Source: Desulfocurvibacter africanus subsp. africanus DSM 2603 (GTDB lineage Bacteria > Desulfobacterota > Desulfovibrionia > Desulfovibrionales > Desulfovibrionaceae). From it: DNA of 38,303 nucleotides. Of this stretch, positions 1 to 38,303 are shown piece after piece. Position 1 is the stretch's first letter; each line of letters begins with the position of its first letter. Under the pieces are notes generated by a model. It made no database searches. It worked only from the letters and a program-made list of their open reading frames with translations, and was not told the DNA's origin. The position numbers were made by a program, and so were the translations under genes. The stretch covers positions 1 through 38,303 of the forward strand of contig NZ_AULZ01000032.1 of the NCBI RefSeq assembly GCF_000422545.1, given 5' to 3'.

Positions 1-172
1 GGCGGAGACGGCATCTTCGCTCTTGGATGAAGGCCTTACGCGCCCAAAGGCAGCTGATAAGTGCCGCCCTGGCAACACACCGGGATCGTTCCCAGCCGCC
101 GCGCGGTTGTCGCCCTGGCATGCCTAGGCAGACCGCCAGGATACGCAACCGGGCGGACGCAGATTTCAGGTC
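1..172. other. No gene recognised at left window edge
   Basis: Short reading frames cross this stretch on both strands, but none resembles a known protein, has a ribosome binding site, or stays clear of the neighbouring repeat. In many bacteria mnmE follows jag, but I see no MnmE C-terminus here. It is treated as intergenic sequence downstream of the jag operon. Confidence 0.4.
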
Positions 173-295
173 TAGAGCATTTTGCTTTTGAAAATGCTCT
201 GCAAGCCATGCGTCGGCATGGCTTGCCGCCGCGTAGGCGTAGGCGCAATTCACTTGCGCCGTCAACGCCGGAGCGGGCGTCTTAAAAGCAATCTG
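173..295 (+). repeat. 123-bp dispersed structured repeat, copy 1
   Basis: This 123-bp element recurs in inverted orientation at 15807-15929 with 122 of 123 bases identical. It is a chain of hairpins: a 10-bp stem (174-183 with 191-200), an 11-bp stem (201-211 with 216-226), a 7-bp stem (242-248 with 254-260) and a 5-bp stem (265-269 with 276-280). Near its ends TTGCTTTT (182-189) and AAAAGCAA (284-291) are inverted copies of each other. It carries no plausible gene. It resembles a REP/BIME or MITE-type element. No target-site duplication is visible. Confidence 0.9.
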
Positions 296-300
296 CCTTA

Positions 301-337
301 AAAGAAGCCGGCCCGCTTCCATGGAAGCGGGCCGGCC
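301..337 (-). terminator. Rho-independent terminator of the jag operon
   Basis: A perfect 14-bp inverted repeat (308-321 with 324-337) with a 2-base loop lies about 100 bp beyond the jag stop. Read on the minus strand it is followed by TTCTTTT, the usual U-rich tail. It is placed to end the rpmH-rnpA-yidD-yidC-jag transcript. Confidence 0.85.
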
Positions 338-434
338 TGTAATGTCGTGGGTTCTGCGCGAGCCAGAGACCTGCACGCGGGCAGAAGTCCTTAAAGGGTT
401 GAACCGGAAGGTCGCGCCCTCCCCTCGTCAGTGA

Positions 435-1649
435 CTATTCCTGCGCGCTGCCGCTGGCCTCGCTGTTTCCATTCTCGCCCCGGCCACGTCCACGGCCGCC
501 GTTGCCGTTTCCGTTACCCGGTTTGCCGCCGCGCCTTGCGGGCAGGATGAGCACGCGCTTGAGCGGGCCTTCGCCCTTGCTGCGGGTCTGCACGGACGGA
601 TCCGCCTGCAGGGCCATGTGGATGACCCGGCGGTGATAGGACGTCAGCGGCTTGGTGGACTGGGCGCGGCCCGAGGACTTGGCCTTGCCGGCCAGAAAAT
701 AGGCCATTTTGCGCAGCTTGTCGTCCTGGCGCTCGCGGTAGTTGCCGGTATCGATCTGCACGCGCACGGACTCGGGCCACTGCTTGCTCACCACGCGGTT
801 GACCAGATACTGAACCGCGTTGATGGTTTGGCCGTCACGGCCGATGAGCAGGCCCGAATCCTCCTCATTTGTATCGGTTATGCGCACACGCACGCGGTCC
901 GGGGTCTGCGTCAGAGTGATCTGGACCTGGCCTACGATGGGCTCAACGAGCAGGGCTACGGTCTTGCGCAGCAGAGCTTCCAGCTCAGGCTTATCAAGCG
1001 GCTTTTCCTCGACTTCCTGGATCTCCTCGCTGAAGTCCTCGTCCAGATCGTCGAGAAGATCCGCTTCCATGTCCATTGAACCTGCGGCGGCAGTGGGGGC
1101 AACAGGAGCGGCGCGCATGGGTCTGGGAGCCTGCCGCTCAGGCGCGGGCGCAGCCGGAGCTTCGGCTCCCGCCTCTTCGGACTCTCCGTCAGGCGCGTAA
1201 TCCTCGGCCTTGAACTCGGGCCTGGGGGCCTTCTTGTGCCGCGAGCGGCGTCCCCTGCCCTGGCGGGATTCGGAACGGCCTTCCGGGCGGGACTCGGATT
1301 GCGGTGCGGGCCTGGCTTCGGCTTGAACCGCGGCCTGGGCTTCAACCCGAGGTTCGGCCTGGGGCATGGCTCGCTGCTCAGCCCTGGGTTCGCTCGTCCT
1401 CTCTGCCCTGGGCTCGCTCGTCCTCTCGGTCGCGCGGCCGCTGGGCATGGGCTTGCCGCCCAGGGACTGGGCCACGCGCGGTCTGGCCTTTACCACGGCC
1501 TTTTTTTTGCCCACCAGGCCAAAGATGCCAGACGAGCCCCCGCTTATGATTTCGATCTCAAGCTTTCCGCGGTCAAGCGCGTAGAAATCGCAGGCCTCCT
1601 TGATGGCGTCATCCAGGCTTTTACCTGTGAATTCCTTGTATTCGCTCAT
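435..1649 (-). CDS. jag: Jag/KhpB-type RNA-binding protein
   Basis: This 404-residue protein has the three Jag parts. An N-terminal Jag_N domain spans about 1-55. A KH domain at about 245-305 carries the GxxG loop GRDG at 270-273. An R3H single-strand nucleic acid domain at about 308-370 contains RRVIH. Between Jag_N and KH lies about 170 residues of low-complexity linker rich in Arg, Glu, Ala and Pro, with the near-repeat RTSEPRAERTSEPRAE at about 75-90. The C-terminal tail is Gly/Asn/Arg-rich and likely disordered. Jag proteins bind RNA and in firmicutes affect cell wall synthesis. The gene is 72 bp downstream of yidC, the usual order, and is the last gene before the terminator at 301-337. 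The start ATG is preceded by GGAG. Confidence 0.93.
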   Translation of the reverse strand: MSEYKEFTGKSLDDAIKEACDFYALDRGKLEIEIISGGSSGIFGLVGKKKAVVKARPRVAQSLGGKPMPSGRATERTSEPRAERTSEPRAEQRAMPQAEPRVEAQAAVQAEARPAPQSESRPEGRSESRQGRGRRSRHKKAPRPEFKAEDYAPDGESEEAGAEAPAAPAPERQAPRPMRAAPVAPTAAAGSMDMEADLLDDLDEDFSEEIQEVEEKPLDKPELEALLRKTVALLVEPIVGQVQITLTQTPDRVRVRITDTNEEDSGLLIGRDGQTINAVQYLVNRVVSKQWPESVRVQIDTGNYRERQDDKLRKMAYFLAGKAKSSGRAQSTKPLTSYHRRVIHMALQADPSVQTRSKGEGPLKRVLILPARRGGKPGNGNGNGGRGRGRGENGNSEASGSAQE

Positions 1650-1721
1650 GATGTGTTTCTCCTATGCCGGCGCGAGCCTGGCCTCGGCTTGCAGGGTATT
1701 CCGCTCTATGCGCGCCACGGC

Positions 1722-3314
1722 CTAGGCCTTGCGCATGAGCCACCACTGCTGGGCGATGGACAGCACGTTGTTGACGAGCCAGTACAGCACCAAGCCAGCC
1801 GGGAAGTTGAGGAACATGAAAGTGAAGATGAGGGGCATGAACATCATGATCTTCTGCTGCGTCGGATCACCGGCGGCCGGGGTGAGCTTCTGCTGCAGGA
1901 ACATGGTCGCGCCCATGATCAGCGGTGTGATGTAGAAAGGATCCTTGGCCGAAAGGTCCGCCAGCCAGATGTAGTTCGTGAAAGGCAGATGCTCGATGAA
2001 TGCGGCGTGCCGCAGTTCGATGGCGCCCATCAGAGCGTTGTACAGACCCAGGAATACCGGGATCTGCAGCACCATGGGCAAGCAGCCGCCCATGGGGTTG
2101 ACCTTGTAGGTGCGGTAGAGCTGCATCATCTCCTGGTTCATCTGGACCCGGTCGTCGGCGTGCTTCTCCCGGATCTTGGCCATCATGGGCTGCAGCTTCT
2201 TCATCTGGTTCATGGACTTGTAGCTCTTCTGCGAAAGCGGCCAGAACACGAGCTTGATGAACACCGTCAGCAGGATGATGGCCACGCCCCAATTGTGCGT
2301 GAAGGAGTACAGCCAGTCGAGGGCCAGCACCAAGGGCTTGGCGATTACGCTGAACCAGCCGTAGCTGATGGACCGGCTCAGTTCGGCGGGCGCGACCGCC
2401 AGAAGTTCGCGGACCTTGGGCCCGAGGAAGTAGTCCGCGGCCACGCTGGCCTCGCTGCCCGGATCGAGCAGGATGTCGCTCTTTTCCACGGCGATGCGGT
2501 AAAGCTGGTCCGAATAAAGAGCCTTGAAGGTCGCCGGCTCGGTTTGCGGCGCGATAGCCAGCAGGAAGTAGTTGCTCAGCAGACCGCCCCAGCGCACCTG
2601 TCCCGTGAAAGTCAGGCCCTTGGCCAGATCGTCCGTGTCGCTCTCGGACTCAAGTCCGCCTTCAGCAAGATATTCCACGCGCGTGGGGTTGTAACTGTCG
2701 CCTTCGGCCGACAAGGTGGTGCCGGCCAGGGTGAAGGCCAACCTGCCCGAGAGCTGGGCCTGGGTCTGGTTGGCGACGCGCACCGAATCCTGCACGGTGT
2801 AGTTGTCCGCGCGGAAGGTCAGCGTGCGCACGAGACGCGCGCCAGCGATGTCGCAAACAAAGGAGAGTTGCCCGGTCTGGTCGTCGGAAAGCGTGAGGTC
2901 GGAACCCTCGAAGCTCCACGAACCGCGATTCCAGGTCGGCGCGCCGTTCCAGATGAGCCCAAGGGGCGCCTTCTCCTGGGCCTGCCGTGACACAAGGTCG
3001 ATGTTGGCGGCGCCGGGTTCGATGCCGGTCTTGTAGTTCTTGAGAATGAAGTGCTGAAGCACACCGCCGTCGGCAAACAGCTTGGCCGTGTACAGGGGCG
3101 TTTCAACGGTGACGATCTTGCCGGATGCGGACGTGAAAGCCGCGCCGGGAATCGCCTCCAGGGGTTGGGCCGACTGCGGCCGAGGCGCAGGCTGGGCTTG
3201 CGGGGCGGGAGCTTGGGCCTGCTCGACCGGCTGCTCGGGGGCAAAAAAGTAGCTCCAGCCGACGAGTATGGCCAGGGACAGCACCGTGGCCAGCAAAAGT
3301 CTTTTGTTTTCCAT
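1722..3314 (-). CDS. yidC: Membrane protein insertase YidC
   Basis: This 530-residue YidC/Oxa1 insertase is of the long Gram-negative type. An N-terminal membrane anchor lies at about 7-24 and is followed by a Pro/Ala/Gln-rich linker. A large periplasmic beta domain spans roughly 60-330. The conserved 60KD_IMP core of five membrane segments occupies the C-terminal 200 residues, including NPMGGCLPMVLQIPVFLGLY. It inserts inner-membrane proteins alone or with SecYEG. It follows yidD by 14 bp and precedes jag by 72 bp, so the three are probably co-transcribed. Length and domain order are normal for the family. The positively charged residue of the hydrophilic groove appears here as Lys (VFIKLVFWPLSQ) rather than Arg. 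Confidence 0.97.
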   Translation of the reverse strand: MENKRLLLATVLSLAILVGWSYFFAPEQPVEQAQAPAPQAQPAPRPQSAQPLEAIPGAAFTSASGKIVTVETPLYTAKLFADGGVLQHFILKNYKTGIEPGAANIDLVSRQAQEKAPLGLIWNGAPTWNRGSWSFEGSDLTLSDDQTGQLSFVCDIAGARLVRTLTFRADNYTVQDSVRVANQTQAQLSGRLAFTLAGTTLSAEGDSYNPTRVEYLAEGGLESESDTDDLAKGLTFTGQVRWGGLLSNYFLLAIAPQTEPATFKALYSDQLYRIAVEKSDILLDPGSEASVAADYFLGPKVRELLAVAPAELSRSISYGWFSVIAKPLVLALDWLYSFTHNWGVAIILLTVFIKLVFWPLSQKSYKSMNQMKKLQPMMAKIREKHADDRVQMNQEMMQLYRTYKVNPMGGCLPMVLQIPVFLGLYNALMGAIELRHAAFIEHLPFTNYIWLADLSAKDPFYITPLIMGATMFLQQKLTPAAGDPTQQKIMMFMPLIFTFMFLNFPAGLVLYWLVNNVLSIAQQWWLMRKA

Positions 3315-3328
3315 GGCTCGCGTCGTGT

Positions 3329-3595
3329 TTACGGGTCAGTGGTGTGTTCGCGGGGTCCGGAACAGGGCCTGCATCCCGCGAACGTTTCTGGCACAGGGTC
3401 GAAGCCGCCGGCGGCGAACGGATGGCAGCGCAGAATGCGCCACAGGGTCAGCAAACCGCCTCTGAGCGCGCCGAATCGGGTGATGGCTTCCGCGGCGTAC
3501 GCGGAACAGGTGGGAGTGAACCGGCAGCAGGCCGGAAGCAGTGGCGAGACTGCCAGTTGATACAGACGGATGAGGAGCAGAAACAACGTGCGCAC
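3329..3595 (-). CDS. yidD: Membrane protein insertion efficiency factor YidD
   Basis: This is an 88-residue protein of the YidD (DUF37, haemolytic domain) family. It has the characteristic N-terminal amphipathic helix ([15 protein letters not shown]), the conserved Cys-rich core [16 protein letters not shown], and the later [13 protein letters not shown] segment. YidD assists YidC-dependent insertion. It starts with GTG directly after the rnpA stop codon (TGA then GTG with no gap), which suggests translational coupling. yidC follows 14 bp later. Confidence 0.93.
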
Positions 3596-4009
3596 TCACC
3601 CGCCTCCTTGCGCTGCCCCGCGCCGGCACCCCTCGCGGGACGCACAGGCTTCGGAAGCCAAGAGCCCCGCGCGGACAAGCATGGGCGTAAGTTCAGCCTC
3701 GACCTGACGCAGGTCGAGGCTGCTGGCATCCACGTGACGCTTGGGAACGACGACAATGTCCATGAGCTCGGACAACTCGTGCTGATGCAGCCTGAAGTAT
3801 TCCCGCAGGACGCGCTTGATGCGGTTGCGGCGAACCGCCGATCCGACCTTGCGGGTCACGGCCAAGCCCAGTCGCCACGATCCATGCTCATGCGGCAGGA
3901 CGTAAGCAATGAAACGCCTGGAGTTCAGGCGTCTGCCACCATCGTAGCAGGCCAGAAACTCCGGTCGCGACAGGAGCCGGTTGCGCTTGGGAAAGCTTAG
4001 GCCGACAAT
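3596..4009 (-). CDS. rnpA: Ribonuclease P protein component, apparent AUU start
   Basis: This is the protein subunit of RNase P, which matures tRNA 5' ends. Family landmarks are the N-terminal [23 protein letters not shown], and the signature RNR motif in [18 protein letters not shown]. The start is odd. Between the end of rpmH and the conserved LSFPKRNRL there is no in-frame ATG, GTG or TTG. The only candidate is ATT at 4007-4009, with GAAGGG nine bases upstream, giving 137 residues. The next in-frame ATG is far upstream at 4148-4150. It would add 47 residues encoded entirely by sequence that also encodes rpmH in another frame, and it has no Shine-Dalgarno. The annotated start is therefore a best guess. 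From the ATT, the 5' end overlaps the last 13 bases of rpmH. Confidence 0.85.
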
Positions 4010-4134
4010 CTTTGACGACCCTTCGCACGGCGCCGATTCAGCATATTGCGGCCGTTCTTGGTGCTCATGCGGACACGGAAGCCGTGTGTCCTTTTGCGCT
4101 TGATCTTGCTCGGCTGATAGGTTCTTTTGCTCAT
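3997..4134 (-). CDS. rpmH: 50S ribosomal protein L34
   Basis: A 45-residue L34 protein begins [19 protein letters not shown] and continues through the typical basic core [20 protein letters not shown]. Length and sequence are standard. The ATG has a good AGGAG ribosome binding site seven bases upstream. It is the first gene of the operon, under the promoter at 4167-4195, and overlaps the rnpA 5' end. Start and stop were read directly from the minus strand. Confidence 0.97.
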
Positions 4135-4166
4135 TGTGAATTCTCCTCATGAAAGTGGAACGCAGT

Positions 4167-4195
4167 TAAATACGTCCGAAAGACCGACTCGTCAA
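4167..4195 (-). promoter_or_regulatory. Sigma70-type promoter of rpmH operon
   Basis: On the minus strand TTGACG (4190-4195) and TATTTA (4167-4172) are separated by 17 bases, close to the sigma70 consensus. The expected transcription start is about 25 bases upstream of the rpmH ATG. The upstream ATG at 4150 would then lie only about 10 bases from the RNA 5' end. Confidence 0.75.
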
Positions 4196-4527
4196 CACCG
4201 AATCACGCCTGCCCTGGCCTGCAGCGCCTGCTGGCCGCTCCGCGAGGAGCCTGGACAAAACCGGATGCTTCGTCAAGCTGGTCCCGAATTTGCTCTATGC
4301 CCCATTACATTTTTGAACGCGAATTGTTTGCGCCGACCAGCGTCGGCACGACCTCGGGAAAGGACCTAGCCATGCCTGTTTAAAATCTCGAATGCTTAGC
4401 GGCGACCATGCATCGCGCCCCGAATCCCTTGCGAAAACGTTTGGCATCATTTTGTAATAGTTTTTTCTTTTGATGGGACTTAACTTGAAACAATTTATCT
4501 AGTAAAAATACTCAGGAAGAACGTATA
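4196..4527. other. Divergent intergenic region rpmH / LUD gene
   Basis: No gene is seen. The right third (4440-4527) is AT-rich and should hold the promoter of the plus-strand LUD gene; no clear -35/-10 pair stands out. No DnaA-box cluster is visible, although rpmH is often near oriC. Confidence 0.5.
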
Positions 4528-5169
4528 ATGGATCGATTCTGGTTCACGCGCCTTGCGCTGGTCAAGGCAGCCTTGGAAGGCAACGGCTTCATCGCCCACA
4601 TCGCCGAAGACGGTGATGCCGCCTGCCGGCTTATGGAGGACCTGATTCTGCCAGCCGCCGCGCCGGCATCCATGTCCTGGGGCGGCTCGACCACCGTTGT
4701 CTCCCTGGGTCTCTACAACCGGCTTAAGGACCGCCAGGACGTGCAAATCATCGACACCTTCGACAAGACCGCCTCCCGCGAGGAGATCCTCGAGCGTCGG
4801 CGTCACGCCCTGCTGGTGGACTTGTTCATAACCGGCAGCAACGCAGTGACCGAGGACGGCTCGCTTGTCAATCTGGACATGATCGGCAACCGCGTGGCCG
4901 CCCTGGCCTATGGACCCAGACAAGTGGTCGTGCTCGTGGGGCGCAACAAGATCGTCTCCGGCCTGAGCCAGGCCATGGAACGGATCAAGACCATCGCCGC
5001 GCCGGCCAACACCATGCGCCTGGATAAGAAGACCCCCTGCGCCGTCACCGGCCGCTGCCAGGATTGCAAGAGCCAGGACCGGATTTGCAACGTATGGACA
5101 ATCACTGAGAAATCATTCCCCAAGGGCCGCATAACCGTGGTACTGATTAACCAAGAGCTGGGCTTCTAG
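4528..5169 (+). CDS. LUD-domain (LutC/YkgG-like) protein
   Basis: This 213-residue protein matches the lactate-utilisation (LUD, formerly DUF1121/DUF162) family. Landmarks are MSWGGSTTVVSLGLYN in the first half, ALLVDLFITGSNAVTEDGSLVNLDMIGNRVA in the middle (conserved as VTETGT/GNEGR in relatives) and VVLVGRNKIV. A C-terminal Cys cluster CAVTGRCQDCKSQDRICNVW (from about residue 170) could bind a metal or Fe-S centre. Some LUD proteins take part in lactate oxidation; stand-alone short members like this one are mostly uncharacterised. AGGAAG precedes the ATG. It is followed 11 bp later by the PAP2 gene, so the two are probably co-transcribed. Confidence 0.8.
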   Translation: MDRFWFTRLALVKAALEGNGFIAHIAEDGDAACRLMEDLILPAAAPASMSWGGSTTVVSLGLYNRLKDRQDVQIIDTFDKTASREEILERRRHALLVDLFITGSNAVTEDGSLVNLDMIGNRVAALAYGPRQVVVLVGRNKIVSGLSQAMERIKTIAAPANTMRLDKKTPCAVTGRCQDCKSQDRICNVWTITEKSFPKGRITVVLINQELGF

Positions 5170-5180
5170 CCGGAGGCGTC

Positions 5181-5867
5181 ATGAGCTTTACGACACCTGT
5201 CTGGGACATGGCTGCATTTGTCTGGATCAACCAGACAGCTCGGCATGAGGTGCTTGACGCCGTCATGCCCGTGATCTCCCAGCAGGTCTGGCTGTGGCTG
5301 CTCCTCGCGGCGATGGTCACGATGATCCTCGTGCGCGCGGGCGCGCGCAGGCTGCTGCCGCTGCTTTGTATTCTGTTGGCCGTGGGGGTCGCCGACCTGA
5401 GCACGTCCATGCTCAAGGATGCCTTCGGCCGCGTGCGCCCCCTGAATGCGGTGGCGGAAACACATCACCTGGATGAAGGCCGCTGGAATCAGCACCCCGC
5501 GACCTTTCTGCAAACCAAGGAGCGGGGCAGCTCTTTCCCTTCTGCCCACGCCGCCAACTCCATGGTCGTAGCCGTGCTGCTCATGGCTTACAGGCGGGAG
5601 TTGCGCCCCTGGATGCTGCTTCTGCCTTTGCTCGTCGGTTACTCGCGCGTCTACCTCGGCAAGCACTACCCAAGCGATGTCCTGGCCGGATGGCTATTGG
5701 GCCTGGCTTTGGCCATGGCCTTCCTACCCCTCGGAATCAGGCTCAGGGCCTGGGCCTTGCGCAATCCAGCTCGACCGCTAAGGCTCTTTCCCGCACGCGC
5801 TGTGCATACCGTATCGGGGCCGATAGCGCTGTCCCCACAGTCACCCTCAAAGCCGCAAAGCGCATGA
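5181..5867 (+). CDS. PAP2-family membrane phosphatase
   Basis: This 228-residue integral membrane protein carries the three acid-phosphatase motifs: KDAFGRVRP (KX6RP), SFPSAHA (PSGH variant with Ala for Gly) and SRVYLGKHYPSD (SRX5HX3D). Several hydrophobic helices surround them. Members dephosphorylate undecaprenyl diphosphate, phosphatidylglycerophosphate or lipid A; the substrate cannot be told from sequence. The C-terminal 40 residues are a Pro/Ser-rich tail outside the domain. GGAGG precedes the ATG by five bases. It follows the LUD gene closely. Confidence 0.88.
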   Translation: MSFTTPVWDMAAFVWINQTARHEVLDAVMPVISQQVWLWLLLAAMVTMILVRAGARRLLPLLCILLAVGVADLSTSMLKDAFGRVRPLNAVAETHHLDEGRWNQHPATFLQTKERGSSFPSAHAANSMVVAVLLMAYRRELRPWMLLLPLLVGYSRVYLGKHYPSDVLAGWLLGLALAMAFLPLGIRLRAWALRNPARPLRLFPARAVHTVSGPIALSPQSPSKPQSA

Positions 5868-6136
5868 ATCCGCCATAAGCGGCGGCAGCGTTCGTCGGCT
5901 GCCAGCATGCCTTGGCTTGTCGCGACTGGCCGCTGGTTGGCTCCCTGCTATCCCTTCTGCATGCGGAGAAGGACTCCCCCTCTTTCCAGTCAGCCAAGTG
6001 AACTGGCCCGGCAATTAATCATGGGTACATGTCTTCCGGCGCGCTAGGCATGCTGTAGGCTCGCCAGCTCCTGCTGTGCCTTGCTGCGCAAGGGCGCGCT
6101 TGGGCAACTGCCTGGATGCGGCGGCCGGGGAGTGCC

Positions 6137-8209
6137 ATGATCCGCTCGATTTTTCTGCCGGCCCTGTGCGGCCTCCTTTATTGTGCGCTTGCCAGTACGG
6201 CGGCAATGGCTCAGGCGGACACCAAGGCCGCGACCAGACACGCCGATCTGGGCGAGCCCGTGATCTGGTCCGAGGCTGGCCGACTCAGGCGAGCCTGGCC
6301 CGCGCCCTACGAATTGGCCGTCAGGCGCAGGCCTGGCGCGGCGGTGACGCGCGCGCTTGCGGATGCCTCCGCCCGCGAGATTGGGCGCGTGGGTCGCACC
6401 GCCTTCGTGCGTCTGGACGAAGCACTCGATCGCTGGAACTTCTGGAGCAGGACCCTGCCCCTGGCCGCCGACGCCGGCGTGGAAGCCGTGTCGCCCGCGT
6501 ACTACTCCGGACCGGACAAGAACGCGCAGGGCCGCATGGCCCTCACTGGCCGCATCGTGGTGGGCTACGCCAGGCCAGACCCGAAACTAGCCGGCGATTT
6601 GGAGGACAGGCATGGTCTGACTAGGCTGGCTTCCTTTCCAGGCAACGCGGTGGTCTACGAGTCCGGCGATACGCGGCTTTCGCTGGATATAGCCGCGAGC
6701 CTGGCGGCCGAACCTGGCGTGGCCTTCGCCTATCCCGACTGGCTGCGCGACATGCGCCCCAGAGCCGTGCCGGACGACCCGCTTTTCCCTTCCCAGTGGC
6801 ACCTCAGGAGCACGGACCAAGTTCCAGGCCTTGAGCCTGTCTGGGACAGTTACCGTGGAACCGCGGCGCAGGTCGTGGCCGTGGTGGACGACGGGCTGGA
6901 CAGCGCGCACCCCGACTTCCAAGGCAATCTATTGCCCGCCCTGGGCCGGGATTTCGTGGATGACGACCTGGACCCTTCCCATGGCCTGCCTGCTGACGGG
7001 CATGGCACATCCTGCGCCGGCGTCGCCGCTGCCAGGGGCTTCAATGCCACCGGCGTGTGCGGCGTGGCGCCCTGGACTGGCTTGGCCGGCATCCGCCTGC
7101 TGGGCAACGCCACGGCATCCAATGCATCTTCCGCCCTGAGCTGGCGCAACCAGGACATCGCCGTATACAGCAACAGTTGGGGGCCGCCGGACAACGGCAT
7201 GGTCCTGGAAGGCCCGGACCCGCTCACGGCGCAAGCCCTGGCCGCCGGAGTGGCCACTGGGCGCGGCGGCCTGGGCAGCATCTACGTCTGGGCCGGCGGC
7301 AATGGCCGACAGCAGAACGACAACGCCAACTACGACGGCTTCGCCAATTCCCGTTACACCATCGCCGTGGCTGCCACGGATTCCAATGGCGATCAGACGA
7401 CCTACTCCGAGCCCGGGGCCTGCCTGCTGGTCAACGCCCCCTCCAGCGGCGCGCTTCTCGGCATCACCACCACGGATCGCGAAGGCGCGCCGGGTTATGA
7501 TCCCAGCGCGTATACCGCCGGTTTTGGCGGCACGTCCGCCACGGCTCCCTTTGTGGCCGGTGTGGTTGCGCTCATGCTCCAGGCCAACCCCGAGCTGACC
7601 TGGCGCGACGTGCAGCGCATACTGGCCCTGAGCGCAAGCAAGAACGACCCCGATGACGCAAGTTGGCTGACCAACGGGGCCGGGTTGCGCGTGAGCCATG
7701 CCTACGGCTTCGGCCGCGTAAACGCCCAGGCCGCCGTGGCACTGGCGAGGGACTGGGAAACCTTGCCGCTTGCCCAGACGGTCCAGGGCGCCCGTCAGGT
7801 GGGCGCAGCCATACCCGACGCTGATCCGGCAGGCATCATTTCGCAAATTGCTTTCGAGCAAGAGCTGGAAGTGGAATTCGTGGAGGTGGCTTTCAGCGCA
7901 TCCGATCACACATACTGGAGCGACCTGCAGGTGGAGCTGACCTCGCCCTCGGGCCTCACCAGCGTGCTGGCCGAGGCTCGCCCCGGAGGCGGCGCCGGCC
8001 CGCGCTACGATGGCTGGTTATTCGGTTCAACGTTGCACTTGGGCGAATCATCGCGCGGCGTGTGGACCCTGCGCGTGTCGGACCGCGTGGCCCGCGACAC
8101 GGGCACTTTCCAAGCCTGGACCCTTACGCTCCACGGCGTGCCTGGCCAGGGCGGCCGACCGAACAGCACGATTCCGGCGTCCGTCCTGCTGCTCTTGCCG
8201 CCGGGCTGA
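6137..8209 (+). CDS. Secreted subtilisin-like (S8) protease with P domain
   Basis: This 690-residue kexin-like serine protease has a signal peptide (about 1-24, ending AMA). A propeptide-like region runs to about 230. The S8 catalytic domain has Asp251 (VVDDGLD), His289 (DGHGTSCAG) and Ser467 (GGTSATAPFVAG). A C-terminal proprotein-convertase P domain spans about 550-680 (YWSDLQVELTSPSG, GVWTLRVSD, GTFQAWTLTLHG). It is probably exported and self-processed. I chose the ATG at 6137, which puts the signal peptide at the N-terminus and has GGGGAG upstream. An in-frame ATG at 6116 would add seven residues. The last residues (SVLLLLPPG) are hydrophobic but too short for an anchor. The 270 bp upstream hold no recognised gene. 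Confidence 0.92.
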   Translation: MIRSIFLPALCGLLYCALASTAAMAQADTKAATRHADLGEPVIWSEAGRLRRAWPAPYELAVRRRPGAAVTRALADASAREIGRVGRTAFVRLDEALDRWNFWSRTLPLAADAGVEAVSPAYYSGPDKNAQGRMALTGRIVVGYARPDPKLAGDLEDRHGLTRLASFPGNAVVYESGDTRLSLDIAASLAAEPGVAFAYPDWLRDMRPRAVPDDPLFPSQWHLRSTDQVPGLEPVWDSYRGTAAQVVAVVDDGLDSAHPDFQGNLLPALGRDFVDDDLDPSHGLPADGHGTSCAGVAAARGFNATGVCGVAPWTGLAGIRLLGNATASNASSALSWRNQDIAVYSNSWGPPDNGMVLEGPDPLTAQALAAGVATGRGGLGSIYVWAGGNGRQQNDNANYDGFANSRYTIAVAATDSNGDQTTYSEPGACLLVNAPSSGALLGITTTDREGAPGYDPSAYTAGFGGTSATAPFVAGVVALMLQANPELTWRDVQRILALSASKNDPDDASWLTNGAGLRVSHAYGFGRVNAQAAVALARDWETLPLAQTVQGARQVGAAIPDADPAGIISQIAFEQELEVEFVEVAFSASDHTYWSDLQVELTSPSGLTSVLAEARPGGGAGPRYDGWLFGSTLHLGESSRGVWTLRVSDRVARDTGTFQAWTLTLHGVPGQGGRPNSTIPASVLLLLPPG

Positions 8210-8227
8210 TGTCCGTCTTCCCGGCGT

Positions 8228-9382
8228 TCAGGTCGTGGCGAGATCGCAGGCCGCATGGCGCGGCAGGCGCACCATAAAGATAGTGCCCCTATCGGGTTGC
8301 GAGATGAAGGAGACTTCGCCGCCCAGGTAGCGTTCGGCGAAGAGCTTCATGCTGAAGGTGCCCAGGCCCCGATCCTTGCCTTTGGTGGAGAAGGAACGTT
8401 TGAAGACCTGCAACTGCACGTCGGGAGGCATGACGCCCGGATTGCGCACGCTGAAAACCACGGCATCCTGATCAGCCTTGCAGGATATGCTCACGATCTC
8501 GCCGGGCGATGTGGCCTCCAAGGCGTTCTTGAGCATGTTGCCCAGAATGCGACACAGAAGGTTGTAGTCCGTGTGCAGGCTCAGGTCGCCCTCGGCAGGC
8601 TCGGCCCGGATGAGCTTGCCCGAGGCAGCTTCGTGCGAGGAGTATGTCGAAGCCATGACCTTAATGACATCATCGCCGTTGAGCTGGATGAAATGTGGGG
8701 TCAGCTCGTCGCTCTCGGCGGCCATAAGGTCCTTCTGGGAGATTATCTCCTCCACCAGGTACTTGAATTGGGTATGCGCAAGGTTCAGCTCCTCGCGCAT
8801 GGTTTCGGGCGCGTCCTCGGCCAGCAGGCCCAACAGACCGCGTAATCCGCCAGCATGATTTAGGATATCGTGAAAGAAGGTGCGTTCCAGGGCTCGCCGG
8901 CGCTTCTCATGGCTTACGTCGGTTACGCAAAAGACCGTGAACGACTCGCTGTCCAACGGAAATGGAGTGGCGCTGACCGACAGGTCCAAGGCCTCGATAC
9001 GGCCGTTCACCGAGCGCAGCAGGTGGCACTCCTGAATATCCCGATGGCCGTTCAAGCTGGATATGATGGCCTGCACAGCGCCGCATTTGGTGCAGAATTC
9101 GCTCGTGCCGCACCCGCCCGGCAACCTGTTCGCATGGATGCAACTCAGGATCTCGCCGGGCCGCTTGCCGAGAATGGCGTCCATGCTGTCCAGGTTCAGC
9201 ATCTGTAGCAGCGCCAGATTGCAATAGACCAGTTGGCGCTGGGCATTGAGCACCATAATTAACTGGGGCACTGCATCCACCAGCCGCGTGGTCTTGGATT
9301 GCTCCAGGGCTTCCCGCTGACGCAGGACGACACTCTGGGCAACCCTTTCCGCGGGGGCGAAAAAGGTAGTGAACCTGCTCAT
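8228..9382 (-). CDS. PAS-domain sensor histidine kinase with Cys cluster
   Basis: This 384-residue kinase has no membrane segments. A PAS-like domain spans about 35-155 and contains a four-Cys set C81, C91, C97, C100 (CIHANRLPGGCG, CTKCGA). A phosphoacceptor region has FFHDILNHAGG with H171. A HATPase domain shows the N box (NMLKNALEAT), a GLGTFSMKLFAERYLGG G box, and a final strand GTIFMVRLP. It is probably cytoplasmic, sensing redox or a metal through the cysteines (inference). I chose the ATG at 9382 because GAGG lies five bases upstream; an upstream in-frame ATG would add 29 residues. No response regulator is adjacent. It converges with the protease gene, 18 bp between stops. Confidence 0.88.
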   Translation of the reverse strand: MSRFTTFFAPAERVAQSVVLRQREALEQSKTTRLVDAVPQLIMVLNAQRQLVYCNLALLQMLNLDSMDAILGKRPGEILSCIHANRLPGGCGTSEFCTKCGAVQAIISSLNGHRDIQECHLLRSVNGRIEALDLSVSATPFPLDSESFTVFCVTDVSHEKRRRALERTFFHDILNHAGGLRGLLGLLAEDAPETMREELNLAHTQFKYLVEEIISQKDLMAAESDELTPHFIQLNGDDVIKVMASTYSSHEAASGKLIRAEPAEGDLSLHTDYNLLCRILGNMLKNALEATSPGEIVSISCKADQDAVVFSVRNPGVMPPDVQLQVFKRSFSTKGKDRGLGTFSMKLFAERYLGGEVSFISQPDRGTIFMVRLPRHAACDLATT

Positions 9383-9454
9383 GAAAACCTCAAGGAAATA
9401 TCGATGCGGATGGTAAAATGAAAGTCTTTCAGGAAAACGGATTCTTGGCAAGAC

Positions 9455-9477
9455 GGGCGCGGTCGGCAACCGCGCCC
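9455..9477 (-). terminator. Hairpin after the small coiled-coil gene
   Basis: A 9-bp GC-rich inverted repeat (9455-9463 with 9469-9477) with a five-base loop lies 14 bp beyond the stop of the gene at 9491-9901. The following T-run is poor, so it is a possible rather than certain terminator. Confidence 0.5.
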
Positions 9478-9490
9478 GCCTGAATAATTC

Positions 9491-9901
9491 CTACTGCTGC
9501 AATCCTTGGCGGACCTCGGCCAGGAGCCGCTTGACCCGCTCCAGGGTTTGGGCCTGCTGTCCGTCGCCGAGTTGCTCGGCCAGGCTGTCTAGACTCCCGC
9601 TCATCTCTGCCAGGGAATCAGCCTGGGCCTGGCGTCGAGCCTGCTCCGGGAGCTCCGCCAGTTGGTCCATGCGCATATCCACCTGACCCATCCTGTACTC
9701 CATGGAGGCGACCTTCTCCTGGACCTGAGAAAGGGCTTCCACGCGCTCGGACATGTTTGTCATCTTATTATAGATGCTGAAGAAAAAGACCACCAACAGG
9801 ACAAACGAGAGCGCAGCCACCAGCATGGCTATCTTGCTCAGGTCCCTTCCTCCTGTCTTGAGCTCCTCTGCTCCGGGATTCTGTTCGTAATTCTGGGCCA
9901 T
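9491..9901 (-). CDS. Small single-pass membrane protein with coiled coil
   Basis: I do not recognise a named family. The 136-residue product has a short polar N-terminus. One membrane helix lies at about 24-46 (IAMLVAALSFVLLVVFFFSIY). A long Glu/Gln/Met/Leu-rich region predicted to form a coiled coil runs to the C-terminus. It is probably anchored in the inner membrane with the coiled coil outside. I chose the ATG at 9901 because AGGAGGGG stands directly before it; an in-frame ATG at 9934 lacks such a site. Confidence 0.75.
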   Translation of the reverse strand: MAQNYEQNPGAEELKTGGRDLSKIAMLVAALSFVLLVVFFFSIYNKMTNMSERVEALSQVQEKVASMEYRMGQVDMRMDQLAELPEQARRQAQADSLAEMSGSLDSLAEQLGDGQQAQTLERVKRLLAEVRQGLQQ

Positions 9902-10143
9902 ATCCCCTCCTGAGAGTTTACACACAGTTTTCATTCGTCACACTTCCAGGCCAAGGGCTGGAATGATGCAACACCTTACGGAATGATGCGCAGTTTTGGC
10001 AACCGGCTTTGAATTATCGGCAGAATGCCCATTAGCAAACCAGCTGCAAATTATAACCTCCGCCTTGTTCCAATAACCAAGACACGTTATCAGTTAGGAA
10101 TACCGACCTAAGCCCAAAGGCTTGGGTCGCGCGGGGGGGAGAT

Positions 10144-11232
10144 ATGCGACAGGCGTTTTGGGCGATTGCTGCCGCCGTGACGATATGGGTTGTATCCGGA
10201 TTTGGAGTCGCGTCCCAGGCTCAGGAAGCGGACGGTCAGGACGAGTTCATCCGGGGCTACGCCTCGGCAGTGCTGGCAAGCGAATTCGAGCTGCCGCCCG
10301 AGTGCGTGCACGTCCGGCTGGCAGTAGTCCAACTGCTCTGCGAACCAGAAACCGATGTGCGGTTGCGCCGGATGCTGACTCGCCTGCAGTCCATCCCCGG
10401 CGTGCAAGGGGTGGTCGGTCCCACGGGCCAAGCCGCTACAGGCAAAGCAAGCGAGGAACCCGAGCGGATCGTCTTCCTGCCGGATGACATGCTGTTCAAG
10501 CCGCTTATCGCCGATCCGCGTTGGCCGCATTTCTCGGCTTCATACCAGCGCTATCTGGAGGATGAGGACTTGCGCCACGTGGGCTCGGCCACCTTCGGCG
10601 AGACTTTTCCCTTCGTCCGCTTCACTTGGGCGCCGCAGCATGCAATCGACGCCGGCCTGCAGGCTGCCGTTTTTTCGATTTTCGACCTGGCGTCCGAATC
10701 GAGCGATCTGGTCAACGCCGACTACTGGGTGGCCGCCACTACCGCGTTGAGGCTCAACGGATTCTCGGCCTTGGGCCGTCTGTATCATCAGAGTTCACAC
10801 CTGGGCGACGAATTCCTCCTGCGCAACGAGGTGGAGCGGGTCAACTTGAGCTACGAAGCCTTGGAGGCCATCCTGTCCCAAAATCTACCCTTTGGCTTGC
10901 GCGTGTACGGCGGCGGGGAGTTCCTCGTGCATCGTGAGCCGGAAGACCTGAAGCGCTGGGCGATGCAGGGAGGCCTGGAATTCCGCAGCCCCTGGACCAT
11001 GGCCAATGGAACGATGCGGCCCGTAGCCGGACTGGATCTGCAATCCAGCCAGGAAAACGGCTGGGGGCCGAATTTGTCCCTGCGGGCCGGCGTGCAGTTG
11101 GAGGATCAGGTCTTCGTCAGCCGCAAGCTGCAAATCCTACTGGAATACTTCGACGGCAACTCGCCCAATGGACAATTCTATGATCGGGACATCCAATACA
11201 TCGGCCTTGGTCTGCACTTGCAGTACGACTAA
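10144..11232 (+). CDS. DUF1207 family exported protein
   Basis: This 362-residue protein has a signal peptide (1 to about 26, ending SQA). The next 70 residues, which end in IPGVQGVV, resemble a BON-like alpha/beta fold. The DUF1207 region begins at FKPLIADPRWPHFSASYQRY and includes FPFVRF, LYHQSSHLGDEFL and the C-terminal beta-strands ending LGLHLQYD. DUF1207 proteins are of unknown function; the alternating strands and aromatic end suggest an outer-membrane or periplasmic beta structure (inference). The ATG follows a purine-rich GGGGGGAGAT. It stands alone on the plus strand. Confidence 0.85.
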   Translation: MRQAFWAIAAAVTIWVVSGFGVASQAQEADGQDEFIRGYASAVLASEFELPPECVHVRLAVVQLLCEPETDVRLRRMLTRLQSIPGVQGVVGPTGQAATGKASEEPERIVFLPDDMLFKPLIADPRWPHFSASYQRYLEDEDLRHVGSATFGETFPFVRFTWAPQHAIDAGLQAAVFSIFDLASESSDLVNADYWVAATTALRLNGFSALGRLYHQSSHLGDEFLLRNEVERVNLSYEALEAILSQNLPFGLRVYGGGEFLVHREPEDLKRWAMQGGLEFRSPWTMANGTMRPVAGLDLQSSQENGWGPNLSLRAGVQLEDQVFVSRKLQILLEYFDGNSPNGQFYDRDIQYIGLGLHLQYD

Positions 11233-11364
11233 GCAGTTGCGGACCATCCGCATGCCGGGCTTACGCGGACAAACCAAGAGCCAGGCATGGACCCGGCCCC
11301 GACCGGAGAGAAAGTGAGCAATGACGAGGCACTGCGGGATGCCCGAGGTGCATTATTTTCGGCT

Positions 11365-11655
11365 CTAAGCCTGCGCCCTGGCAAACCTGCCGGCAGCGAA
11401 AAGCCCGGTGCTCAGGCAGAGCACGGCCAATCCGGCCACGCGCGCGGGCTCCAGGAGCCCCAGGCCGGCGGGCAGCAGAATCAGTGGCAGCACGCCCGTG
11501 GCGAATTCATGCAGGCCGAGGCGGTTTCGCCTGGACTCTTCGCGCTCCGGATCGTCCTGACCCAACTGGGCCCAGAAACCCTGCGCGGTATTTCCCAAAA
11601 TGACCTCTAAGATGAAGTGAAGACCTATGACGGCGGCAAGGAGTATGAGTTCCAT
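11365..11655 (-). CDS. Small hypothetical membrane protein
   Basis: The 96-residue product starts MELILLAAVIGLHFILEVILG, a membrane helix. A charged loop (QDDPEREESRRNR) follows, then two more hydrophobic segments and a short Arg-containing tail: three likely membrane spans. No family is recognised. The ATG at 11655 has AGGAGGT six bases upstream, a strong site; an in-frame ATG 36 bases earlier does not. Confidence 0.75.
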   Translation of the reverse strand: MELILLAAVIGLHFILEVILGNTAQGFWAQLGQDDPEREESRRNRLGLHEFATGVLPLILLPAGLGLLEPARVAGLAVLCLSTGLFAAGRFARAQA

Positions 11656-11929
11656 GGTCGTACCTCCTGGCCTGCCTTTTTCAAGCTGCATGCCGTTAAA
11701 TATCCCTCAATAATTTAATGTATTACATTCTAGACACAGGGACAAATGTTTACAAAAAGGTAGACTACGTTCCTACCCCTACAAAAACGTAAGCCACACA
11801 AACAGCCCATCACCCCTCCGCTTGACAGACGTTTTGCAGGCCATGCCATTGGCTTTTCTCACCCCTTGCCAAGGTCATGCAGTCCTGCTATCTCACGCCG
11901 CCATCGAAAAACACACCCCAAAAGGCTTT

Positions 11930-12217
11930 ATGATGAACGGTGATCGAATGATCGCATTCGCCTTAAGACTTGTCCTAGCGACCATGCTTGGCCTGTGGTT
12001 TCTTTCCCATGCAAGTGTCCCGGCGTCCCGTACGCTGGTGGACATCTTTCTCATGCAGGTGGTCATCATAGGCTTCTTCTTCCTCGGCCTTGGACCCACG
12101 TTGCGCCTGGGCGCAAAGTTGCTCGAGCTGCTTTCCGGCATGCTCGGGATCAACAGCAAGTACGTACTCGATCCCTGGCGCGGCACACGCACGCGCTGCG
12201 GACGGCTCCCCGGCTAG
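11930..12217 (+). CDS. Hypothetical small membrane protein
   Basis: The 95-residue frame from MMNGDRM has two hydrophobic helices (FALRLVLATMLGLWFL; IFLMQVVIIGFFFLGLG) and a basic C-terminus. No family is recognised. AAAAGG lies four bases before the ATG. The frame stays open upstream to 11822 but without a better start. It is supported by the hydrophobic pattern only, so existence is moderately likely. Confidence 0.45.
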   Translation: MMNGDRMIAFALRLVLATMLGLWFLSHASVPASRTLVDIFLMQVVIIGFFFLGLGPTLRLGAKLLELLSGMLGINSKYVLDPWRGTRTRCGRLPG

Positions 12218-12442
12218 ACCACTCTTCCCGCGCGGGCCGCGCCGGCTATTGTCGACAGCCCGATTTCCTGCCAAACATTCCGCGAGCAAGAAATGTTGAA
12301 GGAGCACAGACTCTTTCAGCGCCGAGTTGGCGTGCGAACCGCGCCAGCTCGTCAACTTGCGAGCCGTTCAAAACTCGCGTGCCGGCGGGCCTTCCCAACT
12401 ACATTCGCCAGCGCCAGCCTGCCGCAGCCACCGGAGCCTGAC

Positions 12443-13240
12443 ATGGAACTGCCCATCTATCAGGTCGACGCTTTTACGGGAAAAGTCTTTGCCGGCAACC
12501 CGGCCGCGATCTGCCCACTCGATGAACCCCTCGATGCGCAGCTCATGCAGGCTATCGCCATGGAGAACAACCTCTCCGAAACAGCCTTCTTTTATCCCGA
12601 AGGTCAAAATTTTCGCCTGCGCTGGTTCACGCCCGTATCCGAAATAGACCTGTGCGGCCACGCCACCTTGGCCTCGGCCTGGGTGCTCTTCGAGGAGTTG
12701 GGCTACGACAGGCCCGAGATCCGCTTTGAAACCCAGAGCGGACCGCTCTTCGTCTCCCGCGACATCGAGGCCGGGCTGCTGCGCATGGACTTCCCGACCT
12801 GGACTCCCCAGCCGATCACGCCGCCCCGCGCCCTGCTGGACGGCTTGCGCGGCCCCGAGCCCTTGGAGGTGCTGGCCACCCGCGACTGGCTGGTGGTCTA
12901 CAAGAATGAGGAAGACGTGCTGCGGCTGAATCCGGACATGGAATCGCTCAAGGCCCTGGACAGGCTGGGAGTCATCATCACGGCCAAGGGCGGCCCGATA
13001 TCCAATGCGGATTTCGTGTCCCGCTTCTTCGTGCCCGGCGAGGGCATCCCCGAGGACCCCGTCACGGGCTCGGCCCATTCCACGCTCATCCCCTACTGGT
13101 CCCCGCGCCTGGGCAAGCAGGCCATGCGCGCCGTGCAGCTTTCCCAACGAAGGGGCGAGCTTTTCTGCGAGCACAATGGCGAGCGCGTGGCCATCTCCGG
13201 CCACGCCGTCCTGTACATGCGCGGCAGCATCTACGTGTAA
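12443..13240 (+). CDS. PhzF family isomerase/epimerase-like protein
   Basis: This 265-residue protein of the PhzF phenazine-biosynthesis/DAP-epimerase fold begins MELPIYQVDAFTGKVFAGNP. Family marks are NLSETAFF with the putative catalytic Glu46, the DLCGHATLASAWVLF segment and EDPVTGSAHSTLIPYW near the end. Length is typical. No other phenazine genes are nearby, so the substrate is unknown; most members of the family are not phenazine enzymes. I chose the ATG at 12443, where the conserved N-terminal strand begins; GGAGCC lies just upstream. A longer frame exists upstream but is not family-like. Confidence 0.9.
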   Translation: MELPIYQVDAFTGKVFAGNPAAICPLDEPLDAQLMQAIAMENNLSETAFFYPEGQNFRLRWFTPVSEIDLCGHATLASAWVLFEELGYDRPEIRFETQSGPLFVSRDIEAGLLRMDFPTWTPQPITPPRALLDGLRGPEPLEVLATRDWLVVYKNEEDVLRLNPDMESLKALDRLGVIITAKGGPISNADFVSRFFVPGEGIPEDPVTGSAHSTLIPYWSPRLGKQAMRAVQLSQRRGELFCEHNGERVAISGHAVLYMRGSIYV

Positions 13241-13310
13241 AGGCGATCTTTCACGCAACGTCGGCCCTAAGATGACCGGACACCGGCGCCTGTTTCCAAT
13301 CCAATTCATG

Positions 13311-13337
13311 CATGGAGAGGGCACCGCCCTCTCCATG
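13311..13337. terminator. Strong hairpin downstream of phzF-like gene
   Basis: A perfect 12-bp stem (13311-13322 with 13326-13337) with a three-base loop is followed by CCCCTCCCGCCAGGGG. It has no T-run. It resembles the paired-hairpin repeats at 15724, 17792 and 37651 and may act as a bidirectional or Rho-assisted transcript end between the convergent genes. Confidence 0.6.
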
Positions 13338-13481
13338 CCCCTCCCGCCAGGGGACCATACCCGGATAAAAATCCCTGGATCCGTGACTTTCGTCTGAATG
13401 CTCTCGAACTTGGTCAGGCGGCCAGCAGCAAGCGACTTTTGAAAGTACGCTCTCGCCCTCCCTCAGCCCAAGGCAGTCGCT

Positions 13482-13949
13482 TCACGTCTCATAAGGATTG
13501 ATCAACTGCACGGGCACGGGCGAAAGGCGGCTGACCCGCTCGGCCGTGTGGCCGGGGTGCAGGATTTCCTGCTGGCGGTTGCCGTGGCCATGGCCGTGGC
13601 TGGTCATGACCACGAGATCCACCTTGCATTCTTTGATGACCTTGAGGATCTCCTCGACCGCATCGCCCGAGGCGATGCGCGTGACGAGCTTAGGACAACC
13701 GCCGAGTCTGCTGGTGCACAGCTCGTCCAGCCGCGTGCGGGCCTGCTGCTGCTCCCACTCCTCGAACCGCTCGTACAGCTCCGGGTTGGGATAGTTGCCG
13801 TAAGCCGGGAAATAGTTCTTCAGGTCGATGCCTACGTAGAGCAGGATGACTTGCGCCCCGTGCTTGCTGGCCAAGTCACGCACATGATCGAGCGCCTTGA
13901 GGGAATTCTCGGAGAGATCGGTGGGCCAGAGTATGGTTTTCACGTCCAT
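13482..13949 (-). CDS. Universal stress protein (UspA family)
   Basis: A 155-residue single-domain USP begins VKTILWPTDLSENSLKALDH. It has the ATP-binding-type loop VVMTSHGHGHGNR followed by the ERVSRLSPVPVQLI end strand. The His-rich GHGHGHG replaces the usual GxxGxxxxxxG(S/T) spacing only partly, so nucleotide binding is uncertain. These are cytoplasmic proteins linked to stress survival. It appears monocistronic. Confidence 0.88.
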   Translation of the reverse strand: MDVKTILWPTDLSENSLKALDHVRDLASKHGAQVILLYVGIDLKNYFPAYGNYPNPELYERFEEWEQQQARTRLDELCTSRLGGCPKLVTRIASGDAVEEILKVIKECKVDLVVMTSHGHGHGNRQQEILHPGHTAERVSRLSPVPVQLINPYET

Positions 13950-14083
13950 GGTCAGCCTCCTGGGTGTCCTGGGAGAACGAGAGGGGAGCTAGAGCCAAGG
14001 CCCAACATAGCAGACGAGGCGCAGTGCGCAAGAATAAGCTTGCGCGGAGATTGAGAATGGCCTGTCGGACGGCACAGGCAGGC

Positions 14084-15382
14084 CTACCAGTCCACCTGGA
14101 AGCGCATCTGCACGATGTCGGCGCTCTCGCGGTCGTCGATGACAACGCCGTCCGAATCCCGGTCCGTGACCATGGCGTGCACGTAGTTGAGCATGACGCG
14201 CGTGTTGGGATTCAGGTACCAGTTGACGCCCGCGGTCACGTCCTGGAGCTGGCCGCCCCGGACATCCTGGCTGTTCAGATCCAGGGACGACCAGCGCGCG
14301 GCCAGTTCCCAGGCTCCCATCCCGCCTTGGGGACTGAAGTTATTGTTGGGTCTCACGCGAGAAAACACTCCGGATTTGTAGACCCGATGCTCGCCGGTCA
14401 GGAACCAGCTCACGAAGGCGTAGTAGCTCTGCAAGTACAGATCGTCGCCCGCGCCGTCGTCCCGGTGCACCCAGTTGCTCACGTACTCGGCCTGAAACGA
14501 GAGCGGACCAAGCACCAAGGCCGCCTCCAGGCCCGCGAGATCGCTGCCGTCGGCGTCCAGCGTGTCCGTGTCCACCAGCCGAGATGGCGCGAGGTGCGCC
14601 TCGGGCCTGGCCCTGTAGCGGATTTCATTATCCCCGGAAACGAATTGGTGGGCGTAGCTTGCGCCGACATGCGCGAGTCGCTCGCCGTCATCCTCCAGCC
14701 AGGGCAGGAAGGTCACGCGGCCTGCCGCAAACCAGTTGTCCTCGTTATCGTAGTCCGGCTCGCCCTCGGAAGTGGAGAACGCGCCGGCCTGCCAGGTCAG
14801 CCGCTCTCCCGCGCCGTTGAAGAGCGATGCGCCCATGCGCCGGCTCGGCGCCATCACATCGATGCCGATGGAACGCTCTATGAAGGTAATGTAGTTGGAG
14901 CTGGTCATGGCCTCCAACGAGAACGGCGCGAAGTACTGGCCCAGCATGACGTCGCCCAAGTCAGTGCCCGTGTGGTAGCCTACGTAGACGTCCTTGGGCT
15001 CCACCGCGCCGCCCTCCTCGAAGGCTGGGGCGAAGTCAATCTGGGCTTTGAAGAACACGTCCCGGTAGATGTCGCCCTGGAAGTTGAAGCGCATCCTGCG
15101 GAACTCCGTGCCGAAGCCTTCGATGGGCTCCTGCCCGCCTGCCTCCAGGGCCGAGTCCAGTCCGTCGCTTGCCGCGATGGCCGCCCAGTCGGCCTGGATG
15201 CGCCCGCCGATGCGCAGGCGGAAGTTCTTGTCCGCCGAGTCGAGCTTCAATCCCTCATCCCAGTAGAACCGCAAGTCCTCACCCTCGGCGCAGAAGGCGG
15301 GCGTATGAAACGTCAGCGACAGCACAAGCAAGGCCATCGATGCAACGCAACGGAGCGTAAGGCCTTTTTTCAGCCGAATCAT
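14084..15382 (-). CDS. Outer-membrane porin, OprO/OprP-like
   Basis: This 432-residue protein has a signal peptide (ending AFCA, about residue 31). The body is typical of phosphate-selective porins O/P: FRLRIGGRIQADWA, FRRMRFNFQGDIYRDVFFKAQIDFA, the LGQYFAPFSLE segment and a C-terminal strand NYVHAMVTD...VQMRFQVDW ending in an aromatic residue. It is predicted to be a trimeric beta barrel that passes anions; exact selectivity is not determinable. The ATG at 15382 has GGAG five bases upstream and gives a cleaner signal peptide than an ATG 24 bases earlier. Confidence 0.88.
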   Translation of the reverse strand: MIRLKKGLTLRCVASMALLVLSLTFHTPAFCAEGEDLRFYWDEGLKLDSADKNFRLRIGGRIQADWAAIAASDGLDSALEAGGQEPIEGFGTEFRRMRFNFQGDIYRDVFFKAQIDFAPAFEEGGAVEPKDVYVGYHTGTDLGDVMLGQYFAPFSLEAMTSSNYITFIERSIGIDVMAPSRRMGASLFNGAGERLTWQAGAFSTSEGEPDYDNEDNWFAAGRVTFLPWLEDDGERLAHVGASYAHQFVSGDNEIRYRARPEAHLAPSRLVDTDTLDADGSDLAGLEAALVLGPLSFQAEYVSNWVHRDDGAGDDLYLQSYYAFVSWFLTGEHRVYKSGVFSRVRPNNNFSPQGGMGAWELAARWSSLDLNSQDVRGGQLQDVTAGVNWYLNPNTRVMLNYVHAMVTDRDSDGVVIDDRESADIVQMRFQVDW

Positions 15383-15723
15383 AGCGACTCCAACCTCTTC
15401 TTTCATGCCAAAGCAAACGAATCAGCCTCCAGGTGTGTTCTGCACAGGGCAATATACGACAAGTCCTTTGAGATGCACATGGCGAAAGAAGGATAAGCGA
15501 GGAGAAGAGCATTATTTGCGACTTACGGCGTAGGGCTGCATCCCACAGTAAGACAAGAGAACGGAGAAGTGCCTTGCTCTCCCCGGACCCACCCATCAGG
15601 GCCCTATCCGGAGCAAAAGCCGCCCTGGAATCGCGCAGTTCATTAGCGGATCGCTATAAGGCGAGGCATAAGCAATGCGGACTGGTATCCGGCGGGCTTG
15701 GCAGAAAGGTAGTTGATACATGC
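15383..15723. other. Intergenic region upstream of porin
   Basis: No gene is recognised. It should carry the minus-strand porin promoter. The right side leads into the paired hairpin at 15724-15785 and the 123-bp repeat. Confidence 0.5.
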
Positions 15724-15785
15724 GGGTCCAGGGCGTGCTTACGCCCTGGTGAGGAGAGGTTCGGAGAGGGGTGACCCCCTCTCCG
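15724..15785. repeat. Paired-hairpin intergenic repeat (GGGTCCAGG family)
   Basis: It starts GGGTCCAGGG. It consists of a 9-bp stem (15728-15736 with 15741-15749) and, 12 bp on, a 10-bp stem (15762-15771 with 15776-15785). The same plan recurs at 37651-37709 and, in reverse, at 17792-17878. Confidence 0.8.
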
Positions 15786-15806
15786 ATTAGCGGTTCTCGA
15801 ACTGAA

Positions 15807-15929
15807 CAGATTGCTTTTAAGACGCCCGCTCCGGCGTTGACGGCGCAAGTGAATTGCGCCTACGCCTACGCGGCGGCAAGCCATGCCGACGCATAGCTTG
15901 CAGAGCATTTTCAAAAGCAAAATGCTCTA
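15807..15929 (-). repeat. 123-bp dispersed structured repeat, copy 2
   Basis: Inverted copy of 173-295, differing at one base. That base lies in the 11-bp stem and changes a C-G pair to a U-G wobble, so pairing is kept. The first three bases of the element (read on the minus strand) are TAG, which serve as the stop codon of the EamA gene. Confidence 0.92.
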
Positions 15930-16868
15930 ATCGGCCTTGCGCACTCCGCCCTGGCTCAACCACACGCCGGCCAGCACGCAGGCCGAGGCCAGAAGCTGGT
16001 ATGCATTAAGCGTTTCGCCGAGCAGGAGCCAGCCCAGGAACACCGCGGTCACGGGCACGAGGTTGATGAAGGCCGAGGCTTGGCTGGCGGGCAGGCGGCT
16101 CATGCCCCAGTTGTACAGCCCGAAAGCGCCCAGGGTCACGCAGGAGCCCAGGAAGGCCAGAGTCAGCAGCACTGGCCAGCCCTGCTCCAGCAACTCTGCC
16201 GAGAGCACCAGGGGCGCGCCGGGCAGAAAGAACAGGAAGCCGCACAGGGTCTGCACGGCCGTGAGCGTCCAGGACGACCAGCGTTCGCTCAGGCGTTTGA
16301 GCAGGAGCATGGAGGCCGCGGCGCAAACCATGGCGCACAGCTCCAGGGCATTGCCCAGCAGGGGGTTGGAGGCGCTCTCGCTGGGCGAGCCGGCCAGGGT
16401 CAGCCAGGCCACGCCGCCGATGGCCAGGGCCAAGCCGGCGGCCGTGGTGGCCGACAGTGCCTCGGCCAGGAAGATGCGCGCGCCCACGGCGACCAGCAGC
16501 GGCACCGAGGAGGAGATGACTCCGGCCTGAGCCGCCGATGTGAAGCGCAAAGCGTTGGCCTCGAACAGGAAATAGAGGCAGGGCATGCTAATGGCCATGG
16601 GCAGCAAAAGCCACCAGTCGCCCCTGCGATAAGCGCGCGGCTTGAGCCGGGGGGCGAAGGGAGCGATAATGGCCAGGGCGATGGCCATGCGCGCCCACAT
16701 GACAGCCCATGGTCCCAGGGCCTGCACCACGACCTTCATGGCCGGGTAGGAAGCGCCCCACAGCAGCACGGCCGCCAACAAGGCCAGCACGGGCAGGATG
16801 GGCTTGCGGGCGGAATCGTCTGTAAACGCCGCACCGGGGGCGGCGATCATATCCGCGGACGTCTTCAT
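15927..16868 (-). CDS. EamA/DMT family transporter
   Basis: This 313-residue membrane protein has ten hydrophobic segments in two EamA repeats; the first contains LLWGASYPAMKVVVQ and the second ends in GWLLLGETLNAYQLLASACVLAGVWL. Such proteins export amino acids or other metabolites. The ATG at 16868 has AGGAG seven bases upstream; an in-frame ATG at 16895 is less well placed. The stop codon lies within the adjoining 123-bp repeat. The AraC gene 75 bp upstream is on the same strand and may control it. Confidence 0.9.
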   Translation of the reverse strand: MKTSADMIAAPGAAFTDDSARKPILPVLALLAAVLLWGASYPAMKVVVQALGPWAVMWARMAIALAIIAPFAPRLKPRAYRRGDWWLLLPMAISMPCLYFLFEANALRFTSAAQAGVISSSVPLLVAVGARIFLAEALSATTAAGLALAIGGVAWLTLAGSPSESASNPLLGNALELCAMVCAAASMLLLKRLSERWSSWTLTAVQTLCGFLFFLPGAPLVLSAELLEQGWPVLLTLAFLGSCVTLGAFGLYNWGMSRLPASQASAFINLVPVTAVFLGWLLLGETLNAYQLLASACVLAGVWLSQGGVRKAD

Positions 16869-16943
16869 GTCGTTCTCCTTTATACGCAACGTCATGAGAT
16901 ATTCCTATCGCCGCAAGGGGTATTGCAGGAAATTGCCGTGCGG

Positions 16944-17759
16944 TCAGCGCGCCAGGTACTGACCCGGCGTCATGCCGAAGAAGTGGCGGAAAGTATTACT
17001 GAAGTGGCTCTGGTCCGAGAAGCCGGCTTCGGATGCGGCCTGGACAAATGGCAGACCTTTCAGGAGCAGCCGGCGGGCGTGTTCGACGCGCAGTTGCAGA
17101 TGGTAGGCATAGGGCGACATGCCCGTGGCGGCCTTGAACACGCGCAGCAGATGGTAGCGGCTCAGGCCTGTCTCGGCGGCCAGCTCCTCCAGGGATACCT
17201 TGGCGTCGAGGTGTTCGTGCAGATGCTCCTTGACGCGCCGCACTGCTTCGGGTTCGCCGCCGGGACCGGGCAGGCTTGGGCGCATGGCCGCGTGTCCGGC
17301 CATGAGCAGGGAGAAGGCCGCGACCATGGCCGATTCCTTGGCCAGCAGCTCGCCGCCCGCGGCCACCAGACAGGTCAACCGCAAGAGCATGTCCCTGGCC
17401 CTGGGCGCACCCACCACCCAGCGCGTGAACTCCGGGTAGCCCTCACGGCCCAGGTCCTGGGCCAGCCGCCGCATCCACAATACGTCCACATTGAGCATAC
17501 GATAGGTCGCGCGCACGCCGCTGGGCGGTATGCCCGAATGCACCTGGCCCGGATTGATGAGCGCGATCTCGCCGGCCGCAACAAAGCAGTCATCGCGGTC
17601 CGGCTCCAGGCAATAGGCCCCGCCGTCCTCCATGACCCCGATGGCGTAATGCTCGTGGGCGTGCTTGGGAAACGCGTGGGGGCTGGACAGGATGCGGCTG
17701 ACCTCCAGGCCGGGCACATCGCTGTCCCGCCATACGCGGACATCCAAACAAGGCTTCAT
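16944..17759 (-). CDS. AraC-family transcriptional regulator
   Basis: This 271-residue regulator has an N-terminal cupin-like sensor domain (PKHAHEHYAIGVMEDG, IALINPGQVHSG). Two C-terminal helix-turn-helix motifs follow (SLEELAAETGLSRYHLLRVFKAATGMSPYAYHL and PFVQAASEAGFSDQSHFSNTFRHFFGMTPGQY). The organisation is complete and normal. It lies directly upstream of the EamA exporter in the same direction, a common regulator/exporter pairing, which suggests control of that gene. Confidence 0.92.
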   Translation of the reverse strand: MKPCLDVRVWRDSDVPGLEVSRILSSPHAFPKHAHEHYAIGVMEDGGAYCLEPDRDDCFVAAGEIALINPGQVHSGIPPSGVRATYRMLNVDVLWMRRLAQDLGREGYPEFTRWVVGAPRARDMLLRLTCLVAAGGELLAKESAMVAAFSLLMAGHAAMRPSLPGPGGEPEAVRRVKEHLHEHLDAKVSLEELAAETGLSRYHLLRVFKAATGMSPYAYHLQLRVEHARRLLLKGLPFVQAASEAGFSDQSHFSNTFRHFFGMTPGQYLAR

Positions 17760-17791
17760 ATGCTCGTACCGCTGCTTCTCGGGTCACCCGG

Positions 17792-17878
17792 GAACGTGGA
17801 AAGGGGCGCTGCCTTGCCAGGGCGGCTCGCTCCTCTCCAGGTCTTACCCCGCCAGGGGCGATTCGCTCCTGGACCCGC
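17792..17878. repeat. Paired-hairpin repeat, reverse orientation
   Basis: Read on the minus strand it begins GCGGGTCCAGG, like 15724 and 37651. A 9-bp stem with one wobble pair is formed by 17852-17860 and 17864-17872. The left part is also GC-rich with shorter imperfect pairing. Confidence 0.6.
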
Positions 17879-18230
17879 ACTGTTGCATGATCGCTGCTCG
17901 ACCACCGACTTAATAATCCTGATTCCAGCCGGTGTTCAGTGGTAGACTAGTCCACGCCTCGATTCCGTATTGCAAAATATTGCTGCGGCTTCAGTCCATC
18001 AGACCGGCGGATGCTCCAACAGGGCGGAATCCCACAGCCATTCCAGCAAGATTCCACCTGTGTCTGGAGACGCACATATAGATTGATAGGCCGCTTGCCC
18101 GGACCCGGCAAGTTGTGAATGACAGGATCTCTTACCTGAATAGCGCGGATCCGGGAGAGTTATCCGGATATGGCCCTGTCGGACGCAGGGCTGAGAGAAA
18201 ACGCCTCCCTCTCTCGGGAATTGTGACTAT
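17879..18230. other. Intergenic region between rsmF-like and araC genes
   Basis: No gene or tRNA is recognised. A 6-bp stem (18173-18178 with 18186-18191) followed by a GAGAG/CTCTC pairing near 18193-18216 sits just past the stop of the methyltransferase gene and may belong to its 3' end. Confidence 0.45.
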
Positions 18231-19496
18231 TTAGCCTCCGGCCCACAGCAGCCTGCGGCCCTTGCGCGTCAGCACGCCGAGCGGCAGGCCCTGGCACCAT
18301 AACCCGGCATAGGCCCCGTGGCCCGCGCCTTCCAGACTGCGGCCCGACAGGAGCGCACGCACCTCGGCCGGGTCGTCCAGGCGCATGACCTCGCCGTCCT
18401 CGCGCAGCATGGTGCGCAGCCGGGCCTGCGGCCGCAGGGTCTTGCCGGCCAGCTTACCAAGCAAATAGCCCTGCCAGCGCAGGCTGGCTGGCAAATCCAG
18501 GGCCTGTTCGGGCAGGAAGAAGACCTTGCCGCCGAAATCATAGATCCTGCCCGGCGGCAGAAGGGACCAGTCGAAGACGTCGGCCAGGCCAAGGCTCGCC
18601 GGACGCAACTCGCTGCCGGGCAGCCGCGCTCGCCTTTCGTCCCCGGAGCCTTCCGACTCATCGGTCTCGCCGGCCTCGCCGGATGAACCCGGCTTTTCCA
18701 GGCAGGCCAGGAAAAATCCCTGCGCCCCGGACGCGACCTGATCCACGCGCAGCACGCCGGCCAACCCGCCCAGGGCAGGTTCGAAAGAGAAACCAGCCGG
18801 CGGGTCCAGGGGCCGGATTTCCAGCCCAAGCTCCTGTGCAGCCCAGGCGGCCTGCTCTTCGTTCTCGCGCACATTGGTCGTGCAGGTGGAATAGAGCACG
18901 CGCCCGCCCGGAGCGACAAGCTCGGCGGCCGTGCGCAGCAGCTCGCGCTGCAGGCGCACCAGCGGCTCGACCTTGTCCGGGCTCCACAGGGTCATGACCT
19001 GCGGATTCTTGTCCACGGTGCCCCAGCCGCTGCACGGCGGATCGAGCTGGATGCACTTCCATGACCTGGCCGCCAAAGGCAGCCGCTCGCCGCTGTAAGT
19101 GCACGTCGCGGCCTGCAGGAGGTTCATGCGCCGCAGGTTCTGGCGCAGGGTCTCCAGCCGGTCGCGACTCGGCTCGTTGCCGAGCACGAAGCCGCCCTGC
19201 CCCACGAGCTGGGCCAAAAGCCCGGTTTTGCTGCCGGGACTGGCGCACATGTCCAGCACGGCCGCGCCTTCGGGCGGGTTCAGCAACAGCGGCGGAAGCA
19301 TGGACGAGCGGTCCTGGATGTACACATAGCCGAAAAAGGCTGCCAGGGACTCGCCCAAGGCAAAGGGCTCGACCGTCAGGCGGCGACAGATGGAGGGCGC
19401 GAAGGGCTCGGGCTCGAAGGCGAAGCCTTCGGCGCGCAGGAGGGCCTCCACCAGGGGAATGCGCTGAGCGGGCGCGACGATACGGAATGAACGCAT
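18231..19496 (-). CDS. RsmB/RsmF-type (NOL1/NOP2/Sun) RNA m5C methyltransferase
   Basis: This 421-residue SAM-dependent RNA cytosine-5 methyltransferase has the SAM site VLDMCASPGSKTGLLAQL, the motif IV DPPCSGWGT with the release Cys, and the motif VI STCTTNVRENEEQ with the catalytic Cys. The C-terminal 110 residues resemble the RsmF accessory region (LLPPGRIYDFGGKVFFLP, RWQGYLLGKL). A short Ser/Glu-rich linker (GSSGEAGETDESEGSGDE) separates the two parts. The likely target is 16S rRNA or tRNA. I chose MRSFRIVAP at 19496; a start at 19550 would add 18 poorly conserved residues. Confidence 0.88.
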   Translation of the reverse strand: MRSFRIVAPAQRIPLVEALLRAEGFAFEPEPFAPSICRRLTVEPFALGESLAAFFGYVYIQDRSSMLPPLLLNPPEGAAVLDMCASPGSKTGLLAQLVGQGGFVLGNEPSRDRLETLRQNLRRMNLLQAATCTYSGERLPLAARSWKCIQLDPPCSGWGTVDKNPQVMTLWSPDKVEPLVRLQRELLRTAAELVAPGGRVLYSTCTTNVRENEEQAAWAAQELGLEIRPLDPPAGFSFEPALGGLAGVLRVDQVASGAQGFFLACLEKPGSSGEAGETDESEGSGDERRARLPGSELRPASLGLADVFDWSLLPPGRIYDFGGKVFFLPEQALDLPASLRWQGYLLGKLAGKTLRPQARLRTMLREDGEVMRLDDPAEVRALLSGRSLEGAGHGAYAGLWCQGLPLGVLTRKGRRLLWAGG

Positions 19497-19661
19497 GGGC
19501 CGTATGTAACGCGTTTGCAAGCCGGAGGAAAGGCATCTGGAGAGGAGCATAGGCGTTACGGCCGGTCGTTCCTCTCCAGACGTTGCTGGGCCGGGGCAGG
19601 ACGCCCTAGCCCAGTTGTCCCGCGAGACGTTCCGCGGGTCAAGCAGAGCAGTTGTCGCCGT

Positions 19662-20561
19662 TCAGAAATGCAGCAGCATGTACTCAGAGTACAGGTTGTC
19701 CACCTCGTGCGGCGCGAACTCGAAAGGCTGGTCCTTGCAGGGCCTGTACAGGCGCGGCGCAGGCTTCGTCAGAGATAAGGGCACCGAAGGCAGGCCTATG
19801 AAGCGGCTGTCGGCGAGCACCAGGGCTGCGCGCATGCGCAGGCAGAGCTTGCGGGTGATCGAGTGGATGGCCCGGCCCACGAGGTCCGGGTTGCTCGCAT
19901 GGTGCATGACGGCCACCGGGATGTTCTTGAGGCGCAAGCCTGGAGCCCGCTTGTAGCGCTTGGCGCAGACGATGTGGCAGGATTCGCCTTCGCTTTCGAG
20001 CAGGAAATGCCGGCAATCCAGGTTGCGGTGATCGTTCCAGTTGCGCAGGGCGTCGCCCGTGAGCCGCTCGGCCAGTTCGTTGTGTTCCGAAGTCACGCGC
20101 ACGGACGGCTCGTGCAGGCTGCCGAAGGGCAGTGGAGGAATGGCGTAGTAGTGCTGGTCCACCTGCTTGTATCCGCTGCGCATGAACAGCTTGTAAACCT
20201 TCTCGCTGGGCGTCAGGCTGGTGAGCACGCAGGAATCCAACTCGGCCAGGCGGCGCATGAACAGCATAGAATACTTGCGGTAATCGGGAAGCACGATCCA
20301 GGAACTCAGGTTGCAGAAGTCGAACTCGCGGCCGCGAATGGAGCGGCGGCTGAAGATGCAACCCATGAAACCCACAGCTTTGTCATTGTCGCGTAGCAGA
20401 AAACCTACGTGGTCCACCGGAGAGTGAAATGGTGGACTAAAGATGGCCCGCCAATTCTCGCGGGGCAGGTTTGAGCCGGTAAAGCAGCGCAGCAGCGGGT
20501 AGACCTCGTCGAAGTCCTCCTGCATGGCGTTCCTGAGCGTGATTCTGGGCATGAGCGTCAT
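19662..20561 (-). CDS. GNAT-like acyltransferase, last gene of asnB-acp operon
   Basis: This 299-residue protein begins PRITLRNAMQEDFDEVYPLL and continues with a GNAT-type acetyl-CoA fold (AVGFMGCIF, then a strand-helix reading SWIVLPDYRKYSMLFMRRL, then EKVYKLFMRSGY). The C-terminal half is not recognised. GAGGA five bases before the ATG at 20561 supports this start. It lies 28 bp after the PP-loop gene on the same strand, so it probably acts in the same pathway, perhaps acylating the amidated product (inference). Confidence 0.7.
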   Translation of the reverse strand: MTLMPRITLRNAMQEDFDEVYPLLRCFTGSNLPRENWRAIFSPPFHSPVDHVGFLLRDNDKAVGFMGCIFSRRSIRGREFDFCNLSSWIVLPDYRKYSMLFMRRLAELDSCVLTSLTPSEKVYKLFMRSGYKQVDQHYYAIPPLPFGSLHEPSVRVTSEHNELAERLTGDALRNWNDHRNLDCRHFLLESEGESCHIVCAKRYKRAPGLRLKNIPVAVMHHASNPDLVGRAIHSITRKLCLRMRAALVLADSRFIGLPSVPLSLTKPAPRLYRPCKDQPFEFAPHEVDNLYSEYMLLHF

Positions 20562-20589
20562 GGCCGTCCTCGTCATTGCGCTACGATTC

Positions 20590-21720
20590 TTAGGCGTCCG
20601 TGCCCGTGCGGGCGGATTGGGCCGCGTCGGCGTACAGCATTTCGCGCACCATATCGGCCATCGCCTCGCCTTTCGTGTCCTGGAGCTTGCGCAGGCCCTC
20701 CTCTCGGGTCATGTTGCCCGCGCGCACGATGCCCGCGATCTCCAGGGCATACGGGTGAAAGCCGTAACGCCGCAGGTGCTCGCGGTTACCCAGGGCGTTG
20801 AGCAGGCAGTTGGTGGAGTTGGGGTCCGTATCCACGGGCTGTTGCCAGCCGAAATGGCCGATGAGCTCCTTGATACGCCCCTCGTCGTACTCCACGAAGG
20901 CCAACGGATGCACCTCGCGGGGCGGCTCGGCCGGCAGGCTTTCCAGGTCCGGAAAGTAGGCCGCCATGCCCGGCCCGGCCGCGGACACGAGGATGTCGCG
21001 GGTCTTGCCCATGGTGCTGCGCATGAGTTGTCTGTTGTGCTGGATGATGCAGCGGTCCCGTTGCGACTGGCCGGGCGACCAGCCGTAGGCCACGAAGGGG
21101 ATGTGCATGTCCATGGCCGTCTTGAGCACCAGGGCCTTGACCACGGAGATGCACGATGTGCACACGCTGCTGGCCCGCAGCAGGGCCCTGGCCGGGTAGA
21201 GCTCACGCTCGAGGGAGCGCCGGAACAGGGCGCGCATGAGCGGCGGGCTGGGCCGCACGAGCATGTGGTCCACCCCCAAGCGGTCCAGCACGCGGCGCAT
21301 GTTGTCCATGGCTCCGGGGGACATGAATCCGTTGTCCACGCTCAGGGCCAGCACGCGCAGCCCGAAGACCTGGCTCAACAGATGGACCGTGTAGGTGCTG
21401 TCCTTGCCTCCGCTGTAGGCCAGCAGCACGTCATGGCCCATGTCCCGGCCGCGGACCCTGCCGCGCGCCATGGCCAAGAATTCCTTGCGCCAATGGTCGC
21501 GCCGGCTCTTGTCTCGCTCCCTGTCCAATCCTTGGTCCGGGTTGCCGGACTCGCGTTCGCGGCAATACTGGCAGACACACTGCTCGTCGAAGCTGATGCC
21601 GGGTACGGTTTCCGGCAGCACGCAACGGGTGCAGTGGCGAATGCCCCCGATGATATTTCCAAAATCTCCCGCGCCCCTGGCGGCGGTTTCACCCGTGCGC
21701 ATGTCCTGTCCCTGGTCCAT
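20590..21720 (-). CDS. PP-loop ATPase, N-acetyl sugar amidotransferase-like
   Basis: This 376-residue protein resembles the WbpG/WbuX/PseA amidotransferase family. An N-terminal Cys4 site (C30, C33, C50, C53; HCTRCVLPETVPGISFDE) comes first. The PP-loop AYSGGKDSTY with SGGKDST at 103-109 follows. Later segments are CTSCISVVKALVLKTA and VAYGWSPGQSQRD. Family members adenylate a sugar or acid group and insert ammonia, usually from HisH/HisF-like partners. None is present here; the neighbouring asparagine synthetase could instead supply the glutaminase function (inference). It is 33 bp after the acyl carrier protein gene. Confidence 0.8.
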   Translation of the reverse strand: MDQGQDMRTGETAARGAGDFGNIIGGIRHCTRCVLPETVPGISFDEQCVCQYCRERESGNPDQGLDRERDKSRRDHWRKEFLAMARGRVRGRDMGHDVLLAYSGGKDSTYTVHLLSQVFGLRVLALSVDNGFMSPGAMDNMRRVLDRLGVDHMLVRPSPPLMRALFRRSLERELYPARALLRASSVCTSCISVVKALVLKTAMDMHIPFVAYGWSPGQSQRDRCIIQHNRQLMRSTMGKTRDILVSAAGPGMAAYFPDLESLPAEPPREVHPLAFVEYDEGRIKELIGHFGWQQPVDTDPNSTNCLLNALGNREHLRRYGFHPYALEIAGIVRAGNMTREEGLRKLQDTKGEAMADMVREMLYADAAQSARTGTDA

Positions 21721-21753
21721 GTGGTTCCTTCTTTTGCGTTCTTGGCTTTGGAT

Positions 21754-22017
21754 TCAGGCTGCGGCTTTTTCGTGCTTGGTCGTGACGAAGCCGGTAAGGC
21801 GGTTCACGCTGTCCAGGTTCTCGGGGGTCAGGTCCTGGTCGCCCACGGAAATGGCAAACGTCTTTTCGAGCCAGGTGATCAACTCGAATACGCCCACGGA
21901 GTCGAGGATACCCTCCTCCATGAGCGATGCATCCGGGTCAAGGACACGACCACGGTCGAAGATGAAATTCTCGACCAGCTGGGTCGTGATGAGGGCCTTG
22001 ACGTCGCTTACAGTCAT
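21754..22017 (-). CDS. Acyl carrier protein
   Basis: An 87-residue stand-alone carrier protein begins MTVSDVKALI. The phosphopantetheine attachment motif is GILDSVGVFELI with Ser40. AAGGAGC lies five bases before the ATG. It is encoded between asnB and the amidotransferase gene with short gaps, so it is not the housekeeping AcpP, which sits with fab genes. It likely carries an amino acid or acyl intermediate for this operon (inference). Confidence 0.88.
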   Translation of the reverse strand: MTVSDVKALITTQLVENFIFDRGRVLDPDASLMEEGILDSVGVFELITWLEKTFAISVGDQDLTPENLDSVNRLTGFVTTKHEKAAA

Positions 22018-22040
22018 CGCGCGCTCCTTGCAGGTGTAGT

Positions 22041-24008
22041 TCAGGCCATGGGGCCGTGGTTGTCGATGAAGCTCCAGTGCAGAGCCTGCGTGGACAGGAT
22101 GGCCATGATGGCCATGTTCTCCATTTCCGCCAGCATGCCGCCGGTCCTGGCGTGTTTGTCCAGGAGCCCGGCCACCATGGCCGGGTCGAAATAACCCGCC
22201 CTCTCCAGGGCCGAGGGCGAGAGCAGTTCGCGGGCGCGGCCGTTCATGGGTGTGCCGAGCACGCTTTTGGCTGCCGGAGCACGGTAGGGCTGCTTGGGCC
22301 GGCGCACTATCTCCGAGGGCAGCAGGCCCGAGGCCGCGCGCTTGAGCAGGTCCTTCTCCCGCAATCCGGGCATCTTGAGCCGGGCCGGCAGGCGGTTGGC
22401 CAACTCGATGACATTGTGGTCCAGGAAAGGGAAGCGCCCTTCCACGGCGTTGGCCATGAGCATGCGGTCGCCCTGCGTGCTCAGCAGGTAGCCTGGCAGG
22501 AACAGGGCCGCCTCCAGGTACTGGGCCTTGGAGAGCGTGTCCCAACCGTGCATGTCCGCGGGCAGACCCAGGGCCAGTTGCTCCACGAGGTCGGCTAGGT
22601 CGCTCGGGCCGTGCCGCCCGGAACCGTTGTTCAGCTCGGCCTTGACCTGCGCCGAGAAAAAACGCTTGAGGGTCGATGTGTTGGCCCAGCGCAGCAGGTG
22701 CGAGTAGCAGGGTTCCGCCGTGCGCTCCAGGTCGCGGCCGAAGAATTGGCGCAGGAAGGCCGTGCCACGCTCGCGCGGCAGTTTCAGGTAAGGATACAGC
22801 CTGGTCAGCAGCAGAGGCCGCATAGGCGAATCCGGCCTGCGCGCCCAGAACTGCCGCACCTTGGCTTCCTTGAAGATGTTGTAGCCGGCCAGGAATTCGT
22901 CCGCGCCCTCGCCCGTGAGCACGACCTTGTAGCCGCTGTCGCGGGCCAGCCTGGACAGGCGGAAGAGCGGCGCGGGCGCGCTGCGCAGGGATGGCTTCTC
23001 GGCATTCCAGATCATGCGCAGGAAATCCTTGCGCAGGAGTGCGTCGTCCACGCTCACGCGGGCATGCTCCGAGCCGAGCCTGTCAGCCATTACGCGCTGG
23101 TGCGGCGACTCGTCGAAGTCCTTGTCCGCGAACTCCATGGAGAACGTCGCCCGGCGGGCCGAGGACAGGCCGAATACGCGCGCCGCCACATAGGACGAGT
23201 CCAGGCCGCCGCTCAGGTACACGCCCACGGGCACATCCGCGCGCAGGCGGATGCGCGTGGCCTCGCCAAGGGCTTCGCCCAGGGCCTGGGCGGCGTCTTC
23301 CGCCGTCCAGGCCCGGCTGTCGGGCGTGAAGTCCAAGCGCCAGTAGGGCTCCACGCGTAGCTTGCCATCCTCGACCAGGGCGAAGTGGGCGGGCGGCAAT
23401 TCGCTTATACCTTCGAACATGGTGTACGGCGCCAGGGGCAGCCAGAAGGTCAGGAACTGATTCAGGGCCTGCAGATCCAGGCGTCTGGGCAGACCCTCGC
23501 GACCCAGCAGGGCCTTGGCCTCGGAGGCGAACAGCAGCCTGCCGCCGATCTGGGCGTAATGCAGGGGGCAGATGCCCACGCGGTCGCGGGCCAGGAATAG
23601 CCGCCGCCTGGGGCCATCCCACAGAGCCAGGGCGAACTGGCCGTTGAAGTCATGCAGGCAGTCCACGCCGCGCTCCTCGTAGGCGTGGACGATGACTTCC
23701 GTGTCCGTGCTGGTGGAGAACCTGTGGCCCTTGGCCTCCAGCTCGGCACGCAGTTCCGGGTAGTTGAAAATCTCGCCGTTGAAGACCACCTGGATGGAAC
23801 CGTCTTCATTACCTATGGGCTGCGTGCCCGTGGACAGGTCGATGATGCTCAGGCGGGCATGGCCCAGGACGGCCGGCCCCATATGGCGGCAGCCGGCCTC
23901 GTCAGGGCCGCGATGGCGCATGGCCGCGACCATGGCTTCCACCTGAACGGCGGATTCCGCGGGCAGGGACTGGCCCAGCATATCCATGATTCCGGCAATA
24001 GCGCACAC
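22041..24008 (-). CDS. asnB: Asparagine synthase (glutamine-hydrolysing) family enzyme
   Basis: This 655-residue class II glutamine amidotransferase starts at GTG, which places the catalytic Cys at position 2 (CAIAGIMD) after Met removal; that decides the start. The N-terminal glutaminase has RHRGPDEAG and VFNGEIFNYPELR. The C-terminal synthetase domain has the PP-loop YLSGGLDSSYVA, LTGEGADEFLAGY and VEGRFPFLDHNVIELA. It is first in a four-gene operon with an acyl carrier protein, an amidotransferase and a GNAT. Such AsnB paralogues often amidate polysaccharide or natural-product intermediates, not free aspartate. Confidence 0.9.
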   Translation of the reverse strand: MCAIAGIMDMLGQSLPAESAVQVEAMVAAMRHRGPDEAGCRHMGPAVLGHARLSIIDLSTGTQPIGNEDGSIQVVFNGEIFNYPELRAELEAKGHRFSTSTDTEVIVHAYEERGVDCLHDFNGQFALALWDGPRRRLFLARDRVGICPLHYAQIGGRLLFASEAKALLGREGLPRRLDLQALNQFLTFWLPLAPYTMFEGISELPPAHFALVEDGKLRVEPYWRLDFTPDSRAWTAEDAAQALGEALGEATRIRLRADVPVGVYLSGGLDSSYVAARVFGLSSARRATFSMEFADKDFDESPHQRVMADRLGSEHARVSVDDALLRKDFLRMIWNAEKPSLRSAPAPLFRLSRLARDSGYKVVLTGEGADEFLAGYNIFKEAKVRQFWARRPDSPMRPLLLTRLYPYLKLPRERGTAFLRQFFGRDLERTAEPCYSHLLRWANTSTLKRFFSAQVKAELNNGSGRHGPSDLADLVEQLALGLPADMHGWDTLSKAQYLEAALFLPGYLLSTQGDRMLMANAVEGRFPFLDHNVIELANRLPARLKMPGLREKDLLKRAASGLLPSEIVRRPKQPYRAPAAKSVLGTPMNGRARELLSPSALERAGYFDPAMVAGLLDKHARTGGMLAEMENMAIMAILSTQALHWSFIDNHGPMA

Positions 24009-24454
24009 GGTTGTCCTCCCCCCTCCTCTAAAGAAGATACTCAATGCAATGACAGAATAGTGCTCGGAGCACTAAACGATATTATTGCTGCTTTCCCATT
24101 TTATAAGTGACGACTAGCTTTCGGGCTTTGGGCACGTTACGCCCGCGGCATGGCCTTCGCCGCCATGGAGAACTGCTTGGCTCGATCGGCGGGTTGGGAC
24201 GCGACCGGTGTCTATGCCCGGCGGAATCGATGTGTGTGCGGGGATGCGCCGAGGCGCGAGGCCTCTCTTGGAGTGGGAGAGATGAAATCCAAGTCAATGC
24301 GAAACTGAATGCGGAACGTGCAATGATGCAGTTGCATTATTGCATCATACGGCAGCCGACTGTCCTGGCGCGGTTCATGATGTCCCGCGCCGGACAGGGA
24401 GCAGAGCCAAAGAGACAGGCTCCCGGCGCAAGCGTGGCCGCTTGCGCCCAGAGG
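24009..24454. other. Intergenic region acs 3' side / asnB promoter side
   Basis: No gene is recognised. Three structures are visible. A 6-bp palindromic stem AGTGCT/AGCACT (24059-24073) lies 50 bp upstream of asnB, a possible operator or leader hairpin. An 8-bp inverted repeat ATGATGCA/TGCATCAT lies at 24323-24348. A GC-rich hairpin at about 24427-24448 just after the acs stop is a possible transcript end. Confidence 0.5.
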
Positions 24455-26374
24455 TCATTCCTCGTCCAAGACGGACAGATCGCCGGGATCCACGCCCAGT
24501 TCCTGGGCGCGCAGCACGCGGCGCAGAATCTTGCCCGCCTTGGTGCGCGGCAGGGACTCCACGAAAGCCACCGACTTGAGCACCACCACGGGTCCCAGCT
24601 CGCGCCGGACCATGGCCTTGAGTTCGCGCACCAGGTCCTCGCCCAGTTCGCGACCCTCGGACAGGACGACAAAGGCTTTGGCGACCTCGCCCTTGATCTT
24701 GTCCGGCACGCCCACAACCGCGGCTTCCGCCACGGCCTTGTGTACGCAGAGGGCCGACTCGATCTCGGCCGTGCCGATGTTGTGCCCGGCGATGTTGATG
24801 ACCTCGTCGGCCCGGCCCTGAATCCAGAAATAGCCGTCCTCGTCCTTGCGCGCCACGTCGCCCGTGACGTACACGCCCGGAATCTTTTCCCAATAGGCCT
24901 GGGCGTAGCCTTTGGGATCGTTCCACAAAGTCTGGAGCATGCCGGGCCACGGCTTGGTCAGCACCAGGAAGCCGCCTTTGCCGGGCGGCACGGGCTGGCC
25001 CTGGCGGTCGACCACTTCGGCCTCCACGCCGGGCAGCGGCTTGTTCACCGAGCCGGGCTTGAGCACGGACACGGGCAAGGGCGAGAGCATGCACATGCCC
25101 GTCTCGGTCTGCCACCAAGTATCCATAAGCGGGCACTCGCCGCGGCCGATATGCCGGTGGAACCAGACCCAGGCTTCCGGATTCAGTGGCTCGCCCACGC
25201 TGCCAAGCATGCGCAGCGACGAAATGTCGTGCTGCCTGGGGAACTGGCTGCCGTAGCGCATGAGCATGCGGATGAGCGTGGGCGTGGTGTACAGCGCCGT
25301 GACGCCGTAGCGGGCCACAATCGACCATAGGCGGTCGGCCTGCGGGTACAGGGGGTGCCCCTCGTACATGAGCGTGGTGGTGCCGCACAGCAGCGGCGCG
25401 TAGACCACGTAGCTGTGGCCCGTGATCCAGCCCGCGTCGGCCGTGCACCAGAAGATGTCCGTGGGCTTGATGTCGAAAATCCAGTTCATGGTGCGGGCCA
25501 CGCCGACCATGTAGCCGCCGTGGGTGTGCACGATGCCCTTGGCCCGGCCCGAGGTGCCCGATGTGTGCAAAAGGAACAGCGGGTCCGTGGCCTCCATGAC
25601 CTCAGTGCGCGTTTCCGGGGCTTCGGAGCGCACCAGGTCCTCGTACCAGATGTCCCGCGCCGAGACCATGTCCACGTCCACGCCGGCCCGATGCACCACG
25701 ACCACCGTGTCCACACAGTCGGCGCAGGCGCTGTTCAGGGCCTCGTCCACGATGGCCTTCTGGTTGATGACCTTGCCGTTGCGGTAGAAACCGTCGGCCG
25801 TGACCACCACGCGGGCCTGGCTGTCGCAGATGCGCTCGCTTAGGGCCTTGGCCGAGAAGCCGCCGAACACGCACACGTGTACGGCCCCGATCTTGGCCGT
25901 GGCCAGCATGGCGATGAGCGTCTCGGGCAATAGCGGCATGAACACGGCCACGCGGTCGCCCTTGCGCACGCCCAGGGAGCGCAGCGCGCCGGCGAAGCGG
26001 TTCACGGCCCGGTAGAGTTCGAAATAGGTGAACTTGCGGCTATCGCCCGGCTCGCCCTCCCAAATGAGGGCCAGCTTGTTGCGGTTCACCGTGCGGATAT
26101 GCCTATCCAGGGCGTTGTGAACGATATTGCACTGACCGCCGGGGAACCAGCGGTAAAAGGGCGGGTTGTCGCTGTCGAGCACTTGGTCCCATTTGCGGAA
26201 CCATTCGAGCTCCAAGGCGGCCTCTTCCCAGTAGGCAAGTGGATCCTCTTGGGCCAGCCGGTAGGCGCCGGTTACCTCTTGAGGGTTCACGTTGGCCTCG
26301 ATGATGGTCTGAGGCAGGGGCCTGAAGACCCGTACTTCGTTCAGCAATACGTCCAGGGCGCCGGTGTCGTCCAT
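24455..26374 (-). CDS. acs: Acetyl-CoA synthetase (AMP-forming)
   Basis: This 639-residue enzyme has the usual ACS length and motifs: the AMP-binding core LLHTSGTSGRAKGIVHTHGG, WWQTETG, VTGDVARKDEDGYFWIQGR and the C-terminal PRTKAGKILRR with Lys615, the lysine regulated by acetylation in the family. It activates acetate to acetyl-CoA at the cost of ATP to AMP. A strong GGAGGAG site precedes the ATG. The LytTR regulator gene lies 175 bp upstream on the same strand, so the two may be linked. Confidence 0.95.
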   Translation of the reverse strand: MDDTGALDVLLNEVRVFRPLPQTIIEANVNPQEVTGAYRLAQEDPLAYWEEAALELEWFRKWDQVLDSDNPPFYRWFPGGQCNIVHNALDRHIRTVNRNKLALIWEGEPGDSRKFTYFELYRAVNRFAGALRSLGVRKGDRVAVFMPLLPETLIAMLATAKIGAVHVCVFGGFSAKALSERICDSQARVVVTADGFYRNGKVINQKAIVDEALNSACADCVDTVVVVHRAGVDVDMVSARDIWYEDLVRSEAPETRTEVMEATDPLFLLHTSGTSGRAKGIVHTHGGYMVGVARTMNWIFDIKPTDIFWCTADAGWITGHSYVVYAPLLCGTTTLMYEGHPLYPQADRLWSIVARYGVTALYTTPTLIRMLMRYGSQFPRQHDISSLRMLGSVGEPLNPEAWVWFHRHIGRGECPLMDTWWQTETGMCMLSPLPVSVLKPGSVNKPLPGVEAEVVDRQGQPVPPGKGGFLVLTKPWPGMLQTLWNDPKGYAQAYWEKIPGVYVTGDVARKDEDGYFWIQGRADEVINIAGHNIGTAEIESALCVHKAVAEAAVVGVPDKIKGEVAKAFVVLSEGRELGEDLVRELKAMVRRELGPVVVLKSVAFVESLPRTKAGKILRRVLRAQELGVDPGDLSVLDEE

Positions 26375-26549
26375 GTGCTCCTCCTTCCTCCGCGCGCCGG
26401 CGGCTGGCGGAAGAGGTCGCTTGGCAAAGGGCGGTGGCCCGTATGCGTCCTAATCAGGCGTATGCCCGTTTTCCTATTGCGGGACAGCATGTTTTCGACC
26501 AAAGGCGTCTGCCGGCTGGTGAGCGGCAGGGCTGCAATCCCCGCAATCC

Positions 26550-27422
26550 CTACAATCCCAATATCTGCTTGAGCTCCCCTATGCGCCGACGGCTCACGGG
26601 CAACTCTATGCGCGTCTTACCCGCGGTGCGCAACATGAAGTTGGAGCCGGGCATGGAGGATATCTCGGTGACCATATCCAGGTTGACCAGGTACTTCCGG
26701 TGCACGCGAAAGAAACGGTACGGCTTGAGCCTGTCCTCCAGGTTCTTGAGCCTGTAGGAGGTCAGGTACTTCTGGCTGGCCGTGTGCACGTAGGAGTAGT
26801 CCTCGTAGGCCTCCACGAACACGATCTGATCAAAGGGCAGCAGCACCATCCTGCCGTCCTGATTGATGGCCAGCTTTTCGATTTCGGGCGGCTTGCCGCG
26901 TTGGGAATAGTCCCAGGCCTGGCGCAAGGCAGACAGGAAGCGGTCCTCGTCTTCCTCGCCCATGGGCACCTGCACCATGGACTCCTCTTCCGACCCGCCG
27001 CCGTAATCCCGCTCCGGGATCAGGGACGGCCTAGGCGCCTGCATGAACCCGGAACGCAACTGGCGCAGGCGGTCCACGGTGCGAGACAGACGCTCGCGGC
27101 CCGCGGGCCAGATAAGATAGTCCAGAGCCTCCAACTCGAAAGCCTTATAGGCTTTCGACTCGTCCGAAGCGATGAACACCAAGGCGGGACGGGACTTGCG
27201 CCCCATGAGCATCTGAGCCAGCTCCAGACCGCTTACCTCGCCAGGCAATTCCAGGCCCAGAAAAATCACGCCATAGGGAATATGCTCCAGAAGTTCCATT
27301 GCCTCGTAAGCGGTAATGGCTTCTCCCAGAATTCGCATAAAATCCAAATGGCTTAAGCTGTCCCGCAAGCCGCTTCTGACCGCAGGATCTCCATGAAGAA
27401 GGAGCGCCCGGAGCTTGTTCAT
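26550..27422 (-). CDS. LytTR transcriptional regulator with degenerate receiver domain
   Basis: This 290-residue protein has a receiver-like domain (1 to about 120) joined to a C-terminal LytTR DNA-binding domain (about 190-290; FDQIVFVEAYEDYSYVHT, FFRVHRKYLVNLDMV, LPVSRRRIGELKQIL). In the receiver, the phosphoacceptor Asp is replaced by Gly56 (VIFLGLELPGEVSG). The conserved Lys before Pro is Trp105 (DYLIWPAGRERL). Asp12 of the acidic pocket remains. It is therefore unlikely to be controlled by normal phosphorylation. It lies between acs and the divergent hdr-mvh operon and could regulate either (inference). Confidence 0.9.
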   Translation of the reverse strand: MNKLRALLLHGDPAVRSGLRDSLSHLDFMRILGEAITAYEAMELLEHIPYGVIFLGLELPGEVSGLELAQMLMGRKSRPALVFIASDESKAYKAFELEALDYLIWPAGRERLSRTVDRLRQLRSGFMQAPRPSLIPERDYGGGSEEESMVQVPMGEEDEDRFLSALRQAWDYSQRGKPPEIEKLAINQDGRMVLLPFDQIVFVEAYEDYSYVHTASQKYLTSYRLKNLEDRLKPYRFFRVHRKYLVNLDMVTEISSMPGSNFMLRTAGKTRIELPVSRRRIGELKQILGL

Positions 27423-27455
27423 TCAAGTACCAAACCTTGGGTAAGCCCATCAGTA

Positions 27456-27467
27456 CTGTGCGCACAG
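27456..27467. promoter_or_regulatory. 12-bp palindrome upstream of the LytTR gene
   Basis: CTGTGCGCACAG is a perfect palindrome 34 bp upstream of the regulator start codon, a plausible operator site. Only its symmetry and position support this. Confidence 0.3.
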
Positions 27468-27609
27468 CACCGATGCTGCTACTTTTAATTCCTTAGATCG
27501 AAAAGATTGCCAGGGCAAGCACGCGAAACGCGAAGCATGTATTAGGAAAAGCTATCGCCTGCATATGGTTTACTTAGGACTTTGTTAAAAAAAGGATAAG
27601 CACGAAAAA

Positions 27610-27654
27610 TTGACATGAAGTACCATTGACAATAAACACATCAAGTTATCAGAA
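27610..27654 (+). promoter_or_regulatory. Candidate promoter(s) of the hdr-mvh operon
   Basis: Two TTGACA hexamers lie 16 bp apart (27610-27615 and 27626-27631). Seventeen bases after the first is TAAACA (27633-27638), a weak -10. After the second the best match is TCAGAA (27649-27654), also weak. TATAAC at 27672-27677 is another -10 candidate. The operon start with AAGGGGG ribosome binding site follows at 27707. Confidence 0.4.
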
Positions 27655-27706
27655 GTCAAAGAAGGGGTCTATATAACACGCTTTTAACCTTTGGTAAGGG
27701 GGCTTT

Positions 27707-29026
27707 ATGACGTTAGCGCCTAAACCGCTGCCGGACGCAATCAAGGAGCGGCTGGCCAAGTTCGACTTGAACGCCTGCTTTACGTGCGGGACGTGCTCCA
27801 GCGGTTGCCCCATCACCGGTACGCCGGGAATGGAAGGCTGGGACACACGCAAGGCCTTGCGCATGATTGCCTACGGCATGATTGACGAGGTCGTCGATTC
27901 TGATTGGCCATGGGTCTGTACCGGCTGCGGCCGTTGCGCCTACGCCTGTCCACAGGGCATCGATATCGTGCCCATCTTCGGCTACATGAAGCACCTGCGC
28001 GAGCGCTCCAAAGTGCCCGGCGTGCTGAACAAGGGCGTGGATCGCGTCATTGAAACCGGCAACAACATGGGCATCGCCAAGGACGACTACCTGATGTCCA
28101 TGGCCGATGTGGGCAACGAGTTGGCCGAGGAGGAATGCCCCGGCTTCTACGTGCCCGTGGACAAGGAAGGCGCGAGCGTCCTGTTCTTCCCCAACTCCAA
28201 GGAAGTCTACGGCGACTTCGAGGACCAGAAGTGGTGGTGGAAGATCTTCTACGCCGCCAAGGAAAACTGGACCATTCCCTCGGAAAACTGGGAAGCCGTC
28301 GACTGGGGTCTGTTCACCGGCAACTACGAGGCCACCAAGACCCTGGCACAGCGCAAGATGGACCTGAACCGCAAGCTCAAGGTCGGCACAATGATCATGC
28401 CCGACTGCGGCGGCGGATCATACGGCTGCCGTAGCGGCATGAAGTCCTGCGCCCTTGAGGACGCGAGCAACACCGTCAACTACGTCTATCTCTATGACTA
28501 CCTGAAGAAACTCATCGAGCAAGGCCGCGTCAAGCTCGACAAGAGCCGCTGGGAAGGCAAGACCTTCGCTTTCCATGACTCCTGCAAGCATGGCCGCGAG
28601 CTGGAAAAGCATTTTGGGGATGCCTACTACGAAGAAGCCCGCTGGATCATCGACCAGTGCGTGGGCAAGCGGGTCGAGTTCTACCCCAACCGCGGCAACA
28701 ACTACTGCTGCGGCGCCGGCGGCGGCAACTGGCCCGGCCCCTACGAGAAGCATTCCGCCTACCATGGCCGCTTCAAGGTCCAGCAGATCAAGGATTCCGG
28801 CGCGGATATCGTCGTGGTCGGCTGTTCCAACTGCCGCGACCAGATCTCGCGCAGACTGCCCAAGTACTACCCCGAGGATTGCAAGTACGAGGTCAAGTAC
28901 ATCTGGCAGCTCGTGGCCGAGTCCCTGGTCATGGAGCCCTGGAGCGAAGAAGAAGTCGAGAAGGCCCAGGCCGAGGCTGCCGCCCAGTGGGAGCGCCTTG
29001 GTGTGGATCTGGACGCTGGTTACTAG
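27707..29026 (+). CDS. HdrC-HdrB fusion (HdrD/DsrK-like) heterodisulfide reductase subunit
   Basis: This 439-residue iron-sulfur protein joins an HdrC-like ferredoxin part to an HdrB-like catalytic part. Two [4Fe-4S] motifs lie at C24/C27/C30/C34 and C71/C74/C77/C81. The C-terminal CCG domain has C293, CC334-335 and C373/C376 (CCGAGGG; GCSNCRDQ). The first CCG repeat found in full HdrB is not intact; a different set C234/C241/C248 (CGGGSYGCRSGMKSC) stands there. One complete CCG motif is as in DsrK, HmcF and TmcB. It probably reduces a disulfide or trisulfide carrier; DsrC is a candidate partner (inference). It is the first gene of the operon, 73 bp before hdrA. Confidence 0.88.
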   Translation: MTLAPKPLPDAIKERLAKFDLNACFTCGTCSSGCPITGTPGMEGWDTRKALRMIAYGMIDEVVDSDWPWVCTGCGRCAYACPQGIDIVPIFGYMKHLRERSKVPGVLNKGVDRVIETGNNMGIAKDDYLMSMADVGNELAEEECPGFYVPVDKEGASVLFFPNSKEVYGDFEDQKWWWKIFYAAKENWTIPSENWEAVDWGLFTGNYEATKTLAQRKMDLNRKLKVGTMIMPDCGGGSYGCRSGMKSCALEDASNTVNYVYLYDYLKKLIEQGRVKLDKSRWEGKTFAFHDSCKHGRELEKHFGDAYYEEARWIIDQCVGKRVEFYPNRGNNYCCGAGGGNWPGPYEKHSAYHGRFKVQQIKDSGADIVVVGCSNCRDQISRRLPKYYPEDCKYEVKYIWQLVAESLVMEPWSEEEVEKAQAEAAAQWERLGVDLDAGY

Positions 29027-29099
29027 GCGAGAGCCTGAAGATACGATGGAGCTTCACCTGTCCTACGTTTAACTAAACCTGCAAGGGAGGTTTAGGTCT

Positions 29100-32000
29100 A
29101 TGACCAAAGTAGGTTCCGTGATGGTCGTTGGCGGCGGTATCGCCGGCATCCAGACCGCCCTGGACCTCGCCGATTCGGGCTACTATGTCTACATGGTAGA
29201 AAAAGGCCCGAGCATCGGCGGAGTCATGGCGCAACTGGATAAGACCTTCCCGACCAATGACTGCGCGATGTGAATAGTCTCGCCAAAATTGGTCGAGTGC
29301 GGTCGGCACTTGAATATCGAGCTTTTGACCATGTCCGAGGTTGTTGGCGTATCCGGCGATGCCGGGAACTTCACTGTGAAGGTCCGGCAGAAGCCCCGCT
29401 ACGTCGAGATGGACAAATGTATCGCCTGCGGCCTGTGCGCGGAAAAATGTCCCAAGAAAGTCTCCAACGAGTACAACGCGGGTCTCGACACCCGCAAGGC
29501 GGCTTACATCGAGTACGGCCAAGCCGTGCCCCTCAAGTACGTCATTGACGCCGAAAACTGCATCTACCTCAAGTCCGGAAAGTGTCGCGCCTGTGAAAAG
29601 TTCTGCCCCACAGGAGCGATCAACTTCGAGGACAAGGAAAAGACCATCGACCTGAACGTCGGCGCGGTCATCGCCGCTCCCGGCTTCAAGCCCTACGATC
29701 CCACCAGCGTGGACTTCTTCGGCCATGACCGCAAGAACGTCCCCGACTGTGTGACCAGCCTCGAATACGAGCGGCTTCTGTCCGCCAGCGGCCCGTGCAT
29801 GGGCCACCTCGTGCGCCCCTCGGACCACAAGGAACCCCAGAAGATCGCCTGGCTGCAGTGCGTCGGCTCGCGCAACACGAGCAAGTGCGACAATGGCTTC
29901 TGTTCGAGCGTGTGCTGTATGTACGCCATCAAGCAGGCCATGGTCACCGCGGACCATACCGCCGGAGAGCTGGACCAGACCATCTACTACATGGACATCC
30001 GCTCCCACGGTAAGGAGTTCGAGAAGTACTACGAGGACGCCAAGAAAAAGGGCATCAAGTTCGTGCGCGCCCGGCCACACACGGTCATGCCCGGCGAAGG
30101 CGGCAAGGGCGTGCGCATCCGCTACGCCAGCGAGGACGGCAGGGAGATCTACGAAGACTACGACCTGTTCGTGCTGTCCATCGGCCTTGAGGCCCCCACG
30201 AGCGCCGAAGCGCTGTCCAAGACCCTGGGCATCAAGACCGACAAGTACAACTTCGCCCTGACCGGCAGCTTCGCGCCCGTGTCGGCCAGCAGGCCCGGCA
30301 TCTTCGTGTCCGGCGCCTTCCAGGGCCCCAAGGACATCCCGCAGTCCGTGACCGAGGCCTCCAGCGCCGCCGCCATGGCCGCGGCAACCCTGGTCGAAGC
30401 CAAGGGCACGCTGACCAAGGCCAAGACCTACCCGCCCGAGATGAGCGTGGCCGGCCAGGCTCCGCGCATCGGCGTGTTCGTCTGCTCCTGCGGCATCAAC
30501 ATCGCAGGCACCGTGGACGTGAAGAAGGTCATGGAATACGCCAAGAGCTTGCCGAACGTGGCGTTCGTCGAGAACAACCTGTTCACCTGCTCGGCCGACA
30601 CCCAGGACCTCATCAGCGCCAAGATCAAGGAACATAAGCTGAACCGCGTGGTGGTGGCCGCCTGCACACCCAGGACTCACGAGCCCCTGTTCCAGGACAC
30701 CATGGCCAGCACGGGTCTCAACAAGTACCTGTTCGAGATGGCTAACATCCGCAACCAGAACAGCTGGGTGCACCAGAACGAGCCCGAAAAGGCCACTCAG
30801 AAGGCCATGGACCAGGTGCGCATGGCCGTGGCCAAGGCCCAGTACCTCGAGCCGCTGGACAAGATCAGCGTCAACGTCATCCAGAAGGCCCTGGTCATCG
30901 GCGGCGGCATCTCCGGCATGACCTCGGCGCTCGGCTTGGCCAACCAGGGCTATCCCGTGACCCTGATTGAGAAGGGCGACCAGCTCGGCGGCAACGCCTG
31001 GGCCCTGTCGCACACCTGGAAGGGCGAGGAGATCAAGCCCTTCGTCGAGGGCCTCATCAAGCAGGTCGAGGGCCACAAGAACATCAAGGTCTACAAGAAG
31101 GCTCAGCTCAAGAGCGCCACGGGCTCCGTGGGCAGCTTCACGAGCAAGATCGACGCCGGCGGCCAGGAGCTGGCCCTCAACTACGGCGTAGCCGTGGTGG
31201 CCACGGGCGCCAAAGAATACAAGCCCAAGGAGTACCTCTACGGCCAGGACAAGCGCGTTCTTACGCACCTGGACTTCGAGGCCCTGCTCAAGAGCAACCC
31301 CGGCGCGATGAAGAACGCGAAGAACGTGGCCTTCATCCAGTGTGTCGGCTCCCGCGACGACGAGCGGCCCTACTGCTCGCGCGTGTGCTGCTCGCACTCG
31401 GTCGAGGCGGCCCTGAGCATCAAGAAGATCAATCCGAACGCTGGCGTGTTCGTGTTCAACCGCGACATCCGCACCTACGGCCACCGCGAGGACATCTACC
31501 GCGAGTCCCGCGAGAAGGGCGTCATGTACGTGCGCTACGAGCCAGAGGCCAAGCCCAAGGTCTACACCGAAGGCAGCGCCCTGTTCATCGAGGGCTATGA
31601 CCCGATCCTGCAGGACAGCGTCAAGATCCCGGTGGACTACGTGGTGCTCGCTTCTGCCATCGTGCCGCACAAGGACGACTCGCTGTCCAAGCTCTACAAG
31701 TGCTCGGTCGGCGCCGACGGCTTCCTCACCGAGGCCCATCCCAAGCTGAAGCCTGTTGACCTCTCGGTCGACGGCCTGTTCGTGGCCGGCCTGTGCCACT
31801 ACCCGAAGCCTGTGGACGAGGCCATCGGCCAAGCCCAGGCAGCGGTCTCCAGGGCGAGCACCATTCTCTCCCAGGCGACCATGACGCTCGACTCCATCAA
31901 GAGCTATCGCACCGACAACTGCGACGGCTGCGCGCTCTGCGTCGACGTATGCCCCTATCTGGCCATCAGTCTCGAGGACTACCAGAAGGACGGGTACACC

Positions 32001-32144
32001 TACAGGCGCATCAAGACCGAGCAGGCCCTATGCAAGGGCTGCGGCCTGTGCGAGGCCACCTGCCCCAAGCAGGGCGTGTACGTGCACGGCTTCACCATGG
32101 ACCAGATCAAGGCCCAGGTGGATGCCATGCTGGAAAGCGTATAG
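29100..32144 (+). CDS. hdrA: HdrA flavoprotein, double-length, selenocysteine at residue 58
   Basis: Reading UGA 29271-29273 as Sec gives 1014 residues from ATG 29100. The N-terminal half has FAD site [19 protein letters not shown] (about 10-28), then [13 protein letters not shown], where C55 and U58 stand for the family's CxxC, then inserted ferredoxin motifs C107/C110/C113/C117 and C154/C162/C165/C169. The second half is classical Hdr[13 protein letters not shown] at about 460, a second FAD site [19 protein letters not shown] near 600, and two terminal [4Fe-4S] motifs (C941-C951, C978-C988). The two halves share QCVGSR...C..VCC segments, so they look duplicated. HdrA bifurcates electrons from H2 to ferredoxin and the disulfide. 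GGGAGG precedes the ATG. Without Sec the frame breaks after 57 codons. Confidence 0.93.
29271..29310 (+). promoter_or_regulatory. UGA codon and candidate SECIS of hdrA
   Basis: After the UGA, AGTGC (29296-29300) and GCACT (29306-29310) form a 5-bp stem with loop GGTCG, 27 bases from UGA to loop. The GGU in the loop recalls the E. coli fdhF SECIS apical loop. A lower hairpin (CTCGCCAA 29279-29286 with TTGG 29289-29292 and CGAG 29294-29297) is an alternative or competing fold. Confidence 0.6.
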
Positions 32145-32174
32145 CCAACCCTTCAAGGAAGGAGTTTATCGGAT

Positions 32175-32606
32175 ATGGCTGACACTTACGAACCGGTCAT
32201 CATCGGCTTCCTGTGCAACTGGTGCGCATATGCCGGCGGCGACCTCGCGGGCGTCTCGCGCCTGCAGTACCCGCCCAACATGCGCGCCATCCGGGTCATG
32301 TGCTCCGGCATGGTGCATCCGAACCTGGTGGTGCATGCGCTCCAAAAAGGCGCCGACGGCGTCATGGTGCTTGGCTGACACCTGGGTGAATGTCATTACC
32401 TGGATGGTAATCACAAGGCACTGGCTAGGGCTGAAGGCGCGAAACTCGTTCTCGCCGACCTGGGCATTGATCCCGAGCGTTTCATGATCGAATGGTGCTC
32501 CTCCGCCGAGGCGCCCCGGTTCGCTGAACTGGTGACCTCGTTCACGGACAAGATCAGGAAGCTCGGCCCCAATCCTCTGAAGGCCAAGCAAGCGGTAACC
32601 GCGTAA
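32175..32606 (+). CDS. mvhD: MvhD iron-sulfur protein, selenocysteine at residue 68
   Basis: The frame from ATG 32175 meets UGA at 32376-32378; reading it as Sec gives 143 residues ending at TAA 32604-32606. MvhD carries a [2Fe-2S] centre that passes electrons from the Mvh hydrogenase to HdrA. Family marks are FLCNWCAYAGGDLAG (C14, C17), VMCSGMVHP (C43) and VMVLGUHLGECHYLDGN, where U68 replaces the conserved Cys of GCHxGDCHY, with C73 after it. The second half (EWCSSAEAPRFAEL) is typical, which proves the UGA does not end the gene. It lies 30 bp after hdrA; a hairpin follows it. Confidence 0.93.
32376..32411 (+). promoter_or_regulatory. UGA codon and candidate SECIS of mvhD
   Basis: A 6-bp stem ATTACC (32395-32400) / GGTAAT (32406-32411) with loop TGGAT follows the UGA, the loop starting after 22 bases. 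Two more pairs may form below a C-C mismatch. The loop and distance are the same as in mvhA. Confidence 0.65.
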
Positions 32607-32612
32607 CCGAAC

Positions 32613-32644
32613 CCGGAGGGTGGGCCTCGGCTTCCGCCCTCCGG
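32613..32644 (+). other. Intercistronic hairpin between mvhD and mvhG
   Basis: An 8-bp stem CCGGAGGG/CCCTCCGG (32613-32620 with 32637-32644) can be extended by about four pairs. No T-run follows, so it is not a clear terminator. It may protect or process the mRNA between the electron-transfer genes and the hydrogenase genes. Confidence 0.5.
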
Positions 32645-32666
32645 CTCCGCGAATACGGAGGAATAC

Positions 32667-33605
32667 ATGGTCAAAGTAGCAGAGGAATGGTTGAATTCAT
32701 GCTCGGGGTGCGAGATCGCCATCCTCAATATCGGGGATGCCCTGGTCGATCTGCTGCCTTCGCTTGAGTTCGTGCACATTCCCGTTCTTATCGACAAAAA
32801 GTATTACGGCCAGACCGGCGAGGGGAAGCATCTCGAAATCCCCAAGGCCGTTGTCGGCATCGTTTCCGGCGGCGTGAAGAACAGCGAGCACCTCGAGGTG
32901 CTCCATAAGATGCGCGAGTCCTGCGACATCCTTATCGCGCTGGGCACCTGCGCCACGGACGGCGGCCTGCCGGCCCTGGCCAACATGTACACCAACGACG
33001 AAATCCGCGAGTTCTCCTACCACGACTCTCCCACGACCGTGGACAAGGGCGTGCGGCCCAACCCGGACAAGTTCCATATCCCGCACATGCTCGAGCACTG
33101 CACGGCGCTGGACGAGCACGTCAAGGTGGACATCAAGATCCCCGGCTGCCCGCCGCATCCCGAGTGGATCGCCGGCGCGGTGTTGGCGCTGCTGGACGGC
33201 AAGACCGAGTTCAAGCTGCCCGAGCGCAGCGTGTGCGACGTCTGCCCCACCAAGCGCGAGCGCAAGAAATCCGATACCGGCGTCCTGAAGCGCATGCTGG
33301 AGACCCCGGAGTACGATCCGGAGAAGCCCGTGAGCGATATGCGCTGTTTGCTGGAGCAGGGCTTCATGTGCCTTGGTCCGGTGACCAGGGCCGGCTGCGG
33401 CGGCATGCAGGCGCGCACTCCGCGCTGCATCTCTGCCCGCGTGCCCTGTCGCGGCTGCTACGGCCCCGTGCGCGAGTCGGCCCTGCCGCTCATCGATTAC
33501 GTGAGCGCCCTGGCCTCCGTCGGCTATGACCCGGCCAAGATGCCCGATCGTCGCGGCTTCCTGGCAAGGTTCTCCGGCGGCCACGGCGTGCTCAAGAAGA
33601 TCTAG
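32667..33605 (+). CDS. mvhG: F420-non-reducing-type [NiFe] hydrogenase small subunit MvhG
   Basis: This 312-residue small subunit binds the Fe-S clusters that lead electrons away from the active site. The proximal-cluster motif is EEWLNSCSGCEIA. Later segments are GTCATDGGLPALAN and PGCPPHPEWIAG. A Cys-rich C-terminus includes CDVCPTKRERK, CLLEQGFMCLGPVTRAGCGG and CRGCYGP. No Tat signal is present, so the enzyme is cytoplasmic, as expected for Hdr-linked hydrogenases. GGAGG lies five bases before the ATG. It contains no in-frame UGA. Confidence 0.93.
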   Translation: MVKVAEEWLNSCSGCEIAILNIGDALVDLLPSLEFVHIPVLIDKKYYGQTGEGKHLEIPKAVVGIVSGGVKNSEHLEVLHKMRESCDILIALGTCATDGGLPALANMYTNDEIREFSYHDSPTTVDKGVRPNPDKFHIPHMLEHCTALDEHVKVDIKIPGCPPHPEWIAGAVLALLDGKTEFKLPERSVCDVCPTKRERKKSDTGVLKRMLETPEYDPEKPVSDMRCLLEQGFMCLGPVTRAGCGGMQARTPRCISARVPCRGCYGPVRESALPLIDYVSALASVGYDPAKMPDRRGFLARFSGGHGVLKKI

Positions 33606-33627
33606 GCTTCGGTAGGAGGAAGCACAC

Positions 33628-35094
33628 ATGGCAGCTAGCCCCAATGTCGCTAAGACTCTCAATATCGCGCCCGTGACGCGTATCGAGGGACACGCCGGCA
33701 TCGAGATCATGCTCGATGACGCAGGCAACGTGGCCGATGCTCGGCTCAACGTCATGTCCCTGAGAGGGTTCGAGAAATTCGTGGTCGGGCGTCCCATCGA
33801 GGAAGTGCCCCGTATCGTCAACCGCATCTGCGGCATCTGCCCCTGGAACCACCACCTGGCCTCCATGAAGGCCGTGGACGGTTGCCTTGGGCTGACCCCG
33901 CCGCCAACCGGTCGCAAGCTCCGGGAATTCTGCCAGATGCTGGCCTACATCCCGGACAAGATCCTGCACTTCTACTTCCTGGCCGCCCCGGACTTCGTCC
34001 TGGGTCCTGACGCCGACGTGGCAGTGCGCAACGTGGTCGGTATCGTGGGCGCCGCCCCCGAGCTGGCCAAGCAAGTCGTGCACATGCGCTACAAGACCCA
34101 GATGGCGCTTGAAAAGTTTGCCGGCAAGGTCATCCATCCGATGGCCGCTGTGGCCGGCGGCTTCTCCAAGCCCATGCTGGAGGAGGAGCGCAAGGAACTG
34201 CTCGAGGTGATTAAGGAGGCCAAGGAATTCGGCCTGTTCACCATCAAGTTCGCGCGCGAGAACGTCTTCCCCAAGTACCTGGAAGCGGTGAAGACCGTGG
34301 GCGTGTTCGAATCCGGCTACATCGGCACCGTGGTTCCCGAGACCGGCGCCCTGGAGCTGTATGACGGCGAACTGCGCCTCATGGACAGGGACGGCAGCTA
34401 CGACCAGTTCAAGTACTCGGAATACGGCAATTACATTGCCGAGCACACCGAGGACTGGTCCTATCTCAAGTTCCCGTACATCAAGAAGCACGGCGGCATT
34501 AAGCTGGACGAGACCGACGCCAAGGGCGTCTATCGCTCCAACTGCCTGGCGCGCATCAACGTCTGCGACCAGATGCGCACCCCGCTGGCTCAGAAGGAGC
34601 TGGAGATATTCCGCAAGGAGTTCGGCCGTCCCGCGCACCTTACCCTGCTCTACCATTGGGCGCGGCTCATCGAGCTCGTGCAGTGCTGCGAGCGGGCCGA
34701 GGAGCTGCTGAACGATCCCGAGATCACCGGCCGCGACATCCGGGCCAAGAACATCGTGCCCAAGGCCGGCGAAGGCGTGGGCTGCGTCGAGGCCCCGCGC
34801 GGCACGCTCATCCACCACTACAAGAGCGATGAGAACGGCATGTGCACCTTCGCCAACCTCATCGTCGGCACCACGCACAACAACGCGGGCATGAACCTGT
34901 CCGTGAAGCAGGCAGCCAAGGCGCTCATCAAGAACGGCAAGTACGACCAGGGCATCCTGAATACGGTCGAACTCGCTGTCCGCGCCTACGACCCGTGAAT
35001 GAGCTGCGCTACCCACCGCCTGGATGGCGGCGTCGCTGTGCAGCTCAAGATCATCGACTCCGAAGGCAAGGTCATCGAGACCATGCAGAAGTAG
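33628..35094 (+). CDS. mvhA: [NiFeSe] hydrogenase large subunit MvhA, selenocysteine at residue 457
   Basis: The N-terminal Ni-binding motif is RICGICPWNHH (C68, C71), after RIEGHAGI. The frame reaches UGA 34996-34998 within RAYDPUMSCATH, where U457 and C460 complete the four Ni ligands. Read as Sec, it continues to TAG 35092-35094, giving 488 residues. The family is processed after the His of DPCxxCxxH, here H463, so a 25-residue tail (from RLDGGVAVQ) would be removed. Without Sec the protein would lack half of its active site. In Methanococcales the same Sec is on a separate small subunit, VhuU; here the chain is undivided. It lies 22 bp after mvhG and is the last operon gene. Confidence 0.94.
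34996..35030 (+). promoter_or_regulatory. UGA codon and candidate SECIS of mvhA
   Basis: A 5-bp stem CCGCC (35016-35020) / GGCGG (35026-35030) has loop TGGAT, starting 22 bases after the UGA, identical in loop and spacing to mvhD. It overlaps the codons around His463, the expected cleavage site. Confidence 0.65.
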
Positions 35095-35115
35095 TCGATC
35101 AGTCGAGAGCATGAC

Positions 35116-35151
35116 AAAGGCCGCTCCCGCGAGGGGGCGGCCTTTCTTTTT
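35116..35151 (+). terminator. Rho-independent terminator of the hdr-mvh operon
   Basis: A 13-bp stem (35116-35128 with 35133-35145, one wobble) with loop GCGA is followed by CTTTTT. It lies 21 bp after the mvhA stop codon, counted from the extended frame. Its position fits the readthrough end of mvhA. Confidence 0.93.
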
Positions 35152-35235
35152 GGGGCGAACGCGCCCCTGAATCCACGCAGTTCATGGCGGTTTGTTATAG
35201 GCGAGAAACGTCCGAGCGGGCGGCTTTCAGGTGCG

Positions 35236-37503
35236 CTATGAACTCGATTCGTCCAGCTTGAGCAGGTCTCCGGCCTCGGCGCTGCTGACGAGCAGCACGG
35301 CGCAGCGCATCTCGGCCAGGAACTCGTCGATGGAGTGGGCGGCTCGCTCGAAGTCGTCCTCCTCGGGCAGGCGCAGGCCGACCAGCAGGAGGCTCGCGCC
35401 CGCGGTGGCCTGGCGTATCTGCTCCAGAAACGGCCGTCCCTCTTCCAGCACAAAGACCAGGGGCTCGGCTTGCAGATGCGCCGCGCGCAGCAGCCTGGAC
35501 ATATGCCGCCGCGCGCCTGGAATGCCGGCCTGGCCGCCCACGGGCCGGATGAGTCGCGTCTCCGCCTGCGCCCATTCGGGCGTGCGGCGCAGCAGATGGG
35601 AGGTCATGAGCTTGAGCTGCCCATTGTGCAGCCCGCCTGTCCACAGGATATCGATGCGGCGGCGCTGCCCGAAGCCGACTTGCAGGGGGACGTGCAGGAA
35701 GAGCACGGATTTCCGGAAGGCCAGCAGCGTGTGCGCCAGGCGGAGCTGTCCGGGGCGCTTTTCCGGGTGGTGACTCCAGCCCATGAGCGCGGCGTTGGGC
35801 TCCAGACCCGGCAGTCCGTAAGCCTGCATGACCGAGAGCACCCCCTGATCGAAGTCGGGCGCGATGATGGATTCGGTGAAGGCCACGGCATCGCGCTCGC
35901 CCAGAAAGCCGGCCAGATGTCGGCGTGAGGCCGCGCGCAAGCCTCGACCAGCCTTGTTTCCGAGCGAGTCGGCCAGCACGTGCACGAAGGTGGCCAGGCC
36001 GGACTTGCCGCAAAGCCAGGAGCCCAGGTCGAGCAGGTCGTCCCGGCACACGCCCGAAGGCCCGCTGAGAGCACATCCTTCACGAGCCGGATCTCCGGCA
36101 TTGCCTGAGGACAGCTTGGTGAACACGGCGATGAAAGGCCGCCACGTGCGCGGTTGAGGCGCGTAGGCGCGCAACCGCAGCAAGGCGGCCCGCGCCAGGG
36201 AGAGCCAGATGCCCCCACGAATGTCGCCGAAGTCCTGGGCCAGGGAACGCCGCTTGAGCAGGAAATAGATGCCGAAACTAACCAGGATGGCCAGAACCGT
36301 GGCCGGCGGGTTGATGAGGAACATGGCCGCGTAGCAGGCCAAGGCTCCGGCCAGGCTCACGGACCAGTGCACGGCGATGCGCGGCCGAAAGCCGGGGCTG
36401 CTCACCAGCCGCTCCAGACCGGCCGTGAGGTTGAGCATACCAAAGGTGTTCAGAAAAAACATGGTGATGATCGGTGCCACCACGTTGACCCCGCCCAGCC
36501 AGGCCACGGAAGCCGCGAAAGCCGTGGTCATGAGCACGGCGGCGCGCGGCTCGCCGGCGCTTCCCAGGCGATTCGCCAGCCAGACGGGCACGATGTTGTC
36601 CTGGGCCAAGGCCATGAGCGTGCGCGGAGCGGTGAGCATGCTGCCCAGACCCGAGGACAGGGTGGCGGTCCAGATGCCCGCGACCACCAGCCAGGGCACG
36701 GCTGCCAGATTAACCATGACCAGACTGTCGGCGCGCAATATGGCCGGATCGGCCAGCAGGGACAGGCACACGGCCACGGCAAGGTAGACGGCCGCGCTCA
36801 CGGCAATGGCGGTCAGGATGCCGCGCGGCAGGCTGCGGCCGGGGTTACGCAGGTCGCCGGACATGCTCGGGCCTGCAATCATGCCCGTGACGGCCGGGAA
36901 GAATATGGCGAAGGCCTGCCACAGGCTAACCCGCACGCCTTCGGACGCGGCAAGCTCCGGCCTTATCCATTCGCTCGTGGCCGCACCCAGGAAAAAGGAC
37001 AGCAGCCCGGCAGCCAGCACGGCCATGATGACGTACAGGGCCTTGATGGCAACGCCGGCACCCATCCAAGCCAGCAGGCCGAAAAGCAACACGGTGGCGC
37101 TGGCCACCAAGCGGGCGTCGAGGCCCGGAAAAAGGCTGGCCAGGGATTCGGCGAAGCCGATGGTGTAGAAGGCCGTGCCCAGGGCCTGGGACAAGTACAG
37201 GGGCACGCCGATGGCCCCGCCGATTTGCAGACCCAGCGTGCGCGAGATCATATAGTAGGCCCCGCCCGCGCCCACATGCATGGTCGTGGCCACGGCGGAC
37301 AGGGACAGGGCCGTGACCAGGGAGATTGCGTTGGCCACGACGATGATCAGCAGCGCATGGGCAAGCCCCACATGGCCCACGACCCAGCCGATGCGCAGGA
37401 AGAGCACGACTCCGAAGATGGTCAGGATGGTCGGTGTGAAAACCCCGGCGAAGGTGCCGAACTTGCGGGGCTGAGCTTTGCTGGCGGGATCTAGCTTGGG
37501 CAT
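35236..37503 (-). CDS. Cation-chloride cotransporter (SLC12) homologue
   Basis: This 755-residue protein has about 12 membrane segments (15 to about 420) of the APC superfamily. The SLC12-specific N-terminus is FGTFAGVFTPTILTIFGVVL, then VGAGGAYYMISRTLG, and later PSMSGDLRNPGRSLPRGIL. A long cytoplasmic C-terminal domain (about 430-755) contains GLEPNAALMGW, the conserved segment of eukaryotic Na-K-Cl and K-Cl cotransporters. The transported ions are not known; some bacterial homologues take up amino acids. It converges with the hdr-mvh operon. Confidence 0.88.
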   Translation of the reverse strand: MPKLDPASKAQPRKFGTFAGVFTPTILTIFGVVLFLRIGWVVGHVGLAHALLIIVVANAISLVTALSLSAVATTMHVGAGGAYYMISRTLGLQIGGAIGVPLYLSQALGTAFYTIGFAESLASLFPGLDARLVASATVLLFGLLAWMGAGVAIKALYVIMAVLAAGLLSFFLGAATSEWIRPELAASEGVRVSLWQAFAIFFPAVTGMIAGPSMSGDLRNPGRSLPRGILTAIAVSAAVYLAVAVCLSLLADPAILRADSLVMVNLAAVPWLVVAGIWTATLSSGLGSMLTAPRTLMALAQDNIVPVWLANRLGSAGEPRAAVLMTTAFAASVAWLGGVNVVAPIITMFFLNTFGMLNLTAGLERLVSSPGFRPRIAVHWSVSLAGALACYAAMFLINPPATVLAILVSFGIYFLLKRRSLAQDFGDIRGGIWLSLARAALLRLRAYAPQPRTWRPFIAVFTKLSSGNAGDPAREGCALSGPSGVCRDDLLDLGSWLCGKSGLATFVHVLADSLGNKAGRGLRAASRRHLAGFLGERDAVAFTESIIAPDFDQGVLSVMQAYGLPGLEPNAALMGWSHHPEKRPGQLRLAHTLLAFRKSVLFLHVPLQVGFGQRRRIDILWTGGLHNGQLKLMTSHLLRRTPEWAQAETRLIRPVGGQAGIPGARRHMSRLLRAAHLQAEPLVFVLEEGRPFLEQIRQATAGASLLLVGLRLPEEDDFERAAHSIDEFLAEMRCAVLLVSSAEAGDLLKLDESSS

Positions 37504-37650
37504 GGGGGCTTGGGCTCCTGCCCATCCTTAGCCGCTGCCTGGAAAAAAAGCCATGCTCAGGCCGGTTTTGTCGGGACCTCGTGATCGCGATGCGACACGA
37601 GACCATGAAAGAACCCTGCTATCTTAAGACTTTCATTACCTAATTGCGCG

Positions 37651-37709
37651 GGTCCAGGGGGGCGTTCCCCCTGGCAGGTGGAGTGTGAGGAGGGCAGCGC
37701 CCTCCTCAC
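37651..37709. repeat. Paired-hairpin intergenic repeat (GGGTCCAGG family)
   Basis: It starts GGTCCAGGGG and has an 8-bp stem (37654-37661 with 37667-37674) and an 11-bp perfect stem (37685-37695 with 37699-37709). It ends 6 bp from the stop of the mannose-1-phosphate guanylyltransferase gene and may act as its transcript end. It follows the same plan as 15724-15785. Confidence 0.8.
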
Positions 37710-37715
37710 TGCCTT

Positions 37716-38303
37716 TTAATTCTTATCCCGTCCGTAGACGTCTTCCATACGCACGATGTCGTCCTCGCCAAGATAGCTGCCGGTCTGCACCTCGATGAGC
37801 TCGAGCGGGATCTTGCCCGGGTTGTTCAGCCGGTGCGTGGTGCCAAGCGGGATGTAGGTCGACTGGTCCTCGGAGAGCAGAAGCGTCTCGTCGCCTCTGG
37901 TGATCTTGGCCGTGCCGCGCACAACGATCCAGTGCTCGGCCCGGTGGTGGTGCATCTGCAAAGACAAGGTCGAGCCGGGATTGACCGTGATGCGCTTGAC
38001 CTGAAAGCCCGAACCAAGATCAATGCCCTCGTAGGAGCCCCAGGGCCGATAGACCTTGCGGTGGATGGTCGCCTCGCTGCGCCCGGAGGCCTTGAGCGCG
38101 TCCACGATCTTTTTTACGTCCTGCACGCGGTCCTTGGCGGCCACGAGCACCGCGTCGGTGGTCTCGACGATGACCAGGTCGGAAACGCCCACCGTGGCCA
38201 CCAGGCGGCCTTCGGCGCGCACGTAGGTGTCCTTGGTGTCATGCGTCAGGGCGTCTCCGGCCAGCACGTTGCCGCTTGCGTCCCGGCTGCCGATCTCCCA
38301 CAG
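37716..38303 (-). CDS. Mannose-1-phosphate guanylyltransferase/mannose-6-phosphate isomerase, 3' part
   Basis: The gene runs off the right edge, so the N-terminus is missing; 195 residues are present. The frame is open from the edge ([19 protein letters not shown]). The first part is the end of the nucleotidyltransferase domain ([21 protein letters not shown]). The rest is the type II phosphomannose isomerase cupin: [69 protein letters not shown]. This is the ManC/AlgA/CpsB bifunctional family that makes GDP-mannose for surface polysaccharides. Confidence 0.93.

Follow-up and report, generated by a model that had tools for sequence, protein, structure and literature searches.

The locus examined here, in a 38,303-nt stretch of a contig of Desulfocurvibacter africanus (the whole stretch analysed, called the window below), raises the question whether three TGA codons, each interrupting a different gene of one Hdr-Mvh operon, are read as selenocysteine (Sec). 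A preliminary description of this DNA had claimed three selenoproteins, with an in-frame UGA at a functional Cys of each family, frames running on past it with family-like residues, and a hairpin behind each codon.

Organization of the operon

The five genes of the operon lie on the same strand, separated by intergenic gaps of 22-73 nt (Table 1). The genes hdrA, frhD/mvhD, frhG/mvhG and frhA/mvhA are adjacent in this order, the arrangement used as criterion for the operon of Zhang et al. (2006). Under the standard code the frames of HdrA, MvhD and MvhA all stop at a TGA; if TGA is read as Sec they remain open over the lengths given in the table, with exactly one TGA each. Six terminator-like sites were found in the region, against 6.4 expected by chance; the one located 3' of the operon has by far the longest stem. 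No promoter was found by the promoter scan, and no tRNA was detected by ARAGORN within the window.

Table 1. Features of the operon; positions refer to the window, and Sec denotes the predicted reading of TGA.
Feature	Position	Strand	Description
hdrCB	27707..29026	+	fused HdrC-like 4Fe-4S dicluster and CCG domain, without TGA
hdrA	29100..32144	+	1014 aa, a single chain with two flavin modules of HdrA type, predicted Sec at codon 58
TGA (predicted Sec58 of HdrA)	29271..29273	+	NDCAM-U, aligned to family Cys
hdrA SECIS-type hairpin	29293..29313	+	8 pairs, -11.1 kcal/mol; loop GGTCG at 29301-29305, 27 nt after TGA
mvhD	32175..32606	+	FlpD family, 143 aa, predicted Sec at codon 68
TGA (predicted Sec68 of MvhD)	32376..32378	+	VLG-U-HLGECHY, aligned to family Cys
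mvhD SECIS-type hairpin	32391..32415	+	loop TGGAT at 32401-32405, 22 nt after TGA
mvhG	32667..33605	+	hydrogenase small subunit (Oxidored_q6), without TGA
mvhA	33628..35094	+	[NiFe] hydrogenase large subunit, 488 aa, predicted Sec at codon 457, C-terminal DPUxxCxxH motif
TGA (predicted Sec457 of MvhA)	34996..34998	+	YDP-U-MSCATH, aligned to family Cys
mvhA SECIS-type hairpin	35016..35030	+	CCGCC-TGGAT-GGCGG; position assigned from the register in relatives, with the loop 22 nt after TGA
Intrinsic-terminator-like hairpin and T tract	35116..35145	+	13 pairs, 3' of the operon

Three TGA codons at conserved cysteine positions

HdrA, MvhD, MvhA and HdrCB align to Hdr-Mvh chains of the PDB entries 5odc, 8rvu and 9sw2; 5odc and its kin we take to be the Hdr-Mvh complex of Methanothermococcus. 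The TGA of HdrA falls on position 197 of 5odc_A (NDCSIC), that of MvhD on position 67 of 5odc_D (GGCHLGDCHY), and that of MvhA on the first Cys of YDPCLSCATH in 5odc_F. Both nickel motifs of MvhA are present, the N-terminal CxxC (RICGICPWNHH) and the C-terminal DPUMSCATH. MvhA scores above the cut-off of the Pfam model NiFeSe_Hases and matches the NCBIfam models VhuA and VhuU below theirs; none of HdrA, MvhD, MvhG and MvhA reaches the curated cut-offs of the NCBIfam Hdr and Vhu models.

In a sample of 395 genomes of the phylum, the best 34 MvhA matches (the window and 33 others) contain one TGA each, located in all 33 others (L126-L158) at the codon of Sec457. Among the 42 loci readable at all three sites, chosen by MvhA or HdrA similarity, HdrA, MvhD and MvhA all have TGA in 28, the window included; matches short of a site, such as the MvhA of L020, L048, L066, L070 and L175, were left out of this count. 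All-Cys and mixed versions of the operon also exist among the sampled relatives.

A search of the genome for the machinery of Sec insertion, proposed earlier as a check, gave a result in favour of the Sec reading. The genome contains a tRNA-Sec (86.1 bits, anticodon TCA) on a contig other than that of the window, and matches to SelB (390 bits), SelA (621 bits, at C11:10927) and SelD (333 bits, with one TGA). The selB locus (L017) also holds an aminopeptidase. Two FdhA (formate dehydrogenase) matches above cut-off, with one TGA each, three matches to the hydrogenase maturation protease and one DsrC were also identified.

Judged from these sequences, the three TGA residues are very probably Sec. 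The structure alignments and open frames bear out the claims made for the sites and for the reading past them, and three selenoproteins in one Hdr-Mvh operon stands as the best reading, with TGA at the same codons in many relatives.

Hairpins downstream of the TGA codons

Hairpins were evaluated by the bacterial SECIS model quoted in PMC13188914, which specifies a loop of 3-9 nt with G in its first two positions, 16-37 nt after the UGA, and an energy of -7.5 kcal/mol or lower. The hdrA hairpin of the window falls within these limits (GGTCG, 27 nt, -11.1), and is present in the 45- and 80-nt folds and absent from the 60-nt fold. The mvhD hairpin has an energy of -7.1 kcal/mol alone, against the model limit of -7.5; energies of -11.0 and -15.5 are obtained for 45 and 60 nt after the TGA. 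It appears in the 60- and 80-nt folds; the 45-nt fold beginning with the TGA has another loop. For mvhA the TGGAT-loop hairpin is found in the 60-nt (-29.2) and 80-nt folds, in a segment where strong hairpins are common among synonymous recodings, and the mvhA hairpin ranked best by the scan has a different loop in the window (GCCT, 19 nt), which lies outside the conserved register. Rfam gave no match in the window at the gathering threshold, which is not a test of these SECIS elements.

In order to compare TGA and Cys copies, 57-nt segments beginning at the aligned codon were used; codons other than TGA, TGC or TGT, sequences that contain N or extend less than 57 nt from the codon, and identical 57-mers were left out. 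For all three genes, SECIS-type hairpins are far more frequent after the codon in TGA copies than in Cys copies. When the loop must carry G in its first two positions, the best hairpin of HdrA is stronger in copies with TGA than in those with Cys (61 vs 47 sequences, p 3e-12), and one of -5 kcal/mol or lower is present in 58 of the 61 former and 23 of the 47 latter. The same holds for MvhD (55 vs 48 sequences, p 3e-11; a smaller difference, p 0.002, if the loop G is not demanded) and MvhA (45 vs 15 sequences, p 1e-8), all these p values being optimistic because the sequences are related. The loop positions are fixed across relatives, and the hairpins of the relatives support the MvhD and MvhA SECIS elements.

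The window's own hairpins were also compared with 400 synonymous recodings each. Those of HdrA and MvhD stand out, their energies being reached by 5 and 12 recodings, respectively; that of MvhA is reached by 291 of 400, so that support for its SECIS comes from the relatives only. The earlier claim of a hairpin after each UGA is supported, for MvhA by comparison with the relatives.

Two positions of the HdrA hairpin

In bacterial HdrA the SECIS loop is found at two positions, 22 or 27 nt after the UGA. At register 22 the loop is AGGU and residue 67 is Val (codon GTC); at register 27 the loop is GGUCG and residue 67 is Cys (codon TGC). The two positions are not cleanly separate, since in the 23 Cys67 sequences at least 6 of 7 positions are also pairable at register 22. 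Register 27 is favoured in the Cys67 sequences because of the folding energies (in the window, -11.1 at register 27 vs -1.2 at register 22) and the frozen silent sites.

The distribution of register and residue 67 does not follow the HdrA tree, built after leaving out rows of less than 150 residues and identical rows. A second tree was built from 63 rows chosen manually out of 103 in the first, after masking of 26 residues starting at the NDCxxC motif; L166 is without this motif and was left unmasked. On balance we lean slightly to the view that these are two overlapping, alternative positions of the bacterial hdrA SECIS and that lineages switched between them several times, through re-pairing at silent sites and a Val/Cys swap at residue 67. 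If so, it would show in what way a recoding signal embedded in a gene can shift its place, and that the signal is linked to a residue close to the Sec site. The two positions linked to residue 67, a small new point, represent a natural experiment on the evolution of recoding signals under protein-coding constraint.

Proposed function

We are confident in reading the operon as specifying a soluble flavin-based complex of the HdrABC-MvhADG type, dependent on H2 and probably electron-bifurcating, with its three UGA codons read as Sec. The open frames, the Sec sites, the SECIS signal (for MvhA through the relatives), the Sec machinery and the family matches are seen in the sequences; the complex itself, bifurcation and the direction of electron flow are inferred from the gene families. 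At each UGA, SelB with Sec-tRNA would insert Sec under the direction of the SECIS hairpin immediately 3' of the codon. H2 would be split at a Ni-Fe-Se centre of MvhA, and electrons would pass through MvhG and the iron-sulfur cluster of MvhD to the flavin in HdrA. There they would divide, one share going by way of the dicluster domains of HdrA to a low-potential carrier (ferredoxin), the other to an acceptor of disulfide type at the HdrCB CCG domain.

Standard HdrB has two CCG domains. HdrCB of the window shows a single Pfam CCG stretch, one fewer than the two-domain criterion for CoM-CoB heterodisulfide reductase HdrB, falls short of the curated cut-off in all NCBIfam Hdr models that it matches, and has HmcF/TmcB/DsrK-like proteins as best NCBIfam matches. 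Given the single domain and the low scores, the acceptor may be something other than a heterodisulfide. As a guess, the DsrC trisulfide is one candidate, since the genome has DsrC. Codon 234 of HdrCB (28406-28408) is TGC (Cys) in the window and TGA in 17 of 23 HdrCB matches at other loci; the window protein falls in a group of its own, in which TGA is absent. The selenium tuning suggested earlier for the path from H2 to flavin is a conjecture about its chemistry, and HdrCB, one more subunit of the path, is a selenoprotein in many relatives but not here.

Alternative readings

A reading of the genes as broken or truncated, with TGA codons that are true stops or arose by assembly error, agrees with the end of all three frames under the standard code. 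Against it stand the match of the three sites to family Cys positions, the recurrence of the same TGA across many genomes, the presence of the Sec machinery and the freezing of silent sites 3' of the HdrA codon, seen in TGA copies but absent from Cys copies; we consider it highly improbable. With Sec inserted, the complex might still work mainly in reverse, by confurcation of electrons from reduced ferredoxin and thiols to H2, so that selenium would help to produce H2 or to tolerate oxygen and not to take up H2. Hdr-Mvh complexes are reversible in principle, and the two formate dehydrogenases with in-frame TGA also speak for this possibility; against it, no sequence feature sets the direction, and we hold it for a minority reading.

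Somewhat less probable still, HdrCB might be an independent HdrD/DsrK-like protein, first in the operon by chance. The three triple-Sec genomes of the same family (G213, G277, G391) have no HdrCB match at 1e-70, nor one of at least 80 bits beside hdrA, and 24 other loci with a window-type HdrCB have, in flanking sequence of at most 1.5 kb, HdrA in two cases, MvhD in four and neither in 18. A conserved partner of the window-type HdrCB was sought in seven additional genomes by crude ORF calling, which recovered HdrCB in five and gave antisense frames instead in L226 and L229; neighbour clustering revealed no HdrCB neighbour common to the five. L226 and L229 have a run of neighbour genes in common, and in L226 hdrA is near two genes resembling sulfhydrogenase/AsrA-AsrB electron-transfer subunits. 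A subunit role is favoured by the place of hdrCB at the head of the operon, 73 nt 5' of hdrA on the same strand, and by a GlpC/HdrCB homologue at the same place in other operons (PMC1794560). An H2-dependent bifurcating complex including HdrCB is the preferred reading.

Comparison with known systems

Many genomes of the phylum share this electron route from H2 to flavin in which three partner proteins contain selenium; as all-Cys and mixed versions exist, it can be asked what selenium buys at each step. The HdrA, MvhD and MvhA chains of 5odc match those of the window, with Cys instead of Sec at all three aligned positions of the deposited sequences; HdrA there has 654 residues and one module. 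In methanogens HdrB and HdrC are separate, HdrA is a single module, and VhuU is a separate peptide in some species. The hdrA-frhD-frhG-frhA operon of Sec-decoding methanogens shares with the window the gene order and Sec in the same three partners (PMC1794560; PMC11227280), but the archaeal SECIS lies in the 3' untranslated region (PMC11227280).

The full set in one compact operon, described earlier as noteworthy, is indeed present, but it is not new: knowledge of triple-Sec Hdr-Mvh operons in methanogens and sulfate-reducing bacteria goes back to 2006. Zhang et al. (2006, PMC1794560) reported that archaea have hdrA-frhD-frhG-frhA operons whose HdrA, FrhD and FrhA contain Sec, and that Deltaproteobacteria have them together with glpC; the compact Sec operon was published for Syntrophobacter fumaroxidans and Desulfotalea psychrophila. 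Their five-gene bacterial operon resembles that of the window in gene order, in Sec in HdrA, FrhD (MvhD) and FrhA (MvhA), in FrhG without Sec and in hdrA joined to a second hdrA. It differs in GlpC, here taken as the HdrCB homologue, which contains Sec there, whereas HdrCB of the window has Cys and belongs to a different group. In Desulfobacterium autotrophicum HRM2 (PMC2702500), the mvhA2DG-hdrA1 cluster similarly places a Sec-containing cytoplasmic hydrogenase, MvhA2DG, beside a Sec-containing HdrA1, and bifurcation was proposed. The passages on this cluster list Sec for HdrA and MvhD proteins and are silent on Sec in MvhA2 and on an HdrCB in the cluster; unlike in the window, the genes are clustered with HysAB.

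Operon genes and Sec sites

The family assignment of the Hdr-Mvh proteins was tested by family searches, which concur with the gene names of the preliminary description (HdrA2/HdrA, FlpD, Oxidored_q6, NiFeSe_Hases, VhuA and VhuU models). For HdrA, the HdrA2/HdrA matches come with flavin and ferredoxin domains. Scores against NCBIfam models of Hdr and Vhu proteins all fall short of the curated cut-offs. The same description had proposed three selenoprotein genes with an in-frame UGA, and HdrA, MvhD and MvhA do contain exactly one TGA each.

Genes of the operon, with window coordinates; all five lie on the same strand
Gene	Coordinates	Reading frame	Sec codon	TGA position
hdrCB	27707-29026	without TGA		
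hdrA	29100-32144	one TGA, read as Sec	58	29271
mvhD	32175-32606	one TGA, read as Sec	68	32376
mvhG	32667-33605	without TGA		
mvhA	33628-35094	one TGA, read as Sec	457	34996

A LytTR-type response regulator, encoded directly upstream and divergently (26550-27422, minus strand), is a candidate regulator of the operon. Convergent with the operon, a minus-strand gene (35236-37503) encodes a protein matching amino-acid permease and SLC12 models, the K-Cl cotransporter model being under cut-off.

The Sec sites were compared by phmmer with the sequences of solved structures. Sec58 of HdrA aligns with position 197 of chain 5odc_A (PTNDCSIC), Sec68 of MvhD with position 67 of 5odc_D (GGCHLGDCHY), and Sec457 of MvhA with the first Cys of YDPCLSCATH in 5odc_F; in all three proteins the UGA thus falls at a family Cys, as had been noticed from the sequence. 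YDPCLSCATH is the nickel-binding motif, and the hydrogenase would therefore be of the [NiFeSe] type. By the same alignments, HdrA of the window is longer than archaeal HdrA: its residues 8-380 match archaeal residues 147-512, residues 454-607 match 3-156, and residues 873-1011 match the C-terminal ferredoxin part. These segments show two HdrA-type modules fused in one protein, the first of which holds the Sec; an HdrA-HdrA fusion in a bacterial operon was already noted in 2006 (PMC1794560).

Selenium genes of the genome

The Sec machinery, which the preliminary description had named as something to look for in the full genome, was found complete in the genome of the window (4.40 Mb, 40 contigs, 100% complete): tRNA-Sec, with anticodon TCA, at C15:91515 (contig 15; 86.1 bits), SelB at C11:14026 (390 bits), SelA at C11:10927 (621 bits) and SelD at C2:245108 (333 bits), the last with one in-frame TGA. 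Formate dehydrogenase alpha has two matches over cut-off, with one TGA in each, hydrogenase maturation protease three matches and DsrC one.

Partial copies of the tRNA-Sec gene, at C15:81658-81737, C15:463-556 and C35:7660-7753 (loci L002, L004 and L005), cover one gene end, with about 60 bases identical or near-identical to the intact gene. Two of the three are near contig ends, and they are probably attachment-site duplications of integrative elements inserting into the tRNA-Sec gene. More genes resembling hdrA and mvhD lie at C14:55256-57639, C6:120847-128039 and C1:35565-39101; all three loci have TGC at the MvhD site, and they are possible selenium-free backups.

SECIS hairpins

Hairpins were scanned by demanding a G within the first two loop positions and a loop 14-34 nt after the codon. 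Mean energies of TGA and Cys copies are -9.7 vs -4.5 kcal/mol for HdrA and -6.6 vs -1.9 kcal/mol for MvhD, with GC alike (-6.8 vs -4.7 for MvhD when G is not demanded, p 0.002), and -12.0 vs -1.9 kcal/mol for MvhA, where GC content is 0.60 vs 0.48. Energies of -5 or below are reached by 58/61 TGA vs 23/47 Cys copies of HdrA, 34/55 vs 8/48 of MvhD, and 45/45 vs 3/15 of MvhA. The loop starts at 22 nt in 40 of the 45 MvhA hairpins, at 22-23 nt in 50 of 55 for MvhD, and at 22 or 27 nt in 55 of 61 for HdrA. The best MvhA hairpin of the window in the scan is an exception (loop GCCT, 19 nt); a TGGAT loop at 22 nt is seen in 60- and 80-nt folds. Synonymous recodings of the window match the observed energy in 5/400 cases for HdrA, 12/400 for MvhD and 291/400 for MvhA, whose GC-rich coding sequence would often yield such a hairpin.

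Residue 67 of the 61 Sec HdrA is Val in 34, Cys in 23 and another residue in 4. All 34 Val67 sequences use GTC, vs 1 of 11 Val codons of Cys58 homologues, and at least 6 of 7 positions pair round an AGGT loop at 22 nt in 34/34, vs 0/34 at 27 nt. The 23 Cys67 sequences, window included, all carry GAG, TGC, GGT, CGG and CAC, and in all of them at least 6 of 7 positions pair round a GGTCG loop at 27 nt; they reach the same 6 of 7 at 22 nt, but in a weak stem (-1.2 vs -11.1 at 27 nt in the window). Their Leu71 codon is TTG or TTA, with matched changes GTC-TTG (11) and GTT-TTA (8), the pair being broken in four with GTG.

On a tree of 63 HdrA sequences, built with the SECIS region masked, the 22-nt and 27-nt kinds are not two clades, and at least three changes occurred among Sec rows. 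A topology that keeps together the 24 rows with the 27-nt position, apart from 27 rows with the other, was rejected (AU p 3e-8, an optimistic value, as the groups were set after viewing the first tree). The scattered positions could be accounted for by switching on several occasions, and likewise by gene conversion acting locally. No prior report of the two positions was found in the literature searched by title and opening of abstract.

Sec and Cys states among relatives

An MvhA match at 1e-60 is present in 127 of 395 genomes sampled from the phylum. Each of the best 34 matches (the window's and 33 more) has a single TGA, which in all 33 others (L126-L158) stands at the codon of Sec457. The loci read comprise 57 stretches round MvhA matches (not the best alone), three own-genome stretches and a set of 60 loci; they were picked for resemblance to MvhA or HdrA, and are not a census. 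An MvhA match reaches the Sec site in 61 loci, window included, and all three sites are readable in 42, HdrA and MvhD being the nearest same-strand upstream matches within 9.5 and 5 kb, some of which may be paralogues. Sec occupies the three sites in 28 of the 42 (window included) and Cys in five; eight are mixed, and one has another codon in HdrA. In mixed loci Sec is kept more often in MvhA, though two combine Cys MvhA with Sec HdrA. Mixed states, in the order HdrCB-HdrA-MvhD-MvhA, include UUCU (two), CCCU (two) and CUCU (one), and one more locus has Cys in HdrA alone.

Two adjoining hdrA-mvhD-mvhG-mvhA clusters are found at L182 (G028:C1:1334154-1351308, in a sampled relative). Their HdrA are sisters on the tree (support 100), with TGA at the Sec site of one and TGT in the other, and are a recent Sec/Cys pair within one genome.

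Possible origin of HdrCB

Residue 234 of HdrCB is TGC in the window (28406-28408), in a region carrying MIMPDCGGGSYGCR. Of the 23 HdrCB matches in the loci, 17 have TGA at the equivalent codon, in contexts including PE-U-GHAYYAT and TE-U-GH. Those with an identity of about 30% could be different paralogues, and one of the 17 comes from the window's own genome. This Sec HdrCB is taken, by its place in the operon, to be the GlpC selenoprotein of PMC1794560. A second HdrCB/GlpC-like frame of the own genome (C6 near 130528; L178:16028) has TGA at the residue-234 equivalent (KYWLNTE-U-GHELFAV), and may provide a Sec member of this protein family.

The nearest matches to the window's HdrCB (65-72% identical) were retrieved from 24 other loci, every one of which has PDCGGGSYGC and lacks an internal stop. 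Their flanks, up to 1.5 kb, contain HdrA in 2, MvhD in 4 and neither in 18. The three genomes of the same family that share the triple-Sec operon gave no HdrCB match at 1e-70, and the state C-U-U-U occurs, among the 61 loci, in the window only. On these group, flank and state data, from a modest sample, the window operon therefore looks like a four-gene triple-Sec operon joined to a Cys HdrCB that belongs to another group.

Comparison with known systems

Bifurcation, the direction of electron flow and the acceptor are drawn from archaeal complexes. By this analogy, the Ni-Fe-Se site of MvhA would oxidise H2, and MvhG and then MvhD would pass electrons to the HdrA flavin, where they would split, one share going to ferredoxin and the other to a disulfide-like acceptor at HdrCB.

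One operon with Sec HdrA, FrhD (MvhD) and FrhA (MvhA) was described in archaea and Deltaproteobacteria by Zhang et al. 2006 (PMC1794560), and a 2026 review calls it a typical selenoprotein operon (PMC13188914). For Desulfobacterium autotrophicum, the genome paper describes a hydrogenase with Sec, MvhA2DG, in a cluster with Sec HdrA1, and proposes bifurcation (PMC2702500); in Desulfococcus multivorans HdrA and MvhD are both Sec proteins (PMC5109826); selenoproteins of such kind are listed for a marine deltaproteobacterium (PMC8318568), and the same three Sec families are reported from archaea in an Asgard study (PMC11227280). The window operon therefore adds one case to an already described kind. 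SECIS phylogenies are stated in PMC1794560 to agree with selenoprotein phylogenies (data not shown there), whereas the HdrA SECIS positions of the present sample depart from the HdrA tree.
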